In this document: one piece after another, positions 1 through 64,000 of the stretch | Layout of the letters: the number at the start of each line of letters is the position of its first letter | Position numbering within the stretch: the first letter of the stretch is position 1 | From: Alphaproteobacteria bacterium | Lineage (GTDB): Bacteria; Pseudomonadota; Gammaproteobacteria; Burkholderiales; Burkholderiaceae_C | Assembly: GCA_030054175.1 (NCBI GenBank) | Contig: JASGCM010000009.1 | Span: forward strand, 1-64,000 | Direction of reading: 5' to 3' | Length of the DNA: 64,000 nucleotides | The notes under the pieces: generated by a model | Told to the model about the DNA's origin: nothing | The model's input: the letters and a program-made list of their open reading frames with translations, nothing else | Databases searched by the model: none | Program-made: the position numbers and the translations under genes

Positions 1-786
1 CGGGTACATCGCCTCCAGCGGCCGGGCCTGCCAGGCCGTCACCTCGCCCATAACGACACCGGCACCGGCTTGTTTTTCATGCGGGTGCAGTTTGCTGCTG
101 CCGGTCATAGTGCCGCCAGCCTCAAAGAAGCTTTGACTGGCATGGCGGCCCAATGGCATATGGCCATCGAGCTGCACGCCAGCCAGCAAAAGATGCCGAC
201 TGTCATCATGGTCAGCCAATACGGACATTGTCTGAATGACCTGTTGTTCAGGGCTCGGGCGGGTACGCTGCCCATCGACATCCGCGCTGTCATCAGCAAC
301 CACACCGACTTTGCCGCCCTGGTGGCCAGCCACCAGGTGCCGTTTCATCACGTACCGGTCACGGCAACCACCAAGGCGCAGGCCGAGTCTCAGCAGCTGG
401 CGATCATCCAGCAGGCCGGGGCCGAACTGGTGGTGCTGGCCCGTTACATGCAGGTGTTGTCCGACCCCATGTGCCGCCAGCTCAGTGGCCGGGCGATCAA
501 CATCCACCACAGCTTTTTGCCCAGCTTCAAAGGGGCCAAGCCGTATCACCAGGCCCATGATCGTGGCGTCAAGCTGATCGGGGCCACCGCCCACTACGTC
601 ACCGCCGATCTGGACGAAGGCCCGATCATCGAGCAGGATGTGGCGCGGGTCGACCACAGCCTGACCGCCGATGACCTCACCGCCATTGGCCGCGACACCG
701 AAAGCCAGGTGCTGGCCCGTGCAGTCAAGTGGCACAGCGAGCATCGCGTCATGCTCAATGGCCACAAGACCGTGGTCTTCAGGTGA
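1..786 (+). CDS. purU: Formyltetrahydrofolate deformylase (5' end outside window)
   Basis: Translation has the formyltransferase-fold motif INIHHSFLPSFKGAKPYHQAHDRGVKLIGATAHYVT and DEGPIIEQDV typical of PurU; the N-terminal ACT part is cut by the window edge. Confidence 0.9.
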   Translation, partial: RVHRLQRPGLPGRHLAHNDTGTGLFFMRVQFAAAGHSAASLKEALTGMAAQWHMAIELHASQQKMPTVIMVSQYGHCLNDLLFRARAGTLPIDIRAVISNHTDFAALVASHQVPFHHVPVTATTKAQAESQQLAIIQQAGAELVVLARYMQVLSDPMCRQLSGRAINIHHSFLPSFKGAKPYHQAHDRGVKLIGATAHYVTADLDEGPIIEQDVARVDHSLTADDLTAIGRDTESQVLARAVKWHSEHRVMLNGHKTVVFR

Positions 787-787
787 G

Positions 788-2106
788 TCAGACCATGGCA
801 CCGTAGACCAAATTTTTGTACAGCATGCGGTTGTGCACCCGATGCGATGGAGCCTGTGCCATCAAAACGCCCACCAACTGTTCTTTGGGGTCGATCCAAA
901 AGCTGGTGCCCCAGGCCCCGGCCCACATCGCGTCCCCCTTGCTGCCCGCAGTTCAGCCCATGCCTTCGTCCAGGCGAACGCCAAAGCCGATGCCAAAACC
1001 ATAGCCCGGTCCAGTGGTGCCGATGGTGCTGCCACCCATGCCCACGGTATGGTTGGACAGCATGAATTCCACTGTTTTGGGTGAGACAGGTAACGCCGCC
1101 CGTCCAGTTGGCCCATGTTGCACATCATCTGTGCAAAGCGCAGGTCATCGGCGGCGGTGCCGACCAGGCCCGCGCCGCCCTTGAAGTAACACTTGCCCTT
1201 GGGGTCTTCGCTTTGCCGGTACGACTTGAGCATCTCGACCTTAAGTGGGTCACTGTCCAGGCACTCGGCCAGACGGGTGGCCTTTTGGGGCGGCACCCAC
1301 CAGGCTGTATCGCGCATGTTCAATGGGTCTAGCAGCATCGCCTTGATGATCTCATCCAGTGGCTTGCCTGCTACTCGCTCAAGCAACAGCCCAAGCACGT
1401 CGATGGCGATCGAATACTCCCAAAAGGTGCCCGGTTGGTGCGCAAGCGGAATTTCCCCCGGATTTTTCAGCATCTGGTCGGCGGTGATGTCGACCTCTCG
1501 AGCCTCAATGTTGAGATCGTTATACAGTTTTTTGTTTCGTTCAGACTTTGTGCTGCCTGCATACACAAAGCCCGCCGTGTGGCGCATGACATCGTGTACC
1601 AAGATCGGCCGCACCAGATCCACATCGTTGCCGGGGCTGGCTTCTACCTTCAGGTTTTTCAACTCGGGCATCCAACGCACCAGGGGGTCATTGAGCCGCA
1701 GTTTGCCTTGCTCGACCAACATCATCGCAGCGGTGCTGACGATGGGTTTGGTCATCGATGCCAGTCGAAAGATGCTGTTGGCAGACATGGCGCGCGTTTT
1801 GGCGGCGTCCAAATGGTCATGCGATTGCAGGTGCACTGTCTTTCCTCGGTGAGCCACCAAGCTGACCGCACCCGGAAAAATGTTTTGATCGATCTGCGCT
1901 TGCAACGCGGGGTGGATGCGGTTCAACCCTGTGGCCGAAAACCCCTGGGCGGCCGCACGGGCAGTGGTGGTGGCACCTAGGCCAGACAGGGCCATCAGGC
2001 CGATCGAGATGCGTTTGATGCCTTCACGGCGGGGCAAGGTGGGCAGTGCAATTGTCCTCATAGGGGATCCAATGGATAGGGTGACGCAAAACCACTCAGT
2101 GATCAT
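788..2106 (-). pseudogene. Serine hydrolase / beta-lactamase-family (class C-like) protein, apparently disrupted
   Basis: SxxK-type motif SMTKPIVS and the family fold are readable to about 1090. The frame then shifts (GRRYLS|PKTVEFMLSNHTVGMGGSTIGTTGPGYGFGIGFGVRLDEGMG continues in another frame), and an in-frame TGA (953-955) precedes TAGSKGDAMWAGAWGTSFWIDPKEQLVGVLMAQ...VYGAMV ending at 788. Confidence 0.75.
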
Positions 2107-2182
2107 AGGGGTGCCCCCTCATCAGCCAACCTAGTAAACCCTTGGTTGAGTTGGCCTCGAAGCCCCATTTGTCACCTGTGCA

Positions 2183-2722
2183 TCAGGCTTGATGTGGCCC
2201 TGCAAAATGCCGATGCATCTCGACCGTCAATACCTCGATGCGTTCGGTCAACAGTTTGGTGGCCTGAGTCAGTTGGGTGTTTTGTTCAAGCAGTTGCAAT
2301 ATCTGCTCGTTTTGTTGGGCCGTTTCGGTCAAAAGGCGTTGACTGTCTTGCGCCAGCGCTTCGCGATGTCGCGCATCCGCATCAGAATGCTTCTTGTCGC
2401 GCTGGGCTTGCCGCGTTTGCGCCAGCAAAATCAGGGGGGCTGCATACGCCGCCTGCAAACTGAAAGCCAGATTGAGCAAAATGAAAGGATAGGGATCGAA
2501 ATGGGTCACGCCCATCAGGTTGACGATTGCCCAGACCAACACCACCAGCGTTTGTGCCCCCAAAAACATCGGCGTGCCAAAAAATCGGGCAAATGCTTCG
2601 GCCTTGAGCGCATAGCGGTCGTTGCCAAACGTTGAGGCCAGGTGCTCATGCGCCCGGTGGTAGCGCATGTGATCTGCTGGGCCGGCAGCGGGCATCGGCT
2701 TGATCGGTGAGTGGTCTTTCAT
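2183..2722 (-). CDS. DUF1003 family membrane protein
   Basis: MKDHSPIKPMP...FFGTPMFLGAQTLVVLVWAIVNLMGVTHFDPYPFILLNLAFSLQAAYAAPLILLAQTRQAQRDK matches the DUF1003 pattern; start trimmed from the 2183..3361 ORF to 2722. Confidence 0.8.
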   Translation of the reverse strand: MKDHSPIKPMPAAGPADHMRYHRAHEHLASTFGNDRYALKAEAFARFFGTPMFLGAQTLVVLVWAIVNLMGVTHFDPYPFILLNLAFSLQAAYAAPLILLAQTRQAQRDKKHSDADARHREALAQDSQRLLTETAQQNEQILQLLEQNTQLTQATKLLTERIEVLTVEMHRHFAGPHQA

Positions 2723-2854
2723 GTGCTCCCCTTGAAGGGCGGTTGGCCAAAGCCTGACGATACCAAATGCGCAAAGTGGTGTCGGTCGAGGCCGCCTTGT
2801 CAGGCTGCTTGGCCCTGAGCTATAGTGAACCCAGTCCGTTGACAAGGTGTCGCC

Positions 2855-4576
2855 ATGCATGCTGCAACCCCCCATTTTGCCGACGTGGCCCATACCAACG
2901 GCTACGAATTTACCCAGGGCACCGGCTATGCATTGCCTGAATACCCCTTTGTTGTGCCGCCAGAATTGACGCAGCAGCGCATCGGGCGACATCCCGTGGT
3001 GATCGTCGGTGGCGGGATCACCGGGCTCACCTTGGCCTGCGGGCTTGCCAAACTCGGTGTGTCGGCGGTCTTGCTCGACGAAGACAACACGGTGGGGGTC
3101 AAGGGGGCTTCGTCGCGCGGCATTTGCTACACCCAGAAATCGCTGGAAATTTTTCAGCGTTACGGCATTTTTGATCGCATCGCTGCCAAGGGCATCGAAT
3201 GGAGTGTCGGGCGCACCTTTGCTGGCCAAGACGAGGTATTCAGCTTCGACCTGAAAGTCCAAAGCGCCTTCAACCTGAGTCGCCAACCCGCCTTCATCAA
3301 TATTCAACAGTTCTACATTGAGGGTTATTTGGTCGAGCGCATTGCCGAATTGAACCGACAACGCCCCAGTGTGGACATGCGATGGTCATCGCGTGTCGTC
3401 GCTTTTGAGCAAAACGCCCAACGAGCCTTGCTGACCGTGCAAACCCCCCAAGGCAACTACCAAATCGAAGCCGAGCATGTGATTGACGCCACGGGCTCCC
3501 ACACCCCTTTTCATGGCTGGGTTGGAGCAGAGCTCGACAGCAAGCGTGGCGATGACCGCTGGTGCATCGCCGATGTCAAATTCAAGACCACACCACCCAC
3601 CGAGAGACACACCTGGATCGAGGCGCCATTCAATGAAAATCGGGCTGTTTGGCAGCATTTGATGGGCGACGAGGTCTGGCGCATTGATTACCAAATGGCA
3701 CCCAATGCCGATCCGGCAGAAGTCAGCCGTGAAGATGTGGTGCGTGAGCGTTTGCAACGACAGTTCGGTGCGGGGGTCGTGTGCGACATCGTCTGGGTGG
3801 GGCCTTATGCATACCGCAGTCAATGCGTGCGTCAAATGCGCATGGACCGTGTATTTTTCATTGGGGATACTGCCAAGGTGGTGAGTCCTTTTGGTGCTCG
3901 GGGGGGCAACACGGGCATCGCCGATGCCGATAACCTGGCTTGGAAGCTGGCCGCTGTCTTGCGCAATGAAGCGCCCAAACAGTTGTTGGACACCTACCAT
4001 GACGAACGCCTCGAGGCCGCCCAACGCAATGTCCAAGTGACCAACCGCACCGCGCGGTTCTTGCGTCCGACCGAACCGGCCGCACAGGTTTTCAGGCGGG
4101 CGACGCTGGCGCTGGCCAAAAAACACCGCTTTGCCCGCAACATGGTCAATACCGGTCGCATGGCCGAGGCCAACACGTACAGCCGCAGTCCAGCCTGCGC
4201 CGGCGGTGGTGTGTCGGTTCAAAACGTCTCATTTCTTTGGGCGCCGCATCGACCGGGTCAGTTGAACGACTTGATCGATTGGGCCGATGGCCGTATGCTG
4301 TTGCTGGTTTTTGGAGAAATGAGTGGTGCCGAATTGAAACGCTTGCGCCAGTTGACCTCTCAAGCCCCGATGATTCGGGTCGTCCAGGTGCTCTCCAAGG
4401 GGAGGGCTCAGGCGAAAGAGCATGTGATCGATGACCAAGGACACCTCAAGCAAGCCTGCCGCGCTACCCAATCCCAATGGGCCCTTATTCGCCCGGATGG
4501 TTACCTGGCTCAAACCGGAGCGCGTCTGGACGGAGAACTGGTGCAGCGTTTGGCTCGGTCTTTGGCCATGGCTTGA
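2855..4576 (+). CDS. FAD-dependent aromatic monooxygenase (MhpA-like)
   Basis: GxGxxG motif VVIVGGGITGLTLACGLAKLGVSAVLLDE and GDTAKVVSPFGARGGNTGIADADNLAWKLAAVL of the PheA/MhpA family. Confidence 0.85.
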   Translation: MHAATPHFADVAHTNGYEFTQGTGYALPEYPFVVPPELTQQRIGRHPVVIVGGGITGLTLACGLAKLGVSAVLLDEDNTVGVKGASSRGICYTQKSLEIFQRYGIFDRIAAKGIEWSVGRTFAGQDEVFSFDLKVQSAFNLSRQPAFINIQQFYIEGYLVERIAELNRQRPSVDMRWSSRVVAFEQNAQRALLTVQTPQGNYQIEAEHVIDATGSHTPFHGWVGAELDSKRGDDRWCIADVKFKTTPPTERHTWIEAPFNENRAVWQHLMGDEVWRIDYQMAPNADPAEVSREDVVRERLQRQFGAGVVCDIVWVGPYAYRSQCVRQMRMDRVFFIGDTAKVVSPFGARGGNTGIADADNLAWKLAAVLRNEAPKQLLDTYHDERLEAAQRNVQVTNRTARFLRPTEPAAQVFRRATLALAKKHRFARNMVNTGRMAEANTYSRSPACAGGGVSVQNVSFLWAPHRPGQLNDLIDWADGRMLLLVFGEMSGAELKRLRQLTSQAPMIRVVQVLSKGRAQAKEHVIDDQGHLKQACRATQSQWALIRPDGYLAQTGARLDGELVQRLARSLAMA

Positions 4577-4670
4577 AGCCCGGCGCTGGTCTGCTCAAAT
4601 TCTTGGGCTGAAAGCCGACGTCAGCGGCCGCCCTTAAAATGATGGCTTTGGCATCGACAGACGAAATCCC

Positions 4671-7580
4671 ATGAGCCTCAGCCCCGAGCAACCTGGCCTG
4701 CAAAGCCTCTCCAAATCATTTGAACCGGCCGCCCTCGAAGCCCATTGGGGCCCCGAGTGGGAGCGACGCGGCCATGGGGTGGCCGGTTTCCGTGGCACGG
4801 GACAAGCCCAAGCGGGCCAACCCGGCTTTGCCATTCAGTTGCCGCCCCCTAACGTGACCGGCACCCTGCACATGGGGCATGCGTTCAACCAGACCATCAT
4901 GGATAGCCTGACCCGCTACCACCGAATGAAGGGACACAACACCCTGTGGGTGCCCGGTACCGATCATGCAGGCATTGCCACCCAAATCGTGGTCGAGCGC
5001 CAACTGCAGGAACAAGGGATCAGCCGACACGACATGGGCTCCAACCCGGCAGAGGCGCGCAAAAATTTCATCGCCAAAGTCTGGGAGTGGAAGGAAAAAA
5101 GCGGCAACACCATCACCCAGCAGATGCGCCGCATGGGGGATACCGTCGACTGGAGTCGCGAGTACTTCACCATGGACGAGAAACTCTCGAAGGTGGTGAC
5201 CGAGACCTTCGTGCGCTTGTACCAGCAGGGTCTGATTTACCGAGGCAAACGCCTGGTCAATTGGGACCCGGTGCTGATGAGCGCAGTGTCCGATTTGGAA
5301 GTTGAAAGTGAAGAGGAAGAGGGTTTTCTTTGGCACATACGTTACCCCATCGAGGGCAGCACCGAAAGTTTGGTGGTGGCCACCACCCGTCCTGAGACCA
5401 TGTTGGGCGACACGGCAGTGATGGTGCACCCGGAGGACGAGCGCTATCGTCATCTGGTGGGGCTTCAGGTCCGGCTTCCCTTGACTGGGCGGTTGATGCC
5501 GGTAATTGCCGACACCTATGTCGACAAAGCCTTTGGCACCGGTGTCGTCAAAGTGACCCCAGCCCACGATGTGAACGACTATGCCGTGGGCCAGCGGCAT
5601 GGCTTGCCGATGATCTGCATCTTGAATTTGGACGGCACCCTCAACGCCGAAGCGCCTGAGGCCTATCGCGGACTTGATCGCTTTGCCGCCCGCAAGCAAG
5701 TGGTGTCAGACTTGCAGGCGCTTGGCCAGCTGGTCGAAGTGAAAAAGCACCGACTGATGGTGCCCCGATGTGCGCGTACAGGTCAGGTGGTCGAACCCAT
5801 GCTGACCGATCAGTGGTTTGTCGCCATGGGCCATGTCAGCCCGCAAGATCCCTCGGGCAAGAGCATCGCTCAAAAGGCCATCGATGCCGTGCAGTCAGGT
5901 CAAGTCCGTTTCGTCCCCGAGAACTGGGTCAACACCTACAAACAGTGGATGAACAACATTCAAGATTGGTGCATTTCGCGCCAGCTTTGGTGGGGTCATC
6001 AGATCCCGGCTTGGTACGACGAAGAAGGCTCCGTGTATGTGGCACGCAGCGAAGCCGAGGCGCAAGCCCAGGCCCCAGGCAAAACCTTGCGCCGCGACCC
6101 AGACGTGCTCGATACCTGGTATTCCTCGGCCTTGGTGCCGTTTTCCACGCTGGGTTGGCCCGAAGTCGACGACAAGCCTACAACCGATTACAACCTGTAC
6201 TTGCCCAGCAGTGTGCTGGTCACGGGATACGACATCATCTTTTTCTGGGTGGCCCGGATGATCATGATGACGACCCATTTTACGGGTCGGGTGCCCTTCA
6301 AAGACGTCTACATCCACGGCTTGGTGCGCGATGCCCAGGGCAAAAAAATGAGCAAGTCGGAAGGCAATGTGCTGGACCCGGTTGACCTGATCGACGGCAT
6401 CGCCCTTGAGCCCTTGCTGGACAAACGCAGCCAGGGTTTGCGCAAGCCCGAAACGGCACCGCTGGTGCGCAAGAACACTCAAAAAGAATTTCCCGATGGA
6501 ATCCCGGCCTACGGGGCCGATGCATTGCGCTTTACTTTTGCCGCCTTGGCCAGCCTGGGGCGCAGCATCAACTTTGACAGCAAGCGATGCGAGGGATATC
6601 GAAACTTTTGCAACAAACTCTGGAATGCCACACGCTTCGTTCTGATGAATTGCGAAGGGCATGATTGCGGGTTGAAAGAGCATACCAAGGCAGAGTGCGC
6701 GGTCGGCGGTCCGTTCCATGGCTACATGTCATTCAGCCAAGCCGACCGTTGGATCGTGTCGCTGCTGCAACGCGTTGAGGCCGAGGTGGCCCAAGGCTTC
6801 AACGGATACCGCCTGGATCTGGTGGCGCAAAGCATTTACGACTTTGTCTGGAACGAGTTTTGCGATTGGTACCTGGAAATCGCCAAGGTGCAAATTCAGA
6901 GCGGCGACGCGGCCCAGCAGCGGGCCACGCGACGCACCTTGATTCGTACTTTGGAAACCATTTTGCGCTTGGCGCACCCCATCATTCCTTTCATTACCGA
7001 AGCGCTTTGGCAAAAGGTGGCCCCAGTCGCTGGTCGGGCCGGCGATTCGGTGGTGGTGGCGGCGTACCCAATCAGCCAACCCGAGCGCATCGACGACCAC
7101 GCCGAGTCCCACATGGCCCGCTTCAAGCAGCTGGTGGATACCTGCCGTAACCTGCGCGGTGAGATGGGTTTGTCGCCGTCGCAGCGCGTGCCTTTGTTGG
7201 CACTGGCCACATCGGCTGCCGATGCTTTGTGGTTGAAAGGACAAGCTGGTGCATTGCAGGCCTTGGCCAAACTGAGCGAAGTTCAGGTGTTCGAGGGCGA
7301 GGCCGAGTGGTCTGCACAGACCCAGAATGCAGCCGTGGCACTGGCTCAGGGCTTGAGACTGTGCCTGCATGTGGAAATTGACCTCGAGGCCGAGCGTGCC
7401 CGTTTGGCCAAAGAAATCGCTCGCTTGCAGGGTGAAATCGCCAAGGCCAACGGCAAACTCTCGAACGAGGCATTTGTGGCCAAAGCGCCACCTGCTGTCA
7501 TCGATCAAGAGAAGAAGCGACTGACTGATTTCAGCGATACCTTGAACAAGATGCAATCGCAATTGTCGCGCCTGGCTTGA
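4671..7580 (+). CDS. valS: Valyl-tRNA synthetase
   Basis: [21 protein letters not shown] (HIGH region), [14 protein letters not shown] (KMSKS), C-terminal coiled coil; 969 aa. Confidence 0.98.
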
Positions 7581-7597
7581 TTTTTTGAAAGGCTGTC

Positions 7598-8485
7598 ATG
7601 TCCACCATTCAGCATGCTGTTTTCCCTGTGGCAGGCTTGGGCACCCGGTTCCTGCCTGCGACCAAGGCCAGCCCCAAAGAGATGTTGCCGGTGGTAGACA
7701 AACCATTGATTCAGTATGCAGTTGAAGAGGCCTATGAGGCCGGTATTCGGCACATGATCTTTGTCACGGGGCGCAACAAGCGTGCCATCGAAGACCATTT
7801 CGATACTGCCTACGAGTTAGAAACCGAACTCGAGCAGGCAGGTAAATTGGCTTTGCTCGACCTGGTTCGAAGCGTTCAGCCCGATGACATGCAGTGCAGC
7901 TATGTACGCCAGCCACGCGCCTTGGGTTTGGGGCATGCTGTTTTGTGTGCGGAGCATTTGGTGGGCAAGAGCCCATTCGCCGTCTTGCTGGCCGATGACC
8001 TGATGGTCGGGTTGCCTGGTGGATCTGGAGTGATGGCGCAGATGGTGCAGGTGCACACTCAAACTGGCGCTTCGGTGTTGGCGGTTCAAGAGGTTCCCTG
8101 GGACCAAGTGCAGCGCTACGGCATCATCGACGGCCCCCAAAAACCTGAGGGCTGGGTGCGTGTCGAGCGCATGGTTGAAAAGCCCAAGCCCGAATTGGCG
8201 CCATCCAGATTGGCGGTGGCAGGCCGTTATATCTTGAACGCTTCAGTGTTTGATCGCATCCGTCAAGGTGGCCGCGGCGTGGGGGGGGAAATACAGCTGA
8301 CCGATGGCATTGCGGGTTTGTTGCAGCACGAGCCTGTCTTGGGTTATGCCTACCAAGGCAAGCGCTATGACTGCGGCAGCAAAATTGGTTTCCTCGAAGC
8401 CACCGTTGAACTGGCCCTGCAACACCCCGAGGTTGGGCCGGATTTCGCCCGATGGTTGCGTGCGCCTGGCGGGCCTGCCGCTTAA
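7598..8485 (+). CDS. galU: UTP--glucose-1-phosphate uridylyltransferase
   Basis: FPVAGLGTRFLPATKASPKEMLPVVDKPLIQYAVEEA. Confidence 0.97.
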   Translation: MSTIQHAVFPVAGLGTRFLPATKASPKEMLPVVDKPLIQYAVEEAYEAGIRHMIFVTGRNKRAIEDHFDTAYELETELEQAGKLALLDLVRSVQPDDMQCSYVRQPRALGLGHAVLCAEHLVGKSPFAVLLADDLMVGLPGGSGVMAQMVQVHTQTGASVLAVQEVPWDQVQRYGIIDGPQKPEGWVRVERMVEKPKPELAPSRLAVAGRYILNASVFDRIRQGGRGVGGEIQLTDGIAGLLQHEPVLGYAYQGKRYDCGSKIGFLEATVELALQHPEVGPDFARWLRAPGGPAA

Positions 8486-8504
8486 ACTCCTGCCTGGAGT
8501 CGCT

Positions 8505-8966
8505 TCATTTGAACGCGTTTTGCCGCCAGGCCTCGTAAACCGTCACTGCCACGGCATTCGATAAATTCAAACTGCGTTGTCCGTTGCGCATCGGCAATCT
8601 CAGCCCGTGCTCTGGAGCAAACCAAGCGCGTACCGTGTCGGGCAGCCCTGCGGTCTCACTGCCAAAAAAAAGCCAGTCACCCGGTTCAAAGCGCACATCA
8701 AAGACATGGCCGGTGCCCTTGGTCGTGAGTGCGAAACAACGTTCGGGACGCGGCTTCATCTTTTGCAGAAATGTCGCCCAATCGGCGTGCCTGCGCACGT
8801 CAGCGTACTCGTGATAATCCAGCCCGGCGCGGCGCATCAGGCGGTCCTCCATGGAAAAGCCCAAGGGCTCGATCAGATGCAGTTGGCAGCCGGTGTTGGC
8901 GGCCAATCGAATGGCATTGCCCGTGTTGGGCGGGATTTCTGGGTGGACCAAAACAATGTGAAACAT
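8505..8966 (-). CDS. trmL: tRNA (cytidine(34)-2'-O)-methyltransferase
   Basis: MFHIVLVHPEIPPNTGNAIRLAANTGCQLHLIEPLGF...FGSETAGLP...RSLNLSNAVAV, SPOUT TrmL signature. Confidence 0.95.
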   Translation of the reverse strand: MFHIVLVHPEIPPNTGNAIRLAANTGCQLHLIEPLGFSMEDRLMRRAGLDYHEYADVRRHADWATFLQKMKPRPERCFALTTKGTGHVFDVRFEPGDWLFFGSETAGLPDTVRAWFAPEHGLRLPMRNGQRSLNLSNAVAVTVYEAWRQNAFK

Positions 8967-8973
8967 GATGGCC

Positions 8974-9666
8974 TCAGTGTAGTGCGCTTGGCGTGCGGGC
9001 GAACACGGCCACATCGACCCGAGATGCCCCCGCCTGCAACAGACATTGGGCTGCCGTGTCCAATGTGGCACCTGTGGTCATCACGTCATCGACCAACAAG
9101 ACCCGGGAGCCTCTGATCGGCCCCATGGCGGCGATGTGCAGTGCCATGCTGCCCTGCAGTTGTCCGAGGCGTTGTTCGCGACTGGCTTGCGCCTGGGAAG
9201 GGGTGTGACGATGTTTTATGAGCCAATCGACCCGCAGCCTGGCGTCGCGGCCACACCACTGCCGAGCCAAGCAGGCCGCTTGGTTGTAGCCACGATCGCG
9301 CAACCGCTCTTTAGACACTGGCATGGGCATGACCCAATCGGCGTCCCTCAAGGCCGCTTGCGCGACGGGACACTCCCGCATCAGTTCAGCCATGGGGCGT
9401 GTCAAAACGACGTCGGCAGCGAATTTCAGTCGCTTGACCCAGACATCGAAAGGGGCGGTGTAGTCCACTCGGGCCGTGGCTTGTCGCCAAAGCACGCCAG
9501 CCAAGCAGCCCGCATGGCCCCCGTCTTGGGTCGATTCAGTCAGGGGCAGAGCACAAGACGGACAGCGCGGCACCCATGCGGCGTGCTTGTCGTGACAGGC
9601 AGCACACAGCGTGGCTGTGGGCCAGCGTTGGCAAATCAGGCATTGCGACCAACTCCATAAAGCCAT
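8974..9666 (-). CDS. comF: ComF family phosphoribosyltransferase
   Basis: N-terminal Cys cluster CLICQRWPTATLCAACHDKHAAWVPRCPSC and PRTase motif VLLVDDVMTTGATLD. Confidence 0.88.
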   Translation of the reverse strand: MALWSWSQCLICQRWPTATLCAACHDKHAAWVPRCPSCALPLTESTQDGGHAGCLAGVLWRQATARVDYTAPFDVWVKRLKFAADVVLTRPMAELMRECPVAQAALRDADWVMPMPVSKERLRDRGYNQAACLARQWCGRDARLRVDWLIKHRHTPSQAQASREQRLGQLQGSMALHIAAMGPIRGSRVLLVDDVMTTGATLDTAAQCLLQAGASRVDVAVFARTPSALH

Positions 9667-9811
9667 GGGGACTCCCTGAGGTGTGGAGCGGGCAATATAC
9701 TGCTGCTGCATGGAAAATAGCCCGCCAGCCACCGTTAAGGTGCATACGCACATTTACCCACCCACTCATGACCCCGTGGCTTGTGGCCGTTGGTGGCGTG
9801 GAGGGATAGGC

Positions 9812-10645
9812 ATGTCGGCGCCGGCCTGGTTGCATGAAGAGGTGGGGCGACGCATGCAAGACCGCCTGCAGTGGATCAAGGCCCAACCCGCCGATTGGAT
9901 ACATGCGAATCCCTCATTGGGCGGTTTTGAAGCCCATCGGTTGATCGCTGCACGCTATCCCAAGGCGGTTTGCCAAATCACCGAGCCCAGCACTTGGCGC
10001 TTGGATCTGAGTCAGCACAACCTCAAGCCTTCGGCTTGGCGGGCCTGGTGGCCCGGACAGCCCAAAATCCAGTGGTTGGCGCCCGGTAAAACGGCACAGG
10101 CTGCCGACCTGCTCTGGGCCAATATGCAATTGCATTTGCATGCCCATCCCCAAGAGTTATTGATGCAATGGCACGAGGCGCTCAGAGTGGATGGCTTTGT
10201 CATGTTTTCTTGCTTGGGTCCGGATTCTTTGCAAGAGTTGCACGCCACCTACCAAACCATGGGGTGGCCTAGCGCCGGCTCCACGTGGACCGATATGCAC
10301 GATTGGGGTGACATGCTGGTGCAGACCGGCTTTGCCGAACCCGTGATGGACATGGAGCGCATCACCCTGAACTACGCCAGTGCCGACGCTCTGTTGGATG
10401 AGTTGCGAACCCTGGGGCGCAATTTCCACCCCTCCCGCCATGCGCACTGTCGTGGGCGCGGCTGGCGCCAGCAGCTGTTGCAGGCCATCGAAGCGCATTG
10501 GCCTGAGCGCACCATTGATGGTCAATTTTCATTGACACTTGAGGTCGTCTACGGCCATGCGCTCAGGGCGAAACCCAGGTACCGAGTGGATACCACCACC
10601 CGTATTTCATTGGATGAAATGAAAAATATGTTGCGTCCAACATAA
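9812..10645 (+). CDS. BioC-like SAM-dependent methyltransferase
   Basis: DGFVMFSCLGPDSLQEL and NYASADALLDELRTLGRNFHPSR resemble BioC-type malonyl-ACP methyltransferases. Confidence 0.6.
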   Translation: MSAPAWLHEEVGRRMQDRLQWIKAQPADWIHANPSLGGFEAHRLIAARYPKAVCQITEPSTWRLDLSQHNLKPSAWRAWWPGQPKIQWLAPGKTAQAADLLWANMQLHLHAHPQELLMQWHEALRVDGFVMFSCLGPDSLQELHATYQTMGWPSAGSTWTDMHDWGDMLVQTGFAEPVMDMERITLNYASADALLDELRTLGRNFHPSRHAHCRGRGWRQQLLQAIEAHWPERTIDGQFSLTLEVVYGHALRAKPRYRVDTTTRISLDEMKNMLRPT

Positions 10646-10790
10646 TTTACAAATTGTCCCGGCTAACCCTTCAAAGCAGTCTGTTTCATTGGTTAAAATG
10701 TCGGGTGATCCGTTTTGATCCAAAAAGTCGGATTCTGATGTTGCGCCAGATCAACTAAACCACCGTGGGTATTCGATCGAGCGCCCTTTT

Positions 10791-11966
10791 TTGAGGCAAA
10801 TTCAAGTGAAGATGATCAAGAACATTTCGGCTGCCCTGGCCAGCGGCATGCTTGCCGCGTCAGGCAGCGCTTGGGCCGTCAACGACCTTCCCGGTGGCCC
10901 GGGCGTGCGCCAACTCAATCTGCAGCCCGCCGTCACCCAAATTGCCGCTGAACAAGCTTGGTTGCACTGGTTCATGCTGATCATCTGCACGGTGATTTTC
11001 GTCGCCGTATTCGGGGTGATGTTCTACTCCATCTTTAAACATCGGAAGTCTTTGGGCCATCAGCCCGCCAACTTCCACGAGTCGGTCAAGGTCGAGATCG
11101 CCTGGACTGTGGTTCCCTTCATCATCGTTATTCTCATGGCTCTGCCCGCCACTAAAGCGGTGGTTGCTCAGAAAGACACCTCCAACGCCGATCTGACCAT
11201 CAAGGCCACCGGTTACCAGTGGAAATGGGGCTATGACTATCTGAAGGGTGAGGGTGAAGGCATTGGTTTCATTTCCACCTTGGACAACGAGCACCGCGAA
11301 ATTTCCAACAGTGGTGCCAAAGGCGTGCAAATTGACAACTACCTGTTGAAAGTGGATAACCCGCTGGTGGTGCCCGTCGATAAAAAAGTGCGGATCATTA
11401 CCACGGCCAATGATGTGATTCATGCCTTTGCTGTGCCTGCTTTTGGCATCAAGCAAGATGCCATTCCCGGCTTTGTTCGTGATACTTGGTTCCGTGCTGA
11501 AAAAATCGGCGACTTTTATGGCCAGTGCCAGGAACTGTGCGGCAAAGAGCACGCTTACATGCCCATTCATGTCAAAGTGGTGAGTGCCGAAGACTACAGC
11601 AAGTGGGTCGTCGAGCAGCAAAAGGCCATGGCCGCCAAAATGGACGACCCCAACAAGGTCTGGGCCTTGGAAGACATCGTCAAGCGGGGTGAAAAGGTCT
11701 ATGCCTCCAACTGCGCCGCCTGTCACCAGGCGAATGGCAAGGGCGCTGGCCCGATCAAAGCCCTTGACGGCGCGGCTGTGGTGCTCGACAGCGACAAAGC
11801 CAAGCAAATCAAAATCTTGCTCAATGGCGCTGGCAATGGTGCCATGCCCGCTTGGAAACAGTTGTCTGACACAGACATCGCCGCGGTCATCAGCTACACC
11901 AAGAACAACTGGTCTAACAAAACCGGCCAATTGGTACAGCCTTCCGATATCAAAGCATCTCGTTAA
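10791..11966 (+). CDS. coxB: Cytochrome c oxidase subunit II with C-terminal cytochrome c domain
   Basis: CuA motif DFYGQCQELCGKEHAYMPIHVKV and heme motif CAACH. Confidence 0.95.
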   Translation: MRQIQVKMIKNISAALASGMLAASGSAWAVNDLPGGPGVRQLNLQPAVTQIAAEQAWLHWFMLIICTVIFVAVFGVMFYSIFKHRKSLGHQPANFHESVKVEIAWTVVPFIIVILMALPATKAVVAQKDTSNADLTIKATGYQWKWGYDYLKGEGEGIGFISTLDNEHREISNSGAKGVQIDNYLLKVDNPLVVPVDKKVRIITTANDVIHAFAVPAFGIKQDAIPGFVRDTWFRAEKIGDFYGQCQELCGKEHAYMPIHVKVVSAEDYSKWVVEQQKAMAAKMDDPNKVWALEDIVKRGEKVYASNCAACHQANGKGAGPIKALDGAAVVLDSDKAKQIKILLNGAGNGAMPAWKQLSDTDIAAVISYTKNNWSNKTGQLVQPSDIKASR

Positions 11967-11993
11967 TCACCCAGTATCCAAAGGACCATCAGC

Positions 11994-13625
11994 ATGAGCG
12001 CAGTTCTCGACCCGCACGGCCACGTCGCTGGCGATCACGGACATGACGACCACCACGGTGCCCCCCACGGTTGGCGTCGCTGGGTGTTTGCCACCAATCA
12101 CAAAGACATCGGTACCTTGTATCTGTTGTTCGCCTTCACCATGTTCATCATCGGAGGCATTCTTGCGTTGCTGATCCGTGCCGAGTTGTTCCAACCCGGT
12201 CTGCAAGTGGTCAACCCCGAGTTGTTCAACCAGCTCACCACCATGCACGGTCTGATCATGGTGTTCGGGGCCATCATGCCGGCCTTCGTAGGCTTTGCAA
12301 ACTGGATGATTCCTTTGCAAATCGGCGCTTCCGACATGGCTTTCGCCCGCATGAACAACTTCAGCTTCTGGTTGATGATTCCTGCGGCAGCCATGTTGGC
12401 GGGTTCCTTCTTCATGCCCGGCGGCGCTCCGGCGGCTGGATGGACGCTGTACGCCCCCCTGACCTTGCAAATGGGGCCGTCGATGGATGCCGGTATTTTT
12501 GCCATGCACATTCTGGGTGCTTCGTCCATCATGGGGTCGATCAACATCATCGTCACCATCTTGAACATGCGCGCGCCCGGCATGACGCTGATGAAAATGC
12601 CAATGTTCGTGTGGACTTGGCTGATCACCGCTTATCTGCTGATCGCCGTCATGCCCGTGTTGGCTGGTGCCATCACCATGACCCTGACCGACCGTCATTT
12701 CGGCACCACCTTCTTCAACCCCGCTGGTGGTGGTGATCCGGTCATGTACCAGCATATCTTCTGGTTCTTCGGTCACCCCGAGGTATACATCATGATTTTG
12801 CCGGCCTTTGGCATCATCAGCCACATCGTGCCTGCGTTTTCACGCAAGAAGTTGTTCGGTTATGCCTCGATGGTGTATGCCACCGCCTCGATTGCCATTT
12901 TGTCTTTCATCGTTTGGGCGCACCATATGTACTCCACCGGCATGCCTGTGACCGGTCAACTGTTCTTCATGTACGCCACCATGCTGATCTCGGTGCCCAC
13001 CGGTGTGAAGGTGTTCAACTGGATCGCTACCATGTGGAAGGGTTCGATGACCTTCGAAGCCCCCATGCTGTTCTCGGTCGGCTTCATTTTCGTGTTCACC
13101 ATGGGTGGCTTCACTGGCCTCATTTGTGCCATGGCTCCCATCGACATGCAGATTCAGGACACCTATTACGTTGTGGCCCACTTCCATTATGTGTTGGTGG
13201 CTGGTTCGTTGTTTGCCATGTTTGCAGGCTTCTACTACTGGGTGCCGAAGTGGACTGGCGTCATGTACAACGAGACACGCGGCAAGATTCACTTCTGGCT
13301 GACGCTGATTTCTTTCAACGTCACGTTCTTCCCCATGCACTTCCTGGGCTTGGCTGGTATGCCCCGCCGTTATGCCGATTACCCCATGCAGTTGGCTGAT
13401 TTCAATGCCCTGGCTTCGGTCGGTGCCTTCGTGTTCGGTCTCAGCCAGGTCTATTTCTTCCTGTTTGTCGTGTTGCCTTGCATGCGCGGTCACGGTGAAA
13501 AAGCACCGCAAAAGCCCTGGGAAGCTGCTGAAGGCCTTGAGTGGGAAGTGCCTTCCCCTGCGCCTTTCCACACCTTCGAGAACCCGCCCAAGCTCGACGC
13601 GACCGCCACTCGCGTGGTTGGTTAA
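11994..13625 (+). CDS. ctaD: Cytochrome c oxidase subunit I
   Basis: HPEVYIMILPAFGIISHIVPAFSRKKLFGY, VWAHHMYSTGM, YYVVAHFHYVL. Confidence 0.98.
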   Translation: MSAVLDPHGHVAGDHGHDDHHGAPHGWRRWVFATNHKDIGTLYLLFAFTMFIIGGILALLIRAELFQPGLQVVNPELFNQLTTMHGLIMVFGAIMPAFVGFANWMIPLQIGASDMAFARMNNFSFWLMIPAAAMLAGSFFMPGGAPAAGWTLYAPLTLQMGPSMDAGIFAMHILGASSIMGSINIIVTILNMRAPGMTLMKMPMFVWTWLITAYLLIAVMPVLAGAITMTLTDRHFGTTFFNPAGGGDPVMYQHIFWFFGHPEVYIMILPAFGIISHIVPAFSRKKLFGYASMVYATASIAILSFIVWAHHMYSTGMPVTGQLFFMYATMLISVPTGVKVFNWIATMWKGSMTFEAPMLFSVGFIFVFTMGGFTGLICAMAPIDMQIQDTYYVVAHFHYVLVAGSLFAMFAGFYYWVPKWTGVMYNETRGKIHFWLTLISFNVTFFPMHFLGLAGMPRRYADYPMQLADFNALASVGAFVFGLSQVYFFLFVVLPCMRGHGEKAPQKPWEAAEGLEWEVPSPAPFHTFENPPKLDATATRVVG

Positions 13626-13643
13626 TGGCTGGCTGTCGTGTCC

Positions 13644-13754
13644 ATGACGCCTGAACAGAAAAAAAGCAACCTCCGCCTGGGCTTGATTTTGGCCTCGGTG
13701 GCGGTGGTTTTCTTCCTGGGCTTTTTAGCCAAGATGATTTTGCTGAGCCGGTAA
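13644..13754 (+). CDS. Small single-pass protein, cytochrome oxidase small assembly protein-like
   Basis: MTPEQKKSNLRLGLILASVAVVFFLGFLAKMILLSR, 36 aa, between ctaD and ctaG; below the length cutoff of the supplied ORF track. Confidence 0.7.
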   Translation: MTPEQKKSNLRLGLILASVAVVFFLGFLAKMILLSR

Positions 13755-13759
13755 ATCCC

Positions 13760-14359
13760 ATGTCATTGCGCGCCAATATGCACATGCTGAAAAAGCTGCT
13801 GGTCGTGGTGGCGGGCATGTTCGCATTTGGTTATGCTTTGGTTCCTTTGTACCAAGCCATTTGCGAGGTCACCGGCATCAATATCTTGGCCTTAGGTGAG
13901 CGCGAGATGCCTGGTACTGGCTCGGCACGCGCCAAAATGCCGCGCAACACGCAAGTGGACACCTCACGCACCATCACGGTCGAATTTGATGCCAACGCAC
14001 GCGGACCCTGGGAATTCAAGCCCGCTCAGCGCTCGATTCAAGTTCACCCTGGTGAAGTGGTCACGGTGATGTACGAATTTCAAAATGTGCAGAATCGGAC
14101 CATGGCGGCGCAGGCCATCCCAAGCTACGCGCCACGCCAAGCAGCACAGCATTTCAATAAATTTGAGTGCTTCTGCTTCAACCAGTACACATTGGCTCCT
14201 GGCGAAAAGAAAGAGTGGCCGGTGGTCTTCGTGGTCGACCCTAAATTGTCCAAAGACGTCACCACCATCACCCTGTCCTACACCTTCTTTGAGGTGGGGG
14301 GCAAAACCCCGGCCGCACCCACCGCGCAGTCGGTACTGAAACTCGGTGAGGGCGCATGA
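13760..14359 (+). CDS. ctaG: Cytochrome c oxidase assembly protein (Cox11)
   Basis: PLYQAICEVTGINI and KFECFCFNQYTLAPGEKKEWPVVFVVDP. Confidence 0.95.
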   Translation: MSLRANMHMLKKLLVVVAGMFAFGYALVPLYQAICEVTGINILALGEREMPGTGSARAKMPRNTQVDTSRTITVEFDANARGPWEFKPAQRSIQVHPGEVVTVMYEFQNVQNRTMAAQAIPSYAPRQAAQHFNKFECFCFNQYTLAPGEKKEWPVVFVVDPKLSKDVTTITLSYTFFEVGGKTPAAPTAQSVLKLGEGA

Positions 14360-14577
14360 GCGAAGTCACTCCGCCCACCCCTGTCCAAAAAGGCTCCTTG
14401 TGGCGAACCATCGTCGCTGTGGCCTGGTCCTTTCTGGGTGTTCGCAAAAGCAGCGAATTTCAGGAAGACATCGCTCGCATCACCCCCCTGCATGTGTTGG
14501 GTGTCGGTTTGGTGGCGGGCCTGTTGTTTGTGATCGGATTGATGCTTGTCGTCAATTGGGTCGTCGGAAAATCTTGA
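14356..14577 (+). CDS. DUF2970 domain protein
   Basis: SLWRTIVAVAWSFLGVRKSSEFQEDIARITPLHVLGVGL, in conserved cox-locus position. Confidence 0.8.
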   Translation: MSEVTPPTPVQKGSLWRTIVAVAWSFLGVRKSSEFQEDIARITPLHVLGVGLVAGLLFVIGLMLVVNWVVGKS

Positions 14578-14587
14578 AGGAGAGCAA

Positions 14588-15469
14588 ATGAGCAACTCGC
14601 ATGGCGGCGCGACGCCTTACTACTATGTTCCGCACGAGTCGCGGCATCCGGCCATGGCCGCATTGGGTCTGTTTTTCGTGATTTTGGGCGCCGGTCAGTG
14701 GATCAATGGTGCCGATTGGGGCAAGTATTCCCTGTTTTTCGGTTTGGCTTTTTGGCTTTGGGTGTTGTACCAGTGGTTTGGTGACGCCATTCGCGAGAGC
14801 GAAGGTGGCATGTATGGCTACAAAGTTGACCTCTCCTACCGTTGGAGCATGAGCTGGTTCATCTTCTCTGAAGTCATGTTTTTCGGCGCTTTCTTCTCTG
14901 CCTTGTGGTGGGCTCGCATCCACTCTGTGCCTGAACTCGGCAACCTCGAAAACGCGATCCTGTGGCCTGACTTTAAAGCCATTTGGCCCAGCGTGGCTGC
15001 GGGTGTCACGGCTTCTCCGGCGGGCATCATCGAGCCGTTCCAGACCATGACCCCATTTTGGTTGCCCACCATCAATACTGCTTTGTTGTTGACCTCAGGC
15101 GTGACATTGACCATCGCTCACCATGCGCTGCGTGAAAACCAGCGCGACAAAACCATCGCCTTCATGTGGCTGACTGTGATTCTGGGCGTGGTCTTCCTGT
15201 TCGTTCAGGGCTACGAGTACTACCATGCTTATGCGGACCTCAACCTGAAACTCACATCAGGCGTTTACGGTTCGACTTTCTTCATGTTGACCGGTTTCCA
15301 TGGATTTCACGTGTTCTTGGGCATGTTGATGCTGTTGGTGATCACCTTGCGCTTGCAAAAAGGCCACTTCACCGCCGATCGTCATTTCGGCTTCGAAGGT
15401 GCGGCCTGGTACTGGCACTTCGTTGATGTCGTGTGGCTGGGTTTGTACATCCTGGTTTACTGGATGTAA
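14588..15469 (+). CDS. ctaE: Cytochrome c oxidase subunit III
   Basis: YYYVPHESRHPAMAALGLFF...TGFHGFHVFLGMLMLLVITLRL...WYWHFVDVVWLGLYILVYW. Confidence 0.96.
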   Translation: MSNSHGGATPYYYVPHESRHPAMAALGLFFVILGAGQWINGADWGKYSLFFGLAFWLWVLYQWFGDAIRESEGGMYGYKVDLSYRWSMSWFIFSEVMFFGAFFSALWWARIHSVPELGNLENAILWPDFKAIWPSVAAGVTASPAGIIEPFQTMTPFWLPTINTALLLTSGVTLTIAHHALRENQRDKTIAFMWLTVILGVVFLFVQGYEYYHAYADLNLKLTSGVYGSTFFMLTGFHGFHVFLGMLMLLVITLRLQKGHFTADRHFGFEGAAWYWHFVDVVWLGLYILVYWM

Positions 15470-15493
15470 TTGGCTCAGTGCCCCATCTGCTCA

Positions 15494-15517
15494 AGCCAAC
15501 CCTCGGGTTGGCTTTTT
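15494..15517. terminator. Rho-independent terminator between convergent genes
   Basis: AGCCAACCCTCGGGTTGGCT hairpin followed by TTTTT, just 3' of ctaE. Confidence 0.85.
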
Positions 15518-15738
15518 CATGACTGAATGGGTATGCCCGTGGGCTGGATGTAGCCCAGTTTCCAAGCCAGCAATATGCACAAGAACAGCAAAATGGAGAA
15601 GCCGACGCGAAAGGCCAGTGCCTTGGCCATGCGGTTGGTCTTCGCTTCTCCGTTGCGGCCATCGCGCATCATGTAGATCAGGGCCGAAGCCAGACTGCCC
15701 AAAATGGCGACGAAGGCGACGACAACAAGGTATTTCAT
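15517..15738 (-). CDS. DUF2909 / twin-transmembrane protein
   Basis: MKYLVVVAFVAILGSLASALIYMMRDGR...AFRVGFSILLFLCILLAWKLGYI. Confidence 0.75.
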   Translation of the reverse strand: MKYLVVVAFVAILGSLASALIYMMRDGRNGEAKTNRMAKALAFRVGFSILLFLCILLAWKLGYIQPTGIPIQS

Positions 15739-15777
15739 GGCGAGGTTTTCGACGGATTGGGACAAAGAGATGATTTT

Positions 15778-16527
15778 ATGCGCAGCTTGATGGGTTCAGG
15801 TCGTTGGTGGTTGATGGTCGTCCTATCGTTGGTGGCCGTGCTGGCCCTGGCCTCGTTGGGACGATGGCAATGGGGGCGCGCCGAGCAAAAGCTGGCTCTG
15901 CAACAGTCCATCGACGATAAACTGGCAGCGTCGGTACTCACCGAGAACGATTTTGTCGAGGAGCCCGCATTGTGGGGCGAGTTGCATCGCCGTGTCAGTT
16001 TGCAAGGGTTTTGGATGCATCGCCACACCCTGTTTTTGGACAACCGCTTGCATCAAGGTCGGCCCGGATTTTGGGTGGTGACTCCCCTGTTGTTGGACGA
16101 AAAAACCGTGGTTTTGGTGCAGCGAGGTTGGGTGCCACGTGATGTGCGAGATGTACAAGCCGTGCCTGTTTTGTCCGAGCACACCCATTTGCTGCGAGTT
16201 CAGGGTCGACTGGCTGCGCCACCGTCCAAGTGGCTTGAGCTACAAGAGTCGCAAACGACGCCGACACAGGGGTCTTCCCGAATTCGGCACAATATCGATA
16301 TCACGGAACTGCGACAGCAATGGGGTGTATCGGTGGCTGCGGTGATGCTGCAGACCGATCCTTCCGACTCTGAACTGGTGCGCGACTGGCCCATGCCGGG
16401 TGCGTCGGCCAGCACCAACTGGGGTTATGCGTTCCAATGGTTTGCCATGAGCGCCACGCTGTTGCTGCTCTCTTTCTGGACACTGATCATTCGCCCCCTG
16501 CGTCATGGCTCAAAAAAATCCCACTGA
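15778..16527 (+). CDS. SURF1 family cytochrome oxidase biogenesis protein
   Basis: LGRWQWGRAEQKLALQ, N-DNRLHQGRPGFWVVTPLLL, two terminal TM segments; position between coxC and ctaA. Confidence 0.85.
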   Translation: MRSLMGSGRWWLMVVLSLVAVLALASLGRWQWGRAEQKLALQQSIDDKLAASVLTENDFVEEPALWGELHRRVSLQGFWMHRHTLFLDNRLHQGRPGFWVVTPLLLDEKTVVLVQRGWVPRDVRDVQAVPVLSEHTHLLRVQGRLAAPPSKWLELQESQTTPTQGSSRIRHNIDITELRQQWGVSVAAVMLQTDPSDSELVRDWPMPGASASTNWGYAFQWFAMSATLLLLSFWTLIIRPLRHGSKKSH

Positions 16528-17203
16528 TCCCCGCCCCGATCAACCTTTGGGCCTGACGGTTCACACCATGCCTTCCCCAGGCGAGGTGATGGATGCTGAT
16601 CTGAAACGAACCCGCGCCGGTCGCTGGAGCATGTTGGCAGTGTTGCTGGTGTGCGCTGCCCCGGTTGTGGCATCGTACTTCACCTATTACGTGATCCGAC
16701 CGCAAAATCAGAAAAGTTATGGTCAGCTGATCCAACCCACGCGCATCATTCCTGAAATTCAAGCGGTCGACTTGAACCATCAACCGGTGGCTTTGCACAG
16801 CTTGAAAAAGCAGTGGTTGCTCATTAGCGTGAGCTCCGGGGCTTGTGATGAGGCCTGCATAGAGCGTTTGTATTTGCAGCGTCAGGTGCTCACAGCTTTG
16901 GGGCGTGAGCGCGAACGCTTCGATTGGGTTTGGCTGATCAACGACGAAGCCGAGGTGCCCGCTGAAATCCGCCCGGGTTTGAGCGAGGCCATGGTGCTTC
17001 GGGTCAAAGCCGAAGAACTCAAGGCCTGGCTTGAGCCGCAAGCGGGGCAAGCCTTGTCAGACCATTGGTACCTTGTCGACCCCATGGGCGAGTGGATGAT
17101 GCGTTTTCCTGCCCCGATCAACAAAGAAAGTGTGCCGCGCATCAAGCGCGACATCGAGCGTTTGTTGCGTGCTTCTGCTGGTTGGGATCTGCCGGGGCGA
17201 TGA
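16505..17203 (+). CDS. Cox-locus membrane protein of unknown function
   Basis: Single TM, SCO/thioredoxin-like C-terminal region (LLISVSSGACDEACIERLYLQRQVLTALGRERERFD); conserved cox-locus position. Confidence 0.7.
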   Translation: MAQKNPTDPRPDQPLGLTVHTMPSPGEVMDADLKRTRAGRWSMLAVLLVCAAPVVASYFTYYVIRPQNQKSYGQLIQPTRIIPEIQAVDLNHQPVALHSLKKQWLLISVSSGACDEACIERLYLQRQVLTALGRERERFDWVWLINDEAEVPAEIRPGLSEAMVLRVKAEELKAWLEPQAGQALSDHWYLVDPMGEWMMRFPAPINKESVPRIKRDIERLLRASAGWDLPGR

Positions 17204-18336
17204 GGGATATGGATACGCCACTTTATCACTTTGGCCTCACAGCCCAGTTGTTGCTCTTGGGCGCGCTCGTGGCTGTTTTACCGCTGGCATGGGTGGCGTG
17301 GCGTTTCCGTGGCCAGGGCAATCGCACCCTGATGGCCCGGTTGACTTGGGTGACACTGTTCCTCACCTTTGATCTGGTGTTGTTTGGCGCTTTCACGCGT
17401 TTGTCGGATTCCGGCTTGGGTTGTCCCGACTGGCCCGGTTGTTATGGTCAAGCCACGCCAGTCGGTGCCAAGCAGCAGATTCAGGCGGCTCAAGACCTCA
17501 TGCCGACCGGGCCGGTCACCCACGGCAAAGCATGGGTCGAGATGGTGCACCGCTATCTGGCTACCGGCGTGGGTGCTCTGATTTTGGTGTTGTGCCTCAT
17601 GGCTTGGCGCGGCCGTTGGCGCGTTGAACCACAGGCCGGCGCCTGGGGTGCCACCCTGACCTTGCTTTGGGTGTGTATGCAGGGGGCGTTTGGCGCTCTG
17701 ACTGTGACCATGAAACTGTTTCCAGCCATCGTCACCCTGCACTTGCTTGGTGGCCTGGGGCTATTGGCTTTGCTGGCTTGGCAGGCCGCCCAAAGGCAGG
17801 CCCAGTTGAATCCGAGGCCAGCATTACTTCAGAAAACAGCCGACCTGCGGCCATGGCTGCGCATGGGCCTGCTGATTTTGATCGTTCAAATCGCCTTGGG
17901 GGGGTGGGTGAGTACCAACTACGCTGTGCTGGTCTGTGATACCTTTCCCCAGTGCCAAGGTACCATGTGGCCCCAAATGGACTTCACCCAAGGTTTTGAA
18001 CTATGGCGGCCGCTGGGACACACTGCCAAGGGCGACTTGCTGACCTTCCAGGCACTCACTGCCATCCATTACACCCACCGCTTGGCGGCGTACCTGGTCG
18101 TTGCGGCTCTGGCTCTGTTGGCTTGGTGCATGCACCGTCGAGGTTTGAGTGGCTTGGCGCGTGCTTTGGCCGCGTTGGTTGCCTTGCAATTTTTAACCGG
18201 GTTGAGCAATGTGGTGTTGGGCTGGCCCATGTTGGCTGCCGTCTCACACACCGGCGGTGCCGCCGCCATGGTGATCGTGCTGGTGCTGGCCGTGCAGCGC
18301 ACCCAACCTCAATTTTTGAATAGACACATCGCATGA
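17200..18336 (+). CDS. ctaA: Heme A synthase (COX15/CtaA)
   Basis: [21 protein letters not shown] and [22 protein letters not shown]. Confidence 0.95.
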
Positions 18337-19220
18337 GCCCGTCCCTTCATTTGCCTTCTCGTTGGCGTCAGTTCAACGCCCTGACCAAACCGCGCGTCAT
18401 CCAATTGATCGTTTTTTGCGCCTTGATCGGTATGGTGTTGGCCGTGCCTGGCGTACCCGCTTGGACCGACATCCGGTTGGGTGCTTTGGCTTGCTTGGGC
18501 ATCTGGCTGGTGGCAGGTGCCGCCGCCGCTTTCAATTGCATTGTTGAAAAAAGCATCGATGCCCGAATGAAGCGCACTGCTTGGCGACCGACCGCCAAAG
18601 GTGAGTTGAGTGACCGCGAAACCTTGCTGTTTTCGGCGCAGTTGTGTGGCATTGGATCGGCCATTTTGTATTGGGGCGTGAATCCGCTGACCATGTGGCT
18701 GACCTTTGCCACCTTCGTGGGCTATGCGGTCATCTATACCGTGATCCTTAAACCGCTGACCCCGCAAAACATCGTCATTGGGGGTGCTTCGGGTGCCATG
18801 CCTCCCGTACTGGGTTGGGCGGCCATGACAGGCGAGGTGGGCCCTGAGTCCCTGATCCTGTTTTTGATCATTTTTTTGTGGACACCCCCACATTTCTGGG
18901 CACTGGCCTTGTATCGCGTCGAAGACTATCGTCAGTCGGGCTTGCCCATGCTGCCCGTGACCCATGGCAATGAATTCACGCGCCTGCAAATCCTTCTATA
19001 CACATTCGTGTTACTGGCCGCTTGCCTGATGCCGTTCATCTATCGCATGAGCGGATGGTTCTATCTGGTCAGTGCCATGATCCTCAGCCTGATGTTTTGC
19101 TACTATGGTTGGGCCTTGTGGCGTCAGTACTCGGACACTCTGGCGCGCAAGACCTTCCGTTTTTCCCTCATCCATCTCAGCCTGTTGTTTGCGGCTTTGC
19201 TGATCGATCACTACATCTAG
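18333..19220 (+). CDS. ctaB: Protoheme IX farnesyltransferase
   Basis: [46 protein letters not shown]. Confidence 0.97.
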
Positions 19221-19231
19221 GCTTGAGACCC

Positions 19232-19825
19232 ATGCCCACCCACCTGAACTTGAACCGTCGCACCTGCCTGGGATTGGCGATGCTGCCCTGGTTTTGCGCA
19301 TGCAGTGAAAAAATGGCCTTCAAATCGATTGACATCACTGGTGCCAATTACGCCACCGAATTGGAGTTGCCCGACACCGAGGGTCGCGTGCGCCGATTGT
19401 CCGACTTCAAAGGCCAAGCGGTGGTGCTGTTCTTTGGCTATACCCAGTGCCCCGATGTGTGCCCGACCACCTTGCAAGAACTCACACAGGCGCGTCAGTT
19501 GCTGGGCCCTTTGGGAGAGAAGGTTCAGGGCATCTTCGTCACCATTGATCCCGAGCGCGACACGGCTGAGGTTTTGCGCGCCTACATGCAGTCTTTTGAT
19601 TCTTCGTATCTGGCTTTGGTCCCTAGCGCCGAACAGCTGGCTCAGGTGGCCAAGTTCTACAAGGTGTATTACAAAAAATCCCAGGGCAAGACCCCCACCA
19701 GTTACACCATGGACCACACGGCGGCCAGCTTTGTTTATGACCCGCAAGGTCGCATCCGCTTGTATACCCGCTATGGTCTGGGCCCGCAAGCCTTGGCCGA
19801 TGATTTGCGCTTGCTGCTGAAGTGA
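19232..19825 (+). CDS. SCO1/SenC family copper chaperone
   Basis: GYTQCPDVCPTTLQEL (CxxxC) and TIDPERDT, MDHTAASFVYDPQGR. Confidence 0.93.
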   Translation: MPTHLNLNRRTCLGLAMLPWFCACSEKMAFKSIDITGANYATELELPDTEGRVRRLSDFKGQAVVLFFGYTQCPDVCPTTLQELTQARQLLGPLGEKVQGIFVTIDPERDTAEVLRAYMQSFDSSYLALVPSAEQLAQVAKFYKVYYKKSQGKTPTSYTMDHTAASFVYDPQGRIRLYTRYGLGPQALADDLRLLLK

Positions 19826-19851
19826 TCGGCACCTGACACAGTCTCCCACCT

Positions 19852-21494
19852 TCAGGGTTTGGAGCCGCTTTGCTCATGATGTTGCAAGGTCTTCAGCACC
19901 TGCAATGTGAGTTCGGCGTCTTCATGATACGGATTGACCTGCTTTTGCAGTTGGTCTGCGCCGCCGCTGGCCTGGGTCAGCATTTTCATTTGCAATACCA
20001 ACAGCCTTAGCTGGTCATAAGCCAAATCAGGGTGTGAGGTTGGGTCAATCACCACGGTTTTGATGCGTTGGCGCTCTTCGTTCTTTGATTCCTCAAAGCT
20101 GGCGCGAGCCTCTTCAGTCAGTCGTTTCACATCTTCGGCCGACAGGTGCAGGCGCTCAGTTTCGTCAGCAAAGATGGCGCGCGACTTGGCGTCGAGCTTG
20201 CCCTCGTGGTGATAGGCATGTAGAAGTTTGGCTTAAAAGCTTCGCGCTCAATGCGAAGCTGATCTGTGAAGGCCGAAGCCAGCAAGCCTGCCGGGATGGC
20301 GAAGATGCCTATCCCCATCAATGCCAAAACGACCGTCAATGCCCGACCCATGGGGGTGACGGGTGAGATATCGCCGTAGCCGACCGAGGCCAGGGTCACC
20401 ACCGCCCAGTAGATCGATTGTGGAATGTTCTCAAATTTATCGGGTTGTGCTTCATGCTCAAAGATATAACCCATGCTGGCGGTCAGCACCACCATCAGCA
20501 TCATCACAAACACTGCCGCCATGATCAACTGCCACACTCGACGCACCACGGTGTACAGGGTGCCCGCAGCAGTGGTGTAGCGGGTCAGTTTCAACAGGCG
20601 CGCCAGTCTGAAGACTCGCAAGAAACGCAGGTCCACTTGAAAGGGCAGCAAACGCTCGAGTAAAAAGGGCAGGATGGTGATCAGATCGATCAGCGCAGGC
20701 GCACTGCGGGCACAAGCCCAGCGGGGCATCCAGCGGTGTCGATACTTGGGGTTCTCCGGGGCGGCATACAAACGCGCCACATATTCAAGCGTCAAGATCG
20801 AGAACGACAGCATGTCGATGACATGGAATTCGAAGGCCATCGCCTGCTGAATCGAGTCGACCGATTCCAACACCACTGAAACGATCGAGACCATCACCCA
20901 AAAAATGATGAAGTTATCGACATAGGCGTGCAACTTGCCCGAGTGCCCCATGGGCTCCAGCAAGGCGTAGATCTTGGCCCTGAAACTGCGGTGTGCGTTC
21001 AGATGGTGAAATTCCTGCCAAGCTGGGACGGCATAGCGCGAGAGTTTCAAGATGCGCATCAGACGCAATAAGCGCAGAAAGCGCATCATTTCCAGGTCGA
21101 CCATGACCGCACTGGCGAAGTAAAACGGAGCGATGGCGATCAAGTCGATCAGGGCGTACGGACTCAGGGCGTAGCGCATGCGGGCCCATCGTTTGCCGGC
21201 GTATTCGGGGTCGTGCGCCGAGGCGCCCAGCCGCAGCAGGTATTCCAGTGTGAACACCGCCACACACAACACATCAAACAGATCCAGCCAGTCGCCCAGC
21301 GCGGCCTCGAGTGTGGGGTTGTGCTCGGCCGCGATGGCCACCGCGCTGAGGATGATCAACCAACCAATGGCGTTCTCCAGCCAGCGGGCATGACCTTGGG
21401 CGTGATTCAAGTTGAACAGCCAATGGTGCGTTTGAGCCCAGAAACCACGAGGCTTCAGGGTGTGGATTTCGACGGTGGAGTGTGAATCAGACAT
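19852..21494 (-). pseudogene. Voltage-gated-type K+ channel with two voltage-sensor domains; frameshifted near 20231
   Basis: Two S1-S4 units (S4: MMRFLRLLRLMRILKLSRY and LRFLRVFRLARLLKLTRY) then one pore with SVGYGD. The C-terminus continues in another frame as KLLHAYHHEGKLDAKSRAIFADETERLHLSAEDVKRLTEEA after a 1-nt loss. Confidence 0.8.
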
Positions 21495-21718
21495 GGCACG
21501 TGTCAATAGAAGCTGACATGCGCAGATTCGCACATGTGCCCAAGGATTTTCGGTCAATTGGTGGTTTTTGGAAACTGCATACTTGGCACGACGATTGCAA
21601 TCTTGAGAGTCACAGAGGGTTTTTGGGGTCACTTTGCACCATGTCGGGGGCAAAGCGCTTGAGGCGGGAAGGTTCGTGCACCAAAAAGCCCCAAACCCCT
21701 ACACACAAGGAGCGAGGC

Positions 21719-22114
21719 ATGGTCAGGGTCATCCCGGAGTCTGAAGTCCGCCAAGAAATGATCTTGCTGCGACGCCATCACGAGTTGGATCGATTCTTGC
21801 AGATTGATTGGCCTGAATTGCTCCAACAGATCCGGCGCTATGGTCTGGCCGTCCAATTGGATTTGTGTTTCATGCGTTCAGGTCCCGAATTACAGTTGCG
21901 CGTCACCTGTCACTGCGGTGGCCAAACCCATGGGTATTGCTTGGTGTTGAACCACCCCGATTGCCGCTTCCTGCTCAGAGAAGCGCAATTCAACGCCAAT
22001 ATCATGTCGGCCCGCAATCTGGGGCAAATCTTGTTTGACAAGATTTACAACCAGCATCGAGGGGGCGGACGACCTCAGCGCGCATCAGGTGAAGGGATTG
22101 GACAGGCCGCTTGA
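21719..22114 (+). CDS. Conserved hypothetical protein
   Basis: 132 aa ORF MVRVIPESEVRQEMILLRRHHELDRFLQIDWPELLQQIRRYG with upstream AAGGAG. Confidence 0.6.
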   Translation: MVRVIPESEVRQEMILLRRHHELDRFLQIDWPELLQQIRRYGLAVQLDLCFMRSGPELQLRVTCHCGGQTHGYCLVLNHPDCRFLLREAQFNANIMSARNLGQILFDKIYNQHRGGGRPQRASGEGIGQAA

Positions 22115-22137
22115 GTGCAGCGCCACTCAAGGTTTCG

Positions 22138-23070
22138 TCAACGCACCCACTCGTGCAGGCGATCCAGAATTTCTCTGGGCCGCAGTTGGCGCACTGATCG
22201 TTCCTCTTTCAGTTGCATCAATCTCGCAGCCAGTTTGCGCCAGCCCCGACCTCGTGTCAGGTAAGTCAGCCAACCTTTTTGGTCAAACAGAGCCATGACT
22301 TCGCCCACTTGGTCTGCTCGGGGCATTTGCCTGGGCACCACCATATCTCGTCGTTTGAAGACGGCGAAAAGATTGCCTTGGTCTAGACAGTGCACGCACT
22401 CAAAGTGTGAGGACAGCAAGGCCAGCAGGGCCGGGCGACTGAAATAAAACAAATGGGCGGAGAAATAGGTGTTGTGGGGAGAGGCATCAAATTGCAAGAT
22501 GTTGGGTACTTCGATCACCAGCAAGCCACCCGGCCTCAAGCCCGCCTGAAGTTGAGCCACAGCCTGTTGGGGCTGGGGCAGGTGCTCAAGCACATGAAAC
22601 AGGGTCAGGATATCGGCCGAAGCAGGGGGCAGTTGCTCCAGGCCACCGGTATGAATGGCCGCGCCATATTGCTCACGGGCAAATGCCGAATAACCTTCAT
22701 GAGGCTCTAAGCCACTTGAATTCAATCCAGCCCGTTGGGCCAGGTACACCAGTTCACCCCCTCCAGCTCCAATGTCGCAAAGTTGGGTGTGCGTCGGACT
22801 GAGGTGGGGCATGATTTGTCTCAACCGGATGCTGGCCACACGTCCAGCCCGGTGCACCCTTTGGGGGGTAGGCACGACGGTGTGCTTGTAGTCCTGTCTG
22901 TACTCGCGGCTGTAGTACTCATGCAACTCGGCTTGTGTCGGCAAGCGGACCTGCTGTACCAGGCTGCACTCGGTGCAAAGTCCCAAATCCAGTGGAATGC
23001 CCTTCTTGGCATCGGATTTGGAAAACAGCCGCAAGCACTCACTGTTGCAGAAGTGGCATCGGTACTCCAT
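22138..23070 (-). CDS. Class I SAM-dependent methyltransferase with N-terminal Zn-binding motif
   Basis: YRCHFCNSE...CTECSLVQ Cys pairs, LCDIGAGGGELVYLAQ (motif I), LTLFHVLEHLPQP. Confidence 0.8.
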   Translation of the reverse strand: MEYRCHFCNSECLRLFSKSDAKKGIPLDLGLCTECSLVQQVRLPTQAELHEYYSREYRQDYKHTVVPTPQRVHRAGRVASIRLRQIMPHLSPTHTQLCDIGAGGGELVYLAQRAGLNSSGLEPHEGYSAFAREQYGAAIHTGGLEQLPPASADILTLFHVLEHLPQPQQAVAQLQAGLRPGGLLVIEVPNILQFDASPHNTYFSAHLFYFSRPALLALLSSHFECVHCLDQGNLFAVFKRRDMVVPRQMPRADQVGEVMALFDQKGWLTYLTRGRGWRKLAARLMQLKEERSVRQLRPREILDRLHEWVR

Positions 23071-23245
23071 GAGACCCTCATCTGTGATAGCGGCGAGATG
23101 TTGTATCCAATTGATCAGAGTCAATGTCCCTTCAATCAAGGGCCTTTATTGAAAGGCTTATGACCGAAGGGGCATTGGCCTTGGCTCTGGATGTGGCAAA
23201 GGGAGTTTTCCGGTCGCCGAAATACTGCTATAATTTCTGTTTCGC

Positions 23246-23322
23246 GCGGCTGTAGCTCAGTTGGATAGAGTACTTGGCTACGAACCAAGGGGTCGTGGGT
23301 TCGAATCCTGCCAGCCGCGCCA
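23246..23322 (+). tRNA. tRNA-Arg (anticodon ACG)
   Basis: 77 nt cloverleaf: GCGGCTG/CAGCCGC acceptor, anticodon arm CTTGG-CTACGAA-CCAAG, GGTTCGAATCC T arm, encoded CCA. Confidence 0.97.
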
Positions 23323-23325
23323 ACT
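23306..23325 (+). repeat. att direct repeat, left copy (tRNA 3' end)
   Basis: TCCTGCCAGCCGCGCCAACT, identical to 34723-34742. Confidence 0.9.
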
Positions 23326-23368
23326 TTCTAAGTCTATGATTTAGAACGGATTTTTAAGGGTTATTGAT

Positions 23369-23393
23369 ATCAGGTGTCATTACTTGGTGTCAT
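23369..23393 (+). repeat. 25-bp terminal direct repeat, left copy
   Basis: ATCAGGTGTCATTACTTGGTGTCAT, identical to 34631-34655; contains two GGTGTCAT octamers 13 bp apart. Confidence 0.9.
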
Positions 23394-23394
23394 C

Positions 23395-24909
23395 ATGGCT
23401 CTAAAAATTCCGAGATTGTTTAAGAGTAGACACGGGGTGTTCGCACTACGTGTCTATTTTTTTGACCAAAACGGCAAGCGACGACTGAAGCAGCACAGTT
23501 TAGGAACGAAAGACAGCGCACAGGCGCGAGTTCTCGCATTGCGGTTTAACCTTCACTTTGAAGAAGCACAATGCGACATGGAACGAAAAAAGACAGTCTT
23601 CGAGGAACTGGCCGACAAGGTTAGCAACCCGCTAAAAATCACCATTGGTGCGAATGTGCTGGACTTTGACCCCAGCAACCCCGCAGAGGTGGCGTATGTC
23701 GAAAAGTTGCGAGCCGAACAAGCCGCATACGACAAGTGTGGAGCGGAAAAAGTCTTAGCCCAACTGTGGACACCCGACCAAGCCCAGCCGCAAGCGCGGC
23801 AGCGTCAAAAGGGCAAGCCGTTCAGCGAAGCCACGGAAATTTATCTAGTAGAAAAGACGCTGGACAACAAGCAAACCACGATTGACGAGAAGCGCCGCAC
23901 CTACAAGGATTTTGTGGCCATCTATGGCGACTTGGACATTAACCAAATCACCAAGGCCGAGATGGTGGCTTGGAAGAGCCGCGAGATTAAGCGCGACCTG
24001 AGCGCAAATCGCATCAACAAGCGGTTAGGACAGGTGAACGACTTCTTTAACTGGGCTATCAAACATGGCGAATACACCGCCAGCGACCAAAGCCCATGTG
24101 AAGGGCTTTTTGTCAGCAAAAAAGCCAAGTTAGCCAAGGCCACAGAAAACCGTGAGCCGTTCACAAATGATGATGTAAAAGCCATTTTTGGGAATGGCTA
24201 CCACGAGCGATTTTTTGCCCCAGACCATTATTGGATTCCGCTTGTGTGCTTGTTTTCAGGCGCACGGCGCGAGGAAGTGGGCGACCTACTCAGTGCCAAT
24301 GTCAAAACCGTGGACGGCGTACCAACCTTTTTAGTTGAAGAAGGAAAGACCAAAGACGCACGGCGAACCGTGCCAGTACACCAAACCCTGATTGAATTAG
24401 GGTTTATGGACTACGCCAAGGCAAGGCAAGAGGCAGGCCATGCCAACCTATTCCCCCACCGCCCAAAGGGCGCAGGAGGACGAAGCAAAGAAGCAGGGCG
24501 GATGTTTAGACTTCGCCTGCGCACTGATTGTCAAATCACAAACACGCGCAAGACCTTACACAGTTTGCGGCATACCGTCATCACCCGACTACACACGGCA
24601 GACGCAAACCCCGCCCATGTGAAGCAAATCACAGGCCACAGCAGCGAAGCGAGAGGCGTTCACTTTCAGACCTATACCCATGACATAGGGCTGACCCAAC
24701 TGGCCGAGACGCTGAACCGCCTAGCCTACCCGCACGACTTCGCCAGTCTGAGACTGGCAGACCCCACCTTTAAGGCGTTTTTTGCGAAAGAAAAAACCGC
24801 CGACGAAAAGCAAGCAGAGCGGGACGCAAAGAACGCCCAGCACTTGAAAGCCAAGGCCGAGCGTGAAGAGCGCAACAAAGACAAAAGAAAGAAGGACAAT
24901 AAACAATGA
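23395..24909 (+). CDS. Tyrosine recombinase / integrase
   Basis: SGARREEVGDL (Arg box), LHSLRHTVITRL, GHSSEARGVHFQTYTH (C-terminal catalytic region); adjacent to tRNA att site. Confidence 0.92.
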   Translation: MALKIPRLFKSRHGVFALRVYFFDQNGKRRLKQHSLGTKDSAQARVLALRFNLHFEEAQCDMERKKTVFEELADKVSNPLKITIGANVLDFDPSNPAEVAYVEKLRAEQAAYDKCGAEKVLAQLWTPDQAQPQARQRQKGKPFSEATEIYLVEKTLDNKQTTIDEKRRTYKDFVAIYGDLDINQITKAEMVAWKSREIKRDLSANRINKRLGQVNDFFNWAIKHGEYTASDQSPCEGLFVSKKAKLAKATENREPFTNDDVKAIFGNGYHERFFAPDHYWIPLVCLFSGARREEVGDLLSANVKTVDGVPTFLVEEGKTKDARRTVPVHQTLIELGFMDYAKARQEAGHANLFPHRPKGAGGRSKEAGRMFRLRLRTDCQITNTRKTLHSLRHTVITRLHTADANPAHVKQITGHSSEARGVHFQTYTHDIGLTQLAETLNRLAYPHDFASLRLADPTFKAFFAKEKTADEKQAERDAKNAQHLKAKAEREERNKDKRKKDNKQ

Positions 24910-25820
24910 CCAAGTTAATCACCCCCGCAGCAGTAAAAAAACGAGAGTATTGGATTGAAGAAATTCGCAAATTAAGCGGGAATTTCGGCGATGATTCAAG
25001 CCGCCTAGAGACTGAATTAGCCACGGAGGTCAAAAGCGAAGGCTTTGGCGTACTGATTGACCATCTACGGTTATGCGGAGACATTCCAGAATCATACGGC
25101 CATGATTCGAGCGAAGAAAAACTTTATTCAAAATACACAGACAGTCTTCTCAGTGAAACCTATAAGACAATGGGCTTAAAGAGCCTAGTTTTGAAAGAGC
25201 GAGCAGACGCGGCAGACGTTGAGGCATTCGCAAAGAATTTTAGTTTTGTCGCAGATGCCAAGGCATTCAGGTTAAGCCGAACGGCAAAAAACCAAAAGGA
25301 CTTCAAAGTTCAGGCGATGGACGGATGGAAGCGTGGCAAACCTTTCGCCATGGTAGTTTGTCCAATTTACCAGTTGCCCAACAAATCCAGCCAAATTTAT
25401 GAACAGGCGACGGTTAGAAATGTCTGTGTTTTCACCTATTCGCACTTGGCAATGTTGGCAACCTTTGGAGCAAGCGAGGGCAACGAAAAATCAGAAGAAC
25501 TTTTAGAGCAAGTGTTCAAGGCCATCCCTGCTTTGAATCCTTCAAAAGACGCTTCGCAGTATTGGGCGGCCATCAATCGAACAATGCTGGGCTTCTCAAA
25601 GGTAATGGATGACCTTTGGAGCATTGAAAAGCAAGCAGCCGTCGAATCCATTGCGGCGGCGAAAAATGAAGCGCTTACCTTCCTAGCCAAAGAGCGGGAA
25701 AAAATCATGCGGATGAGCCATGATGAAGCCTTGAAAGAGTTAATCAAGGTTCACAAAATAGAGAGCAAAATCGTAACGATTAACTCAGTCAGCAACAGTG
25801 GAATTCTTTCCATCAAATAG
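24906..25820 (+). CDS. HindIII-family type II restriction endonuclease
   Basis: FVADAKAFRLSRTAKNQKDFKVQAMDGWKRGKPFAMVV closely resembles the HindIII catalytic region (remembered as VADAKSFRLSRTAKNQKDFKVKAL); followed by a methyltransferase. Confidence 0.9.
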   Translation: MTKLITPAAVKKREYWIEEIRKLSGNFGDDSSRLETELATEVKSEGFGVLIDHLRLCGDIPESYGHDSSEEKLYSKYTDSLLSETYKTMGLKSLVLKERADAADVEAFAKNFSFVADAKAFRLSRTAKNQKDFKVQAMDGWKRGKPFAMVVCPIYQLPNKSSQIYEQATVRNVCVFTYSHLAMLATFGASEGNEKSEELLEQVFKAIPALNPSKDASQYWAAINRTMLGFSKVMDDLWSIEKQAAVESIAAAKNEALTFLAKEREKIMRMSHDEALKELIKVHKIESKIVTINSVSNSGILSIK

Positions 25821-25829
25821 GAAATTAAG

Positions 25830-26672
25830 ATGGAAACTTTCAAAAATTCAATCCTTACGGGCGACTGTTTAGACGTACTAAAACAGTTCCAGGCCGATTC
25901 GGTGGACATGGTTTTAACTTCGCCACCCTATGACAACTTGAGAACTTACAAGGGGTTTAAATTTCCGTTTGAAGAAATTGCCTCAGAGTTGTTTAGGGTT
26001 GTGAAAACTGGCGGGGTTGTGGTTTGGGTTGTTTCGGATGCGACCATTGAAGGCACGGAGACGGGCACGAGTTTTAAGCACGCCCTACACTTCAAATCGA
26101 TAGGGTTCAACATCCATGACACGATGATTTTCAGGAAAAGAAATCCAATCCCCCAGATTTACCGCAAGCGCTACAACAATGAATTTGAGTTCATGTTCGT
26201 ATTCAGCAAAGGGCAGGTAAAAACGCATAACCCCATCATGGTTGATTGTCTTCACGCTGGGTTAGAGTTGAACGGAACGACTTATAAAAACTACTCCAAG
26301 CACGAGCAGAAGCGCGAAAAAATGGCCGCGCCTGTGAAAGCCCAAAAAATCAAGGGCAATATCTGGGAGTATGTCGTGGGTAAGAACTTGGAAGACCAAG
26401 AGGCCAAAGGGCATCCCGCGCCATTCCCGTGCGAACTAGCGCGAGACCACATCAAATCTTGGTCAAATGAGGGAGACATTGTTTTAGACCCAATGTGTGG
26501 CAGCGGAACGACCTGTAAGGTCGCAAAGGAATTGGGCAGAAATTTCATTGGAATCGACATAAGCCAAGAGTATTGCGACATTGCCAAAAAGCGCACGGGT
26601 TTGATTGAAGCCGAGCCGACGGGCAAACAATTGAGACTTGATTCACTATTAACCGAAGCCGTGGACAACTGA
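25830..26672 (+). CDS. DNA (adenine-N6) methyltransferase, beta-class order, R-M partner
   Basis: TSPPYDNLRTY (catalytic) N-terminal to DPMCGSGTTCKVAKELGRNFIGIDIS (SAM site). Confidence 0.92.
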   Translation: METFKNSILTGDCLDVLKQFQADSVDMVLTSPPYDNLRTYKGFKFPFEEIASELFRVVKTGGVVVWVVSDATIEGTETGTSFKHALHFKSIGFNIHDTMIFRKRNPIPQIYRKRYNNEFEFMFVFSKGQVKTHNPIMVDCLHAGLELNGTTYKNYSKHEQKREKMAAPVKAQKIKGNIWEYVVGKNLEDQEAKGHPAPFPCELARDHIKSWSNEGDIVLDPMCGSGTTCKVAKELGRNFIGIDISQEYCDIAKKRTGLIEAEPTGKQLRLDSLLTEAVDN

Positions 26673-26810
26673 CCCGCCCCCACCACAAGGGCGGGGACGG
26701 CCTTCGGTGCGTCAGTTGACCACAGCCAAAACCCTGACGCGCAGGCCGTGGACAATCTAGCGATTGACACACCGCCCACTTGCCCCACCAGTTTTTATTT
26801 AGGATGAAGC

Positions 26811-27221
26811 ATGGAGAGAAAAGACATAATTCAAGCGATTCAGGAAGGTTTGCTAAAAACAATGCTCACGAATCACGACTTGAAAGCAACCGACAGAAAC
26901 CCAACGGCTGGCAATATGCTTTTGGCGTTTAACAGTTTTCAAGAGTTTTACGACGACTTCAAAAAACAATGGCCGCTCCCAAGGTATTCACACGTCGATA
27001 AACTTTTTGCCGCGCTGATTGAAGTTTATTTTGTTTGGCAATTAAAGTCTTTTTTAAACCCCCAGAAAGGGGATGATGATGAGACATGGCGGCAGGACAT
27101 TAAAGAAGCCACAAAGGGCATAGAAGCAGAACTTGTTCAAATTCTGAAAACAAAGTATCCGCACATATGCGCCGAGATTGAAGAAAAACGGAACGCACAA
27201 CCGAATTCGCCGATTTTCTAA
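26811..27221 (+). CDS. Hypothetical protein (IME cargo)
   Basis: 136 aa ORF, not recognised; stop overlaps the start of the next ORF (TAATG). Confidence 0.6.
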   Translation: MERKDIIQAIQEGLLKTMLTNHDLKATDRNPTAGNMLLAFNSFQEFYDDFKKQWPLPRYSHVDKLFAALIEVYFVWQLKSFLNPQKGDDDETWRQDIKEATKGIEAELVQILKTKYPHICAEIEEKRNAQPNSPIF

Positions 27222-27634
27222 TGATTCAGAATATTGACTTTGATCCAGCCGTATTTCTAGACATAGTAGAGACCTGTAAGAAACACGAAGCCATTTTGCC
27301 AGACAGTGTGTTTTATGATGTTTTCCGTTATTACGACAACGCAAGTGCTCTCATTGCTTATGTGTTGCTGTTTGACGAAAACCTTGAACCAGACCAGAAC
27401 TTACTTGATTTTTTGAACGCCCAAGAAGATGGCACAGTTCCAGAAATTATTCAAACGAGCGACTCGTTCGACAATCCAGTACTGATGATTTTGTGTGATT
27501 TGAAGGGGGACTGTGAAAAAGGGTTTTCATGGTTGTTGGAGAACTATCCACTTTGGCATAGACACAAAATTAAAGATCGCGAAGAGAAGAGGCTAGATAA
27601 GCGATTGGAAAAAGAACCACCCAAAGCACTTTAA
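27221..27634 (+). CDS. Hypothetical protein (IME cargo)
   Basis: 137 aa ORF, not recognised; 1-nt overlap with the preceding gene suggests coupled translation. Confidence 0.6.
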   Translation: MIQNIDFDPAVFLDIVETCKKHEAILPDSVFYDVFRYYDNASALIAYVLLFDENLEPDQNLLDFLNAQEDGTVPEIIQTSDSFDNPVLMILCDLKGDCEKGFSWLLENYPLWHRHKIKDREEKRLDKRLEKEPPKAL

Positions 27635-27640
27635 AAGTAG

Positions 27641-27676
27641 AACCCCGCCGACTCTTGACAAATCGGGCGGGGTTTC
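27641..27676 (+). terminator. Probable terminator of cargo operon
   Basis: Perfect 9-bp stem AACCCCGCC/GGCGGGGTT right after the 27634 stop; short T tract. Confidence 0.65.
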
Positions 27677-27744
27677 GTACTTTAAGTTCATGACTGTGTG
27701 CGCAGCCATAAATTCAGATTAGCCAATCTTAAATTTATGTCAAG

Positions 27745-27772
27745 ACCGCCCGCAGAAATCGGCGGTTTTTTT
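27745..27772 (+). terminator. Rho-independent terminator-like hairpin
   Basis: ACCGCC-CGCAGAAATC-GGCGGT followed by TTTTTTT. Confidence 0.65.
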
Positions 27773-27778
27773 GCGTCA

Positions 27779-28062
27779 GGGCGTAAGCCCTCCCGAGTCG
27801 GAACCGCTGTAAAGCCAAACGAAAGTTTGGCGGCGTGGTTAGACTGGTGAAATTACACAGCCACGGTGAAGAGCGTAAAGCGACACTCACTAATTGCCCG
27901 CGAGCGGGTGAAGTCGCTAGATAAGCCGCCGCAGGACTTATCCCGAAGCGTGATTTTGTTTTGTGCCATAGCCCGCCCAAATCGAAATCGTTCAACGCCG
28001 AGCAACGCCTAATCCGAAATTTGTTTGGTGCGAGAACCGCGCCGCAACAAAACGGATTAGGG
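27779..28062 (+). ncRNA. Candidate structured non-coding RNA (class unknown)
   Basis: Consecutive stems: GGGC-GUAA-GCCC (27779-27790), GCCAAAC-GAAA-GUUUGGC (27814-27831), AGCGAC...GUCGCU enclosing CCCGC/GCGGG (27879-27918), GAUAAG/CUUAUC (27920-27942), and a long hairpin CCUAAUCCG...CGGAUUAGG (28008-28061) with inner UUUGUU/AACAAA and GGUGCG/CGCGCC stems. No convincing ORF. Confidence 0.45.
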
Positions 28063-28224
28063 ATGAACTTGGCCGAAAGTTGAACTAACAACGTTTAGAT
28101 ATAACACTTGTCTAAACCAAGTTGTAAACAAAACCAGTTTAGTAAGCAGAATTATTCTCAAACACCGAACGCACCGAAGCCGCTTGCGCGTCTTCCGTGC
28201 GTTCGGTGTTCCTCACTCGTAAAA

Positions 28225-28240
28225 CCTAGCGCTTCCAGCG
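28225..28240 (+). repeat. 16-bp direct repeat CCTAGCGCTTCCAGCG, copy 1
   Basis: Identical to 28294-28309. Confidence 0.85.
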
Positions 28241-28293
28241 TATGCGCTTTGCTTGCGCTCAGGGTATCGCATACGCTCCAACCCCTTGTAAAT

Positions 28294-28309
28294 CCTAGCG
28301 CTTCCAGCG
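28294..28309 (+). repeat. 16-bp direct repeat CCTAGCGCTTCCAGCG, copy 2
   Basis: Identical to 28225-28240. Confidence 0.85.
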
Positions 28310-28333
28310 CATATGTTTTTTTTCGTAAGGCGC

Positions 28334-28363
28334 TTGACAAATGCTTGCGGGTCTGCGTAATTT
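28334..28363 (+). promoter_or_regulatory. Predicted sigma70 promoter for mobilization operon
   Basis: TTGACA (28334-28339), 18-bp spacer, TAATTT; AAGGAGGT at 28386-28393 before the ATG at 28397. Confidence 0.55.
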
Positions 28364-28396
28364 ATTTTCATGACCTACAACTTTTAAGGAGGTGTC

Positions 28397-28717
28397 ATGA
28401 AAAATTTAACCGTCAGGTTAAGCGACTTAGACCACAAACGATTGACCGAGCAGGCAATCAAAAAGGGCGGAACAGTGAGCGACGCAATGCGCGACATCGT
28501 GAGCCAATTTTTTGACAAGCAAAGTCAAACGCAAAACGACAAGGCGGAGCACGAAAAAACCCGCGCAAAGTTTGCCGACATTGACAACGCTTTGGCGAAC
28601 CAAGTCGCAGACTTTCAGGCGCTCAAAGCCGATGGCGAGAAAACCCAAAACCTTGTCATTCAATTGGGGCGAATGTTTGGGGAGTTTGTCGCCACAGTGG
28701 GAGCATCGAAAAAATGA
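28397..28717 (+). CDS. Ribbon-helix-helix relaxosome accessory protein (TrwA/MobC-like)
   Basis: MKNLTVRLSDLDHKRLTEQAIKKGGTVSDAMRDIVSQFF resembles RHH N-termini; first gene of mob operon. Confidence 0.65.
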   Translation: MKNLTVRLSDLDHKRLTEQAIKKGGTVSDAMRDIVSQFFDKQSQTQNDKAEHEKTRAKFADIDNALANQVADFQALKADGEKTQNLVIQLGRMFGEFVATVGASKK

Positions 28718-29058
28718 GCACGCTAAAAAATCTTTTCCTTCGCGCAGCGGAAACCAAAGACCCCATCGAATTCAAAATTCTGGCGCGTTCAATCGCCGCC
28801 CGAGTTGGCGACAGAGACGCAAACGGGGTGTATTTCATGAAGCCCGAGTTTCAAACGAAGACGAGCCGAGCGATAAAACCCGCTTCGCTGGACTACCCCG
28901 ATAACTATTTTGAGCACGCCCAAACGCGCAAATATGTGGAAGGGTATTTGACCCAATTGGAAATCAAATTTTTGTCGGGAAATTTGAACGCCACGGGTTC
29001 ACTACTTAAAACCGCAGAGCGTAGATTGAAAACATTAATAACAGGAGACAAGCAATGA
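28714..29058 (+). CDS. Hypothetical protein, mob operon
   Basis: 114 aa ORF overlapping upstream gene by ATGA. Confidence 0.6.
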   Translation: MSTLKNLFLRAAETKDPIEFKILARSIAARVGDRDANGVYFMKPEFQTKTSRAIKPASLDYPDNYFEHAQTRKYVEGYLTQLEIKFLSGNLNATGSLLKTAERRLKTLITGDKQ

Positions 29059-29276
29059 ACACCATCGACTTTGACGAGAACCGCTATTTTTGCGAGCACT
29101 TAATTAAATTGTTGGCAGAAGACGACCACAAAACTTTTCAATGCTTACTCGCAGACCACGGATTGACGCTAACCGATTTTGTGGATTTGACGATTAACGC
29201 ATTGATGCCACCGCCGAACCTCACGGGCTACTTTTTGGCAATCCGCACTTATATCACCACGGGAGAATTGAAATGA
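29055..29276 (+). CDS. Hypothetical protein, mob operon
   Basis: 73 aa ORF overlapping both neighbours by 4 nt. Confidence 0.55.
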   Translation: MNTIDFDENRYFCEHLIKLLAEDDHKTFQCLLADHGLTLTDFVDLTINALMPPPNLTGYFLAIRTYITTGELK

Positions 29277-29458
29277 ACTTTTTAGACACAGCAAAAGACA
29301 GCGCAGGCGAAACATTGAACACGCTGGGCGAGTTCATTCAGAAAGACAAAGACCCCATCGAACAAGCCGCCATCAACATTTTTTTGATGTTGATTGTGGC
29401 CGCCGCGATGTTCGCGGCAGGTTGGGCGTTTGGGTTTTACGCAGGAGCAGCGCAATGA
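29273..29458 (+). CDS. Small membrane protein, mob operon
   Basis: 61 aa with C-terminal TM NIFLMLIVAAAMFAAGWAFGFYAG. Confidence 0.6.
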   Translation: MNFLDTAKDSAGETLNTLGEFIQKDKDPIEQAAINIFLMLIVAAAMFAAGWAFGFYAGAAQ

Positions 29459-29721
29459 AAAAAGCACTTTTAGCCCTCGCACTCGCATCAGTGGTAGCGA
29501 CCGCCACAGCGCAAAACGCCGACAGTACAGTACTTCAAAACAATGCGGGCATGGCCGTTAAAAATGTGCGCTTGTTTCGAGTTTTAGCAGGCCAGTCAAT
29601 CACGGTTTACAGTTTTAAGCAATGCCTAAATCAGTACGCCCCGCCCCAAGGTTTGGGCGGCTACTGGATTTTGAACAACACGACGCAAACAGATATGAAT
29701 TTTGTTTGTGAAGGGTGGTAA
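29455..29721 (+). CDS. Small exported protein, mob operon
   Basis: Signal peptide MKKALLALALASVVATATAQN; two Cys residues in mature part. Confidence 0.65.
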   Translation: MKKALLALALASVVATATAQNADSTVLQNNAGMAVKNVRLFRVLAGQSITVYSFKQCLNQYAPPQGLGGYWILNNTTQTDMNFVCEGW

Positions 29722-29723
29722 TC

Positions 29724-31643
29724 ATGAGCCGCGCCGCTTACATCGACTGGGGCATGAATTCCGTGCCCCTCGACCCCCAAACACCCCGCCGCGACTTGCG
29801 GGGGGCTTTGGTGCTGGGAGCACTGGGAGCCGCCGCAGGGTTTGCGGCAGCATGGGCAGGACTGGGGCACATCCTGCCCACGGAAACCAGCGCCGTGGGC
29901 TTTCTCACAGACCTGACAAGCCAAAAACTCACCTTCTCAAACGTGAGTGGAAATCTTGCCGCCCGTGGCGGGGCTTCCGTGTTGACCGCCGCCGCGTTGG
30001 GCGTGTGGCTGTTTGTCGAAGGCTTCAAGCCACGGGAGCGACTGCGCCACATCCGTGGCCGTCGTTATCTCGATGGACAAGAAGCAATTAAAAAAGCGCA
30101 GCAACTCGCAAAGGCAGAAATCAAGGACAGCGCAGAAGGTGTGCCCCTCTCGCAAAACTTCAATTTTTCCGCAGAGCGGGAAACAACCCACACGCTTTGC
30201 GTGGGTGGCGTGGGCGCAGGTAAAACGACCATAGCCCATCACATTTTGCGGGGAATTTTTGCCCGCGACGACCGCGCTTTGATTGTGGATTGGAAGGGCG
30301 ACTTTACCCAGGCCTACAAAGGCCGAATTTTTAACCCACTCGACCGCCGTTCTTTGCGGTGGTGCGTGGCGTTGGATGTAGTCAGTGCTTTAGACGCGCA
30401 AGCCTTTGCGGGGCAAATCATCCCCGACCCCGTGGGTGGTGCCGACCCGTTTTGGGCGAACTCATCACGGGCAGTCCTGGCAAGTGTCGTTAAGCATTTA
30501 CAAGCGACCAAGCCCAAGCGTTGGACATGGGGCGACCTTTACGAAACGGCGTGCGTAGCACTTCCCCAACTTCAAGAAATCGTTAAAACGCAGAACCCGC
30601 ACGCCTTCGCGTCAATCAGCGAAGCGGGCAAACAAACGCAGGGCGTTTTGTCTCAAATGTTGGCACAAATGGACAGTGTGCGAGTACTCGCAGAAGCGGA
30701 GGCAGACGACCCCGAGGCCGTGGGCTTTTCGATTCGGCATTGGCTGGCAGGCCATGGCAGAGGACAAATCATTCTCGCAGGCAGTACAGAACACGAACGA
30801 CTTTGCGCGGGGGCAATGCGGGCGGTTATCACGGCAGCGGCGGCACAACTTCAGGCACTGCCCGACAGCAAAACCCGCAGGGTTTGGCTTGTATGCGACG
30901 AATTTCCAAAGTTGGGCAAGTGTGAAGCCGTGCCCAAACTGTTGGCTTTTGGGCGCTCCAAAGGGGCGCGTGTGGTGCTACTCGCTCAAGACTTGGCGCA
31001 ACTGCGCCACATCTACGGAGCAGACGAAACCAAGAGCATCACCAGCATGGTGGGCACAATTTTGATAGGCAGAACACAAGGCGGCGAAACCGCCGACATG
31101 CTGGCAAAACAAGTGATAGGAACGCGGGAAGTTGAAAGACGCAACACGACCACGCAGGGCAACGGCGCGAGTTCGTCGAGTTGGCAGCGTGATGAATTGC
31201 TTGTTGTCCACCCCTCAGAACTTCAAACAGAACTTGGTAAGCGTGGCGACCACATCCAAGCCCTGATTGTGGGACTGGGCGACTATGTTTTGAATGTGCC
31301 TTTTGATTTTGTCGCACCGTCAAAAAAGCGTGAGGCGATGGAATGGCGCGAGTGTTTCCAAGGCAAGGCCAAGACCTTGCCCACTGTGGCAAAAGACGAG
31401 CCTTTGGCCGTGTCGAAAGACACGAAAAAGGAAGCCGAAAAAGAGGACGGACAAGACGCGGAGCGGCAAGCCGTGGAGCATCAAGTTCACGCAGCGATTG
31501 ACCCCGCAGCGGGGGCGTTGTTGGCGGGCTTGGCGATGTTTGAGCAGTTAGCAAACAACAAGACCATCACCCCACAGGCCGCGCCGACACATCAAGCGCA
31601 ACGCTTGAAAAACGAACACGAACAAGAAGCAGAGCAGGAGTAA
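29724..31643 (+). CDS. Type IV coupling protein (TraD/TrwB-like ATPase)
   Basis: HTLCVGGVGAGKTTIAHHILRGI (Walker A), RALIVDWKGDFTQAY, VWLVCDEFPKLGK (Walker B); N-terminal TMs. Confidence 0.88.
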   Translation: MSRAAYIDWGMNSVPLDPQTPRRDLRGALVLGALGAAAGFAAAWAGLGHILPTETSAVGFLTDLTSQKLTFSNVSGNLAARGGASVLTAAALGVWLFVEGFKPRERLRHIRGRRYLDGQEAIKKAQQLAKAEIKDSAEGVPLSQNFNFSAERETTHTLCVGGVGAGKTTIAHHILRGIFARDDRALIVDWKGDFTQAYKGRIFNPLDRRSLRWCVALDVVSALDAQAFAGQIIPDPVGGADPFWANSSRAVLASVVKHLQATKPKRWTWGDLYETACVALPQLQEIVKTQNPHAFASISEAGKQTQGVLSQMLAQMDSVRVLAEAEADDPEAVGFSIRHWLAGHGRGQIILAGSTEHERLCAGAMRAVITAAAAQLQALPDSKTRRVWLVCDEFPKLGKCEAVPKLLAFGRSKGARVVLLAQDLAQLRHIYGADETKSITSMVGTILIGRTQGGETADMLAKQVIGTREVERRNTTTQGNGASSSSWQRDELLVVHPSELQTELGKRGDHIQALIVGLGDYVLNVPFDFVAPSKKREAMEWRECFQGKAKTLPTVAKDEPLAVSKDTKKEAEKEDGQDAERQAVEHQVHAAIDPAAGALLAGLAMFEQLANNKTITPQAAPTHQAQRLKNEHEQEAEQE

Positions 31644-31649
31644 AAAATT

Positions 31650-34604
31650 ATGTTGGATTTAGTACCCATCAATGACGCAGACTATTACAAGTCGCTGAGC
31701 CAGTCCGAATACTACACGGGCGCAGAGAAAGGCGAACCCGCAGGCAAATGGGGCGAAGGAGCCGAAAAAATCGGCATTGACCCGAGCCGACCATTGGACG
31801 CTCACACCCTCGACCAAGTAATGATGGGCTGGAAGCCGAACGGGGAGAAATTACAACAAAACGCCCTCACCCCTCAAATGCTGGCAGAGAACGAACAGGC
31901 GAGAAAAGACAAGAAAGAACCGCCGCATCAAATGCGCGTGGGCATGGACTTGACCTTTTCAGCGCCTAAATCCGTGTCGGTTTTGTGGGCGAATGCTTCG
32001 CCCGAACTCAGGGAGCAAATCAGCAAAGCGCAGGCCGACGCAGTGGCCGAGGCCATGCGCTATCTACGCGACCGCGTGGAGACACGCACGGGCAAAAAAG
32101 GAGAGCACAGGGAGAAGCCCGCCGCCCTGATTTTTGCGACTTTCGAGCACTCCGACACACGGGAAAAAGACCCCAACCTTCACACGCACACGGTTGTTAG
32201 CAATGCCGTCATTCGAGAAGACGGCAAGACCAGCGCAATCGACCAGAACGGGCTATATGTCCACAAATTGGCCGCAGGCACGACCTACCGCGCCTACCTT
32301 GCCCAGCAGTTGCGGGGCATGGGGTTCAAGTTGGAAGAAGACAAAGACAACGCGGGGATTTTTCAAGTTGCGGGCATGGACAAGAACTTGGAAAAGCACT
32401 TTTCAAAGCGCAGCGAACAAATCAAAGCCAAGGTCAAAGAAACAGGTATGGACAGCGCCCAGAGCCGCAGGAATCACGCGGGCAACACCCGCAAGGCGAA
32501 GGAAGAAATCGACCGCCCCGCACTCTTTGAACGGTGGCAAAACGAGAGCGCAGAGCGCGGGTTTGATGCGTCAAAAATCGACGCACTCAAAGAGGCCACC
32601 CCCGAGCCGTTCACCATGCCCACGACGGCCAAAATCTTGGAACGCTTGACAGAGAACGAGAGTTTTTTTGAGGTCAAAGACCTGGAGCAAGTCTTAGCGG
32701 AGTTTGGGCAATATCAAGACTTCGACAGGGAAAAAATGAGGGACGAAATTTTGGCAAGCCCAGAGTGTGCCAAGCGGGTATGGGTGAACGAGCGCACGAT
32801 TAAGACAAAGAACAAGAAAGACAAGGACAAGCCAGACGTTCGCACAGTCGGCACCTCGGCCACGGTTTACACATCCCAAGCCCTGATTGACTTGGAAAAA
32901 AACGCACTCGACAGCGCAGCAGCGCGAAGCACGGAAACCCGCCACCACCTGCCCGCCGCGACCGTGGCCGCGACGATTCAGGGAATCGAAGAAGCGGCAG
33001 GCTTTCAATTACGCGACGAGCAGCGCGAAGCCGTGGAGCACTTGACCCAAAAGAGCGGAGGCGTTGCCATCCTCAGGGGACTGGCAGGCACAGGCAAAAC
33101 CACGGCACTGAAGGCCGTCAGCGAATCATTCAAGGCCGAGGGCTACAAAGTCCACGGCGCAACAATTTCAGCGCAGGCAGCGGGCATCCTAGCCAAGGAA
33201 ACAGGGCTAAAAGCCGCGACCATTGCTCAAACCCTCATTGACTTGGACAAAGGCAAAACCACACTCACCGAGAAAAGCGTTTTACTCATTGACGAAGGGG
33301 GCATGGTGGGAAGCCGCGACTTTGCGAGGCTTCAAAAACACGCCGACGCAGCAGGGGCAAAACTCATAGCCGTGGGCGACGAGCGCCAATTACAAGCCAT
33401 TGCCAGCGGGGGCATTTTTGAAGCCCTACAACGACACGCAGGCATTGCCACCGCAGACCTAAAAACTATCACCCGCCAGCAGGACGCGCAAGACCGCGAA
33501 GCGTCAAAACTACTCTACGAAGGCCGAGCCGAGGAAGCCCTAAAAATCTACGAAGACAAGGGGCAAATCAAGACGCACAAGCACCGCGACAGCCTCATGA
33601 TTCAACTCGCAAAAGACTTTGCGAACGACCCCAGCGCAATCGACCAAAAAATGATTGTGGCCGCGACGAAGTCCGAGGCGCGGTTGTTGAATGAACAAAC
33701 CCGCGAAGAACTCAAGGCAGCGGGGCAACTTGACAGAGACACGGGCGCACTGTTCGAGAACGGGGACGGCGACACCTTGGAAATGAGCAAGGGCGACCGC
33801 ATCATTTTCAAAAAAAACAACCTAAGCCGTGGCATCGTGAACAACCTAAAAGGCACGGTCAAAGAGTGCCACCAGCAGGGGGAACACTCGATTTTGAAAA
33901 TCGAATGCGACGACGGCAAAACCCGCGAAGTCAACACAGAAGATTACCCGCACTTGCGGCACGGGTACGCAATCACAGGCCACGCCTCACAGGGCGCGAC
34001 CATTCAAAAATCCTTTGTTCTTTTCAACCGTGGCGCGTCGGATTTAAGCTGGGGGTATGTCGCCCTGACGCGGCACAAAGACCGCGTGAATTTGTACGCC
34101 ACCGAAGCCGACCGCCCAGACTTAGCCGAAAAATTCAGCAAAGCGGCCATGAAAGGCACGACGCTAGACCTCAAGGAATACGAGCAGGCCACGCCAGAAG
34201 CGGCAGCAGGCAAAGACATGGAAGGCAGCGCACCAAGCACGGCGCAGGGCTTGGCTTCGAGCGCGGGGAAAGGGCAACAGTCCGCAGGCGGACAGATGCC
34301 CCAGCAAGCCGCCAAAACGACCGCACAAGCCCCGCAGGCGGGGCAGGCAGGGGGAATTCAGCAAAGCCAAAACACAGGGCAGAAAATCAACTGGTCAGCC
34401 ATTGAGCGGGTTAGCCCAACACTTTCAACCTTTTTAAAACTGTCTATGGCGCATGGGACAAATGGCGACGCTTCTTTGGTTTCGCTTTACGAAGCCTTAG
34501 CAGCAGGCGCAAGCCGAGGCGCAGAACAGCACGAAGCCCAAACGCAGAGCCAAGCTCGTGAGCAAGCCAACATTCAGCGCCAAGGCGCAGAGATGGAGCG
34601 TTGA
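31650..34604 (+). CDS. MobF-family conjugative relaxase-helicase (TrwC/TraI-like)
   Basis: N-terminal tyrosines DYYKSLSQSEYYTG, DLTFSAPKSVSVLWA, histidine motif DPNLHTHTVVSNAV, helicase Walker A GLAGTGKTTALKA and VLLIDEGGMVG. Confidence 0.95.
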   Translation: MLDLVPINDADYYKSLSQSEYYTGAEKGEPAGKWGEGAEKIGIDPSRPLDAHTLDQVMMGWKPNGEKLQQNALTPQMLAENEQARKDKKEPPHQMRVGMDLTFSAPKSVSVLWANASPELREQISKAQADAVAEAMRYLRDRVETRTGKKGEHREKPAALIFATFEHSDTREKDPNLHTHTVVSNAVIREDGKTSAIDQNGLYVHKLAAGTTYRAYLAQQLRGMGFKLEEDKDNAGIFQVAGMDKNLEKHFSKRSEQIKAKVKETGMDSAQSRRNHAGNTRKAKEEIDRPALFERWQNESAERGFDASKIDALKEATPEPFTMPTTAKILERLTENESFFEVKDLEQVLAEFGQYQDFDREKMRDEILASPECAKRVWVNERTIKTKNKKDKDKPDVRTVGTSATVYTSQALIDLEKNALDSAAARSTETRHHLPAATVAATIQGIEEAAGFQLRDEQREAVEHLTQKSGGVAILRGLAGTGKTTALKAVSESFKAEGYKVHGATISAQAAGILAKETGLKAATIAQTLIDLDKGKTTLTEKSVLLIDEGGMVGSRDFARLQKHADAAGAKLIAVGDERQLQAIASGGIFEALQRHAGIATADLKTITRQQDAQDREASKLLYEGRAEEALKIYEDKGQIKTHKHRDSLMIQLAKDFANDPSAIDQKMIVAATKSEARLLNEQTREELKAAGQLDRDTGALFENGDGDTLEMSKGDRIIFKKNNLSRGIVNNLKGTVKECHQQGEHSILKIECDDGKTREVNTEDYPHLRHGYAITGHASQGATIQKSFVLFNRGASDLSWGYVALTRHKDRVNLYATEADRPDLAEKFSKAAMKGTTLDLKEYEQATPEAAAGKDMEGSAPSTAQGLASSAGKGQQSAGGQMPQQAAKTTAQAPQAGQAGGIQQSQNTGQKINWSAIERVSPTLSTFLKLSMAHGTNGDASLVSLYEALAAGASRGAEQHEAQTQSQAREQANIQRQGAEMER

Positions 34605-34630
34605 AAGTGCTAAAATCCAGCCCAAGGGGC

Positions 34631-34655
34631 ATCAGGTGTCATTACTTGGTGTCAT
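34631..34655 (+). repeat. 25-bp terminal direct repeat, right copy
   Basis: Identical to 23369-23393. Confidence 0.9.
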
Positions 34656-34722
34656 TCAAAAACCCACCTGTTTTTGAAAATTTTCCTTATAAATCATGGT
34701 GTTAAGGGTATGGGTAAACGAT

Positions 34723-34742
34723 TCCTGCCAGCCGCGCCAACT
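34723..34742 (+). repeat. att direct repeat, right copy
   Basis: TCCTGCCAGCCGCGCCAACT, identical to 23306-23325. Confidence 0.9.
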
Positions 34743-35250
34743 GTCTAAATTATTGATTTAGAGCATGTTTTTTAAGACTGATCGATGCCAGGTGCCATTG
34801 CCTAGTGTCATGTTGGCCTTAAAAATTCCCGGATTGGGGAAAAGTAGACACGGTTTTTTTGATATCCGTGTCTATTTTTTCGCCCAAAATTTTCAACGCA
34901 CACTCGCTCAGCTCGGCCGCAAAACCAAAAACCCACAAGCGGCCCCTAGCAGGGCGCTAGAGTTCAGTCTCGCACTGTCAAATATCCCACCGATGGAACG
35001 CAAAAACCATGCTTTGAAGAGTTGGTGAAAAATGGGCCAACCTCCTCAAAGTCATCGCCGCAGAGGGTGAGAGCGTGGACTTTGACCCAAGTAATCCAGC
35101 ATGAGCAGCTTGGGGGCAAAAGTGGAAAAGCGACAAAGACAAACCTCCCCAAGACTTGCGTCAACAAGCCCAAGACCGGGAACACACACTTCTAGAAGCC
35201 ATGCGCGGGCAACTCACCAATGCCTATGCCGCCGAAGACTTCCCCTTCAA
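34743..35250 (+). pseudogene. Decayed 5' fragment of a second, related tyrosine integrase
   Basis: VMLALKIPGLGKSRHGFFDIRVYFFAQN vs live VIMALKIPRLFKSRHGVFALRVYFFDQN; then across frameshifts FEELV...ESVDFDPSNPA vs FEELADKV...LDFDPSNPA, ending in a stop. Confidence 0.88.
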
Positions 35251-36296
35251 AGCTCAAGTTCTCTGCTCTCTTTGGCAATGTGCTGCTCGATCAAACGACG
35301 CGCTTTCACGCCTCCGGCATCGATATTCAGGGACAGCAATCTGCGCTCGGGCCAGTGCGATAAATTGCTTTGCTGGCGTTGCAGCATCTCCATGTCTTCA
35401 CCAAAAATGCGACCCTGGCCGGTGCGTATTTGCTGGGTCAATTCGGTGTCCTTGGGCTTGAAATTGCGCGCCATGCCCCAGTGATACCAGTGCGAGGTCT
35501 CGGTCTCGGGTGTGATGAAGTCGACCACCACGCTATAAGCCTTGAGGTGACTGGGCGCATGGAAGCCCCCGTGTCCGGCCAAGGCCACCCCGACGTCGAT
35601 CATCACATGGCTGGGCGGAGTAAAGCGGCAGATCTGCCAGCGATCAACCGAAGCCTGGTGATCCAGGCCTTGGGCGCGCATGGCCATTTGCCAGAATGGC
35701 GGCGCCTGGATACCACTGAGGTGCCGTTGGGTGATGACCTGACCATTTTCCACCGAGGTAGTGCTGGGGGTTTCTTCCAATTCGGGTTGACCGATGCTGT
35801 TGGCATGGACGTAGGTCTCATGGGTCAGGTCCATGAGGTTGTCGATCATCAGCCGATAGTCGGCTTGAACGTGATACAAACCGCCGCCATAGGCCCAATC
35901 GGGGTGCTCCAAGAAGTCCAAGGTGGGCAGCAGCGCCACATCGGCCTGGGCGGCATTGCCCGGCCAAACCCACACAAAACCGTAACGCTCTGTGACGGGG
36001 AACGCACGGATGGGCGGAAAACTGCGTACCCGTTGCATCGGCATCTCGACGGTTTTACCGTCTACGCCCATCTGCAATCCGTGATAGCCGCATTGCAAAT
36101 GCCCGTTGCACACCCGACCCAAGGAAAGTGGAGCGCCGCGATGTGGACAAAAATCCTCTAAAGCGGCCACTTGACTGTCAGAGCCGGTGAAAAGTGCCAT
36201 TTTTTCGTGACAGATGGTGCGTCCCAGAGGGCGGTCGCCCAATGCGTCCAGCTCTTTTCGGGTGCAGGCCACATACCAGGTGTTTTTCAGCCACAT
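35247..36296 (-). CDS. Rieske aromatic ring-demethylating oxygenase (VanA-like)
   Basis: Rieske CPHRGAPLSLGRVCNGHLQCGYHGLQ and mononuclear iron motif DNLMDLTHETYVH. Confidence 0.88.
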   Translation of the reverse strand: MWLKNTWYVACTRKELDALGDRPLGRTICHEKMALFTGSDSQVAALEDFCPHRGAPLSLGRVCNGHLQCGYHGLQMGVDGKTVEMPMQRVRSFPPIRAFPVTERYGFVWVWPGNAAQADVALLPTLDFLEHPDWAYGGGLYHVQADYRLMIDNLMDLTHETYVHANSIGQPELEETPSTTSVENGQVITQRHLSGIQAPPFWQMAMRAQGLDHQASVDRWQICRFTPPSHVMIDVGVALAGHGGFHAPSHLKAYSVVVDFITPETETSHWYHWGMARNFKPKDTELTQQIRTGQGRIFGEDMEMLQRQQSNLSHWPERRLLSLNIDAGGVKARRLIEQHIAKESRELEL

Positions 36297-36452
36297 CGAC
36301 GATCTCCTCTTGGCAGGGCCTTGGGCCCATGCAACAAGCCATTCATTGTAGTGAGGCGGCCGAGGCCATGAGCCCTGAAGCCAATCAGAAGACCTATACT
36401 TTGACAATGAACCAGTCAGTACATTTTAATTTCCGAAATCACCCCCCTCATC

Positions 36453-36992
36453 ATGCTGACTTCATTCCTGAACAAGCTGGGCCGCATCATTGATCTGGTG
36501 CTGGCCGTGGCTCTGGCCGTCATGGTGGTCTTGGTCTTTGGCAATGTGGTGTTGCGTTACGGTTTCAATTCGGGCATCACCACCTCTGAGGAACTCTCGC
36601 GTTGGCTGTTTGTCTGGTTGACTTTTTTGGGGGCGATCGTGGCCATGAAAGATGGTGCGCATTTGGGCACCGACGCACTGTTGTCGCGCTTGCCCAAGCG
36701 TGGAAAGCAGGTGTTGTATGTCCTATCCCATGTCCTGATGCTGTATGTCTGCGTATTGCTCTTCCAGGGGGGAGCCCAATTGGTGCGCCTCAACCAGGGC
36801 GCGACCAGTGCAGTCATGGAGATCTCCCTGGTTTGGTTTTATGCGCCCGGCTTGCTGTTGGCCGTTTTAGGGGCTTTGGTTTTGATCAATAACCTGTGGC
36901 GATTGTGGCTTGGCCATGTCAGCGAAACTGAATTGATCGGTGTGCGCGAGTCTGAGGAAGAACCGCGCGATAGGCCGGCTGTGTTGAAATAA
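36453..36992 (+). CDS. TRAP transporter small permease (DctQ)
   Basis: Four TM segments, VFGNVVLRYGFNSGITTSEELSRWLFVWLTFLGA. Confidence 0.9.
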   Translation: MLTSFLNKLGRIIDLVLAVALAVMVVLVFGNVVLRYGFNSGITTSEELSRWLFVWLTFLGAIVAMKDGAHLGTDALLSRLPKRGKQVLYVLSHVLMLYVCVLLFQGGAQLVRLNQGATSAVMEISLVWFYAPGLLLAVLGALVLINNLWRLWLGHVSETELIGVRESEEEPRDRPAVLK

Positions 36993-37008
36993 AAGGCCGA
37001 GAGAAGAT

Positions 37009-38286
37009 ATGACTTTGCTGGTTTTTCTCGGCTCGTTACTCATGTCCATGGCCATAGGTGTGCCCATCGCTTATGCCTTGCTGCTCTCAGGAGTGGCGTT
37101 GATGTGGCATATGAACATGTTCGATGCCCAGATCCTGGCGCAAAACGTGATCGAGGGCGCCAACAGCTTCCCTTTGCTGGCCGTGCCTTTTTTCATGTTG
37201 GCTGGCGAGATCATGAACACGGGCGGTCTGTCGCGCCGTATCGTGAATTTCGCATTGGCCTTGGTAGGGCACATCCGGGGCGGCTTGGGCTATGTGACCA
37301 TTGTGGCGGCCTGTCTTCTTTCGGCCCTCTCGGGGTCGGCTGTGGCCGATGCGGCAGCACTGACGGCATTGCTTTTGCCCATGATGATCAAGGCCGGGCA
37401 TGACAAAAAGTCCAGTGCCGGTCTGATTGCCGCCTGTGGCGTGATCGGTCCCATCATCCCCCCATCGATCGGTTTCGTGATTTTCGGCGTCACGGCCAAT
37501 GTCTCGATTTCCAAATTGTTTTTGGCCGGTATCGTGCCGGGGCTGATCTTGGGTGCCAGTTTATGGTTCATGTGGTGGTCGCTGTCGCGCAAGGAGGATT
37601 TGCATCCGCCCCCGCGCCAAACTGCCTCCCAGGTTTTCAAGGCGTTGCTGGATGCCGCTTGGGCTTTGATGCTACCCGTGATCATCTTGGTGGGATTGCG
37701 CTTGGGGGTCTTTACCCCCACCGAGGCTGCGGTGGTGGCCGCCGTGTACGCCTTGGTCGTCGCCATGGTCATCTACCGTGAGCTCAGGTGGTCTCAGCTG
37801 TTGGAAGTTTTGCGGGTGTCGGCGCGCACCAGTGCCGTGGTGATGTTTTTGGTGGCTGCGGCCATGGTCTCGGCGTGGATGATCACAGTTGCGCAATTAC
37901 CCGCTCAATTGATTGATCTATTACAGCCTTTTTTGGACCACCCTAAAGTGCTGATGGCTGTGATCATGATCATCGTCATGTTGGTGGGCACCGCCATGGA
38001 CATGACTCCGACCATTTTGATCTTAACCCCGGTACTCATGCCTTTGGTCAAAGCAGCGGGCATCGATCCTGTTTATTTTGGGGTGCTCTTTATCATCAAC
38101 AACTCGATTGGCTTGGTCACGCCGCCGGTGGGCACGGTGCTCAATGTGGTGGCCGGTGTAGGCCGTTTGCGCATGGACGAGGTGACTCATGGTGTCATGC
38201 CGTTCATGCTGGTGCAATTTGTCGCCATGTTCCTGATGGTGGCATTTCCTGATCTGGTGATGGTGCCAGCTCGATGGTTTTATTGA
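37009..38286 (+). CDS. TRAP transporter large permease (DctM)
   Basis: SGSAVADAAALTALLLPMMIKAGHDKKSSAGLIAACGVIGPIIPPSIGFVIFG. Confidence 0.95.
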   Translation: MTLLVFLGSLLMSMAIGVPIAYALLLSGVALMWHMNMFDAQILAQNVIEGANSFPLLAVPFFMLAGEIMNTGGLSRRIVNFALALVGHIRGGLGYVTIVAACLLSALSGSAVADAAALTALLLPMMIKAGHDKKSSAGLIAACGVIGPIIPPSIGFVIFGVTANVSISKLFLAGIVPGLILGASLWFMWWSLSRKEDLHPPPRQTASQVFKALLDAAWALMLPVIILVGLRLGVFTPTEAAVVAAVYALVVAMVIYRELRWSQLLEVLRVSARTSAVVMFLVAAAMVSAWMITVAQLPAQLIDLLQPFLDHPKVLMAVIMIIVMLVGTAMDMTPTILILTPVLMPLVKAAGIDPVYFGVLFIINNSIGLVTPPVGTVLNVVAGVGRLRMDEVTHGVMPFMLVQFVAMFLMVAFPDLVMVPARWFY

Positions 38287-38305
38287 TTTTTTTGGAGACT
38301 GAAAC

Positions 38306-39319
38306 ATGAAACGACTTTTCATCCAAACCGTGTTGGCCGTGGCCGCGCTGTCTGCTCTGGGTGTGGCCCAGGCCCAGGAAAAAACCATCAAATTCGCAAC
38401 TCAAAACCCCAAGGGTCACCCCATCGTGGTTGGGCTGGAGAAATTCAAGGAAATCGTCGAAGCCAAGTCGGCTGGCAAGATCAAGGTCAACCTGTTCCCG
38501 GGCGGTGCTTTGGGTAGCGACCAAGTCAACGTGGCGGCACTGCAAGGCGGAACCCTCGAGATGGTGTCGATGAACTCGGGCATTTTGGCCAACCAGGTCA
38601 AGGAATTCGCCATCTTTGATTTCCCCTTCATGTTTGGCTCCGGTGCCGAGGCCGATGCAGTGCTTGATGGTGTTTTTGGCAAAAAGATGCACGCCTTGCT
38701 CAATGACAAGGGCTTGATCGGTTTGTCTTACTTTGAGTTGGGATTTAGGCAGATCACCAACAGCAAGCGGCCCATCACCAAAGTGGAAGACCTTGAGGGC
38801 TTGAAGTTGCGTGTGATTCCCAACCCGATCAACGTCGATTGGGTCAAGGCGCTGGGCGCCAACCCGACTCCGTTGCCATTTCCCGAGGTCTATTCCGCCC
38901 TGGATCAAAAGGCCATCGATGGTCAGGAGAATCCCGAGAGCGTGATTGCCGCCAACAAATTCTTTGAAGTGCAAAAGCACCTGGTCATCAGCAACCACCA
39001 GTACAACCCCCAGTCGGTGTTGATCAGCAAGAAGTTTTGGGACGGTCTGACGCCTGCACAGCAAAAGCTGATCGCCCAATCCGCTCTTGAGGCGTCCAAA
39101 TATCAGCGTACTCAGGCCCGTGGTGCCGTGGCCAGCGCGCTCGATACGTTGAAGAAAAATGGTATACAGGTGACTTCATTCAGTGAGGTCGAGCTTGCCA
39201 AGTTGCGGGATAAATTGCGCCCGGTCACGGCCAAATACGGCGTGACTGTGGGACAAGATTTGGTCAAAGAGTTGCAGGGAGACCTGGAGAAGGCTCGCTC
39301 GGACCTCAAGAAAAAATGA
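38306..39319 (+). CDS. TRAP transporter substrate-binding protein (DctP)
   Basis: Signal peptide and DctP motif GLKLRVIPNPINVDWVKALGANPTPLPFPEVYSALDQKAIDGQENP. Confidence 0.95.
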   Translation: MKRLFIQTVLAVAALSALGVAQAQEKTIKFATQNPKGHPIVVGLEKFKEIVEAKSAGKIKVNLFPGGALGSDQVNVAALQGGTLEMVSMNSGILANQVKEFAIFDFPFMFGSGAEADAVLDGVFGKKMHALLNDKGLIGLSYFELGFRQITNSKRPITKVEDLEGLKLRVIPNPINVDWVKALGANPTPLPFPEVYSALDQKAIDGQENPESVIAANKFFEVQKHLVISNHQYNPQSVLISKKFWDGLTPAQQKLIAQSALEASKYQRTQARGAVASALDTLKKNGIQVTSFSEVELAKLRDKLRPVTAKYGVTVGQDLVKELQGDLEKARSDLKKK

Positions 39320-39344
39320 CGCTGTGCTTGCTCGGGAGGGCCGC

Positions 39345-40196
39345 ATGATCGATGGTCGCACCCAGCTCATCGCCCATATCGGCTTTCCGACTCACACTTT
39401 CAAGTCGCCGCTGATTTATAACCCCTATTTCGAGAGGGCAGGCATCCCGGCGGTGGTGGTTCCCATGGCCTGTCGGGCCGATGCGTTCGGCCAATTCTTG
39501 CCGGCCGTGTTTGGCTTGGACAATATCGCAGGCGCGCTCATCACCATGCCGCACAAAATCAGCGTAGTGGACTTGCTCGATGAGGTCACGCCGACCGTGC
39601 GCATGGCTGGTTCATGCAATGCCGTCAAAAAATCACCCGAAGGTCGATTGTTGGGGGATATGTTCGACGGCATCGGTTTTGTGCGTGGTTTGCAACGACA
39701 GGGCTTTGAATTCTCAGACCAGAGTGCCTTGATCATCGGGGCGGGCGGCGTGGGCAGCGCGATTGCCGCTTCCCTGGCCCAGACAGGTCTGGCTGAAATT
39801 CATCTGGTGGACATCGACACAAGGGCGGCCGAGACCCTGGCCAATCGGCTGCGTGCACATGTGCCTCACTTGAAGGTACATTGCGGTCGCAATGACCCGA
39901 CTCGCCATGACTTGATCGTGAACGCCTCGCCGCTGGGAATGCGTCCCGGTGAGCCGGCGCCCACTGACTTGAGCCGTCTGCCTCCCGGTGCTTGGGTGGC
40001 CGAGGTGGTCCTGAGCGCCTCGCCCACGCCGCTGATGCTTCGGGCCCGTGAATTGGGTTGCCCCCTGCTGGTGGGCACCGATATGCTGTTTGAGCAAATC
40101 CCGGCCTATCTGGAGTTTTTTGGTTTGCCCACGACCACCGCCGATCATTTGCGCGCCGTGGCACGTTTGAGCGATACAGATGGCGTCTCAAGGTAG
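39345..40196 (+). CDS. Shikimate dehydrogenase family protein (AroE-like)
   Basis: MPHKISVVDLLDE, SCNAVKK, GDMFDGIGFVRGL, ALIIGAGGVGSAIAASLAQTG. Confidence 0.88.
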   Translation: MIDGRTQLIAHIGFPTHTFKSPLIYNPYFERAGIPAVVVPMACRADAFGQFLPAVFGLDNIAGALITMPHKISVVDLLDEVTPTVRMAGSCNAVKKSPEGRLLGDMFDGIGFVRGLQRQGFEFSDQSALIIGAGGVGSAIAASLAQTGLAEIHLVDIDTRAAETLANRLRAHVPHLKVHCGRNDPTRHDLIVNASPLGMRPGEPAPTDLSRLPPGAWVAEVVLSASPTPLMLRARELGCPLLVGTDMLFEQIPAYLEFFGLPTTTADHLRAVARLSDTDGVSR

Positions 40197-40204
40197 AAAT
40201 TGGT

Positions 40205-40231
40205 AGAAATTGGGGTCAGACCCCAATTTCT
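40205..40231. repeat. 27-bp perfect palindrome with extra half-site (REP-like)
   Basis: AGAAATTGGGGTC-A-GACCCCAATTTCT; another GACCCCAATTTCT at 40234-40246 and partial AGAAATTGG at 40195-40203. Confidence 0.85.
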
Positions 40232-40258
40232 GTGACCCCAATTTCTTAAAATGTCGGT

Positions 40259-40813
40259 ATGAGTAAGGCATTCACCCGGGAAAGCGAGGGCGAGGGCGAG
40301 AATGAAGCCCCGGAGCCGCTGCCTGCGGGCAGCAAGAACTACATCACCCCGGTCGGGTACGCTCGGCTGCGCGCCGAGTTGATGGGGCTGATCGATGAGG
40401 AGCGACCCAAGGTGGTCGAAGTGGTGCATTGGGCAGCGAGCAACGGCGATAGATCCGAGAATGGGGACTATTTGTATGGCAAGAAGCGTTTGCGTGAAAT
40501 CGACCGACGCATCCGCTTTCTGACCAAGAGGCTTGAGATCGCCGAGGTGGTCGACCCTAGCGTGCACCAGGGCAACGATCAGGTGTTTTTTGGCGCCACC
40601 GTCACCTACGCCGACCCCTTGGAGCAAGAGCGCACGGTCACCATCATGGGCACCGATGAGGCCGACAGTTTGCAAGGGCAGGTGAGTTGGATTTCCCCTA
40701 TTGCTCGCGCTTTGCTCAAAGCGCGCGAAGGCGATGTCGTGAAATTGCAGACGCCACAAGGGCTGCAAGACATCGAGGTGCTGAGCGTCAGCTACCCAGC
40801 ACCTGTGGCGTGA
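40259..40813 (+). CDS. greB: Transcription elongation factor GreB
   Basis: NYITPVGYARLRAELMGLIDEERPKVVEVVHWAASNGDRSENGDYLYGKKRLREIDRRIRFL. Confidence 0.96.
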   Translation: MSKAFTRESEGEGENEAPEPLPAGSKNYITPVGYARLRAELMGLIDEERPKVVEVVHWAASNGDRSENGDYLYGKKRLREIDRRIRFLTKRLEIAEVVDPSVHQGNDQVFFGATVTYADPLEQERTVTIMGTDEADSLQGQVSWISPIARALLKAREGDVVKLQTPQGLQDIEVLSVSYPAPVA

Positions 40814-43063
40814 TCAATGGCTGGCGCTGAAATGAGCCAGGCGTTTGGCTTGGCTGACTGGCGGGCAACGCCGCAGGTTGCGCAACACCGACTCCAGGTG
40901 TTGCAAATCGCGCACAGCCACCACAAAGCGCAGATCGATGGTTTCCGCCGTGCCGATGCCGCTGCCAGTATGCGCTTGGGTGATGTCGCCCTCGGATTTG
41001 GCGATGGAGCTGGCCACTTGCGCCAACAAACCTTTGCCGTTGATGGCGGTGACCGAGATGGGGGCCTCGAAAGAGCGCGCAGGCTCGTCAGACCATTCGA
41101 CGGCGATGAAACGCTCGGCGTCTTTGTGTTTGAGTTTTTGAGCCACGGCGCATTCGGCGTTGTGCACCACCAAACCTTCGCCCCGACCTAAATAGCCCAG
41201 AATCTCGTCGCCCGGCAATGGGTGGCAACATGGTGCGTATTGGATCGACGCGTTTTCGCTGCCGTCGACCACCACGGCACCTTGAGACAGCGATTCGTGG
41301 GCAGTGAAGCGCTCTCGGCTGAGCAGCAAAGGGTCGGGCTTCTCGCCCACCTCGGCCAGCAGCGCCACCAGGCGTTTGGCGACGATGGGTGCCACACGTC
41401 TTCCTAGGCCGATGTCAACCAATAATTCTTGCAATGAACGGTTGCCGGTGAAGCGCAACAATTTATCCCAAAGGGCTTGGTGGTTCCCGGTGTACCTGGG
41501 CAATTGCTCGAAGCCTTCGGCACGCAGGGCCTGTTCTAGCAGTTTAGATCCCAATTGTTCTGACTCGCTGTGCGCCAGCGACTTCAGGTAATGCCGAATG
41601 CGTGAGCGCGCCCGTCCGGTGCGCACGAAGCCCAGCCAAGCGGGATTCGGGGCGGCCACCGTCGAGGTGATCACTTCGACCACATCGCCGTTGCGCAGTT
41701 CGGTGCGCAGCGGAACTTGCTCGCCGTTGACCTTGCCCGCCATGGTTCGGTCGCCGATATTGCTGTGCACCGCGTAGGCGAAATCGACCAAAGTCGCACC
41801 GCGCGGCAAGGCCAGAATACGGCTTTTGGGTGTGAAGACATAGACGGCATCGGGGAACAAGTCGACTTTGACATGGTCCAAGAACTCGACTGCGTCGCGG
41901 GTTTCGTCCTGTATGTCGAGCAGCGATTGCAGCCACTGAGCACCCAATTGATTGGCCTGCTCGCCATGCGGGTCTTTGGCCTTGTAGAGCCAATGGGCTG
42001 CAACGCCTGATTCGGCCACCACATGCATGGCCTCGGTTCGCATCTGGAATTCGATATTGATACCAGATGGCCCCACCAAGGTGGTGTGCAGCGACTGGTA
42101 GCCGTTGAGTTTGGAAATGGCAATGTGGTCTTTGAAGCGGCCCGGCACCGGTTTGTAGAGCTGGTGCAAGACCCCAAGTGCCGTGTAGCAATCGAGTTGG
42201 TGGGGCATGATCAGCCGCATCCCGTAGATGTCGGTGACTTGGGCGAAGCTCAGATGCTTTTGATCCATCTTGCGGTAGATGGAGTACAGGGTTTTTTCGC
42301 GGCCATGGATGCGCACCTTCAAACCGGCTTTGGCAAAGGCCTGCTCAACCTCATGCTGCACTTTATGCAAGACGTCACGCCGGCGGCTGCGTGCCCGCGT
42401 GACCGCTTTTTTCAAGACCTTGTAACGCCAGGGCATCAGGTGCCTGAAAGACAGGTCTTGCAATTCGCGGTAGGTTTCGTTCAAGCCCAATCGGTTGGCG
42501 ATGGGGGCATAAATTTCCAGCGTTTCGGAAGAGATGCGTCCCCATTTGGCGCGCGGCATGTCGCCCATGGTGCGCATATTGTGGGTGCGATCGGCCAATT
42601 TGATCAAAATCACCCGCACATCGCGCGCCATGGCCAAGAGCATTTTTCGAAAGGATTCGGCCTGCCCCTCTTCCCGCGTATTGAACTGCAACTTGTCAAG
42701 TTTGGTCAGACCGTCAACCAACTCGGCCACCGGGGTGCCGAACTGTTGGACGAGATCGGTTTTGGTGATGCCGCAGTCTTCCATGGCATCGTGCAGTAGC
42801 GCGGCGCACAAGGCTTGGGCATCCAAGCGCCATTCGGCACATTGCGCCGCCACGGCAATGGGATGGGTGATGTAAGGCTCTCCGCTACTGCGCTTTTGCC
42901 CCTGATGGGCAGAGTCGGCAAAGCGGTAGGCCAATCGGACTTGTTCGGTACCCTCGATGCCCAAAGAGTCGAGTTTGGTCAATAGGGCGGCGAAACTGGC
43001 CGCCGCCGCATTCACCGCCTCGGGGCTGGCGGGGGAAAGGATCGGCTTGACAACGGCGCTCAT
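40814..43063 (-). CDS. spoT: Bifunctional (p)ppGpp synthetase/hydrolase
   Basis: HD motif ALLHDAMEDCG, synthetase YSIYRKMDQKHLSFAQVTDIYGMRLI, TGS and ACT domains. Confidence 0.95.
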   Translation of the reverse strand: MSAVVKPILSPASPEAVNAAAASFAALLTKLDSLGIEGTEQVRLAYRFADSAHQGQKRSSGEPYITHPIAVAAQCAEWRLDAQALCAALLHDAMEDCGITKTDLVQQFGTPVAELVDGLTKLDKLQFNTREEGQAESFRKMLLAMARDVRVILIKLADRTHNMRTMGDMPRAKWGRISSETLEIYAPIANRLGLNETYRELQDLSFRHLMPWRYKVLKKAVTRARSRRRDVLHKVQHEVEQAFAKAGLKVRIHGREKTLYSIYRKMDQKHLSFAQVTDIYGMRLIMPHQLDCYTALGVLHQLYKPVPGRFKDHIAISKLNGYQSLHTTLVGPSGINIEFQMRTEAMHVVAESGVAAHWLYKAKDPHGEQANQLGAQWLQSLLDIQDETRDAVEFLDHVKVDLFPDAVYVFTPKSRILALPRGATLVDFAYAVHSNIGDRTMAGKVNGEQVPLRTELRNGDVVEVITSTVAAPNPAWLGFVRTGRARSRIRHYLKSLAHSESEQLGSKLLEQALRAEGFEQLPRYTGNHQALWDKLLRFTGNRSLQELLVDIGLGRRVAPIVAKRLVALLAEVGEKPDPLLLSRERFTAHESLSQGAVVVDGSENASIQYAPCCHPLPGDEILGYLGRGEGLVVHNAECAVAQKLKHKDAERFIAVEWSDEPARSFEAPISVTAINGKGLLAQVASSIAKSEGDITQAHTGSGIGTAETIDLRFVVAVRDLQHLESVLRNLRRCPPVSQAKRLAHFSASH

Positions 43064-43080
43064 GGCCGTAATTTAACGGG

Positions 43081-43284
43081 TCAGCCCGGTACTTTGCGAA
43101 GCATTTCCAAGCCGATTTTGCCTTCGGCGATTTCGCGCAGGGCGGTTACGCCTGGCTTGTTCTTGGACTCGACCTTTGGGGTATGACCCTGGCTGAGCAT
43201 GCGCGCGCGGTAGGTGGCGCAAAGCACCAGCTGGAAGCGGTTGGGGATTTTGTCCAGACAATCTTCAACTGTGATGCGTGCCAT
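43081..43284 (-). CDS. rpoZ: RNA polymerase omega subunit
   Basis: [28 protein letters not shown]. Confidence 0.97.
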
Positions 43285-43302
43285 GATGTAGCTCCGGGTG
43301 TG

Positions 43303-43932
43303 TCAGGTGATGTGCAGGGCCTTGAAAACTTCGGCCCTGGCGCGGCTTTGGGCCGCATATTTGAGGCGTTGGGCATGAACCACGGCCTTGAGGTCAAACA
43401 AAGCCCGTTCAAAGAGTTCATTGATTATAACGTAATCGAATGATTGAGCCTGCGCCATCTCATCCGAGGCATTGTGCAATCGCATTTCGATGATGTCCGG
43501 GCTGTCTTCGCCGCGCCGCTCCAGGCGCGAACGCAGATCTTCCAAGCTGGGCGGCAAAATGAAGATCAACACGGCATTGGAGTACAAACGACGGATTTGC
43601 AGCGCACCTTGCCAGTCGATTTCCAGGACCACGTCGCCGCCTTGGGCGATGCGCTCCTCGATGGCCTTGCGTGAGGTGCCGTAGCGACGACCGTGGACAT
43701 GCGCCCATTCGACAAAAGCCCCGGCCTGGACCATGGCGTCGAACTCTTCATTCGAAACAAAGTAGTACTCTCGGCCATGTTTTTCCTGGCCCCTTGGGTC
43801 ACGGTTGGTGTGCGAGACCGAGGGCTGCACTCGCGAGTCGAGTTCCATCAGGGCTTTGACCAGGCTCGATTTGCCGGCCCCGCTGGGGGCAGCGACCACA
43901 AACAGATTGCCAGGGTATGTGTCCATATTCAT
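43303..43932 (-). CDS. gmk: Guanylate kinase
   Basis: [41 protein letters not shown]. Confidence 0.97.
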
Positions 43933-44840
43933 TCCAGGTTTTGCACCTGCTCCCTCAATTGTTCGATCAATACCTTCATGTCGATGGAGATGCGCGTCAT
44001 CTCCAATACGGCTGATTTGGAGCCTAAAGTATTGGCTTCTCGGTGCAATTCCTGAATCAAAAAGTCCAAGCGCTTGCCCACGCCCTCAGCTGGCGGCGAT
44101 TGCAACAAACGCTCGATCTCGTGCAGATGGGATTGCAGCCGAATGATTTCCTCGGCCACATCGATGCGTATGGCGAATGCGGTGGCCTCGGTCAGGGCCC
44201 GATCCTGGGCCGAGGAGGCGTTGACAGTGCCGTCGACCAGTTTCAGTGCTTCTTGCCAACGGTCTAGGAATTTCTGCTTTTGTTGCTCTACCAGTTGAGT
44301 AACTAGCGGTTGTGCCTGTTCGGCCAGTTGTTTCAACTCTCGAGTCCGATTCAGCAATGCCTGGGCCAATGTGTCACCTTCGCGTTGGCGCGCATCATTG
44401 AGTTGCTTGAGGGCGCGCTTGACCCATTGGGTCAGCGTGGCGGCCGGCACATCGATCCCTCCACCTTGGCCCTCGGCCAGGCGCATGACCTCGGCCACCG
44501 ACAGCGGTTGGGCTTGGGGCAACCAAGCCCACACGGTGTCTTGGACGCGATTGAGGTGTTGCAGCAAGGTGGGGCCCGGCTCGGTAGGGCCGTCGTGGCC
44601 GGTGCGTTCGGTGTAGATGCGCAATTCGACCTTGCCACGGCGCAGTTGTTGGCTCAGCAATTCCCGCAAGGCGGTTTCATGAATCCTGAGTTCGTCGGGA
44701 AGTCTCAGGGTCAGGTCCAGAAAACGGCTGTTGACCGAGCGGATTTCCAAACCCAGGCGCTGGCGGCGACTGGCATTTTGGTCTGCCGGTGGCCAGTCCA
44801 ATTGCGCGTTGGCATAGCCGGTCATGCTGTGTAGAGCCAT
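43929..44840 (-). CDS. YicC family endoribonuclease
   Basis: [13 protein letters not shown]...[21 protein letters not shown]...[22 protein letters not shown]. Confidence 0.93.
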
Positions 44841-44903
44841 ATGCATTCGTCCAAAAACCAAATTATCCCCGACAATCCAACCTTTCAGTTTGCGAGTATA
44901 TCC

Positions 44904-45638
44904 ATGAGCCTGCCCTTACCCGACTCGCGCCTGCAGCGCGCCCCTGACCAATTGCGTCCCGTTCGCATCACCCGTCATTACACACGCTATGCCGAAGGAT
45001 CGGTCCTGATCGAGTTTGGTCACACCAAAGTCTTGTGCACCGCTTCGGTGGAAGAGAAGGTGCCGGGCCACAAAAAGGGAAGTGGTGAAGGTTGGGTGAC
45101 CGCAGAATACGGCATGTTGCCCCGCGCCACTCACACCCGCGGCGATCGCGAGGCAGCTCGTGGGAAGCAAAGCGGCCGCACCCAGGAAATTCAGCGCCTG
45201 ACAGGCCGCTCTTTGCGCGCTGTGTTCGATCTGAAGAAATTGGGTGAGCGTACCCTCAACCTCGATTGTGATGTGCTGCAAGCCGATGGCGGTACGCGAA
45301 CCGCCAGCATCACTGGAGCCTATGTTGCCGCCTGTGATGCCGTTCGTCATTTGATGCAACAGGGACTATTGAAGGAGTCTCCCATCACCCAGGCGGTGGC
45401 TGCGATTTCGGTGGGCATGCTGGGCGAATTGCCCTTGCTCGATTTGGAATACACCGAAGACTCGGCGTCCGATACCGACATGAATGTGGTGATGACGGCC
45501 GCCGGGCATTTTGTGGAAGTGCAGGGCACGGCCGAAGGCGCGCCCTTCACGCGAGCCCAGATGGATCAATTGTTGGCCTTGGCTGAAAAAGGCATTCGCG
45601 AGTTGATCGCACTGCAAGCGCAGGCTTTGGCATCATGA
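44904..45638 (+). CDS. rph: Ribonuclease PH
   Basis: [62 protein letters not shown]. Confidence 0.97.
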
Positions 45639-46243
45639 TGCGAGATTTGGTGCTGGCGTCGAACAACGCGGGCAAGCTCAATGAGTTACAGGCCATGTTG
45701 GCTCCCTTGGGGTTGCAACTCACAGCCCAGGGCCAGTTGGGGATCCCCGAGGCCGCCGAGCCTTTTCATACATTTGTTGAAAACGCCCTGGCCAAAGCCC
45801 GCCATGCCAGCGCGCACAGTGGTTTGCCGGCATTGGCCGACGATGCCGGATTGTGCGTGGACGCTTTTGGCGGTGAACCGGGGGTGCAAACCGCCTATTA
45901 CGCCACCCGCTTTGGTTACCCCAAGGGCGATGATCACAATGTGACGGCTTTGCTTGAGCAAATGTCCCAGATCGAGCAGCGCAGAGCGGCCCTGGTCAGC
46001 ACCTTGGTGGCGGTGCGCCACCCTAACGACCCCGAACCCCTGATCGCTATTGGCCGTGCGGTGGGTGAAATCACCCGCGAGCGCAGTGGTCATAACGGCT
46101 TTGGTTTCGATCCAGTGATGTTTTTGCCGGAATACTGCATGACATTTGCCGAGATGCCTACCGATCTCAAGAACCAACGCAGCCATCGGGGTCAGGCGGC
46201 AAGACAGATGGTGCAACTCATGCGGGAATGCTGGCTGGCATGA
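45635..46243 (+). CDS. rdgB: XTP/dITP diphosphatase
   Basis: [22 protein letters not shown] and [29 protein letters not shown]. Confidence 0.96.
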
Positions 46244-47439
46244 ACCTGGATTTGGCTCACTGGATGAGGCCGGGCACCCTGCAATTGGCCGCCTTGCCTC
46301 CCTTGTCAGTCTATGTGCATCTGCCGTGGTGCCTGAAGAAGTGCCCCTATTGCGATTTCAATTCGCACGAATGGCGTGGCGAAGATTTGGAGCAATCCGA
46401 GTCGCGCTATCTGGATGCTTTGGTGGCCGATTTGGACGCCAGCCTGCCTCTGGTCTGGGGGCGCAGCGTGCAAAGCGTATTCATCGGTGGCGGTACCCCA
46501 AGCTTGTTTTCACCCCGGGGCATCGAGCGCCTCTTGGGAGATCTGCGGGCCAGACTGCGCTGGGTGGCTGACGCTGAAGTCACTCTGGAAGCCAATCCGG
46601 GCACCTTCGAAAAAGATCGATTCAAGGCTTTTCGAGCCGCTGGGGTGAATCGACTCTCGATTGGTGTGCAGAGTTTCAACGACCGTTTTTTGCATCCGCT
46701 GGGGCGGGTACACGATGCCGCTCAGGCCTTGACCGCCGTGGAAGAGGCGGCGCGTTGCTTTGATACTTTCAACATCGATCTGATGTATGCCTTGCCGGGC
46801 CAGAGCTTGGCCGATTTCCAGGCCGATTTGGAGCAGGCGCTGGCTTTCGACCCGCCGCATCTCTCTTTGTACCACCTGACCATCGAACCCAACACGGCCT
46901 TTGCCAAGTTTCCCCCCGCCGGTTTGCCTGATGAGGACACTGCGTTTGACATGCTCGACCACATGGCGCAACGCACCGCCCAAGCCGGCTTGGACCGGTA
47001 CGAGGTTTCCGCCTATGCCCGAGCCGGTCACCGCTGCACACACAACCTGAACTATTGGCAGTTTGGCGATTATTTGGGACTGGGGGCTGGCGCGCACGGC
47101 AAGATCAGTTTCGCCCATCGGGTCATGCGAACAATCCGCTGGCGTGACCCGCAACGCTACATGGAAGGGGCCTTGGCAGGTCAGGCTCTGGCGCAGGCCG
47201 ATGAAGTCAAGCGAAGCGATTTGCCCTTTGAATTCATGTTGAACGCCTTGCGACTGCGTGAGGGCTTTGATTTGGCGTTGTTCACCGAGCGGACTGGCTT
47301 GCCCATCAGCAGCGTGCGCTCCGGCTTGGAGCAGGCCGAGAGCATGCACTGGTTGGTGCGGCAAGGAGATCGCATCCAACCCTCTGAGCGGGGCTTTGAT
47401 CTCTTGAGCGATTTACAGGCCCTCTTTCTGGCCGACTGA
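46240..47439 (+). CDS. hemW: Radical SAM heme chaperone HemW
   Basis: YVHLPWCLKKCPYCDFNSHEW (CxxxCxxC) and VFIGGGTPSLFSPRGIERLL. Confidence 0.95.
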   Translation: MNLDLAHWMRPGTLQLAALPPLSVYVHLPWCLKKCPYCDFNSHEWRGEDLEQSESRYLDALVADLDASLPLVWGRSVQSVFIGGGTPSLFSPRGIERLLGDLRARLRWVADAEVTLEANPGTFEKDRFKAFRAAGVNRLSIGVQSFNDRFLHPLGRVHDAAQALTAVEEAARCFDTFNIDLMYALPGQSLADFQADLEQALAFDPPHLSLYHLTIEPNTAFAKFPPAGLPDEDTAFDMLDHMAQRTAQAGLDRYEVSAYARAGHRCTHNLNYWQFGDYLGLGAGAHGKISFAHRVMRTIRWRDPQRYMEGALAGQALAQADEVKRSDLPFEFMLNALRLREGFDLALFTERTGLPISSVRSGLEQAESMHWLVRQGDRIQPSERGFDLLSDLQALFLAD

Positions 47440-47521
47440 ATTCCACGCGCATGGCAGGTCAAGCAAACTGGCGCCTTTGGCGTTATGCTGAAAGTCACGG
47501 ACCGACCTGTGGAGATCCAAC

Positions 47522-48262
47522 ATGAGTGATGCCGAACAACAAATTAGACGAGATTTGGCCGCCTGCTATCGCCTGGTGGCCCTGTACGGTTGGGACGACT
47601 TGATCTTTACCCATATCTCGGCGCGCGTGCCCGACGAACCGGGTCATTTTTTGATCAACCCCTACGGCCTGTTGTTCGAGGAAATCACTGCCTCAAGCCT
47701 GGTGAAAATCGATTTGCAGGGCCAAGTGGTTGGCACCAGTCGCTACCCGGTCAATCCGGCGGGTTTCACCATCCACTCAGCCATCCACGAAGTGCGCCAC
47801 GACGCGGCTTGCGTGATGCACCTGCATACCCTGGACGGCACGGCGGTGGCCAGTGATCCGCGCGGCCTCATGCCCTTGAATCAAACGGCTCAGCTGGTGT
47901 CCGAGCATCTGGCTTATCACGACTACGAGGGTGTTGCCCTCGACCACGCCGAGCGGCCTCGTTTGCAACAAGACCTCGGTGGGCGCGACATGATGCTGCT
48001 GCGCAACCACGGCACACTGACTCTTGGACGCAGTTGTGCCGATGCCTTCATGCGCATGTACTTCCTGGAGCGGGCCTGCTCGATGCAGGTGCGCACCCTG
48101 ATGTCATTGGGTTCGTCCGCCGCCTATCCGACCGCCCCGGAAGTGGTGGCCAAAAATGCCGCCCTGATGCAAGGCCCGGGCACCAGCGATTTGGCAGAAA
48201 AACTGGTCTGGCCGGCTTTGTTGCGCAAGCTTCAGAGGATCAGTCCCGATTACGCGAGTTGA
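47522..48262 (+). CDS. Class II aldolase/adducin family protein
   Basis: GWDDLIFTHISARVPDEPGHFLINPYGLLFEEITASSLVKID and VMHLHTLDGTAV. Confidence 0.9.
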   Translation: MSDAEQQIRRDLAACYRLVALYGWDDLIFTHISARVPDEPGHFLINPYGLLFEEITASSLVKIDLQGQVVGTSRYPVNPAGFTIHSAIHEVRHDAACVMHLHTLDGTAVASDPRGLMPLNQTAQLVSEHLAYHDYEGVALDHAERPRLQQDLGGRDMMLLRNHGTLTLGRSCADAFMRMYFLERACSMQVRTLMSLGSSAAYPTAPEVVAKNAALMQGPGTSDLAEKLVWPALLRKLQRISPDYAS

Positions 48263-48322
48263 AGCGCCACTTTGAATAACCCTAACTTGTCACCAGGTTG
48301 GGGCTCAATTTAATATCTCTTT

Positions 48323-48499
48323 ATGTTTTTTCAGACTGTGATTCAGGCCACCATGCTTCGCTTGCGGCGTTGGATCCCACCTCCACCCTTGCCAGGCGAA
48401 CGTCGCCAAGGTGTGGATCGTTCCGGTTTCATTTTGGGTTTGGTGTTGGTGTTTACCTTGCTGGGACTGTTGTTGATTTACGCCTTGCCTGATCGATGA
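48323..48499 (+). CDS. Small hypothetical membrane protein
   Basis: 58 aa, C-terminal TM SGFILGLVLVFTLLGLLLIYALPDR; below the ORF-track cutoff. Confidence 0.4.
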   Translation: MFFQTVIQATMLRLRRWIPPPPLPGERRQGVDRSGFILGLVLVFTLLGLLLIYALPDR

Positions 48500-48709
48500 G
48501 TGAATCAATTGGTCGTATTTTATATTTTATTTTGTTTCTGTTTTGTAAAATTTAGCATGTATCCAATTGACCTTGTCGACTTTTAGATGCATCGTAAGGC
48601 CCATGTCCTGATGTAGGGGGCGAATCGGTTTGAATTCTGCTGCCATGGCAAATGGTGATGCGTTGGGGCGTCTCACTTGGTCTGACTGGGTTTTTCTGGC
48701 TTTCTGATC

Positions 48710-49174
48710 GTGGTCTTGGGCTGCGTGGTGTGGGTCGGCAGCTTGGCCTATTCCGAGGGGCAAAAGACCGAGCAAACCAAGCGTCACGGGGAGGCTTGGC
48801 TGGCTTGGTTGCAAGAATCAAACCCAGAGCGTGAAAAAGCAGAATTCGAACCCAGTGCCTGTTCCCGTCAGACTGGAAGAACCTGGGGGGGATGCTTGCA
48901 GGCATTAACCGACCAAGACCTCCCGCTGACACACCAAATCAACGCGTTCACCGGTCAGCCAGTGACATGGGCGCCCAAATGCGATTTTCAGGATCGCTCC
49001 TTGGTCGGTGTTTTGGTGCTGGAAAAACTCAACCCCACGCCCCCTGGATCGGCCGTCCCTTTCGTGGTCACGCCGATGTCGCCCAGTGACCCTATTGCCT
49101 CAGCCATGGGGGTGCGTTTGACGGTGTGCGACAAGGGGGCCGGCCCCATCAAGATCGGCGAAACCGAGTTCTGA
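48710..49174 (+). CDS. Hypothetical exported/membrane-anchored protein, start uncertain
   Basis: ORF with N-terminal hydrophobic stretch; in-frame TGA at 48683 limits extension. Confidence 0.4.
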   Translation: MVLGCVVWVGSLAYSEGQKTEQTKRHGEAWLAWLQESNPEREKAEFEPSACSRQTGRTWGGCLQALTDQDLPLTHQINAFTGQPVTWAPKCDFQDRSLVGVLVLEKLNPTPPGSAVPFVVTPMSPSDPIASAMGVRLTVCDKGAGPIKIGETEF

Positions 49175-49182
49175 AGACAGCC

Positions 49183-50784
49183 ATGTCAAATTCCGCTCAC
49201 ACGCCCAGGCCTGATGACGACGAGGACTCGCCCTTGAGCTTGCGAGCCAATCTGTACGCATGGTTGCTCGACCCGCACCGAGAAAACAATCTGCACCGGA
49301 GTTTTGAGCGTTGGATCGGTATTCTGATCGTTGCCAACTTGTTCGCCCTGATGTTCGAACATGTGCCGGCCATCTATGAACCTTATGCCCGCTGGTTCCA
49401 CTGGTTTGACGGATTTTCTGTGGTGATCTTCACCATCGAATACTTGCTCAGGCTGTATCTTTCTCCTGAGGATCCAGAATTTGCTCGGGACGGGCAACCG
49501 CATTGGAATTACGTGCGCAGTCCCTTTGCCATCATCGATTTGTTGGCCGTGGCGCCGTTCTATTTGCAAGCCTTTATCCCGTTGGATTTGCGCGTTTTGC
49601 GTTTCCTGCGCTTGTTGCGAATTTTGAAATTTTTTAGGGTCTTGGTGCCGGCTTGGCGCGAGTTCGTCGAATTGAATCGGGGACGCACCTTTCGCCAGAA
49701 GGTGCACGCCCTGGTTTTCCCCAGTGAGTTCGGGGGCGCGCTGCATCACCTGTTTGATGGTTTCATCGTCGTCTGGGTGGTGGTCTCTGTCGTGGCTGTG
49801 GTGCTCGAGTCGGTGCACAGCGTCCACTACGTACTGAATATCGAGTTCATCTTGCTCGACGCAATCGCAGTCAGCATCTTTACCCTGGAGTATTTGTTGC
49901 GACTGTATGCTTGTGTGGAGAGTCCGGGGTGTCGTCATGCGCTTTTGGGCCGAGTGAAGCATGCCAAATCGATGAGCGCAATGATCGACTTTCTGGCGAT
50001 CTTGCCCTTTTTTCTGGAAGTTTTCCTGCATCACCTGATCGACTTGCGCTTTTTGTGCGTATTTCGATTGTTGCGACTGTTCAAGTTGACCCGTTACACC
50101 GGTGCCACCAACACCCTAAGTTCCGTCGTTTAGCGTGAATGGCCGATTTTGACGGCGTCAGCGTTCGTCATGTGGTTGTTGGTCATCATGACTGCCAGTT
50201 TGGGTTATTTGTTTGAGCACGATGCCCAGCCAGACAAGTTCGAAAACATCCCACAATCGATTTACTGGGCCGTGATCACACTGGCTTCGGTGGGGTATGG
50301 CGATATATCACCCATCACGCCGATGGGGCGCATCATGACCATCATTCTGGCTTTGCTGGGCATTGGCATATTCGCCATCCCGGCAGCCTTGTTGTCTTCG
50401 GCCTTCAGCGACCAGTTGCGCATCGAGCGTGTGACGCTGAAAAACGAACTTTATGAAATGCTATCCGACGGGCATTTGGATGAAGAGGAAATAGCGCAGG
50501 TCAAGCGCGAAGCCAAGCGCTTGCACATTGCCGATGACGAGGTTCAGCGCTTGATCCTGCGAGTGCAAAAAGAACATGAATTGAAAGACGATGTATCGGT
50601 TCTGCCTCTGCACAAAATCGCCGCCGATCCAGCGCATGCGATGGAGTATTACAAAGAGACCTTGGCACGATTGCGCCAGCTGGGTTTGATGACATCCAGC
50701 GAGGACTTCGTCCGGATGGCCCAAGAGCAAGTCCGTCTGAGCGAGGACGAATGGCGCATCTGGCAGTCAATCAACATGCGCTGA
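49183..50784 (+). pseudogene. Second double-voltage-sensor K+ channel paralog, interrupted by in-frame TAG (50131-50133)
   Basis: S4 motifs LRVLRFLRLLRILKFFRVL and LRFLCVFRLLRLFKLTRYTG upstream, pore EHDAQPDKFENIPQSIYWAVITLASVGYGDISP downstream in the same frame. Confidence 0.8.
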
Positions 50785-50809
50785 CAGACAAGATGTGTTC
50801 CTAACTGTT

Positions 50810-51997
50810 TCACAGCACCACCGGCACTTCGGTGGCGGGAGGTGTGTTGCGGCTGCGGGTACAATGCACCAAGCCATCGATCATCACCATACCGATGCCG
50901 GGGATGTCGCCCAACTGAACGCTTTCGAGCAGCGTTTTGCCGGCAGTGTGTTTGGCGCGGTCCATGAATACGAAATCAGCGGCTCGACCGACTTCAATCA
51001 GACCACAGTTGAGGCCTCTGATGCGCGCCGTGTTGCCAGTAGCGAAGCAAAAAACCAGTTCGGCCGGAATGTGGCCCAGGCTGGAGAGCAGGGCGATGAT
51101 GCGCAAAATACCCAAGGGCTGCACCCCAGAGCCAGCCGGACCGTCGGTGCCCAGAATGATCCGGTGTGGGCATTTCAGTTCGAGCGCTGCGCGAGCGGCG
51201 GCAATCGCCACTCGCTCGTTGCCGTTGTGCACGATCTCGATGGCGCGTGACGATTTTTCGCACAACTCGCAGACATGCGATTCGGGCAGTGCCGTGTGGC
51301 CACCATTGATGTGGCCGATGATGTCGGCGTCGGCTTCGAGGACCACGTCTTTGTCAATCAGTCCCGAGCCCGGTATGGACGGCCCGCCAGTATGGATGGT
51401 GCTTTGGATGCCGTGTTTGCGCGCCCAAGCGACCATTTCTTTGGCCTCATAGCCGGCTTTCACCGACCCCAGCCCCACTTCGCCCAGCAGGCTGACGCCG
51501 GCAGCTGCCAACTCTCTGAAATCGTCTTCGGTCATGCCCTTCTCAATCACTGGCGCACCAGCCAGTACTTTGACGCCGCCCGGTCGAAAGTTGGCAAAAG
51601 CGCGCTGCGCAGTGATGGCCAGGGCTTTGAGGCCCACGATGTCCTTGGGTCGGCCGGGCAGATGCACCTCACCGGCCGAAATCATGGTGGTCACGCCACC
51701 ATGCATGGTCGAATCGATCCAACCCAGTTGGTTTTGGCGCGGGGTCCAGTCACCAAACACCGGGTGCACATGGCTGTCGATCAGGCCTGGACAGACGCAG
51801 GTGTGGCGCGCGTCGATCACGGTTTGGGCGTCCTCCAGGTCGCAGTCTTTCGCACGCCCCACCGCCGTGATCAAACCGTCTTCGATGACGATGGTGTCGG
51901 CGCTCAGAATGGGTTGGTCGATGTCGCCCGAGAGCAGCAGCCCGATGTGGCGGATGACGACTTTGCCCGATTTTTCTTCAAGGGTGGCGGTGGCCAT
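50810..51997 (-). CDS. Enamidase-like amidohydrolase
   Basis: GLIDSHVHPVFGDWTPRQNQLGWIDSTMHGGVTTMISAGEVHLPGRPKD and GDIPGIGMVMIDGLVHCTRSRNTPPA resemble Eubacterium barkeri enamidase. Confidence 0.85.
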   Translation of the reverse strand: MATATLEEKSGKVVIRHIGLLLSGDIDQPILSADTIVIEDGLITAVGRAKDCDLEDAQTVIDARHTCVCPGLIDSHVHPVFGDWTPRQNQLGWIDSTMHGGVTTMISAGEVHLPGRPKDIVGLKALAITAQRAFANFRPGGVKVLAGAPVIEKGMTEDDFRELAAAGVSLLGEVGLGSVKAGYEAKEMVAWARKHGIQSTIHTGGPSIPGSGLIDKDVVLEADADIIGHINGGHTALPESHVCELCEKSSRAIEIVHNGNERVAIAAARAALELKCPHRIILGTDGPAGSGVQPLGILRIIALLSSLGHIPAELVFCFATGNTARIRGLNCGLIEVGRAADFVFMDRAKHTAGKTLLESVQLGDIPGIGMVMIDGLVHCTRSRNTPPATEVPVVL

Positions 51998-52679
51998 GCG
52001 AGTCTCCTGTGGGGGGTGGGTTGGTGAGAACGATGCGCAACACCGCGTCGGTGACGAAATCTTTCCATGCCTGGGCATTTTCGGGCGAATCGACTCGCTC
52101 GCCAAGAAATGCCGATAACGTGTAGCGGTTGGACATCAGGAAGTAGCCGGTCGAGACGATCAGCAGATACACCTGACGCGCTTGCAAATCCGCCCGAAAG
52201 ACGCCACTGTCTTGTCCTCGGCGCAGGATGTCGGCGATCACTCCCACCGCCGGTGACGAGTATTGGGCTGCTCGAGTGGACTGGACGATGTGCCGACCTT
52301 GAAGCAGATTTTCGGTGTTGAGCAGGGTGATGAATTCTGGGTGCGCTCGGTAGTATCCCAACACGAAGTCGATCACCTGACACAAAGATTCAACAGGGTC
52401 TTGTGTGTTGAGTTTCAGTTGAGCTTCGGCTTCATTCATGCGCCGGTAGATGTCCTCGATCACTTCGATGAACAAGCCTTCCTTGCTGCCGAAGTAATAG
52501 TAGATCATGCGGTCGACCGACTTGGCCGCACGCGAGATTTTCTCAACACTGCCGCCTTGGTAGCCATGCTTGGCAAAGACCTGAGTGGCGGCCTTGAGAA
52601 TTTTGTCCCGTGTCGCTTGAGCCGACAAAGCCCGCACGCCCAAGCGAGCAGTGGCGGGGGGCTTGCGGGCCGAGGGCAT
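51978..52679 (-). CDS. TetR family transcriptional regulator
   Basis: RDKILKAATQVFAKHGYQGGSVEKISRAAKSVDRMIYYYFGSKEGLFIEVI. Confidence 0.92.
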   Translation of the reverse strand: MPSARKPPATARLGVRALSAQATRDKILKAATQVFAKHGYQGGSVEKISRAAKSVDRMIYYYFGSKEGLFIEVIEDIYRRMNEAEAQLKLNTQDPVESLCQVIDFVLGYYRAHPEFITLLNTENLLQGRHIVQSTRAAQYSSPAVGVIADILRRGQDSGVFRADLQARQVYLLIVSTGYFLMSNRYTLSAFLGERVDSPENAQAWKDFVTDAVLRIVLTNPPPTGDSHGHRHP

Positions 52680-52686
52680 GGCCTGC

Positions 52687-53460
52687 TTATTGTTCGGCGA
52701 ACGCCCGCTCGATCACGAAGTCGCCCGGGGTGCTGGTGTTGCCCTCGGCAAATCCGCGCTCTTCCAACATCTTTTTCAGATCACGCAACATTTGCGGGCT
52801 GCCGCAAATCATCACGCGGTCGTTTTCCCGGTTCAGCGCTGGCAGGTCCAGGTCGGAAGTGAGTCGGCCTGACTCAAGCAGATCGGTGATGCGACCTTGA
52901 TTCTTGTAGGGCTCACGGGTCACCGTGTGGTAATACAGGAATTGCTCGCGGACCAAGTCACCCAGCAGATCGTGTTGCGGCAGCTCTTGGGTGAGGTAGT
53001 CGTGGTAGGCCAACTCTTTAACTTCGCGCACGCCATGTACCAAAATGACTTTCTCGAACTTTTCGTAGGTTTCGGGATCGCGCAACACGCTCAGAAACGG
53101 AGCCATGCCGGTGCCCGTGCCCAGCATCCATAGGTTTTTGCCCGGTAACAAGTAATCAATCAGCAAAGTACCCGTGGGTTTGCGGCCCACGATGATCTCG
53201 TCTCCCACCTGGATGTGTTGCAGACGCGACGTCAGCGGGCCATCGGGCACTTTGATGCTGAGGAACTCCAGATGCTCCTCGTAGTTGGGACTGACGATGC
53301 TGTAAGCGCGCAGCAGTGGTTTGCCGTCGACCTTCAGACCGATCATGGTGAAGTGCCCGTTGGAAAAGCGCAAAGCCTGGTCACGGGTGGTAGTGAAACT
53401 GAACAAACGGTCGGTCCAGTGGTGGACCGACAAAACTTTTTCCTGGTGAAAAGCACTCAT
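52687..53460 (-). CDS. fpr: Ferredoxin--NADP reductase
   Basis: LLRAYSIVSPNYEEHLEFLSIKVPDGPLTSRLQ and LGTGTGMAPFLSVLRDP, MICGSPQMLRDLKKMLEERGF. Confidence 0.93.
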   Translation of the reverse strand: MSAFHQEKVLSVHHWTDRLFSFTTTRDQALRFSNGHFTMIGLKVDGKPLLRAYSIVSPNYEEHLEFLSIKVPDGPLTSRLQHIQVGDEIIVGRKPTGTLLIDYLLPGKNLWMLGTGTGMAPFLSVLRDPETYEKFEKVILVHGVREVKELAYHDYLTQELPQHDLLGDLVREQFLYYHTVTREPYKNQGRITDLLESGRLTSDLDLPALNRENDRVMICGSPQMLRDLKKMLEERGFAEGNTSTPGDFVIERAFAEQ

Positions 53461-53535
53461 GGCAGGGCTCTGTGGTGTGGGGTTGTCGGTCGGGTTTGAC
53501 ACCGTGACAGCCCTCTTGTGGAAAGTGTTGGCTTG

Positions 53536-53559
53536 CACTATATTGTATTTCATGTAGTG
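53536..53559. promoter_or_regulatory. Candidate operator, imperfect 24-bp palindrome in divergent intergenic region
   Basis: CACTATATTGTATTTCATGTAGTG (CACTA-n-AT...AT-n-TAGTG), overlapping a possible minus-strand promoter TTGCAA-18-TATAGT for fpr. Confidence 0.5.
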
Positions 53560-53670
53560 TTTGCAACATGAAAATGAAGCAATCGCTACACGAATACAGG
53601 CGGCCAGACTTCAGTCTAGCCGTGGGCTCATGATTTTGGATGATGACCATCTAACCAAAAGGCATCAGGC

Positions 53671-55263
53671 ATGACAGTGCACACCAAGGGCGACGGCTTG
53701 CCCGGACCGGACGAAACCCGTCCACATCTGGGCATCGAGCGAGCCGCGCCCCGCAACGAGCAGATGGCCGCGGACAAGGTGGAGTGCAACGCCTGCCCGG
53801 TGCTGTGTCAGATTTCCGTGGGTCGGGCTGGTGCTTGCGACCGCTATGCCAACGAGCAAGGGGTCTTGGTGCGAGTCGACCCGGTGGTGTGGTTGCGTCG
53901 TGCACCCAACCATGCGCCCCTCCAACAGGCCTTGATGGCGCGCGCCGAGGTGGGGCCTCAAGCCCTACCCGAGGCGGGTTCGGCGGATGATCCGGACTAC
54001 TTCGTCACCGGCATTGGTTCCTCGACCACCTACCCCGATTACAAACCGGCTCCTTTCATCGTCGCATCGAAAGTGCGCGGGGTAGATATGGTGACAGTGG
54101 TCACCGAGGGCATCTTCAGTTACTGCAGTTTCAAGGTCAAGATCGACACGGATCGTTTTTTGGGTCCCGAGCAAAGTGCGGTGCGCTACCGAGGCGAGGT
54201 CATTGGTCACGTCACCACGGCCGAATACGGTTCGCAAATGCTCAGTTTGGGCGGCGTGCATCACCTGACCGGTGGCAGCAAAAAAGAAGGCCGCCTGACT
54301 TTGGAGGCGATGCATCTGCTCGGTAATCTTCAGCCGGTCGAAGTGGACATTGAGCAAGGCGCAAAAGTTCGATTGCAAGCGGGGCAGGCCCCGGTCGTCA
54401 ATGGCGTAGCCGAGTCGCGCATGAGAGTCGGTTGCGGTTCGGCTGCGGTGGGTATCTTTGCGCAGCAGTGGTTGGGCCTGTGCGATGAGGTGGTGGTGGT
54501 CGATGACCACATTACCGGTGTCTTGTCGGAACACCAGGCTGGCCGTTGCCTGAACATGAAGCCAACCGGTGTGGGCATACGCGGGCGCAAGTCGACCCCC
54601 GGGCGCTATTTCCAGGTGGCCAGCCCGGGCGATGGCTGGGGCGGCACCGACATCAGCGACCCCTTGTCCATCCTGGAGCCTTTCGACCCCGAGGTGGCTT
54701 GGCCCGGGTTGCGCTTGCTCATGACGTCGACCACCGGTGAGCATTCGGCCTGGTTCGTGCTGGACGATCAACTCATGCCTCAGCCTGCGCCCATGCCTGA
54801 GGCGGTGCGCCAGGTGGTCGAGCGCATCGGTGAAAATTGCGAACCCTCCATGGTCAGCGTATTGTTTTTGGCCGGTGCTGGTGGCAGTTTGCGCGCTGGC
54901 GTCACCGACAACCCGATTCGACTGACCCAGGCCATCAAGCGGGCCTTGGTCAATGTGACCATTGGTGGCGCCTCGGCCTATGTGTGGCCTGGCGGCGGCA
55001 TCACACTCATGGCCGACGTCACCCGGATGCCGCAAGGCAGTTTTGGCACGGTGCCAACCCCGGCGATTGTCGCCCCCATCGAGTTTTCGATGAAGCTGTC
55101 TGACTACCAGGCTTTGGGCGGGCACATGGGTTTTGTGCGCACCTTGGAAGACAGCTTGCGTCACGGCGCCTGGCACAACGACGGGGCACCGCAAAAAATG
55201 GTTTGGCAAGCCCCCGAGGGCGTACAGCCTTGGCCGCTGCATCAACCACCGATGTTGGGCTGA
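53671..55263 (+). CDS. 6-hydroxynicotinate reductase-like Fe-S protein
   Basis: N-terminal VECNACPVLCQISVGRAGACDRYANEQGVLVRVDP Cys cluster; next to an enamidase-like gene and fpr. Confidence 0.7.
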   Translation: MTVHTKGDGLPGPDETRPHLGIERAAPRNEQMAADKVECNACPVLCQISVGRAGACDRYANEQGVLVRVDPVVWLRRAPNHAPLQQALMARAEVGPQALPEAGSADDPDYFVTGIGSSTTYPDYKPAPFIVASKVRGVDMVTVVTEGIFSYCSFKVKIDTDRFLGPEQSAVRYRGEVIGHVTTAEYGSQMLSLGGVHHLTGGSKKEGRLTLEAMHLLGNLQPVEVDIEQGAKVRLQAGQAPVVNGVAESRMRVGCGSAAVGIFAQQWLGLCDEVVVVDDHITGVLSEHQAGRCLNMKPTGVGIRGRKSTPGRYFQVASPGDGWGGTDISDPLSILEPFDPEVAWPGLRLLMTSTTGEHSAWFVLDDQLMPQPAPMPEAVRQVVERIGENCEPSMVSVLFLAGAGGSLRAGVTDNPIRLTQAIKRALVNVTIGGASAYVWPGGGITLMADVTRMPQGSFGTVPTPAIVAPIEFSMKLSDYQALGGHMGFVRTLEDSLRHGAWHNDGAPQKMVWQAPEGVQPWPLHQPPMLG

Positions 55264-55270
55264 CCAAGGC

Positions 55271-56200
55271 ATGATGCAAGCCCAGCGAACCACACTCGAT
55301 GCCTTGAGGCAACGCTGGTGGCATGGTCCCATCGACTTGATCGTGCAGGCCGAGGGCCACCCCGAGGTGGTCGAGGCTGCGCACCAACGGGCCTGGGAGG
55401 AGTTTCAGGGGGTGCTCACCGATTTGGTGCAAGAGTTGCCCACGCTGCGCTCAGGTGTGCGCCCGCAGTCTGAAAATCCCTGCCGTGGTGCGGTCGCGCG
55501 CACCATGTGGCAGGCTTGCCACCCACTGGCGACCGATGACGATGTCGGATTCATCACCCCCATGGCTGCGGTGGCTGGTTCGGTCGCCCAACACCTGCTG
55601 CGGCACTATTGCTTGCCCGGCATCGATCGCGCCGCGATCAACAATGGCGGCGATATCGCCTTGCACCTTTCCCCCGGCTCTGAATGGCGATTGGGCCTGG
55701 TGCACGACGCCGACGCGGTCTGGCTCAGTGGCTCAGTCGCAAAGGCACCACATCAGGAGGTCATCTGTCCCGACGGGATGTTTCAGATCGGGCAGACCAG
55801 CCCCGTGCGTGGCGTGGCCACCAGCGGTTGGTCTGGGCGCAGCCTGTCTCGTGGTATCGCTGACAGCGTCACGGTGCTGGCCGCTGATGCGGCCTGTGCT
55901 GACGCTGCCGCGACGATGATCGCCAATCGGGTCGACGTCGATCGTCCCGGCATTGAGCGTCTTCCCGCCAACCATGTGCGAGACGACAGCGACTTGGGTT
56001 TGCGACTGGTCACGCGCCATGTGCCGACCTTGGGGGTTGGGGAAATCACGACCGCATTGCAGCGTGGACTTGCGTATGCTCAAAGCTTGCTCGATTGCGG
56101 TCTGATTCAAGCTGCGCTGATCGGGTGTCAACATCAATTTGTGTCATGCGGGCACGAAGTCTGCTACCAGTCCATTACACACGGAGAAACCACAGCATGA
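55271..56200 (+). CDS. UPF0280 / ApbE-like family protein
   Basis: AAVAGSVAQHLLRHY...INNGGDIALHLSPG...VRGVATSGWSGRSLSRGIADSVTVLAADAACADAAATMIANRV. Confidence 0.8.
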   Translation: MMQAQRTTLDALRQRWWHGPIDLIVQAEGHPEVVEAAHQRAWEEFQGVLTDLVQELPTLRSGVRPQSENPCRGAVARTMWQACHPLATDDDVGFITPMAAVAGSVAQHLLRHYCLPGIDRAAINNGGDIALHLSPGSEWRLGLVHDADAVWLSGSVAKAPHQEVICPDGMFQIGQTSPVRGVATSGWSGRSLSRGIADSVTVLAADAACADAAATMIANRVDVDRPGIERLPANHVRDDSDLGLRLVTRHVPTLGVGEITTALQRGLAYAQSLLDCGLIQAALIGCQHQFVSCGHEVCYQSITHGETTA

Positions 56201-56781
56201 AAGCACAGATTCGAAAACTGTTGGTCACCCTAGATGAAACACATGCCGAAGGGGGCAAGCCAGTCAGTCCGCCCACCCGCCGGGCCTTGGCGATGGCGGT
56301 CATCCGTAACCCTTATGCCGGCGCTTATCACGAGCAACTCGATGAATTGATCGCCATTGGTGAAGAGTTGGGTGCCTTGTTGGGGCAGCGTTGCGTTCAG
56401 GCCTTGGGCATTGCCCCGAGTCAGGCCCACAGCTATGGCAAGGCGGCCATCGTCGGCGAGGCTGGGGAACTCGAGCACGCCGCGGCCATCCTGCACCCCA
56501 AATTGGGCGCTCCATTGCGCATGGCTGTGGAGAAAGGCGCTGCTTTGGTGCCCTCGGCCAAAAAGCGCGGTGGCATGGGAACCCCCATCGACGTCCCCTT
56601 GGGGCATAAAGACGCTGCCTTTGTGCGCAGTCATTTTGACGCCATCGAGGCGCGCATCACCGATGCCCCTTTCGCGGATGAAATTCTGGTCGCCGTCGCC
56701 GTCACCGACAGTGGTCGCCCGCATCCGCGTGTGGGTGGCTTGCAGGCGAACGAAATCGTGGGCCAAGATGGCTTGCGTTAA
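56197..56781 (+). CDS. DUF1185 (amino acid synthesis) family protein
   Basis: MAVIRNPYAGAYHEQLDELIAIGEELGALL...GKAAIVGEAGELEHAAAILHPKLGAPLR. Confidence 0.8.
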   Translation: MKAQIRKLLVTLDETHAEGGKPVSPPTRRALAMAVIRNPYAGAYHEQLDELIAIGEELGALLGQRCVQALGIAPSQAHSYGKAAIVGEAGELEHAAAILHPKLGAPLRMAVEKGAALVPSAKKRGGMGTPIDVPLGHKDAAFVRSHFDAIEARITDAPFADEILVAVAVTDSGRPHPRVGGLQANEIVGQDGLR

Positions 56782-56823
56782 CCCCTTTTGTTCCTTTTTT
56801 TCAACGTCAATCAAGGAGATTTC

Positions 56824-58029
56824 ATGAAGCCTCTGCAACACCTCAGCCGGGCTGCCGCCGCCCTCGGCTTGGCCTTGGGTCTGAGCCCGGCCTTGGCCCA
56901 AGGCGTCATCAAAATTGGCGAAATCAACAGCTACAAGGCGCAGCCCGCCTTCCTCGAGCCGTACAAAAAAGGCATGGAGCTGGCCGTCGATGAGATCAAT
57001 GCCGCCGGCGGCGTGAACGGCAAAAAACTTCAATTGATCATTCGCGATGACAACGCCAACCCCGGTGACGCGGTCCGTGCCGCCGAAGAGTTGGTCTCAC
57101 GCGAGGGCGTCGAAGTGCTTTCGGGTGCGTTTTTGTCGCACATCGGTTTGGCGTTGACCGACTTCTCCAAGCAAAAGAAATTCTTCTTCTTGGCCGGTGA
57201 GCCGCTGACCGACAAAATCGTCTGGCAAAACGGCCACAAATACACCTTCCGCTTGCGCGCGTCCACTTACATGCAAGCCGCCATGTTGGTGCCCGAGGCA
57301 GCCAAGCTGAAGAAAAAACGTTGGGCCGTGGTGTACCCGAACTATGAATATGGTCAATCGGCTGTGGCCACCTTCAAGCAATTGCTCAAGGCGGCGCAGC
57401 CCGATGTCGAGTTCGTGGCCGAGCAAGCCCCCGCCTTGGGTAAAGTGGATGCCGGTGCGGTAGCTCAGGCCTTGGCTGACGCCAAGCCCGATGCCATCTT
57501 CAACGTGCTGTTTGGTGCCGACTTGTCTAAATTCGTTCGCGAAGGCAACACACGGGGTCTGTTCCAAGGTCGCGAAGTGGTCAGCTTGCTGACCGGCGAG
57601 CCTGAGTACCTCGACCCGCTCAAAGACGAGACCCCCAATGGCTGGATCGTCACCGGCTACCCCTGGAACGGTATCAAGACCCCCGAGCACACCGCTTTCC
57701 TGAATGCCTACCAAAAGAGGTTCAATGACTATCCGCGCCTGGGTTCGGTGGTGGGCTACAGCATGATTCAAGCTCTGGCCTCGGGAATCCGCCGCGCTGG
57801 CGGCACCGACACCGAAAAACTGGTGACGGCCTTTCGTGGTATGAGCATGGATACGCCTTTTGGCAAGGTCACCTTCCGTCCGCAAGACCACCAATCGACC
57901 ATGGGCGCCTATGTGGGTCGTATCAAGAATGAAGGCGGCAAAGGGGTGATGGTGGATTACCGATATGCCGATGGCGCAGCCTTCCAGCCCAAAGACGACG
58001 AAGTCGCCAAGATGCGACCGGCCAACTGA
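56824..58029 (+). CDS. ABC transporter substrate-binding protein (Liv type)
   Basis: Signal peptide; IKIGEINSYKAQPAFLEPYKKGMELAVDEINAAGGVNGKKLQLIIRDDNANPGDAVRAAEELV. Confidence 0.93.
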   Translation: MKPLQHLSRAAAALGLALGLSPALAQGVIKIGEINSYKAQPAFLEPYKKGMELAVDEINAAGGVNGKKLQLIIRDDNANPGDAVRAAEELVSREGVEVLSGAFLSHIGLALTDFSKQKKFFFLAGEPLTDKIVWQNGHKYTFRLRASTYMQAAMLVPEAAKLKKKRWAVVYPNYEYGQSAVATFKQLLKAAQPDVEFVAEQAPALGKVDAGAVAQALADAKPDAIFNVLFGADLSKFVREGNTRGLFQGREVVSLLTGEPEYLDPLKDETPNGWIVTGYPWNGIKTPEHTAFLNAYQKRFNDYPRLGSVVGYSMIQALASGIRRAGGTDTEKLVTAFRGMSMDTPFGKVTFRPQDHQSTMGAYVGRIKNEGGKGVMVDYRYADGAAFQPKDDEVAKMRPAN

Positions 58030-58050
58030 GTGCATGCCTGACAGGTGACT

Positions 58051-59961
58051 ATGGATTTCTCCGGCTTTGTGGTTCAAGAGCTCAACGGCTTGGCCGGAGC
58101 GTCCTCCCTGTTTTTGGTGGCGGCGGGTTTGTCCCTGATCTTTGGGGTCACCCGCATTGTCAATTTCGCCCATGGCTCATTCTTCATGGTGGGCATTTAC
58201 GTGGCCTACAGCCTGATCGAACACTGGGGTCGTTCTTGGGGCTTGGCGTGGTCGTTCTGGCCTTTATTGCTGATCGCTGCTCTCGTCACCGGTGTCTTGG
58301 GGGCCTTGGTCGAGATGCTGGTGCTCAGGCGCATTTACAAGGCGCCTGAATTGTTTCAGTTGCTGGGTACCTTCGCCTTGGTGTTGATCATCAAGGATGC
58401 TGCTTTGTGGATTTGGGGCCCTGAAGATTTGCTGGGGCCCAGGGTCCCGGGTCTGGCCGGCTCGATCGATATCCTGGGTCGACGGTTTCCCACGTATGAC
58501 TTATTCTTGATCGTGGTCGGGCCGCTGGTGCTGGGATTGTTGTGGCTGTTGCTGACCCGCACCCGCTTTGGCACCCTGATTCGTGCAGCCACCCAAGACC
58601 GAGAAATGGTTGCTGCATTGGGCATCCACCAAGCCTGGCTGTTCACAGCCGTCTTCGCGCTGGGGTGCTTTTTGGCCGGCTTGGGAGGAGCTTTGCAGTT
58701 GCCACGTGAGCCAGCCAACCTGGGCTTGGACATGATGACCATCGGCGACGCGTTTGTGGTGGTGGTGGTCGGCGGCATGGGCTCGATCCCCGGTGCCTAT
58801 GTCGCCGCTTTGTTGATTGCCGAGATCAAGGCCCTGTGCGTGGGTCTGGGAACGCAAGAGATTTTTGGCGTCTCCTTCGCTTTTTCCAAACTCACGCTGG
58901 TGGCTGAATTTTTGGTCATGGCCGTTGTGTTGATGGTGCGCCCCTGGGGTTTGCTGGGCAAGCCGCAAGGCGTGCCACGTCACAGCGCGGCTGGCGAACA
59001 ACCTTTGGTGCTGGGTGGTGGCTGGCAACCGGTCGTATGGTCGGCCATCGGTGTGTTGCTGTGGGCGCTGCCCACACTGACGGCTGGATCGCCATACACC
59101 ACGGTACTGGCAATTGATTTGCTGACCGCTGCCTTGTTTGCCGCCAGCTTGCATTTCATCATGGGCCCAGCGGGCATGCACTCCTTTGGTCATGCAGCTT
59201 ACTTCGGTTTGGGGGCGTACATTGCCGCGTTGCTGGTGTTACGGGCAGGCGTACCCATGGAAGCCAGTTTGGCCCTGGCCCCGGTGCTGACGGCCTTGGC
59301 GGCCGTGCTGATTGGGTGGTTTTGCGTCCGACTGTCGGGTGTGTATCTGGCCATGTTGACCTTGGCATTTGGTCAAATCCTCTGGTCCATCTGTTTTCAG
59401 TGGGATCAATTCACCGGTGGCTCGAATGGCCTGACCGGTGTTTGGCCCAGCGCCACCTTCGCGTCCAAAACGCATTATTTCTATCTGACCCTGTCGCTCA
59501 CGGCCTTGGGTATTTATGCTTTGCGACGCATGCTGTTTGCTCCGTTGGGCTATGCCTTGCGTGCCACCCGCGATTCGGTGCTGCGCGCTGACGCCATTGG
59601 CATCGATGTCAAGCGCGTGCAGTGGGCGGGTTTTGTGATTGCGGGCTTCTTCGCCGGTCTGGCTGGGGCCTTGTTCGCCTTCTCCAAGGGCAGTATTTCA
59701 CCTGATGCCCTGGGCGTGGCCAAGTCGGTCGACGGTTTGGTGATGGTGCTGTTGGGGGGCGTACAAACCATCATGGGCCCCTTGGTGGGCGCGGTCAGTT
59801 TCACTTGGCTGTCGGACATCATTGCCCGCAGCACCGATTATTGGCGCGCGCTTTTGGGTGCCATCATCTTGCTGCTGGTGTTGGCCTTTCCTCAAGGCAT
59901 TGCCGGGTTTTTCAGCCAATGGTGGTCACAACGCCGAATCGCCACGCAGGGAGTCGCATGA
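58051..59961 (+). CDS. Fused LivH-LivM-type ABC permease
   Basis: N-half GVTRIVNFAHGSFFMVGIYVAY (LivH), C-half GMHSFGHAAYFGLGAYIAALLVLRAG (LivM) in one ~637 aa ORF. Confidence 0.92.
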   Translation: MDFSGFVVQELNGLAGASSLFLVAAGLSLIFGVTRIVNFAHGSFFMVGIYVAYSLIEHWGRSWGLAWSFWPLLLIAALVTGVLGALVEMLVLRRIYKAPELFQLLGTFALVLIIKDAALWIWGPEDLLGPRVPGLAGSIDILGRRFPTYDLFLIVVGPLVLGLLWLLLTRTRFGTLIRAATQDREMVAALGIHQAWLFTAVFALGCFLAGLGGALQLPREPANLGLDMMTIGDAFVVVVVGGMGSIPGAYVAALLIAEIKALCVGLGTQEIFGVSFAFSKLTLVAEFLVMAVVLMVRPWGLLGKPQGVPRHSAAGEQPLVLGGGWQPVVWSAIGVLLWALPTLTAGSPYTTVLAIDLLTAALFAASLHFIMGPAGMHSFGHAAYFGLGAYIAALLVLRAGVPMEASLALAPVLTALAAVLIGWFCVRLSGVYLAMLTLAFGQILWSICFQWDQFTGGSNGLTGVWPSATFASKTHYFYLTLSLTALGIYALRRMLFAPLGYALRATRDSVLRADAIGIDVKRVQWAGFVIAGFFAGLAGALFAFSKGSISPDALGVAKSVDGLVMVLLGGVQTIMGPLVGAVSFTWLSDIIARSTDYWRALLGAIILLLVLAFPQGIAGFFSQWWSQRRIATQGVA

Positions 59962-60719
59962 GTTTGTTGCATGTTGAAAATCTGGGCAAGTCGTTTGGGG
60001 GCAACCGTGCCGTTGACGGCATTGACTTCAAAGTGGCGCCGGGCGAGTTGTTGGCCCTGATTGGTCCCAATGGCGCGGGCAAATCGACCACCTTTAACAT
60101 GGTCAACGGTCAATTGCGACCCGACAGCGGTTTCGTGCGGCTCGATGGCGTCGACCTGGTCGGTCTGAAGCCGCGCGAGATTTGGCAGATGGGCGTCAGC
60201 CGTACCTTCCAAATCGCTGAAACCTTTGCCACACTGACCGTGGTCGAAAATGTTCAAATGGCCTTCCTGTCGGCGGATGGACATTTATTTAACTTGTGGC
60301 GACGCGCTGCACAACATCGGCGCACCGAGGCCATCGAGTTATTGGCGCAGGTTGGTTTGGCCGAGCAGGCCGATCGACCTTGCAGTCAGTTGGCCTACGG
60401 GGACATCAAGCGCCTGGAATTGGCCATCGCCTTGGCCAATCAACCCCGCTTGCTGCTGATGGACGAGCCCACCGCCGGCATGGCGCCGGCTGAGCGCAAT
60501 AAACTCATGGCACTGACCCGCGAGTTGGTGACGCAGCGTGGTTTGGCGGTGCTGTTCACCGAGCACAGCATGGACGTGGTGTTTGGTTATGCCGATCGAA
60601 TCATCGTGCTCGCGCGCGGACGGCTGATCGCCCAGGGCAACGCCCAAGACATTCGCAATCACCCCAAAGTGCAAGAGGTGTATTTTGGGTCCGGTAAAAC
60701 CTTCGAGGCCCGTCAATGA
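59958..60719 (+). CDS. ABC transporter ATP-binding protein (LivG type)
   Basis: LIGPNGAGKSTTFNMVNGQLRPDSG, QLAYGDIKRLELAIALANQPRLLLMDEPTAGM. Confidence 0.94.
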   Translation: MSLLHVENLGKSFGGNRAVDGIDFKVAPGELLALIGPNGAGKSTTFNMVNGQLRPDSGFVRLDGVDLVGLKPREIWQMGVSRTFQIAETFATLTVVENVQMAFLSADGHLFNLWRRAAQHRRTEAIELLAQVGLAEQADRPCSQLAYGDIKRLELAIALANQPRLLLMDEPTAGMAPAERNKLMALTRELVTQRGLAVLFTEHSMDVVFGYADRIIVLARGRLIAQGNAQDIRNHPKVQEVYFGSGKTFEARQ

Positions 60720-61447
60720 GCGCCGATATTTTGCTTCAGACCCATGGCCTGAATGCCTGGTACGGAGCGGCCCAAATTCTCTTTGACGTCGGTCTGGAAG
60801 TGGGGCGTGGTGAAGTGGTGGCCCTGATGGGGCGAAACGGCGCAGGCAAATCGACCACCCTCAAAGCCATCATGGGCATGATGCCGCGCCGATCGGGTCA
60901 AATTCGCTTTCTGGGTCAAGACATTTCTCAGGCCCAAGCTCATCAGGTGGCTAGGCAGGGATTGGGTTTCGTGCCCGAAGATCGACGAATTTTCACCGAC
61001 CTGACCGTGCTGGAAAATTTGAGTGTAGGCCGTCAAGGGTCGCGCCAATTTCCCGATGGCAGCGCGGCGCCGTTTTGGACCCACGAGAAGTTGTTTCAAC
61101 TTTTTCCTAATTTAGGCGAGTTGCAGCATCGCCCTGGTGGGCGCATGAGCGGCGGAGAACAACAAATGCTGACCGTGGCGCGCACCCTGATGGGCAACCC
61201 TTTGGTGGTTTTGCTCGACGAACCGTCCGAAGGTGTCGCCCCGGTCATCGTCGAGCAGATGGCTGACATGATCATGGCCTTGAAACGAGAGGGTGTCAGC
61301 ATTTTGTTGTCCGAACAAAACCTCCACTTCGCACAATGGGTCAGCGACCGGGCTTATGTGCTGGAAAAGGGCCAGATCCGGCACCAGGCCAGCATGGTCG
61401 ATCTGGTCAACGATGCCGACATCCAACGGCAGTACCTGAGCGTCTGA
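60716..61447 (+). CDS. ABC transporter ATP-binding protein (LivF type)
   Basis: LMGRNGAGKSTTLKAIMGMM, MSGGEQQMLTVARTLMGNPLVVLLDEPSEGVAP. Confidence 0.94.
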   Translation: MSADILLQTHGLNAWYGAAQILFDVGLEVGRGEVVALMGRNGAGKSTTLKAIMGMMPRRSGQIRFLGQDISQAQAHQVARQGLGFVPEDRRIFTDLTVLENLSVGRQGSRQFPDGSAAPFWTHEKLFQLFPNLGELQHRPGGRMSGGEQQMLTVARTLMGNPLVVLLDEPSEGVAPVIVEQMADMIMALKREGVSILLSEQNLHFAQWVSDRAYVLEKGQIRHQASMVDLVNDADIQRQYLSV

Positions 61448-61454
61448 GGCCCCA

Positions 61455-61946
61455 ATGAACGTCCCGCTGCGCAGTCATATTTTGCAGTGCCGGGTCAATG
61501 GCCAGCCGCTTGAATTGGAATTGACTTCTGCCGCCACGCTTTTGCACGTGCTGCGCAACGATTGTGGCCTGAACGGGCCTAAACTGGGTTGTGGTCTGGG
61601 CCAGTGCGGCGCTTGCACAGTGTGGGTCGATGGTTTGGCGGCACGTTCATGCTGCATGCCCGCGCTAGAGATGCAAGGCCGCGAGATCACCACTCTGGAG
61701 GGTTTGCCCGCCGATTTGCAGGTGGTTCGGCAAGCCTTTATCGACGCACAGGCGGCGCAATGCGGCTATTGTCTCAATGGCATGATCATGATGGCCGCCC
61801 ATCTGTTGCGCGATCAGTCCTCGCCCAGCGATGCGGACATTGTGCGGGCCTTGTCGGCCAATGTGTGCCGCTGTGGCACCCATGTCGAAATCATGCAAGC
61901 CGTGCGGCTGGCGGCCCAGCGTTTGACTCAAGGTTCTGGGGCATGA
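61455..61946 (+). CDS. 2x[2Fe-2S] small subunit of xanthine oxidase-family molybdenum hydroxylase
   Basis: CGLNGPKLGCGLGQCGACTVWVDG and CGYCLNGMIMMAAHLL...VCRCGTHVEIMQAV. Confidence 0.94.
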   Translation: MNVPLRSHILQCRVNGQPLELELTSAATLLHVLRNDCGLNGPKLGCGLGQCGACTVWVDGLAARSCCMPALEMQGREITTLEGLPADLQVVRQAFIDAQAAQCGYCLNGMIMMAAHLLRDQSSPSDADIVRALSANVCRCGTHVEIMQAVRLAAQRLTQGSGA

Positions 61947-64000
61947 GCACGCTGGCCCGACAACATCACACGCGCCGAGCCATCGCCCAGGCCCGGGGTG
62001 TCCTGTTTGTGTGGCGCTGTCCGGTGCCTCAGCCCCCTGTGGTGCGTGGGCAACCGACCTTCATCGCCAGCGATCCGGCTGAGGGCCCCGAGATTTTGTT
62101 GGCGGTTTGGCGCGACGGTAGCGTGACCGGTCTGTGTGGTCATGTGGATTTGGGCACCGGGCTGCGCACGGCGCTGACACAAATCGTCGCCGAAGAGTTG
62201 GATGTGCCGATGCAGTCGGTACATTTGATCATGGGCAGCACTGAATCCGCCCCCAATCAGGGCGCGACCATCGCCAGCGCATCCATCCAAATCCATGCCG
62301 AGCCTTTGCGCCGTGCCGCTGCACAAGCTCGCCACCATCTGTCGGGCTTGTGGGCCCAAGCCTGGTCTTGTCAGGCCGATCAGGTGCAATGGCATGAAGG
62401 CAGGGTCAGCCACACGTCACATAGCGCCCCATGCGCCGAAGTGATTCCCGAAGCAGGTGTGCGCCTGGAGTTGAATCTGCAAGTGTCGGTGAAAGATCCC
62501 GCGAACTATCGCTTGGTGGGGCGCAGCATGCCTCGTGTGGACATCCCCTCCAAGGCCAGTGGCGAGCCCGCCTTTGTACACGATCTGCGATGGCCCGGCG
62601 TGCTGCATGGCCGAGTCGTTCGGCCACCCTATGCCGGGGCCGATCATGGTGACTTCATTGGGCACACTCTGCTACGAGTCGATCAAGCCAGTGTGGGTCA
62701 CATCCCCAATGTACGAGCCGTGGTGGTGCAGGGCGATTTTGTGGGCGTGGTGGCCGATCGGGAAGAGCACGCCGAGCAGGCCATGCGGGACCTGCGCTTG
62801 GACTGGAAGCCTTGGCCGCGCCTGCCTGACGTCAGTGACCTGGAAAATGCCTTGCGCGCCAACCCCAGCACGCCGCGCCAGTTGGTCGATGAGGGTGATG
62901 TCGATGCCGCCATCGGTGCGGCGGGCACTGCTTTTGATCGAACCTACATTTGGCCATACCAGATGCACGCCAGCTTGGGACCTTCGTGCGCCTTGGCGCA
63001 TTGGCTCGATGGTGCCGACCCCCAAGCCTCGCACATCCGTTTGCGCGTATGGGCCGGCACGCAAAATCCGCATGTTTTGCGGCATGATTTGGCTACGCTG
63101 ATGCAGCTGCAAGACACCGAGGTCGATGTCATTCGCATGGAAGCGGCCGGTTGCTATGGACGCAACGGGGCCGACGATGTCGCCGCTGACGCCGCCCTGA
63201 TGTCGCGCGCCGTGGGCGCCCCGGTGCGGGTGCAACTGACCCGCGAACAAGAAAGCGCCTGGGAACCCAAGGGGGCTGCCCAGTGGATGCATGTGCGCGG
63301 CGGTTTGGGGCCCGAGGGGCGACCGCAAGGCTACGATTTCGAGACTGCTTACCCTTCTAACGGCGCGCCCACTTTGGCCCTGTTGTTGACGGGGCGTGTC
63401 AGCGCCACCGCCCAAGCCTATGAAATGGGGGACCGCACTGCCCGCCCCCCCTATGGCTATGCCGATCTGCGGGTGACCGTGCACGACATGGCGCCGATGC
63501 TTCGGGCCAGTTGGTTGCGCGGCGTATCCGCCTTGCCCAATTCATTTGCCCATGAAAGTTACATCGACGAATTGGCCCATGCCGCCGGCGTTGATCCGGT
63601 TCAATACCGCTTGCAGTGGCTGGATGACCCGCGTGCTCGCGAATTGGTGCAGGCCACGGCCGAACGCGCCGGCTGGCGGCCTCATACCCAACCCCAACAG
63701 CAAGCGAGGCAAGGCGATTGGCTTCAAGGTCAGGGCTTTGCCTATGCCCGTTACGTGCACAGCAAATGGCCCGGCTTTGGTGCCGCCTGGGCCGCTTGGG
63801 TGGCCGATGTCGAAGTGCACCGCCATACCGGCGAAGTACATGTCAAGCGGGTGGTGGTGGGCCACGATGCCGGTCTGACCATCAACCCGGCTGGTGTCGA
63901 GCACCAAATCCATGGCAATGTCATTCAGACCACCAGCCGTGCCTTGAAAGAGCAGGTGCAAACCGACCCTGACACGGGTGTGGTGACCAGCAACGACTGG
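61943..64000 (+). CDS. Molybdopterin-binding large subunit of xanthine oxidase-family hydroxylase (3' truncated by window)
   Basis: Frame open from ATG 61943 to the window edge; MGSTESAPNQGATIASASIQIH and later GRSMPRVDIPSKASGEPAFVHDLRWPGVLHGRVVRPP. Missing from the ORF track because it has no stop. Confidence 0.9.
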   Translation, partial: MSTLARQHHTRRAIAQARGVLFVWRCPVPQPPVVRGQPTFIASDPAEGPEILLAVWRDGSVTGLCGHVDLGTGLRTALTQIVAEELDVPMQSVHLIMGSTESAPNQGATIASASIQIHAEPLRRAAAQARHHLSGLWAQAWSCQADQVQWHEGRVSHTSHSAPCAEVIPEAGVRLELNLQVSVKDPANYRLVGRSMPRVDIPSKASGEPAFVHDLRWPGVLHGRVVRPPYAGADHGDFIGHTLLRVDQASVGHIPNVRAVVVQGDFVGVVADREEHAEQAMRDLRLDWKPWPRLPDVSDLENALRANPSTPRQLVDEGDVDAAIGAAGTAFDRTYIWPYQMHASLGPSCALAHWLDGADPQASHIRLRVWAGTQNPHVLRHDLATLMQLQDTEVDVIRMEAAGCYGRNGADDVAADAALMSRAVGAPVRVQLTREQESAWEPKGAAQWMHVRGGLGPEGRPQGYDFETAYPSNGAPTLALLLTGRVSATAQAYEMGDRTARPPYGYADLRVTVHDMAPMLRASWLRGVSALPNSFAHESYIDELAHAAGVDPVQYRLQWLDDPRARELVQATAERAGWRPHTQPQQQARQGDWLQGQGFAYARYVHSKWPGFGAAWAAWVADVEVHRHTGEVHVKRVVVGHDAGLTINPAGVEHQIHGNVIQTTSRALKEQVQTDPDTGVVTSNDW

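Follow-up and report, generated by a model that had tools for sequence, protein, structure and literature searches.

The window, that is, the whole stretch of 64 000 nucleotides that was analysed, contains two copies of a gene for a channel subunit in which two voltage-sensor domains (VSD1 and VSD2) precede one pore. Copy 1, a member of subfamily A, occupies 20127–21494 on the minus strand within an open reading frame of 20127–21653; its natural start is likely to be the ATG at 21492–21494. VSD1 (S1–S4, 21030–21389) ends in the S4 helix DLEMMRFLRLLRLMRILKLSRY (~21033–21098), which has six basic residues at i+3 spacing, and is joined to VSD2 by a conserved linker and pre-S1 helix (20934–21032; PAWxEF..NxxRSFRxKIYALLEP..GHSGKLH). 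VSD2 (20577–20933, with S4 DLRFLRVFRLARLLKLTR at ~20580–20633) is followed by an S4–S5 linker, S5, pore helix and S6 (20256–20576), and the selectivity filter SVGYGD (within ASVGYGD) lies at 20370–20387. The reading frame breaks at ~20231–20240, directly past S6, leaving the VSD-VSD-pore core whole and the last ~35 codons out of frame; the conserved cytosolic tail (19855–20233, minus strand) consequently sits in another frame, where it was identified against relatives. Copy 1 might still yield a channel without its tail.

An earlier note on this DNA had proposed the VSD-VSD-pore layout for 20230–21494 from quoted motifs, all of which are present in the 20127–21653 frame. Pfam places PF00520 (Ion_trans) in two stretches and PF07885 (Ion_trans_2) once, just as that note had predicted, and the topology comprises ten transmembrane (TM) helices and a pore helix; there are two VSDs rather than a single four-helix bundle, and the layout holds family-wide. 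No second pore domain of the kind that defines tandem 6TM channels and TPCs was found, with one PF07885 match and no pore between VSD1 and VSD2. In PDB sequence searches VSD1 by itself matched the voltage sensors of Cav3, KCNQ3, Kv4.2 and bacterial Nav, and the best matches of the VSD2-pore portion were Kv4, KCNQ and Kv2. Against NF040645 (hyperpolarization-activated voltage-gated K+ channel) the score was 59.6 bits, below the NCBIfam cut-off of 300 bits; the tail gave only a weak, below-threshold match to TerB/DUF533-like sequences.

Copy 2, of subfamily B, lies at 49183–50781 on the plus strand. An in-frame TAG (50131–50133) truncates it ahead of S5, dividing it into a VSD1-VSD2 frame (49183–50130) and a frame for the pore (ITLASVGYGDISP) and tail (50134–50781), with the register unchanged past the stop. 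In VSD2 a Cys replaces an S4 Arg (50056–50058); the position, second in the Arg ladder, is occupied by Arg in all 51 aligned relatives. Upstream at 48645–49171 (plus strand) is an accessory gene whose product combines a single TM helix with a domain containing four conserved Cys; its reading frame is interrupted within the stretch for that helix (48645–48704 in one frame, ~48698–49171 in another). A pseudogene is the probable reading of copy 2; the substitution, falling on an invariant site, favours genuine decay over sequence error. At E ≤ 0.001 the window's genome has no match besides copies 1 and 2.

The lesions in both copies and in the accessory gene could be taken to mean that the fusion itself is an artefact of faulty assembly or of frame errors in a single genome. 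The probability of this is negligible, and the idea was ruled out by homologues in many assemblies: the same layout recurs in at least ~98 distinct proteins, nearly all with open full-length frames, including members from one isolate, Limnohabitans sp. JirII-31, and from single-contig genomes of another family. The earlier note had pointed to a paralogue of matching layout at 49183, had argued from it that the architecture was not a one-off artefact, and had called for a family survey. The paralogue is there, albeit split by the TAG, and its argument was sound and if anything understated, given the size of the family and a 51-row alignment in which both S4 ladders are conserved. The note had hinted at the damage to copy 1 only by speaking of a repaired gene, and it had overlooked the accessory gene, the companion single-VSD channels with their altered filter and the precise lesions of both copies. 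VSD-VSD-pore channel subunits form a conserved family in bacteria.

A scan of genome contigs returned at least 80 loci with double-VSD homologues, and HMM domains occurred in the order VSD1-VSD2-pore in 117 ORFs of the loci examined, a count that takes in overlapping loci. Most genomes of the same genus carry at least one full-length homologue each. The hosts are Limnohabitans-type Comamonadaceae and members of further Burkholderiales families, and a divergent homologue sits on a Gemmobacter plasmid; nearly all listed loci are labelled Comamonadaceae, Limnohabitans, Rhodoferax, Comamonas, Burkholderiales or Betaproteobacteria. Apart from isolate JirII-31 they come almost entirely from metagenome-assembled genomes (MAGs), many named after lakes or rivers (Baikal, Lanier, Jr- and similar), which suggests a freshwater habitat for the hosts. 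Among 399 Burkholderiales genomes the double-VSD gene was found in five: the genome that contains the window, plus four belonging to three further families. Class- and phylum-wide searches (E ≤ 1e-30) returned, beyond the known doubles, single-VSD channels only, as did a search with the VSD1-VSD2 junction. The one case of plasmid carriage is the divergent double of the freshwater alphaproteobacterium Gemmobacter aquarius (L193:3707–5182, plus strand; annotated 'ion transporter'), which has fewer charges in the S4 of VSD1. Two further loci were recorded in passing: an incomplete double-VSD channel from a short IMG/VR contig that may be host DNA (L194:1–1431, plus strand), and a tandem pair of slightly overlapping double-VSD genes, the second with the filter TTLSSIGYGD (L178:2048–5304, plus strand).

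Across the 51 aligned proteins the S4 Arg/Lys residues, the S2 Glu and the S3 Asp vary little or not at all, in VSD1 as in VSD2. Over 30 pairs, dN/dS was practically equal in VSD1 (0.035) and VSD2 (0.036), lower in the pore (0.016) and higher in the tail (0.068); these values are rough since synonymous changes approach saturation in many pairs. With its charges kept and its dN/dS equal to that of VSD2, the extra sensor is retained for a function. The filter of nearly all double proteins is TLAS[VI]GYGD, in agreement with the K+ channel pattern T-x-x-[VI]-G-[YF]-G-D; and the Arg-ladder S1–S4 and S5-P-S6 pore of the voltage-gated ion channel superfamily (PF00520) are both present. The double-VSD protein is predicted to carry a voltage-gated K+ current.

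VSDs that lack a pore domain can conduct, as does Hv1, and VSD1 could in principle be a permeation path of its own (for protons or cations under voltage control) fused to a K+ channel. We regard this as highly improbable: the conserved charges of VSD1 are the same as those of VSD2, with no extra conserved acidic residue within S1, and its best PDB matches are Cav, Kv and Nav sensors.

Comparison with known channels places the unusual feature at the front of the protein. To our knowledge, each pore quarter of the voltage-gated channels described so far has a single sensor, and the canonical 6TM Kv subunit (KvAP type) has one VSD per pore, whereas here two VSDs precede one pore. The double protein resembles canonical 6TM Kv channels (KvAP, Kv1/2/4, KCNQ) in VSD2, S4–S5 linker, S5, pore helix, GYGD filter and S6, but adds a complete front VSD, has a different cytosolic tail, and has a long VSD1 S4-linker that connects to VSD2 and not to a pore. 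Tandem 6TM channels likewise have two VSDs per chain, although there each VSD is part of a complete 6TM repeat with its own pore domain, which makes two pore domains against one here. Duplicated modules in one chain are also found in TPCs (two 6TM repeats) and in fungal TOK channels (one VSD and two pores), neither of which has two VSDs and one pore. No description of a VSD-VSD-pore topology, and no published family possessing it, was found in the open-access literature; the one-TM partner likewise appears undescribed.

The closest relatives are single-VSD channels of ~400 amino acids (L173, L179, L181), which have a canonical filter, a similar tail and a VSD2-pore that groups with VSD2 of the doubles, but no VSD1 and no accessory gene found adjoining. 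A tree built from 64 VSDs placed the VSD1 domains of the double proteins in one clade (100/95) and their VSD2 domains in another (99/95), and VSD2 clustered with single-VSD channels of 396–406 amino acids sharing its pore type. As the two clades are separate and VSD2 groups with single-VSD channels, the simplest reading is that VSD1 was gained once, ahead of a single-VSD channel. Recent internal duplication of one VSD is unsupported, given the separate clades and the position of VSD2 beside its single-VSD sisters; an AU test did not reject a VSD1+VSD2 clade such as internal duplication would produce (p-AU 0.18). Adjacent single-VSD genes were also considered as the source of VSD1; their HMM scores are VSD1-like, but the tree does not join them to it.

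An AlphaFold2 (AF2) monomer model of the intact JirII-31 protein (mean pLDDT 80.5) gave the order S1–S4, S1'–S4', linker, S5, pore helix, S6 and helical tail, with a long VSD1 S4 (148–176) and a short VSD2 S4 accompanied by the S4–S5 linker. This deeper model was used in place of an earlier one of the window protein (23 rows), in which the pore was poor. Its top Foldseek matches were exclusively Kv/KCNQ chains, with full-length TMq of 0.2–0.3; with such low full-length scores and a monomer-only model, the arrangement of the domains is uncertain.

The reading that we consider best as a whole, and somewhat probable, is that of a ten-TM voltage-gated K+ channel subunit gated by VSD2, modulated by VSD1 and served by an accessory partner. 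The predicted subunit consists of VSD1, the conserved linker, VSD2, one K+ pore and a helical cytosolic tail, and most likely assembles as a tetrameric K+ channel; eight sensors would surround one pore only if it homotetramerises. By homology, VSD2 would act on S5 through an ordinary S4–S5 linker and gate the pore in the usual way. VSD1 would be a second working sensor with no pore of its own. Its S4 is predicted to continue as one long helix into the linker before VSD2, so that its movement would reach the pore indirectly, and such movement may shift or sharpen voltage dependence.

The putative partner is encoded by an accessory ORF directly upstream of ~88 of the 98 double genes listed, most commonly with its stop 9 bp from the ATG. 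The product (e.g. L118:2315–2887, plus strand) is ~150–300 amino acids long and has a single TM helix and a Cys-rich, probably periplasmic domain in which four Cys are conserved. Pfam and NCBIfam gave no match for the accessory family, and the PDB yielded nothing meaningful. Among the Burkholderiales genomes the accessory and the double-VSD gene were found in exactly the same five of 399, for which the chance is ~1 in 10^11 if genomes are taken as independent (two of the five share a genus). From this linkage and exact co-occurrence, the accessory is most likely a dedicated channel partner, resembling a beta subunit, that would dock on or act through VSD1. KCNE and Nav beta, small one-TM partners with an outer domain, offer an analogy; they differ from the accessory, which belongs to a family without recognised matches and whose interaction with the channel is putative.

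Alternatively, VSD1 could serve as a docking platform, for recruitment of the accessory or for channel clustering, its charges being kept just for folding stability. Such a role would fit a domain with no direct tie to a pore, and the accessory does go with VSD1-bearing genes, being absent from the genome (G011) in which only a VSD1-less 405-amino-acid single-VSD sister was found. Against it, the gating charges and counter-charges of VSD1 are nearly as conserved as those of VSD2, with equal dN/dS, and subfamily A, including copy 1, retains VSD1 while mostly having no recognisable accessory; we therefore think this role unlikely, though worth serious consideration. The rarity of the accessory in subfamily A also means that the partner is not essential everywhere. 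At one locus a subfamily A double gene is immediately preceded by a degraded accessory remnant (L177:3205–3639, minus strand), which suggests that the accessory was lost in this subfamily.

In 43 of the 80 loci listed, two single-VSD channel genes follow the double gene in the same direction with short gaps, the usual arrangement in Limnohabitans. The filters of these two channels, consistently TITS-GYGN and TIIS-GWGN, lack one residue relative to TLASVGYGD of the double protein, and the pair lacks the S6 proline (e.g. L118:4611–6496, plus strand). Separately, one 683-amino-acid ORF has ~350 residues ahead of a single-VSD channel (L139:916–2964, minus strand). Under the modulating-sensor reading, the two short-filter subunits of the Limnohabitans operon may co-assemble with the double protein or act alongside it. 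That its three channel genes instead form one heteromeric channel, with an asymmetric pore and fewer than eight sensors, would accord with the gene order and the consistent filters, but is quite doubtful: in other Burkholderiales the accessory and double are present and the companion singles absent, and two genomes (L163, L164) have the companion pair with no double gene nearby. The fullest picture, in which an eight-sensor tetramer with four sensors not wired to the pore is combined with the one-TM accessory and the altered-filter Limnohabitans subunits in a heteromer from one operon, is put forward tentatively, as possible rather than probable.

A conserved natural subunit with two sensors that look functional raises the questions of what a sensor without a pore of its own can contribute to gating and of how voltage sensitivity depends on the number of sensors. 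If the operon does encode a dedicated accessory, this bacterial channel would offer a simple system in which to study beta subunits, and companion filters that are one residue short bear on the tolerance of selectivity filters to change. The family is also a pointer towards electrical physiology in freshwater bacteria that have received little study.

Follow-up and report, generated by a model that had tools for sequence, protein, structure and literature searches.

What does the noncoding DNA beside the candidate origin of transfer of a small mobilizable element do, and in which form would it act? The question arises from a window of 64,000 nucleotides, the whole stretch of DNA analysed here, in which the first-pass annotation had described positions 27745 to 28062 as a single folded RNA. 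Our data support a nonrandom fold with a + strand bias at 27986 to 28125, a segment that lies only partly within those limits; a multistem RNA across all of 27745 to 28062 is not supported, because the greater part of it shows only the folding expected of shuffled sequence.

The locus belongs to an element of 11.4 kb (23306 to 34742, + strand) that combines an integrase at a tRNA gene, att repeats and a relaxase, as expected of an integrative mobilizable element. The att sites are 20-bp direct repeats (23306 to 23325 and 34723 to 34742) at tRNA-Arg(ACG), and the genes follow in the order integrase, HindIII-type restriction enzyme (Pfam E value, 4e-114) and methyltransferase, orf26811, orf27221 and the structured block; then come the oriT region, a gene of the ribbon-helix-helix (RHH) type, a TrwB-type coupling protein and a MobF relaxase. 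Judging from the list of open reading frames, the element appears to have no complete type IV secretion system of its own. The orf27221 gene (27221 to 27634, +; 137 amino acids) overlaps the stop codon of orf26811 and is an orphan, with no match in Pfam, PADLOC, NCBIfam, plasmids or the genome of the sister element described below; it was seen only in this element, where it adjoins the structured block, and the two may belong together. On the other side of oriT, the RHH-like (TrwA-like) gene (28397 to 28717, +) has a promoter-like site before its start (28334 to 28363), the score of which falls inside the range of shuffled sequences.

The block (27635 to 28125) is present in a single copy and is taken as noncoding. 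The earlier statement that the region has no credible reading frame was borne out: the minus-strand ORF at 27735 to 28091 has a flat GC content by codon position (0.50/0.53/0.54, compared with second-position values of 0.26 to 0.43 in the genes of the element), a family search with it gave no match, and it was rejected as a protein-coding gene for want of a codon signal. The region was also correctly placed, after a terminator-like hairpin and before the oriT candidate. That hairpin (27745 to 27774, +; ACCGCC/GGCGGT, then seven T residues) comes after the left operon. Beyond the block lie a palindrome of the oriT region (28161 to 28210) and the oriT candidate (28216 to 28319), the latter consisting of two 35-nt direct repeats (83% identical) and a 10-bp inverted repeat (28237 to 28246/28268 to 28277). 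Within the window, 27655 to 27774 (+) carries a promoter-like TTGACA-17-TACTTT sequence (27655 to 27683, with a score within that of shuffles), an inverted repeat (27707 to 27739) and the T-tailed hairpin; together these would give a small RNA of ~85 nt.

Folding strength is unevenly distributed. As a whole, 27745 to 28062 has a z score of -4.0 on the + strand and -2.8 on the - strand. The portion from 27775 to 27985, which holds most of the stem-loops listed earlier, has a z score of -1.3 and cannot be told apart from dinucleotide shuffles, except for a local hairpin with a GAAA loop at 27796 to 27850 (+; z score, -4.0). The better-than-chance fold to be looked for in a structured RNA was found instead at 27986 to 28125, which reaches -57.3 kcal/mol with a z score of -8.1 on the + strand, lower than any shuffle, and -4.1 on the - strand. 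The controls, 39 intergenic regions, were drawn from ~390 kb of this genome and from the window. Against these, 300-nt windows of the block scored -4.1 to -5.9, compared with -4.05 for the best control, and the strand difference of the block (4.0) exceeded that of all 39 regions (99th percentile of the controls, 1.9). When the element was scanned by 140-nt windows, two of the top three fell in 27950 to 28229, the second of which includes the oriT palindrome. All six wobble pairs in the block helices are G-U on the + strand and none is G-U on the - strand, a 6:0 count that is only suggestive, since the helices were chosen from the + strand fold.

The segment comprises two hairpins on the + strand. 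Hairpin A (27990 to 28085) is built from GUUCAAC/GUUGAAC, GCCGAG/CUUGGC, CCUAAUCCG/CGGAUUAGG, UUUGUU/AACAAA and UGGUGCG/CGCGCCG; hairpin B (28088 to 28125) has ACAAC/GUUGU around GUUUAGA/UCUAAAC. Two partners are available to the CUUGG sequence at 28068 to 28072, the GCCGAG arm of hairpin A and CCAAGUU at 28117 to 28123, and the two pairings are mutually exclusive. The interrupted hairpin reported at 28008 to 28061 is present and tolerates G-U pairs, with 9+6+7 pairs (two of them G-U) and not 9+6+6; it is the tip of the 96-nt hairpin A, so that the strongest structure extends past the end first assigned to the region. The other stem-loops were at their stated sites, GGGC-GUAA-GCCC at 27779 to 27790 and GCCAAAC-GAAA-GUUUGGC at 27814 to 27831, but they do not make up one uniform folded RNA. 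In the nested stem, AGCGAC/GUCGCU was located at 27879 to 27918, whereas the inner CCCGC/GCGGG (27897 to 27908) can form at most four pairs, since full pairing would leave a 2-nt loop.

Is the block a member of a known family? At both gathering and relaxed thresholds, Rfam models matched nothing within it, the one hit (E value, 4.9) being a chance-level match outside. The suggestion of an orphan OMEGA or HEARO RNA shares with this locus the idea of a structured RNA in a mobile element; it was discarded, since the covariance model gave no match at an E value of ≤5 and no IscB/TnpB-type nuclease gene is present in the element, adjacent or otherwise, as had been reported for the neighboring genes. 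The large ORFs encode the integrase, the restriction-modification proteins, the coupling protein and the relaxase, and the remainder are too short for IscB or TnpB. Integron attC sites are imperfect hairpins with spaced boxes, extrahelical bases and end boxes of the form RYYYAAC/GTTRRRY. The hairpin at 28008 to 28061 is likewise imperfect, with spaced boxes and extrahelical bases; however, its end boxes are CCTAAT/ATTAGG without the AAC/GTT core triplets (28007 to 28062), and the element has no integron integrase, so an attC identity was rejected. A MITE-like element was rejected on the basis of the single copy and the absence of long-range inverted repeats, and a type III antitoxin RNA on the absence of tandem repeats. 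FinP-type antisense RNAs of F-like plasmids consist of two stem-loops in a small noncoding region near the oriT of a MobF system. The block resembles them in these respects, but it overlaps no opposite gene leader and has no Rfam match. The description that suits it best is an accessory hairpin element that flanks oriT and matches no described family.

The accessory status rests on a comparison with a sister element, L103, which was found among the family genomes at a tRNA-His gene and has a relaxase that is 53% identical. Its order is integrase, a methyltransferase and another gene replacing the restriction-modification genes, a homologue of orf26811 (37%), the oriT region, an RHH-type gene, TrwB and relaxase; other genes thus fill the slot that here holds the HindIII-type restriction enzyme and the neighboring methyltransferase (24906 to 26672). 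The oriT palindrome is also present in L103, ~66 nt past the point at which the orf26811 homologue ends with its stop codon; 11 of its 13 outer pairs are unchanged, and the other 2 show compensatory changes (A-T to G-C and G-C to T-A). Neither orf27221 nor any sequence like 27635 to 28125 is present there. Because the sister keeps the palindrome without the block, the palindrome is the common core and the block is accessory; the block was either gained in this element or lost from the sister, which presumably transfers without it. Searches for other homologues were negative. BLASTn with 27640 to 28396 against 398 order-level and 400 family-level genomes, plasmids and phages returned the query itself and one 37-nt chance match in a mutL-like gene; a single-sequence covariance model of 27986 to 28125 gave no hit when run on 199 relatives, on other MobF loci and on the sister; and relaxase scans of genome contigs (two) found no relative. 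Elsewhere in the same genome, L034:12336-13058 (G000:C15), near a tRNA-Val gene, encodes a relaxase C terminus that is 72% identical, the rest having been lost. It is what is left of a second element from the same lineage and retains no oriT region.

The most likely active form of the block is, we tentatively suggest, a + strand RNA of a regulatory or untranslated-region type. The exceptional + strand fold, the strand bias, the mutually exclusive arms and the absence of a coding signal favor this reading, whereas the terminator directly upstream opposes it, as does the promoter search within the block: no site in the block, or any other site in the region, scored above shuffled sequence. The failure of the homologue searches and the presumed transfer of the sister without the block also count against it. 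The block is an accessory noncoding segment that accompanies orf27221 and separates the last gene on the cargo side from oriT; its core, the hairpin pair (27990 to 28125), is apparently selected for single-strand folding. Transcription of the + strand would proceed toward oriT and the trw operon, the product may act as a regulatory or untranslated-region RNA, and the exclusive pairing of CUUGG would permit a switch. The full proposal, in which an undescribed structured RNA (or a switch made of single-stranded DNA) has its core at 27990 to 28125, travels with orf27221 as an accessory module on the oriT side of MobF mobilizable elements and controls transfer or establishment, is a good deal more speculative and on present evidence improbable.

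The RNA reading is placed only slightly ahead of a somewhat unlikely one in which the block acts as single-stranded DNA leading oriT into the recipient, its hairpins forming on the transferred strand immediately after entry and serving in complementary-strand priming, as an ssi/Frpo-like promoter or to extend the site bound by the relaxosome. Gene order suggests that the block's side is the leading side: the block adjoins oriT opposite the trw genes, and all the genes there point to oriT, as they do in known leading regions (PMC11541004). The fold also holds with DNA energy parameters (27986 to 28125; z score, -5.7 on the + strand and -3.6 on the - strand). However, the putative transferred strand is the - strand, which folds more weakly, and the sister does without the block. 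Frpo/ssi single-strand promoters occur in plasmid leading regions, and Frpo is defined by -35 and -10 boxes rebuilt in a hairpin (PMC9849209, PMC11541004). The block is similarly a very stable noncoding stem-loop in a probable leading region beside a MobF oriT, but it lies downstream, not upstream, of the genes pointing to oriT, it folds better on what would be the nontransferred strand, and no -35/-10 pair stands out in its hairpin arms; a standard Frpo was therefore rejected. A MobF element of the same genus, L038 (G444), is in keeping with the single-stranded DNA reading in that it has paired hairpin modules on the same side of oriT. These two paralogous modules (L038:10749-10883 and 11001-11134; ~135 nt each) sit between a trwA-like gene and the genes of the leading side, which point to oriT and include an SSB-like one, retain pairing through double changes in 7 of 42 pairs and are candidate single-strand promoter or priming sites.

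It is unlikely that the block has no present function and is a recently acquired or decaying remnant beside oriT, with hairpins inherited from its source. Its absence from the sister and from every collection searched would fit such an origin, as would the shuffle-like folding of 27775 to 27985; however, an intact 96-nt hairpin with a z score of -8.1 would be hard to maintain without selection unless it had arrived recently, and terminal inverted repeats of at least 12 bp were not found. Very unlikely is an extension of the oriT operator array by double-stranded repeats to which the RHH protein or some host factor would bind, with folding as a by-product, since the inverted repeats GTTTAGA/TCTAAAC and AACTTGG/CCAAGTT near oriT and the RHH-type gene downstream are outweighed by stems of 9+6+7 pairs broken by loops and G-T pairs, which are atypical of operators, and by a strand bias that would be left unexplained.

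Should the hairpin pair have a function, an accessory structure, unrelated in sequence, would join the small number of single-strand elements known next to oriT, and small mobilizable elements would then be seen to exchange modules of this kind. Deletion tests are simple to design, since the sister element already shows which part is the conserved oriT palindrome and which the accessory block.

A further structure was observed at the other end of the element. The integrase start (probable ATG at 23395) lies inside a long G-U-rich hairpin (23345 to 23415, +) beside attL, and a 140-nt window there has z scores of -8.5 on the + strand and -1.9 on the - strand. The sister retains the direct repeats (GGTGTCAT, two copies/GGGGTCAT, two copies) and a corresponding hairpin (L103:12664-12733, -), in which 2 of the 18 pairs carry compensatory changes and 4 are changed on one side. 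It possibly serves in translation control of the integrase or contains arm-type sites, and as an RNA it has better support than the block beside oriT.
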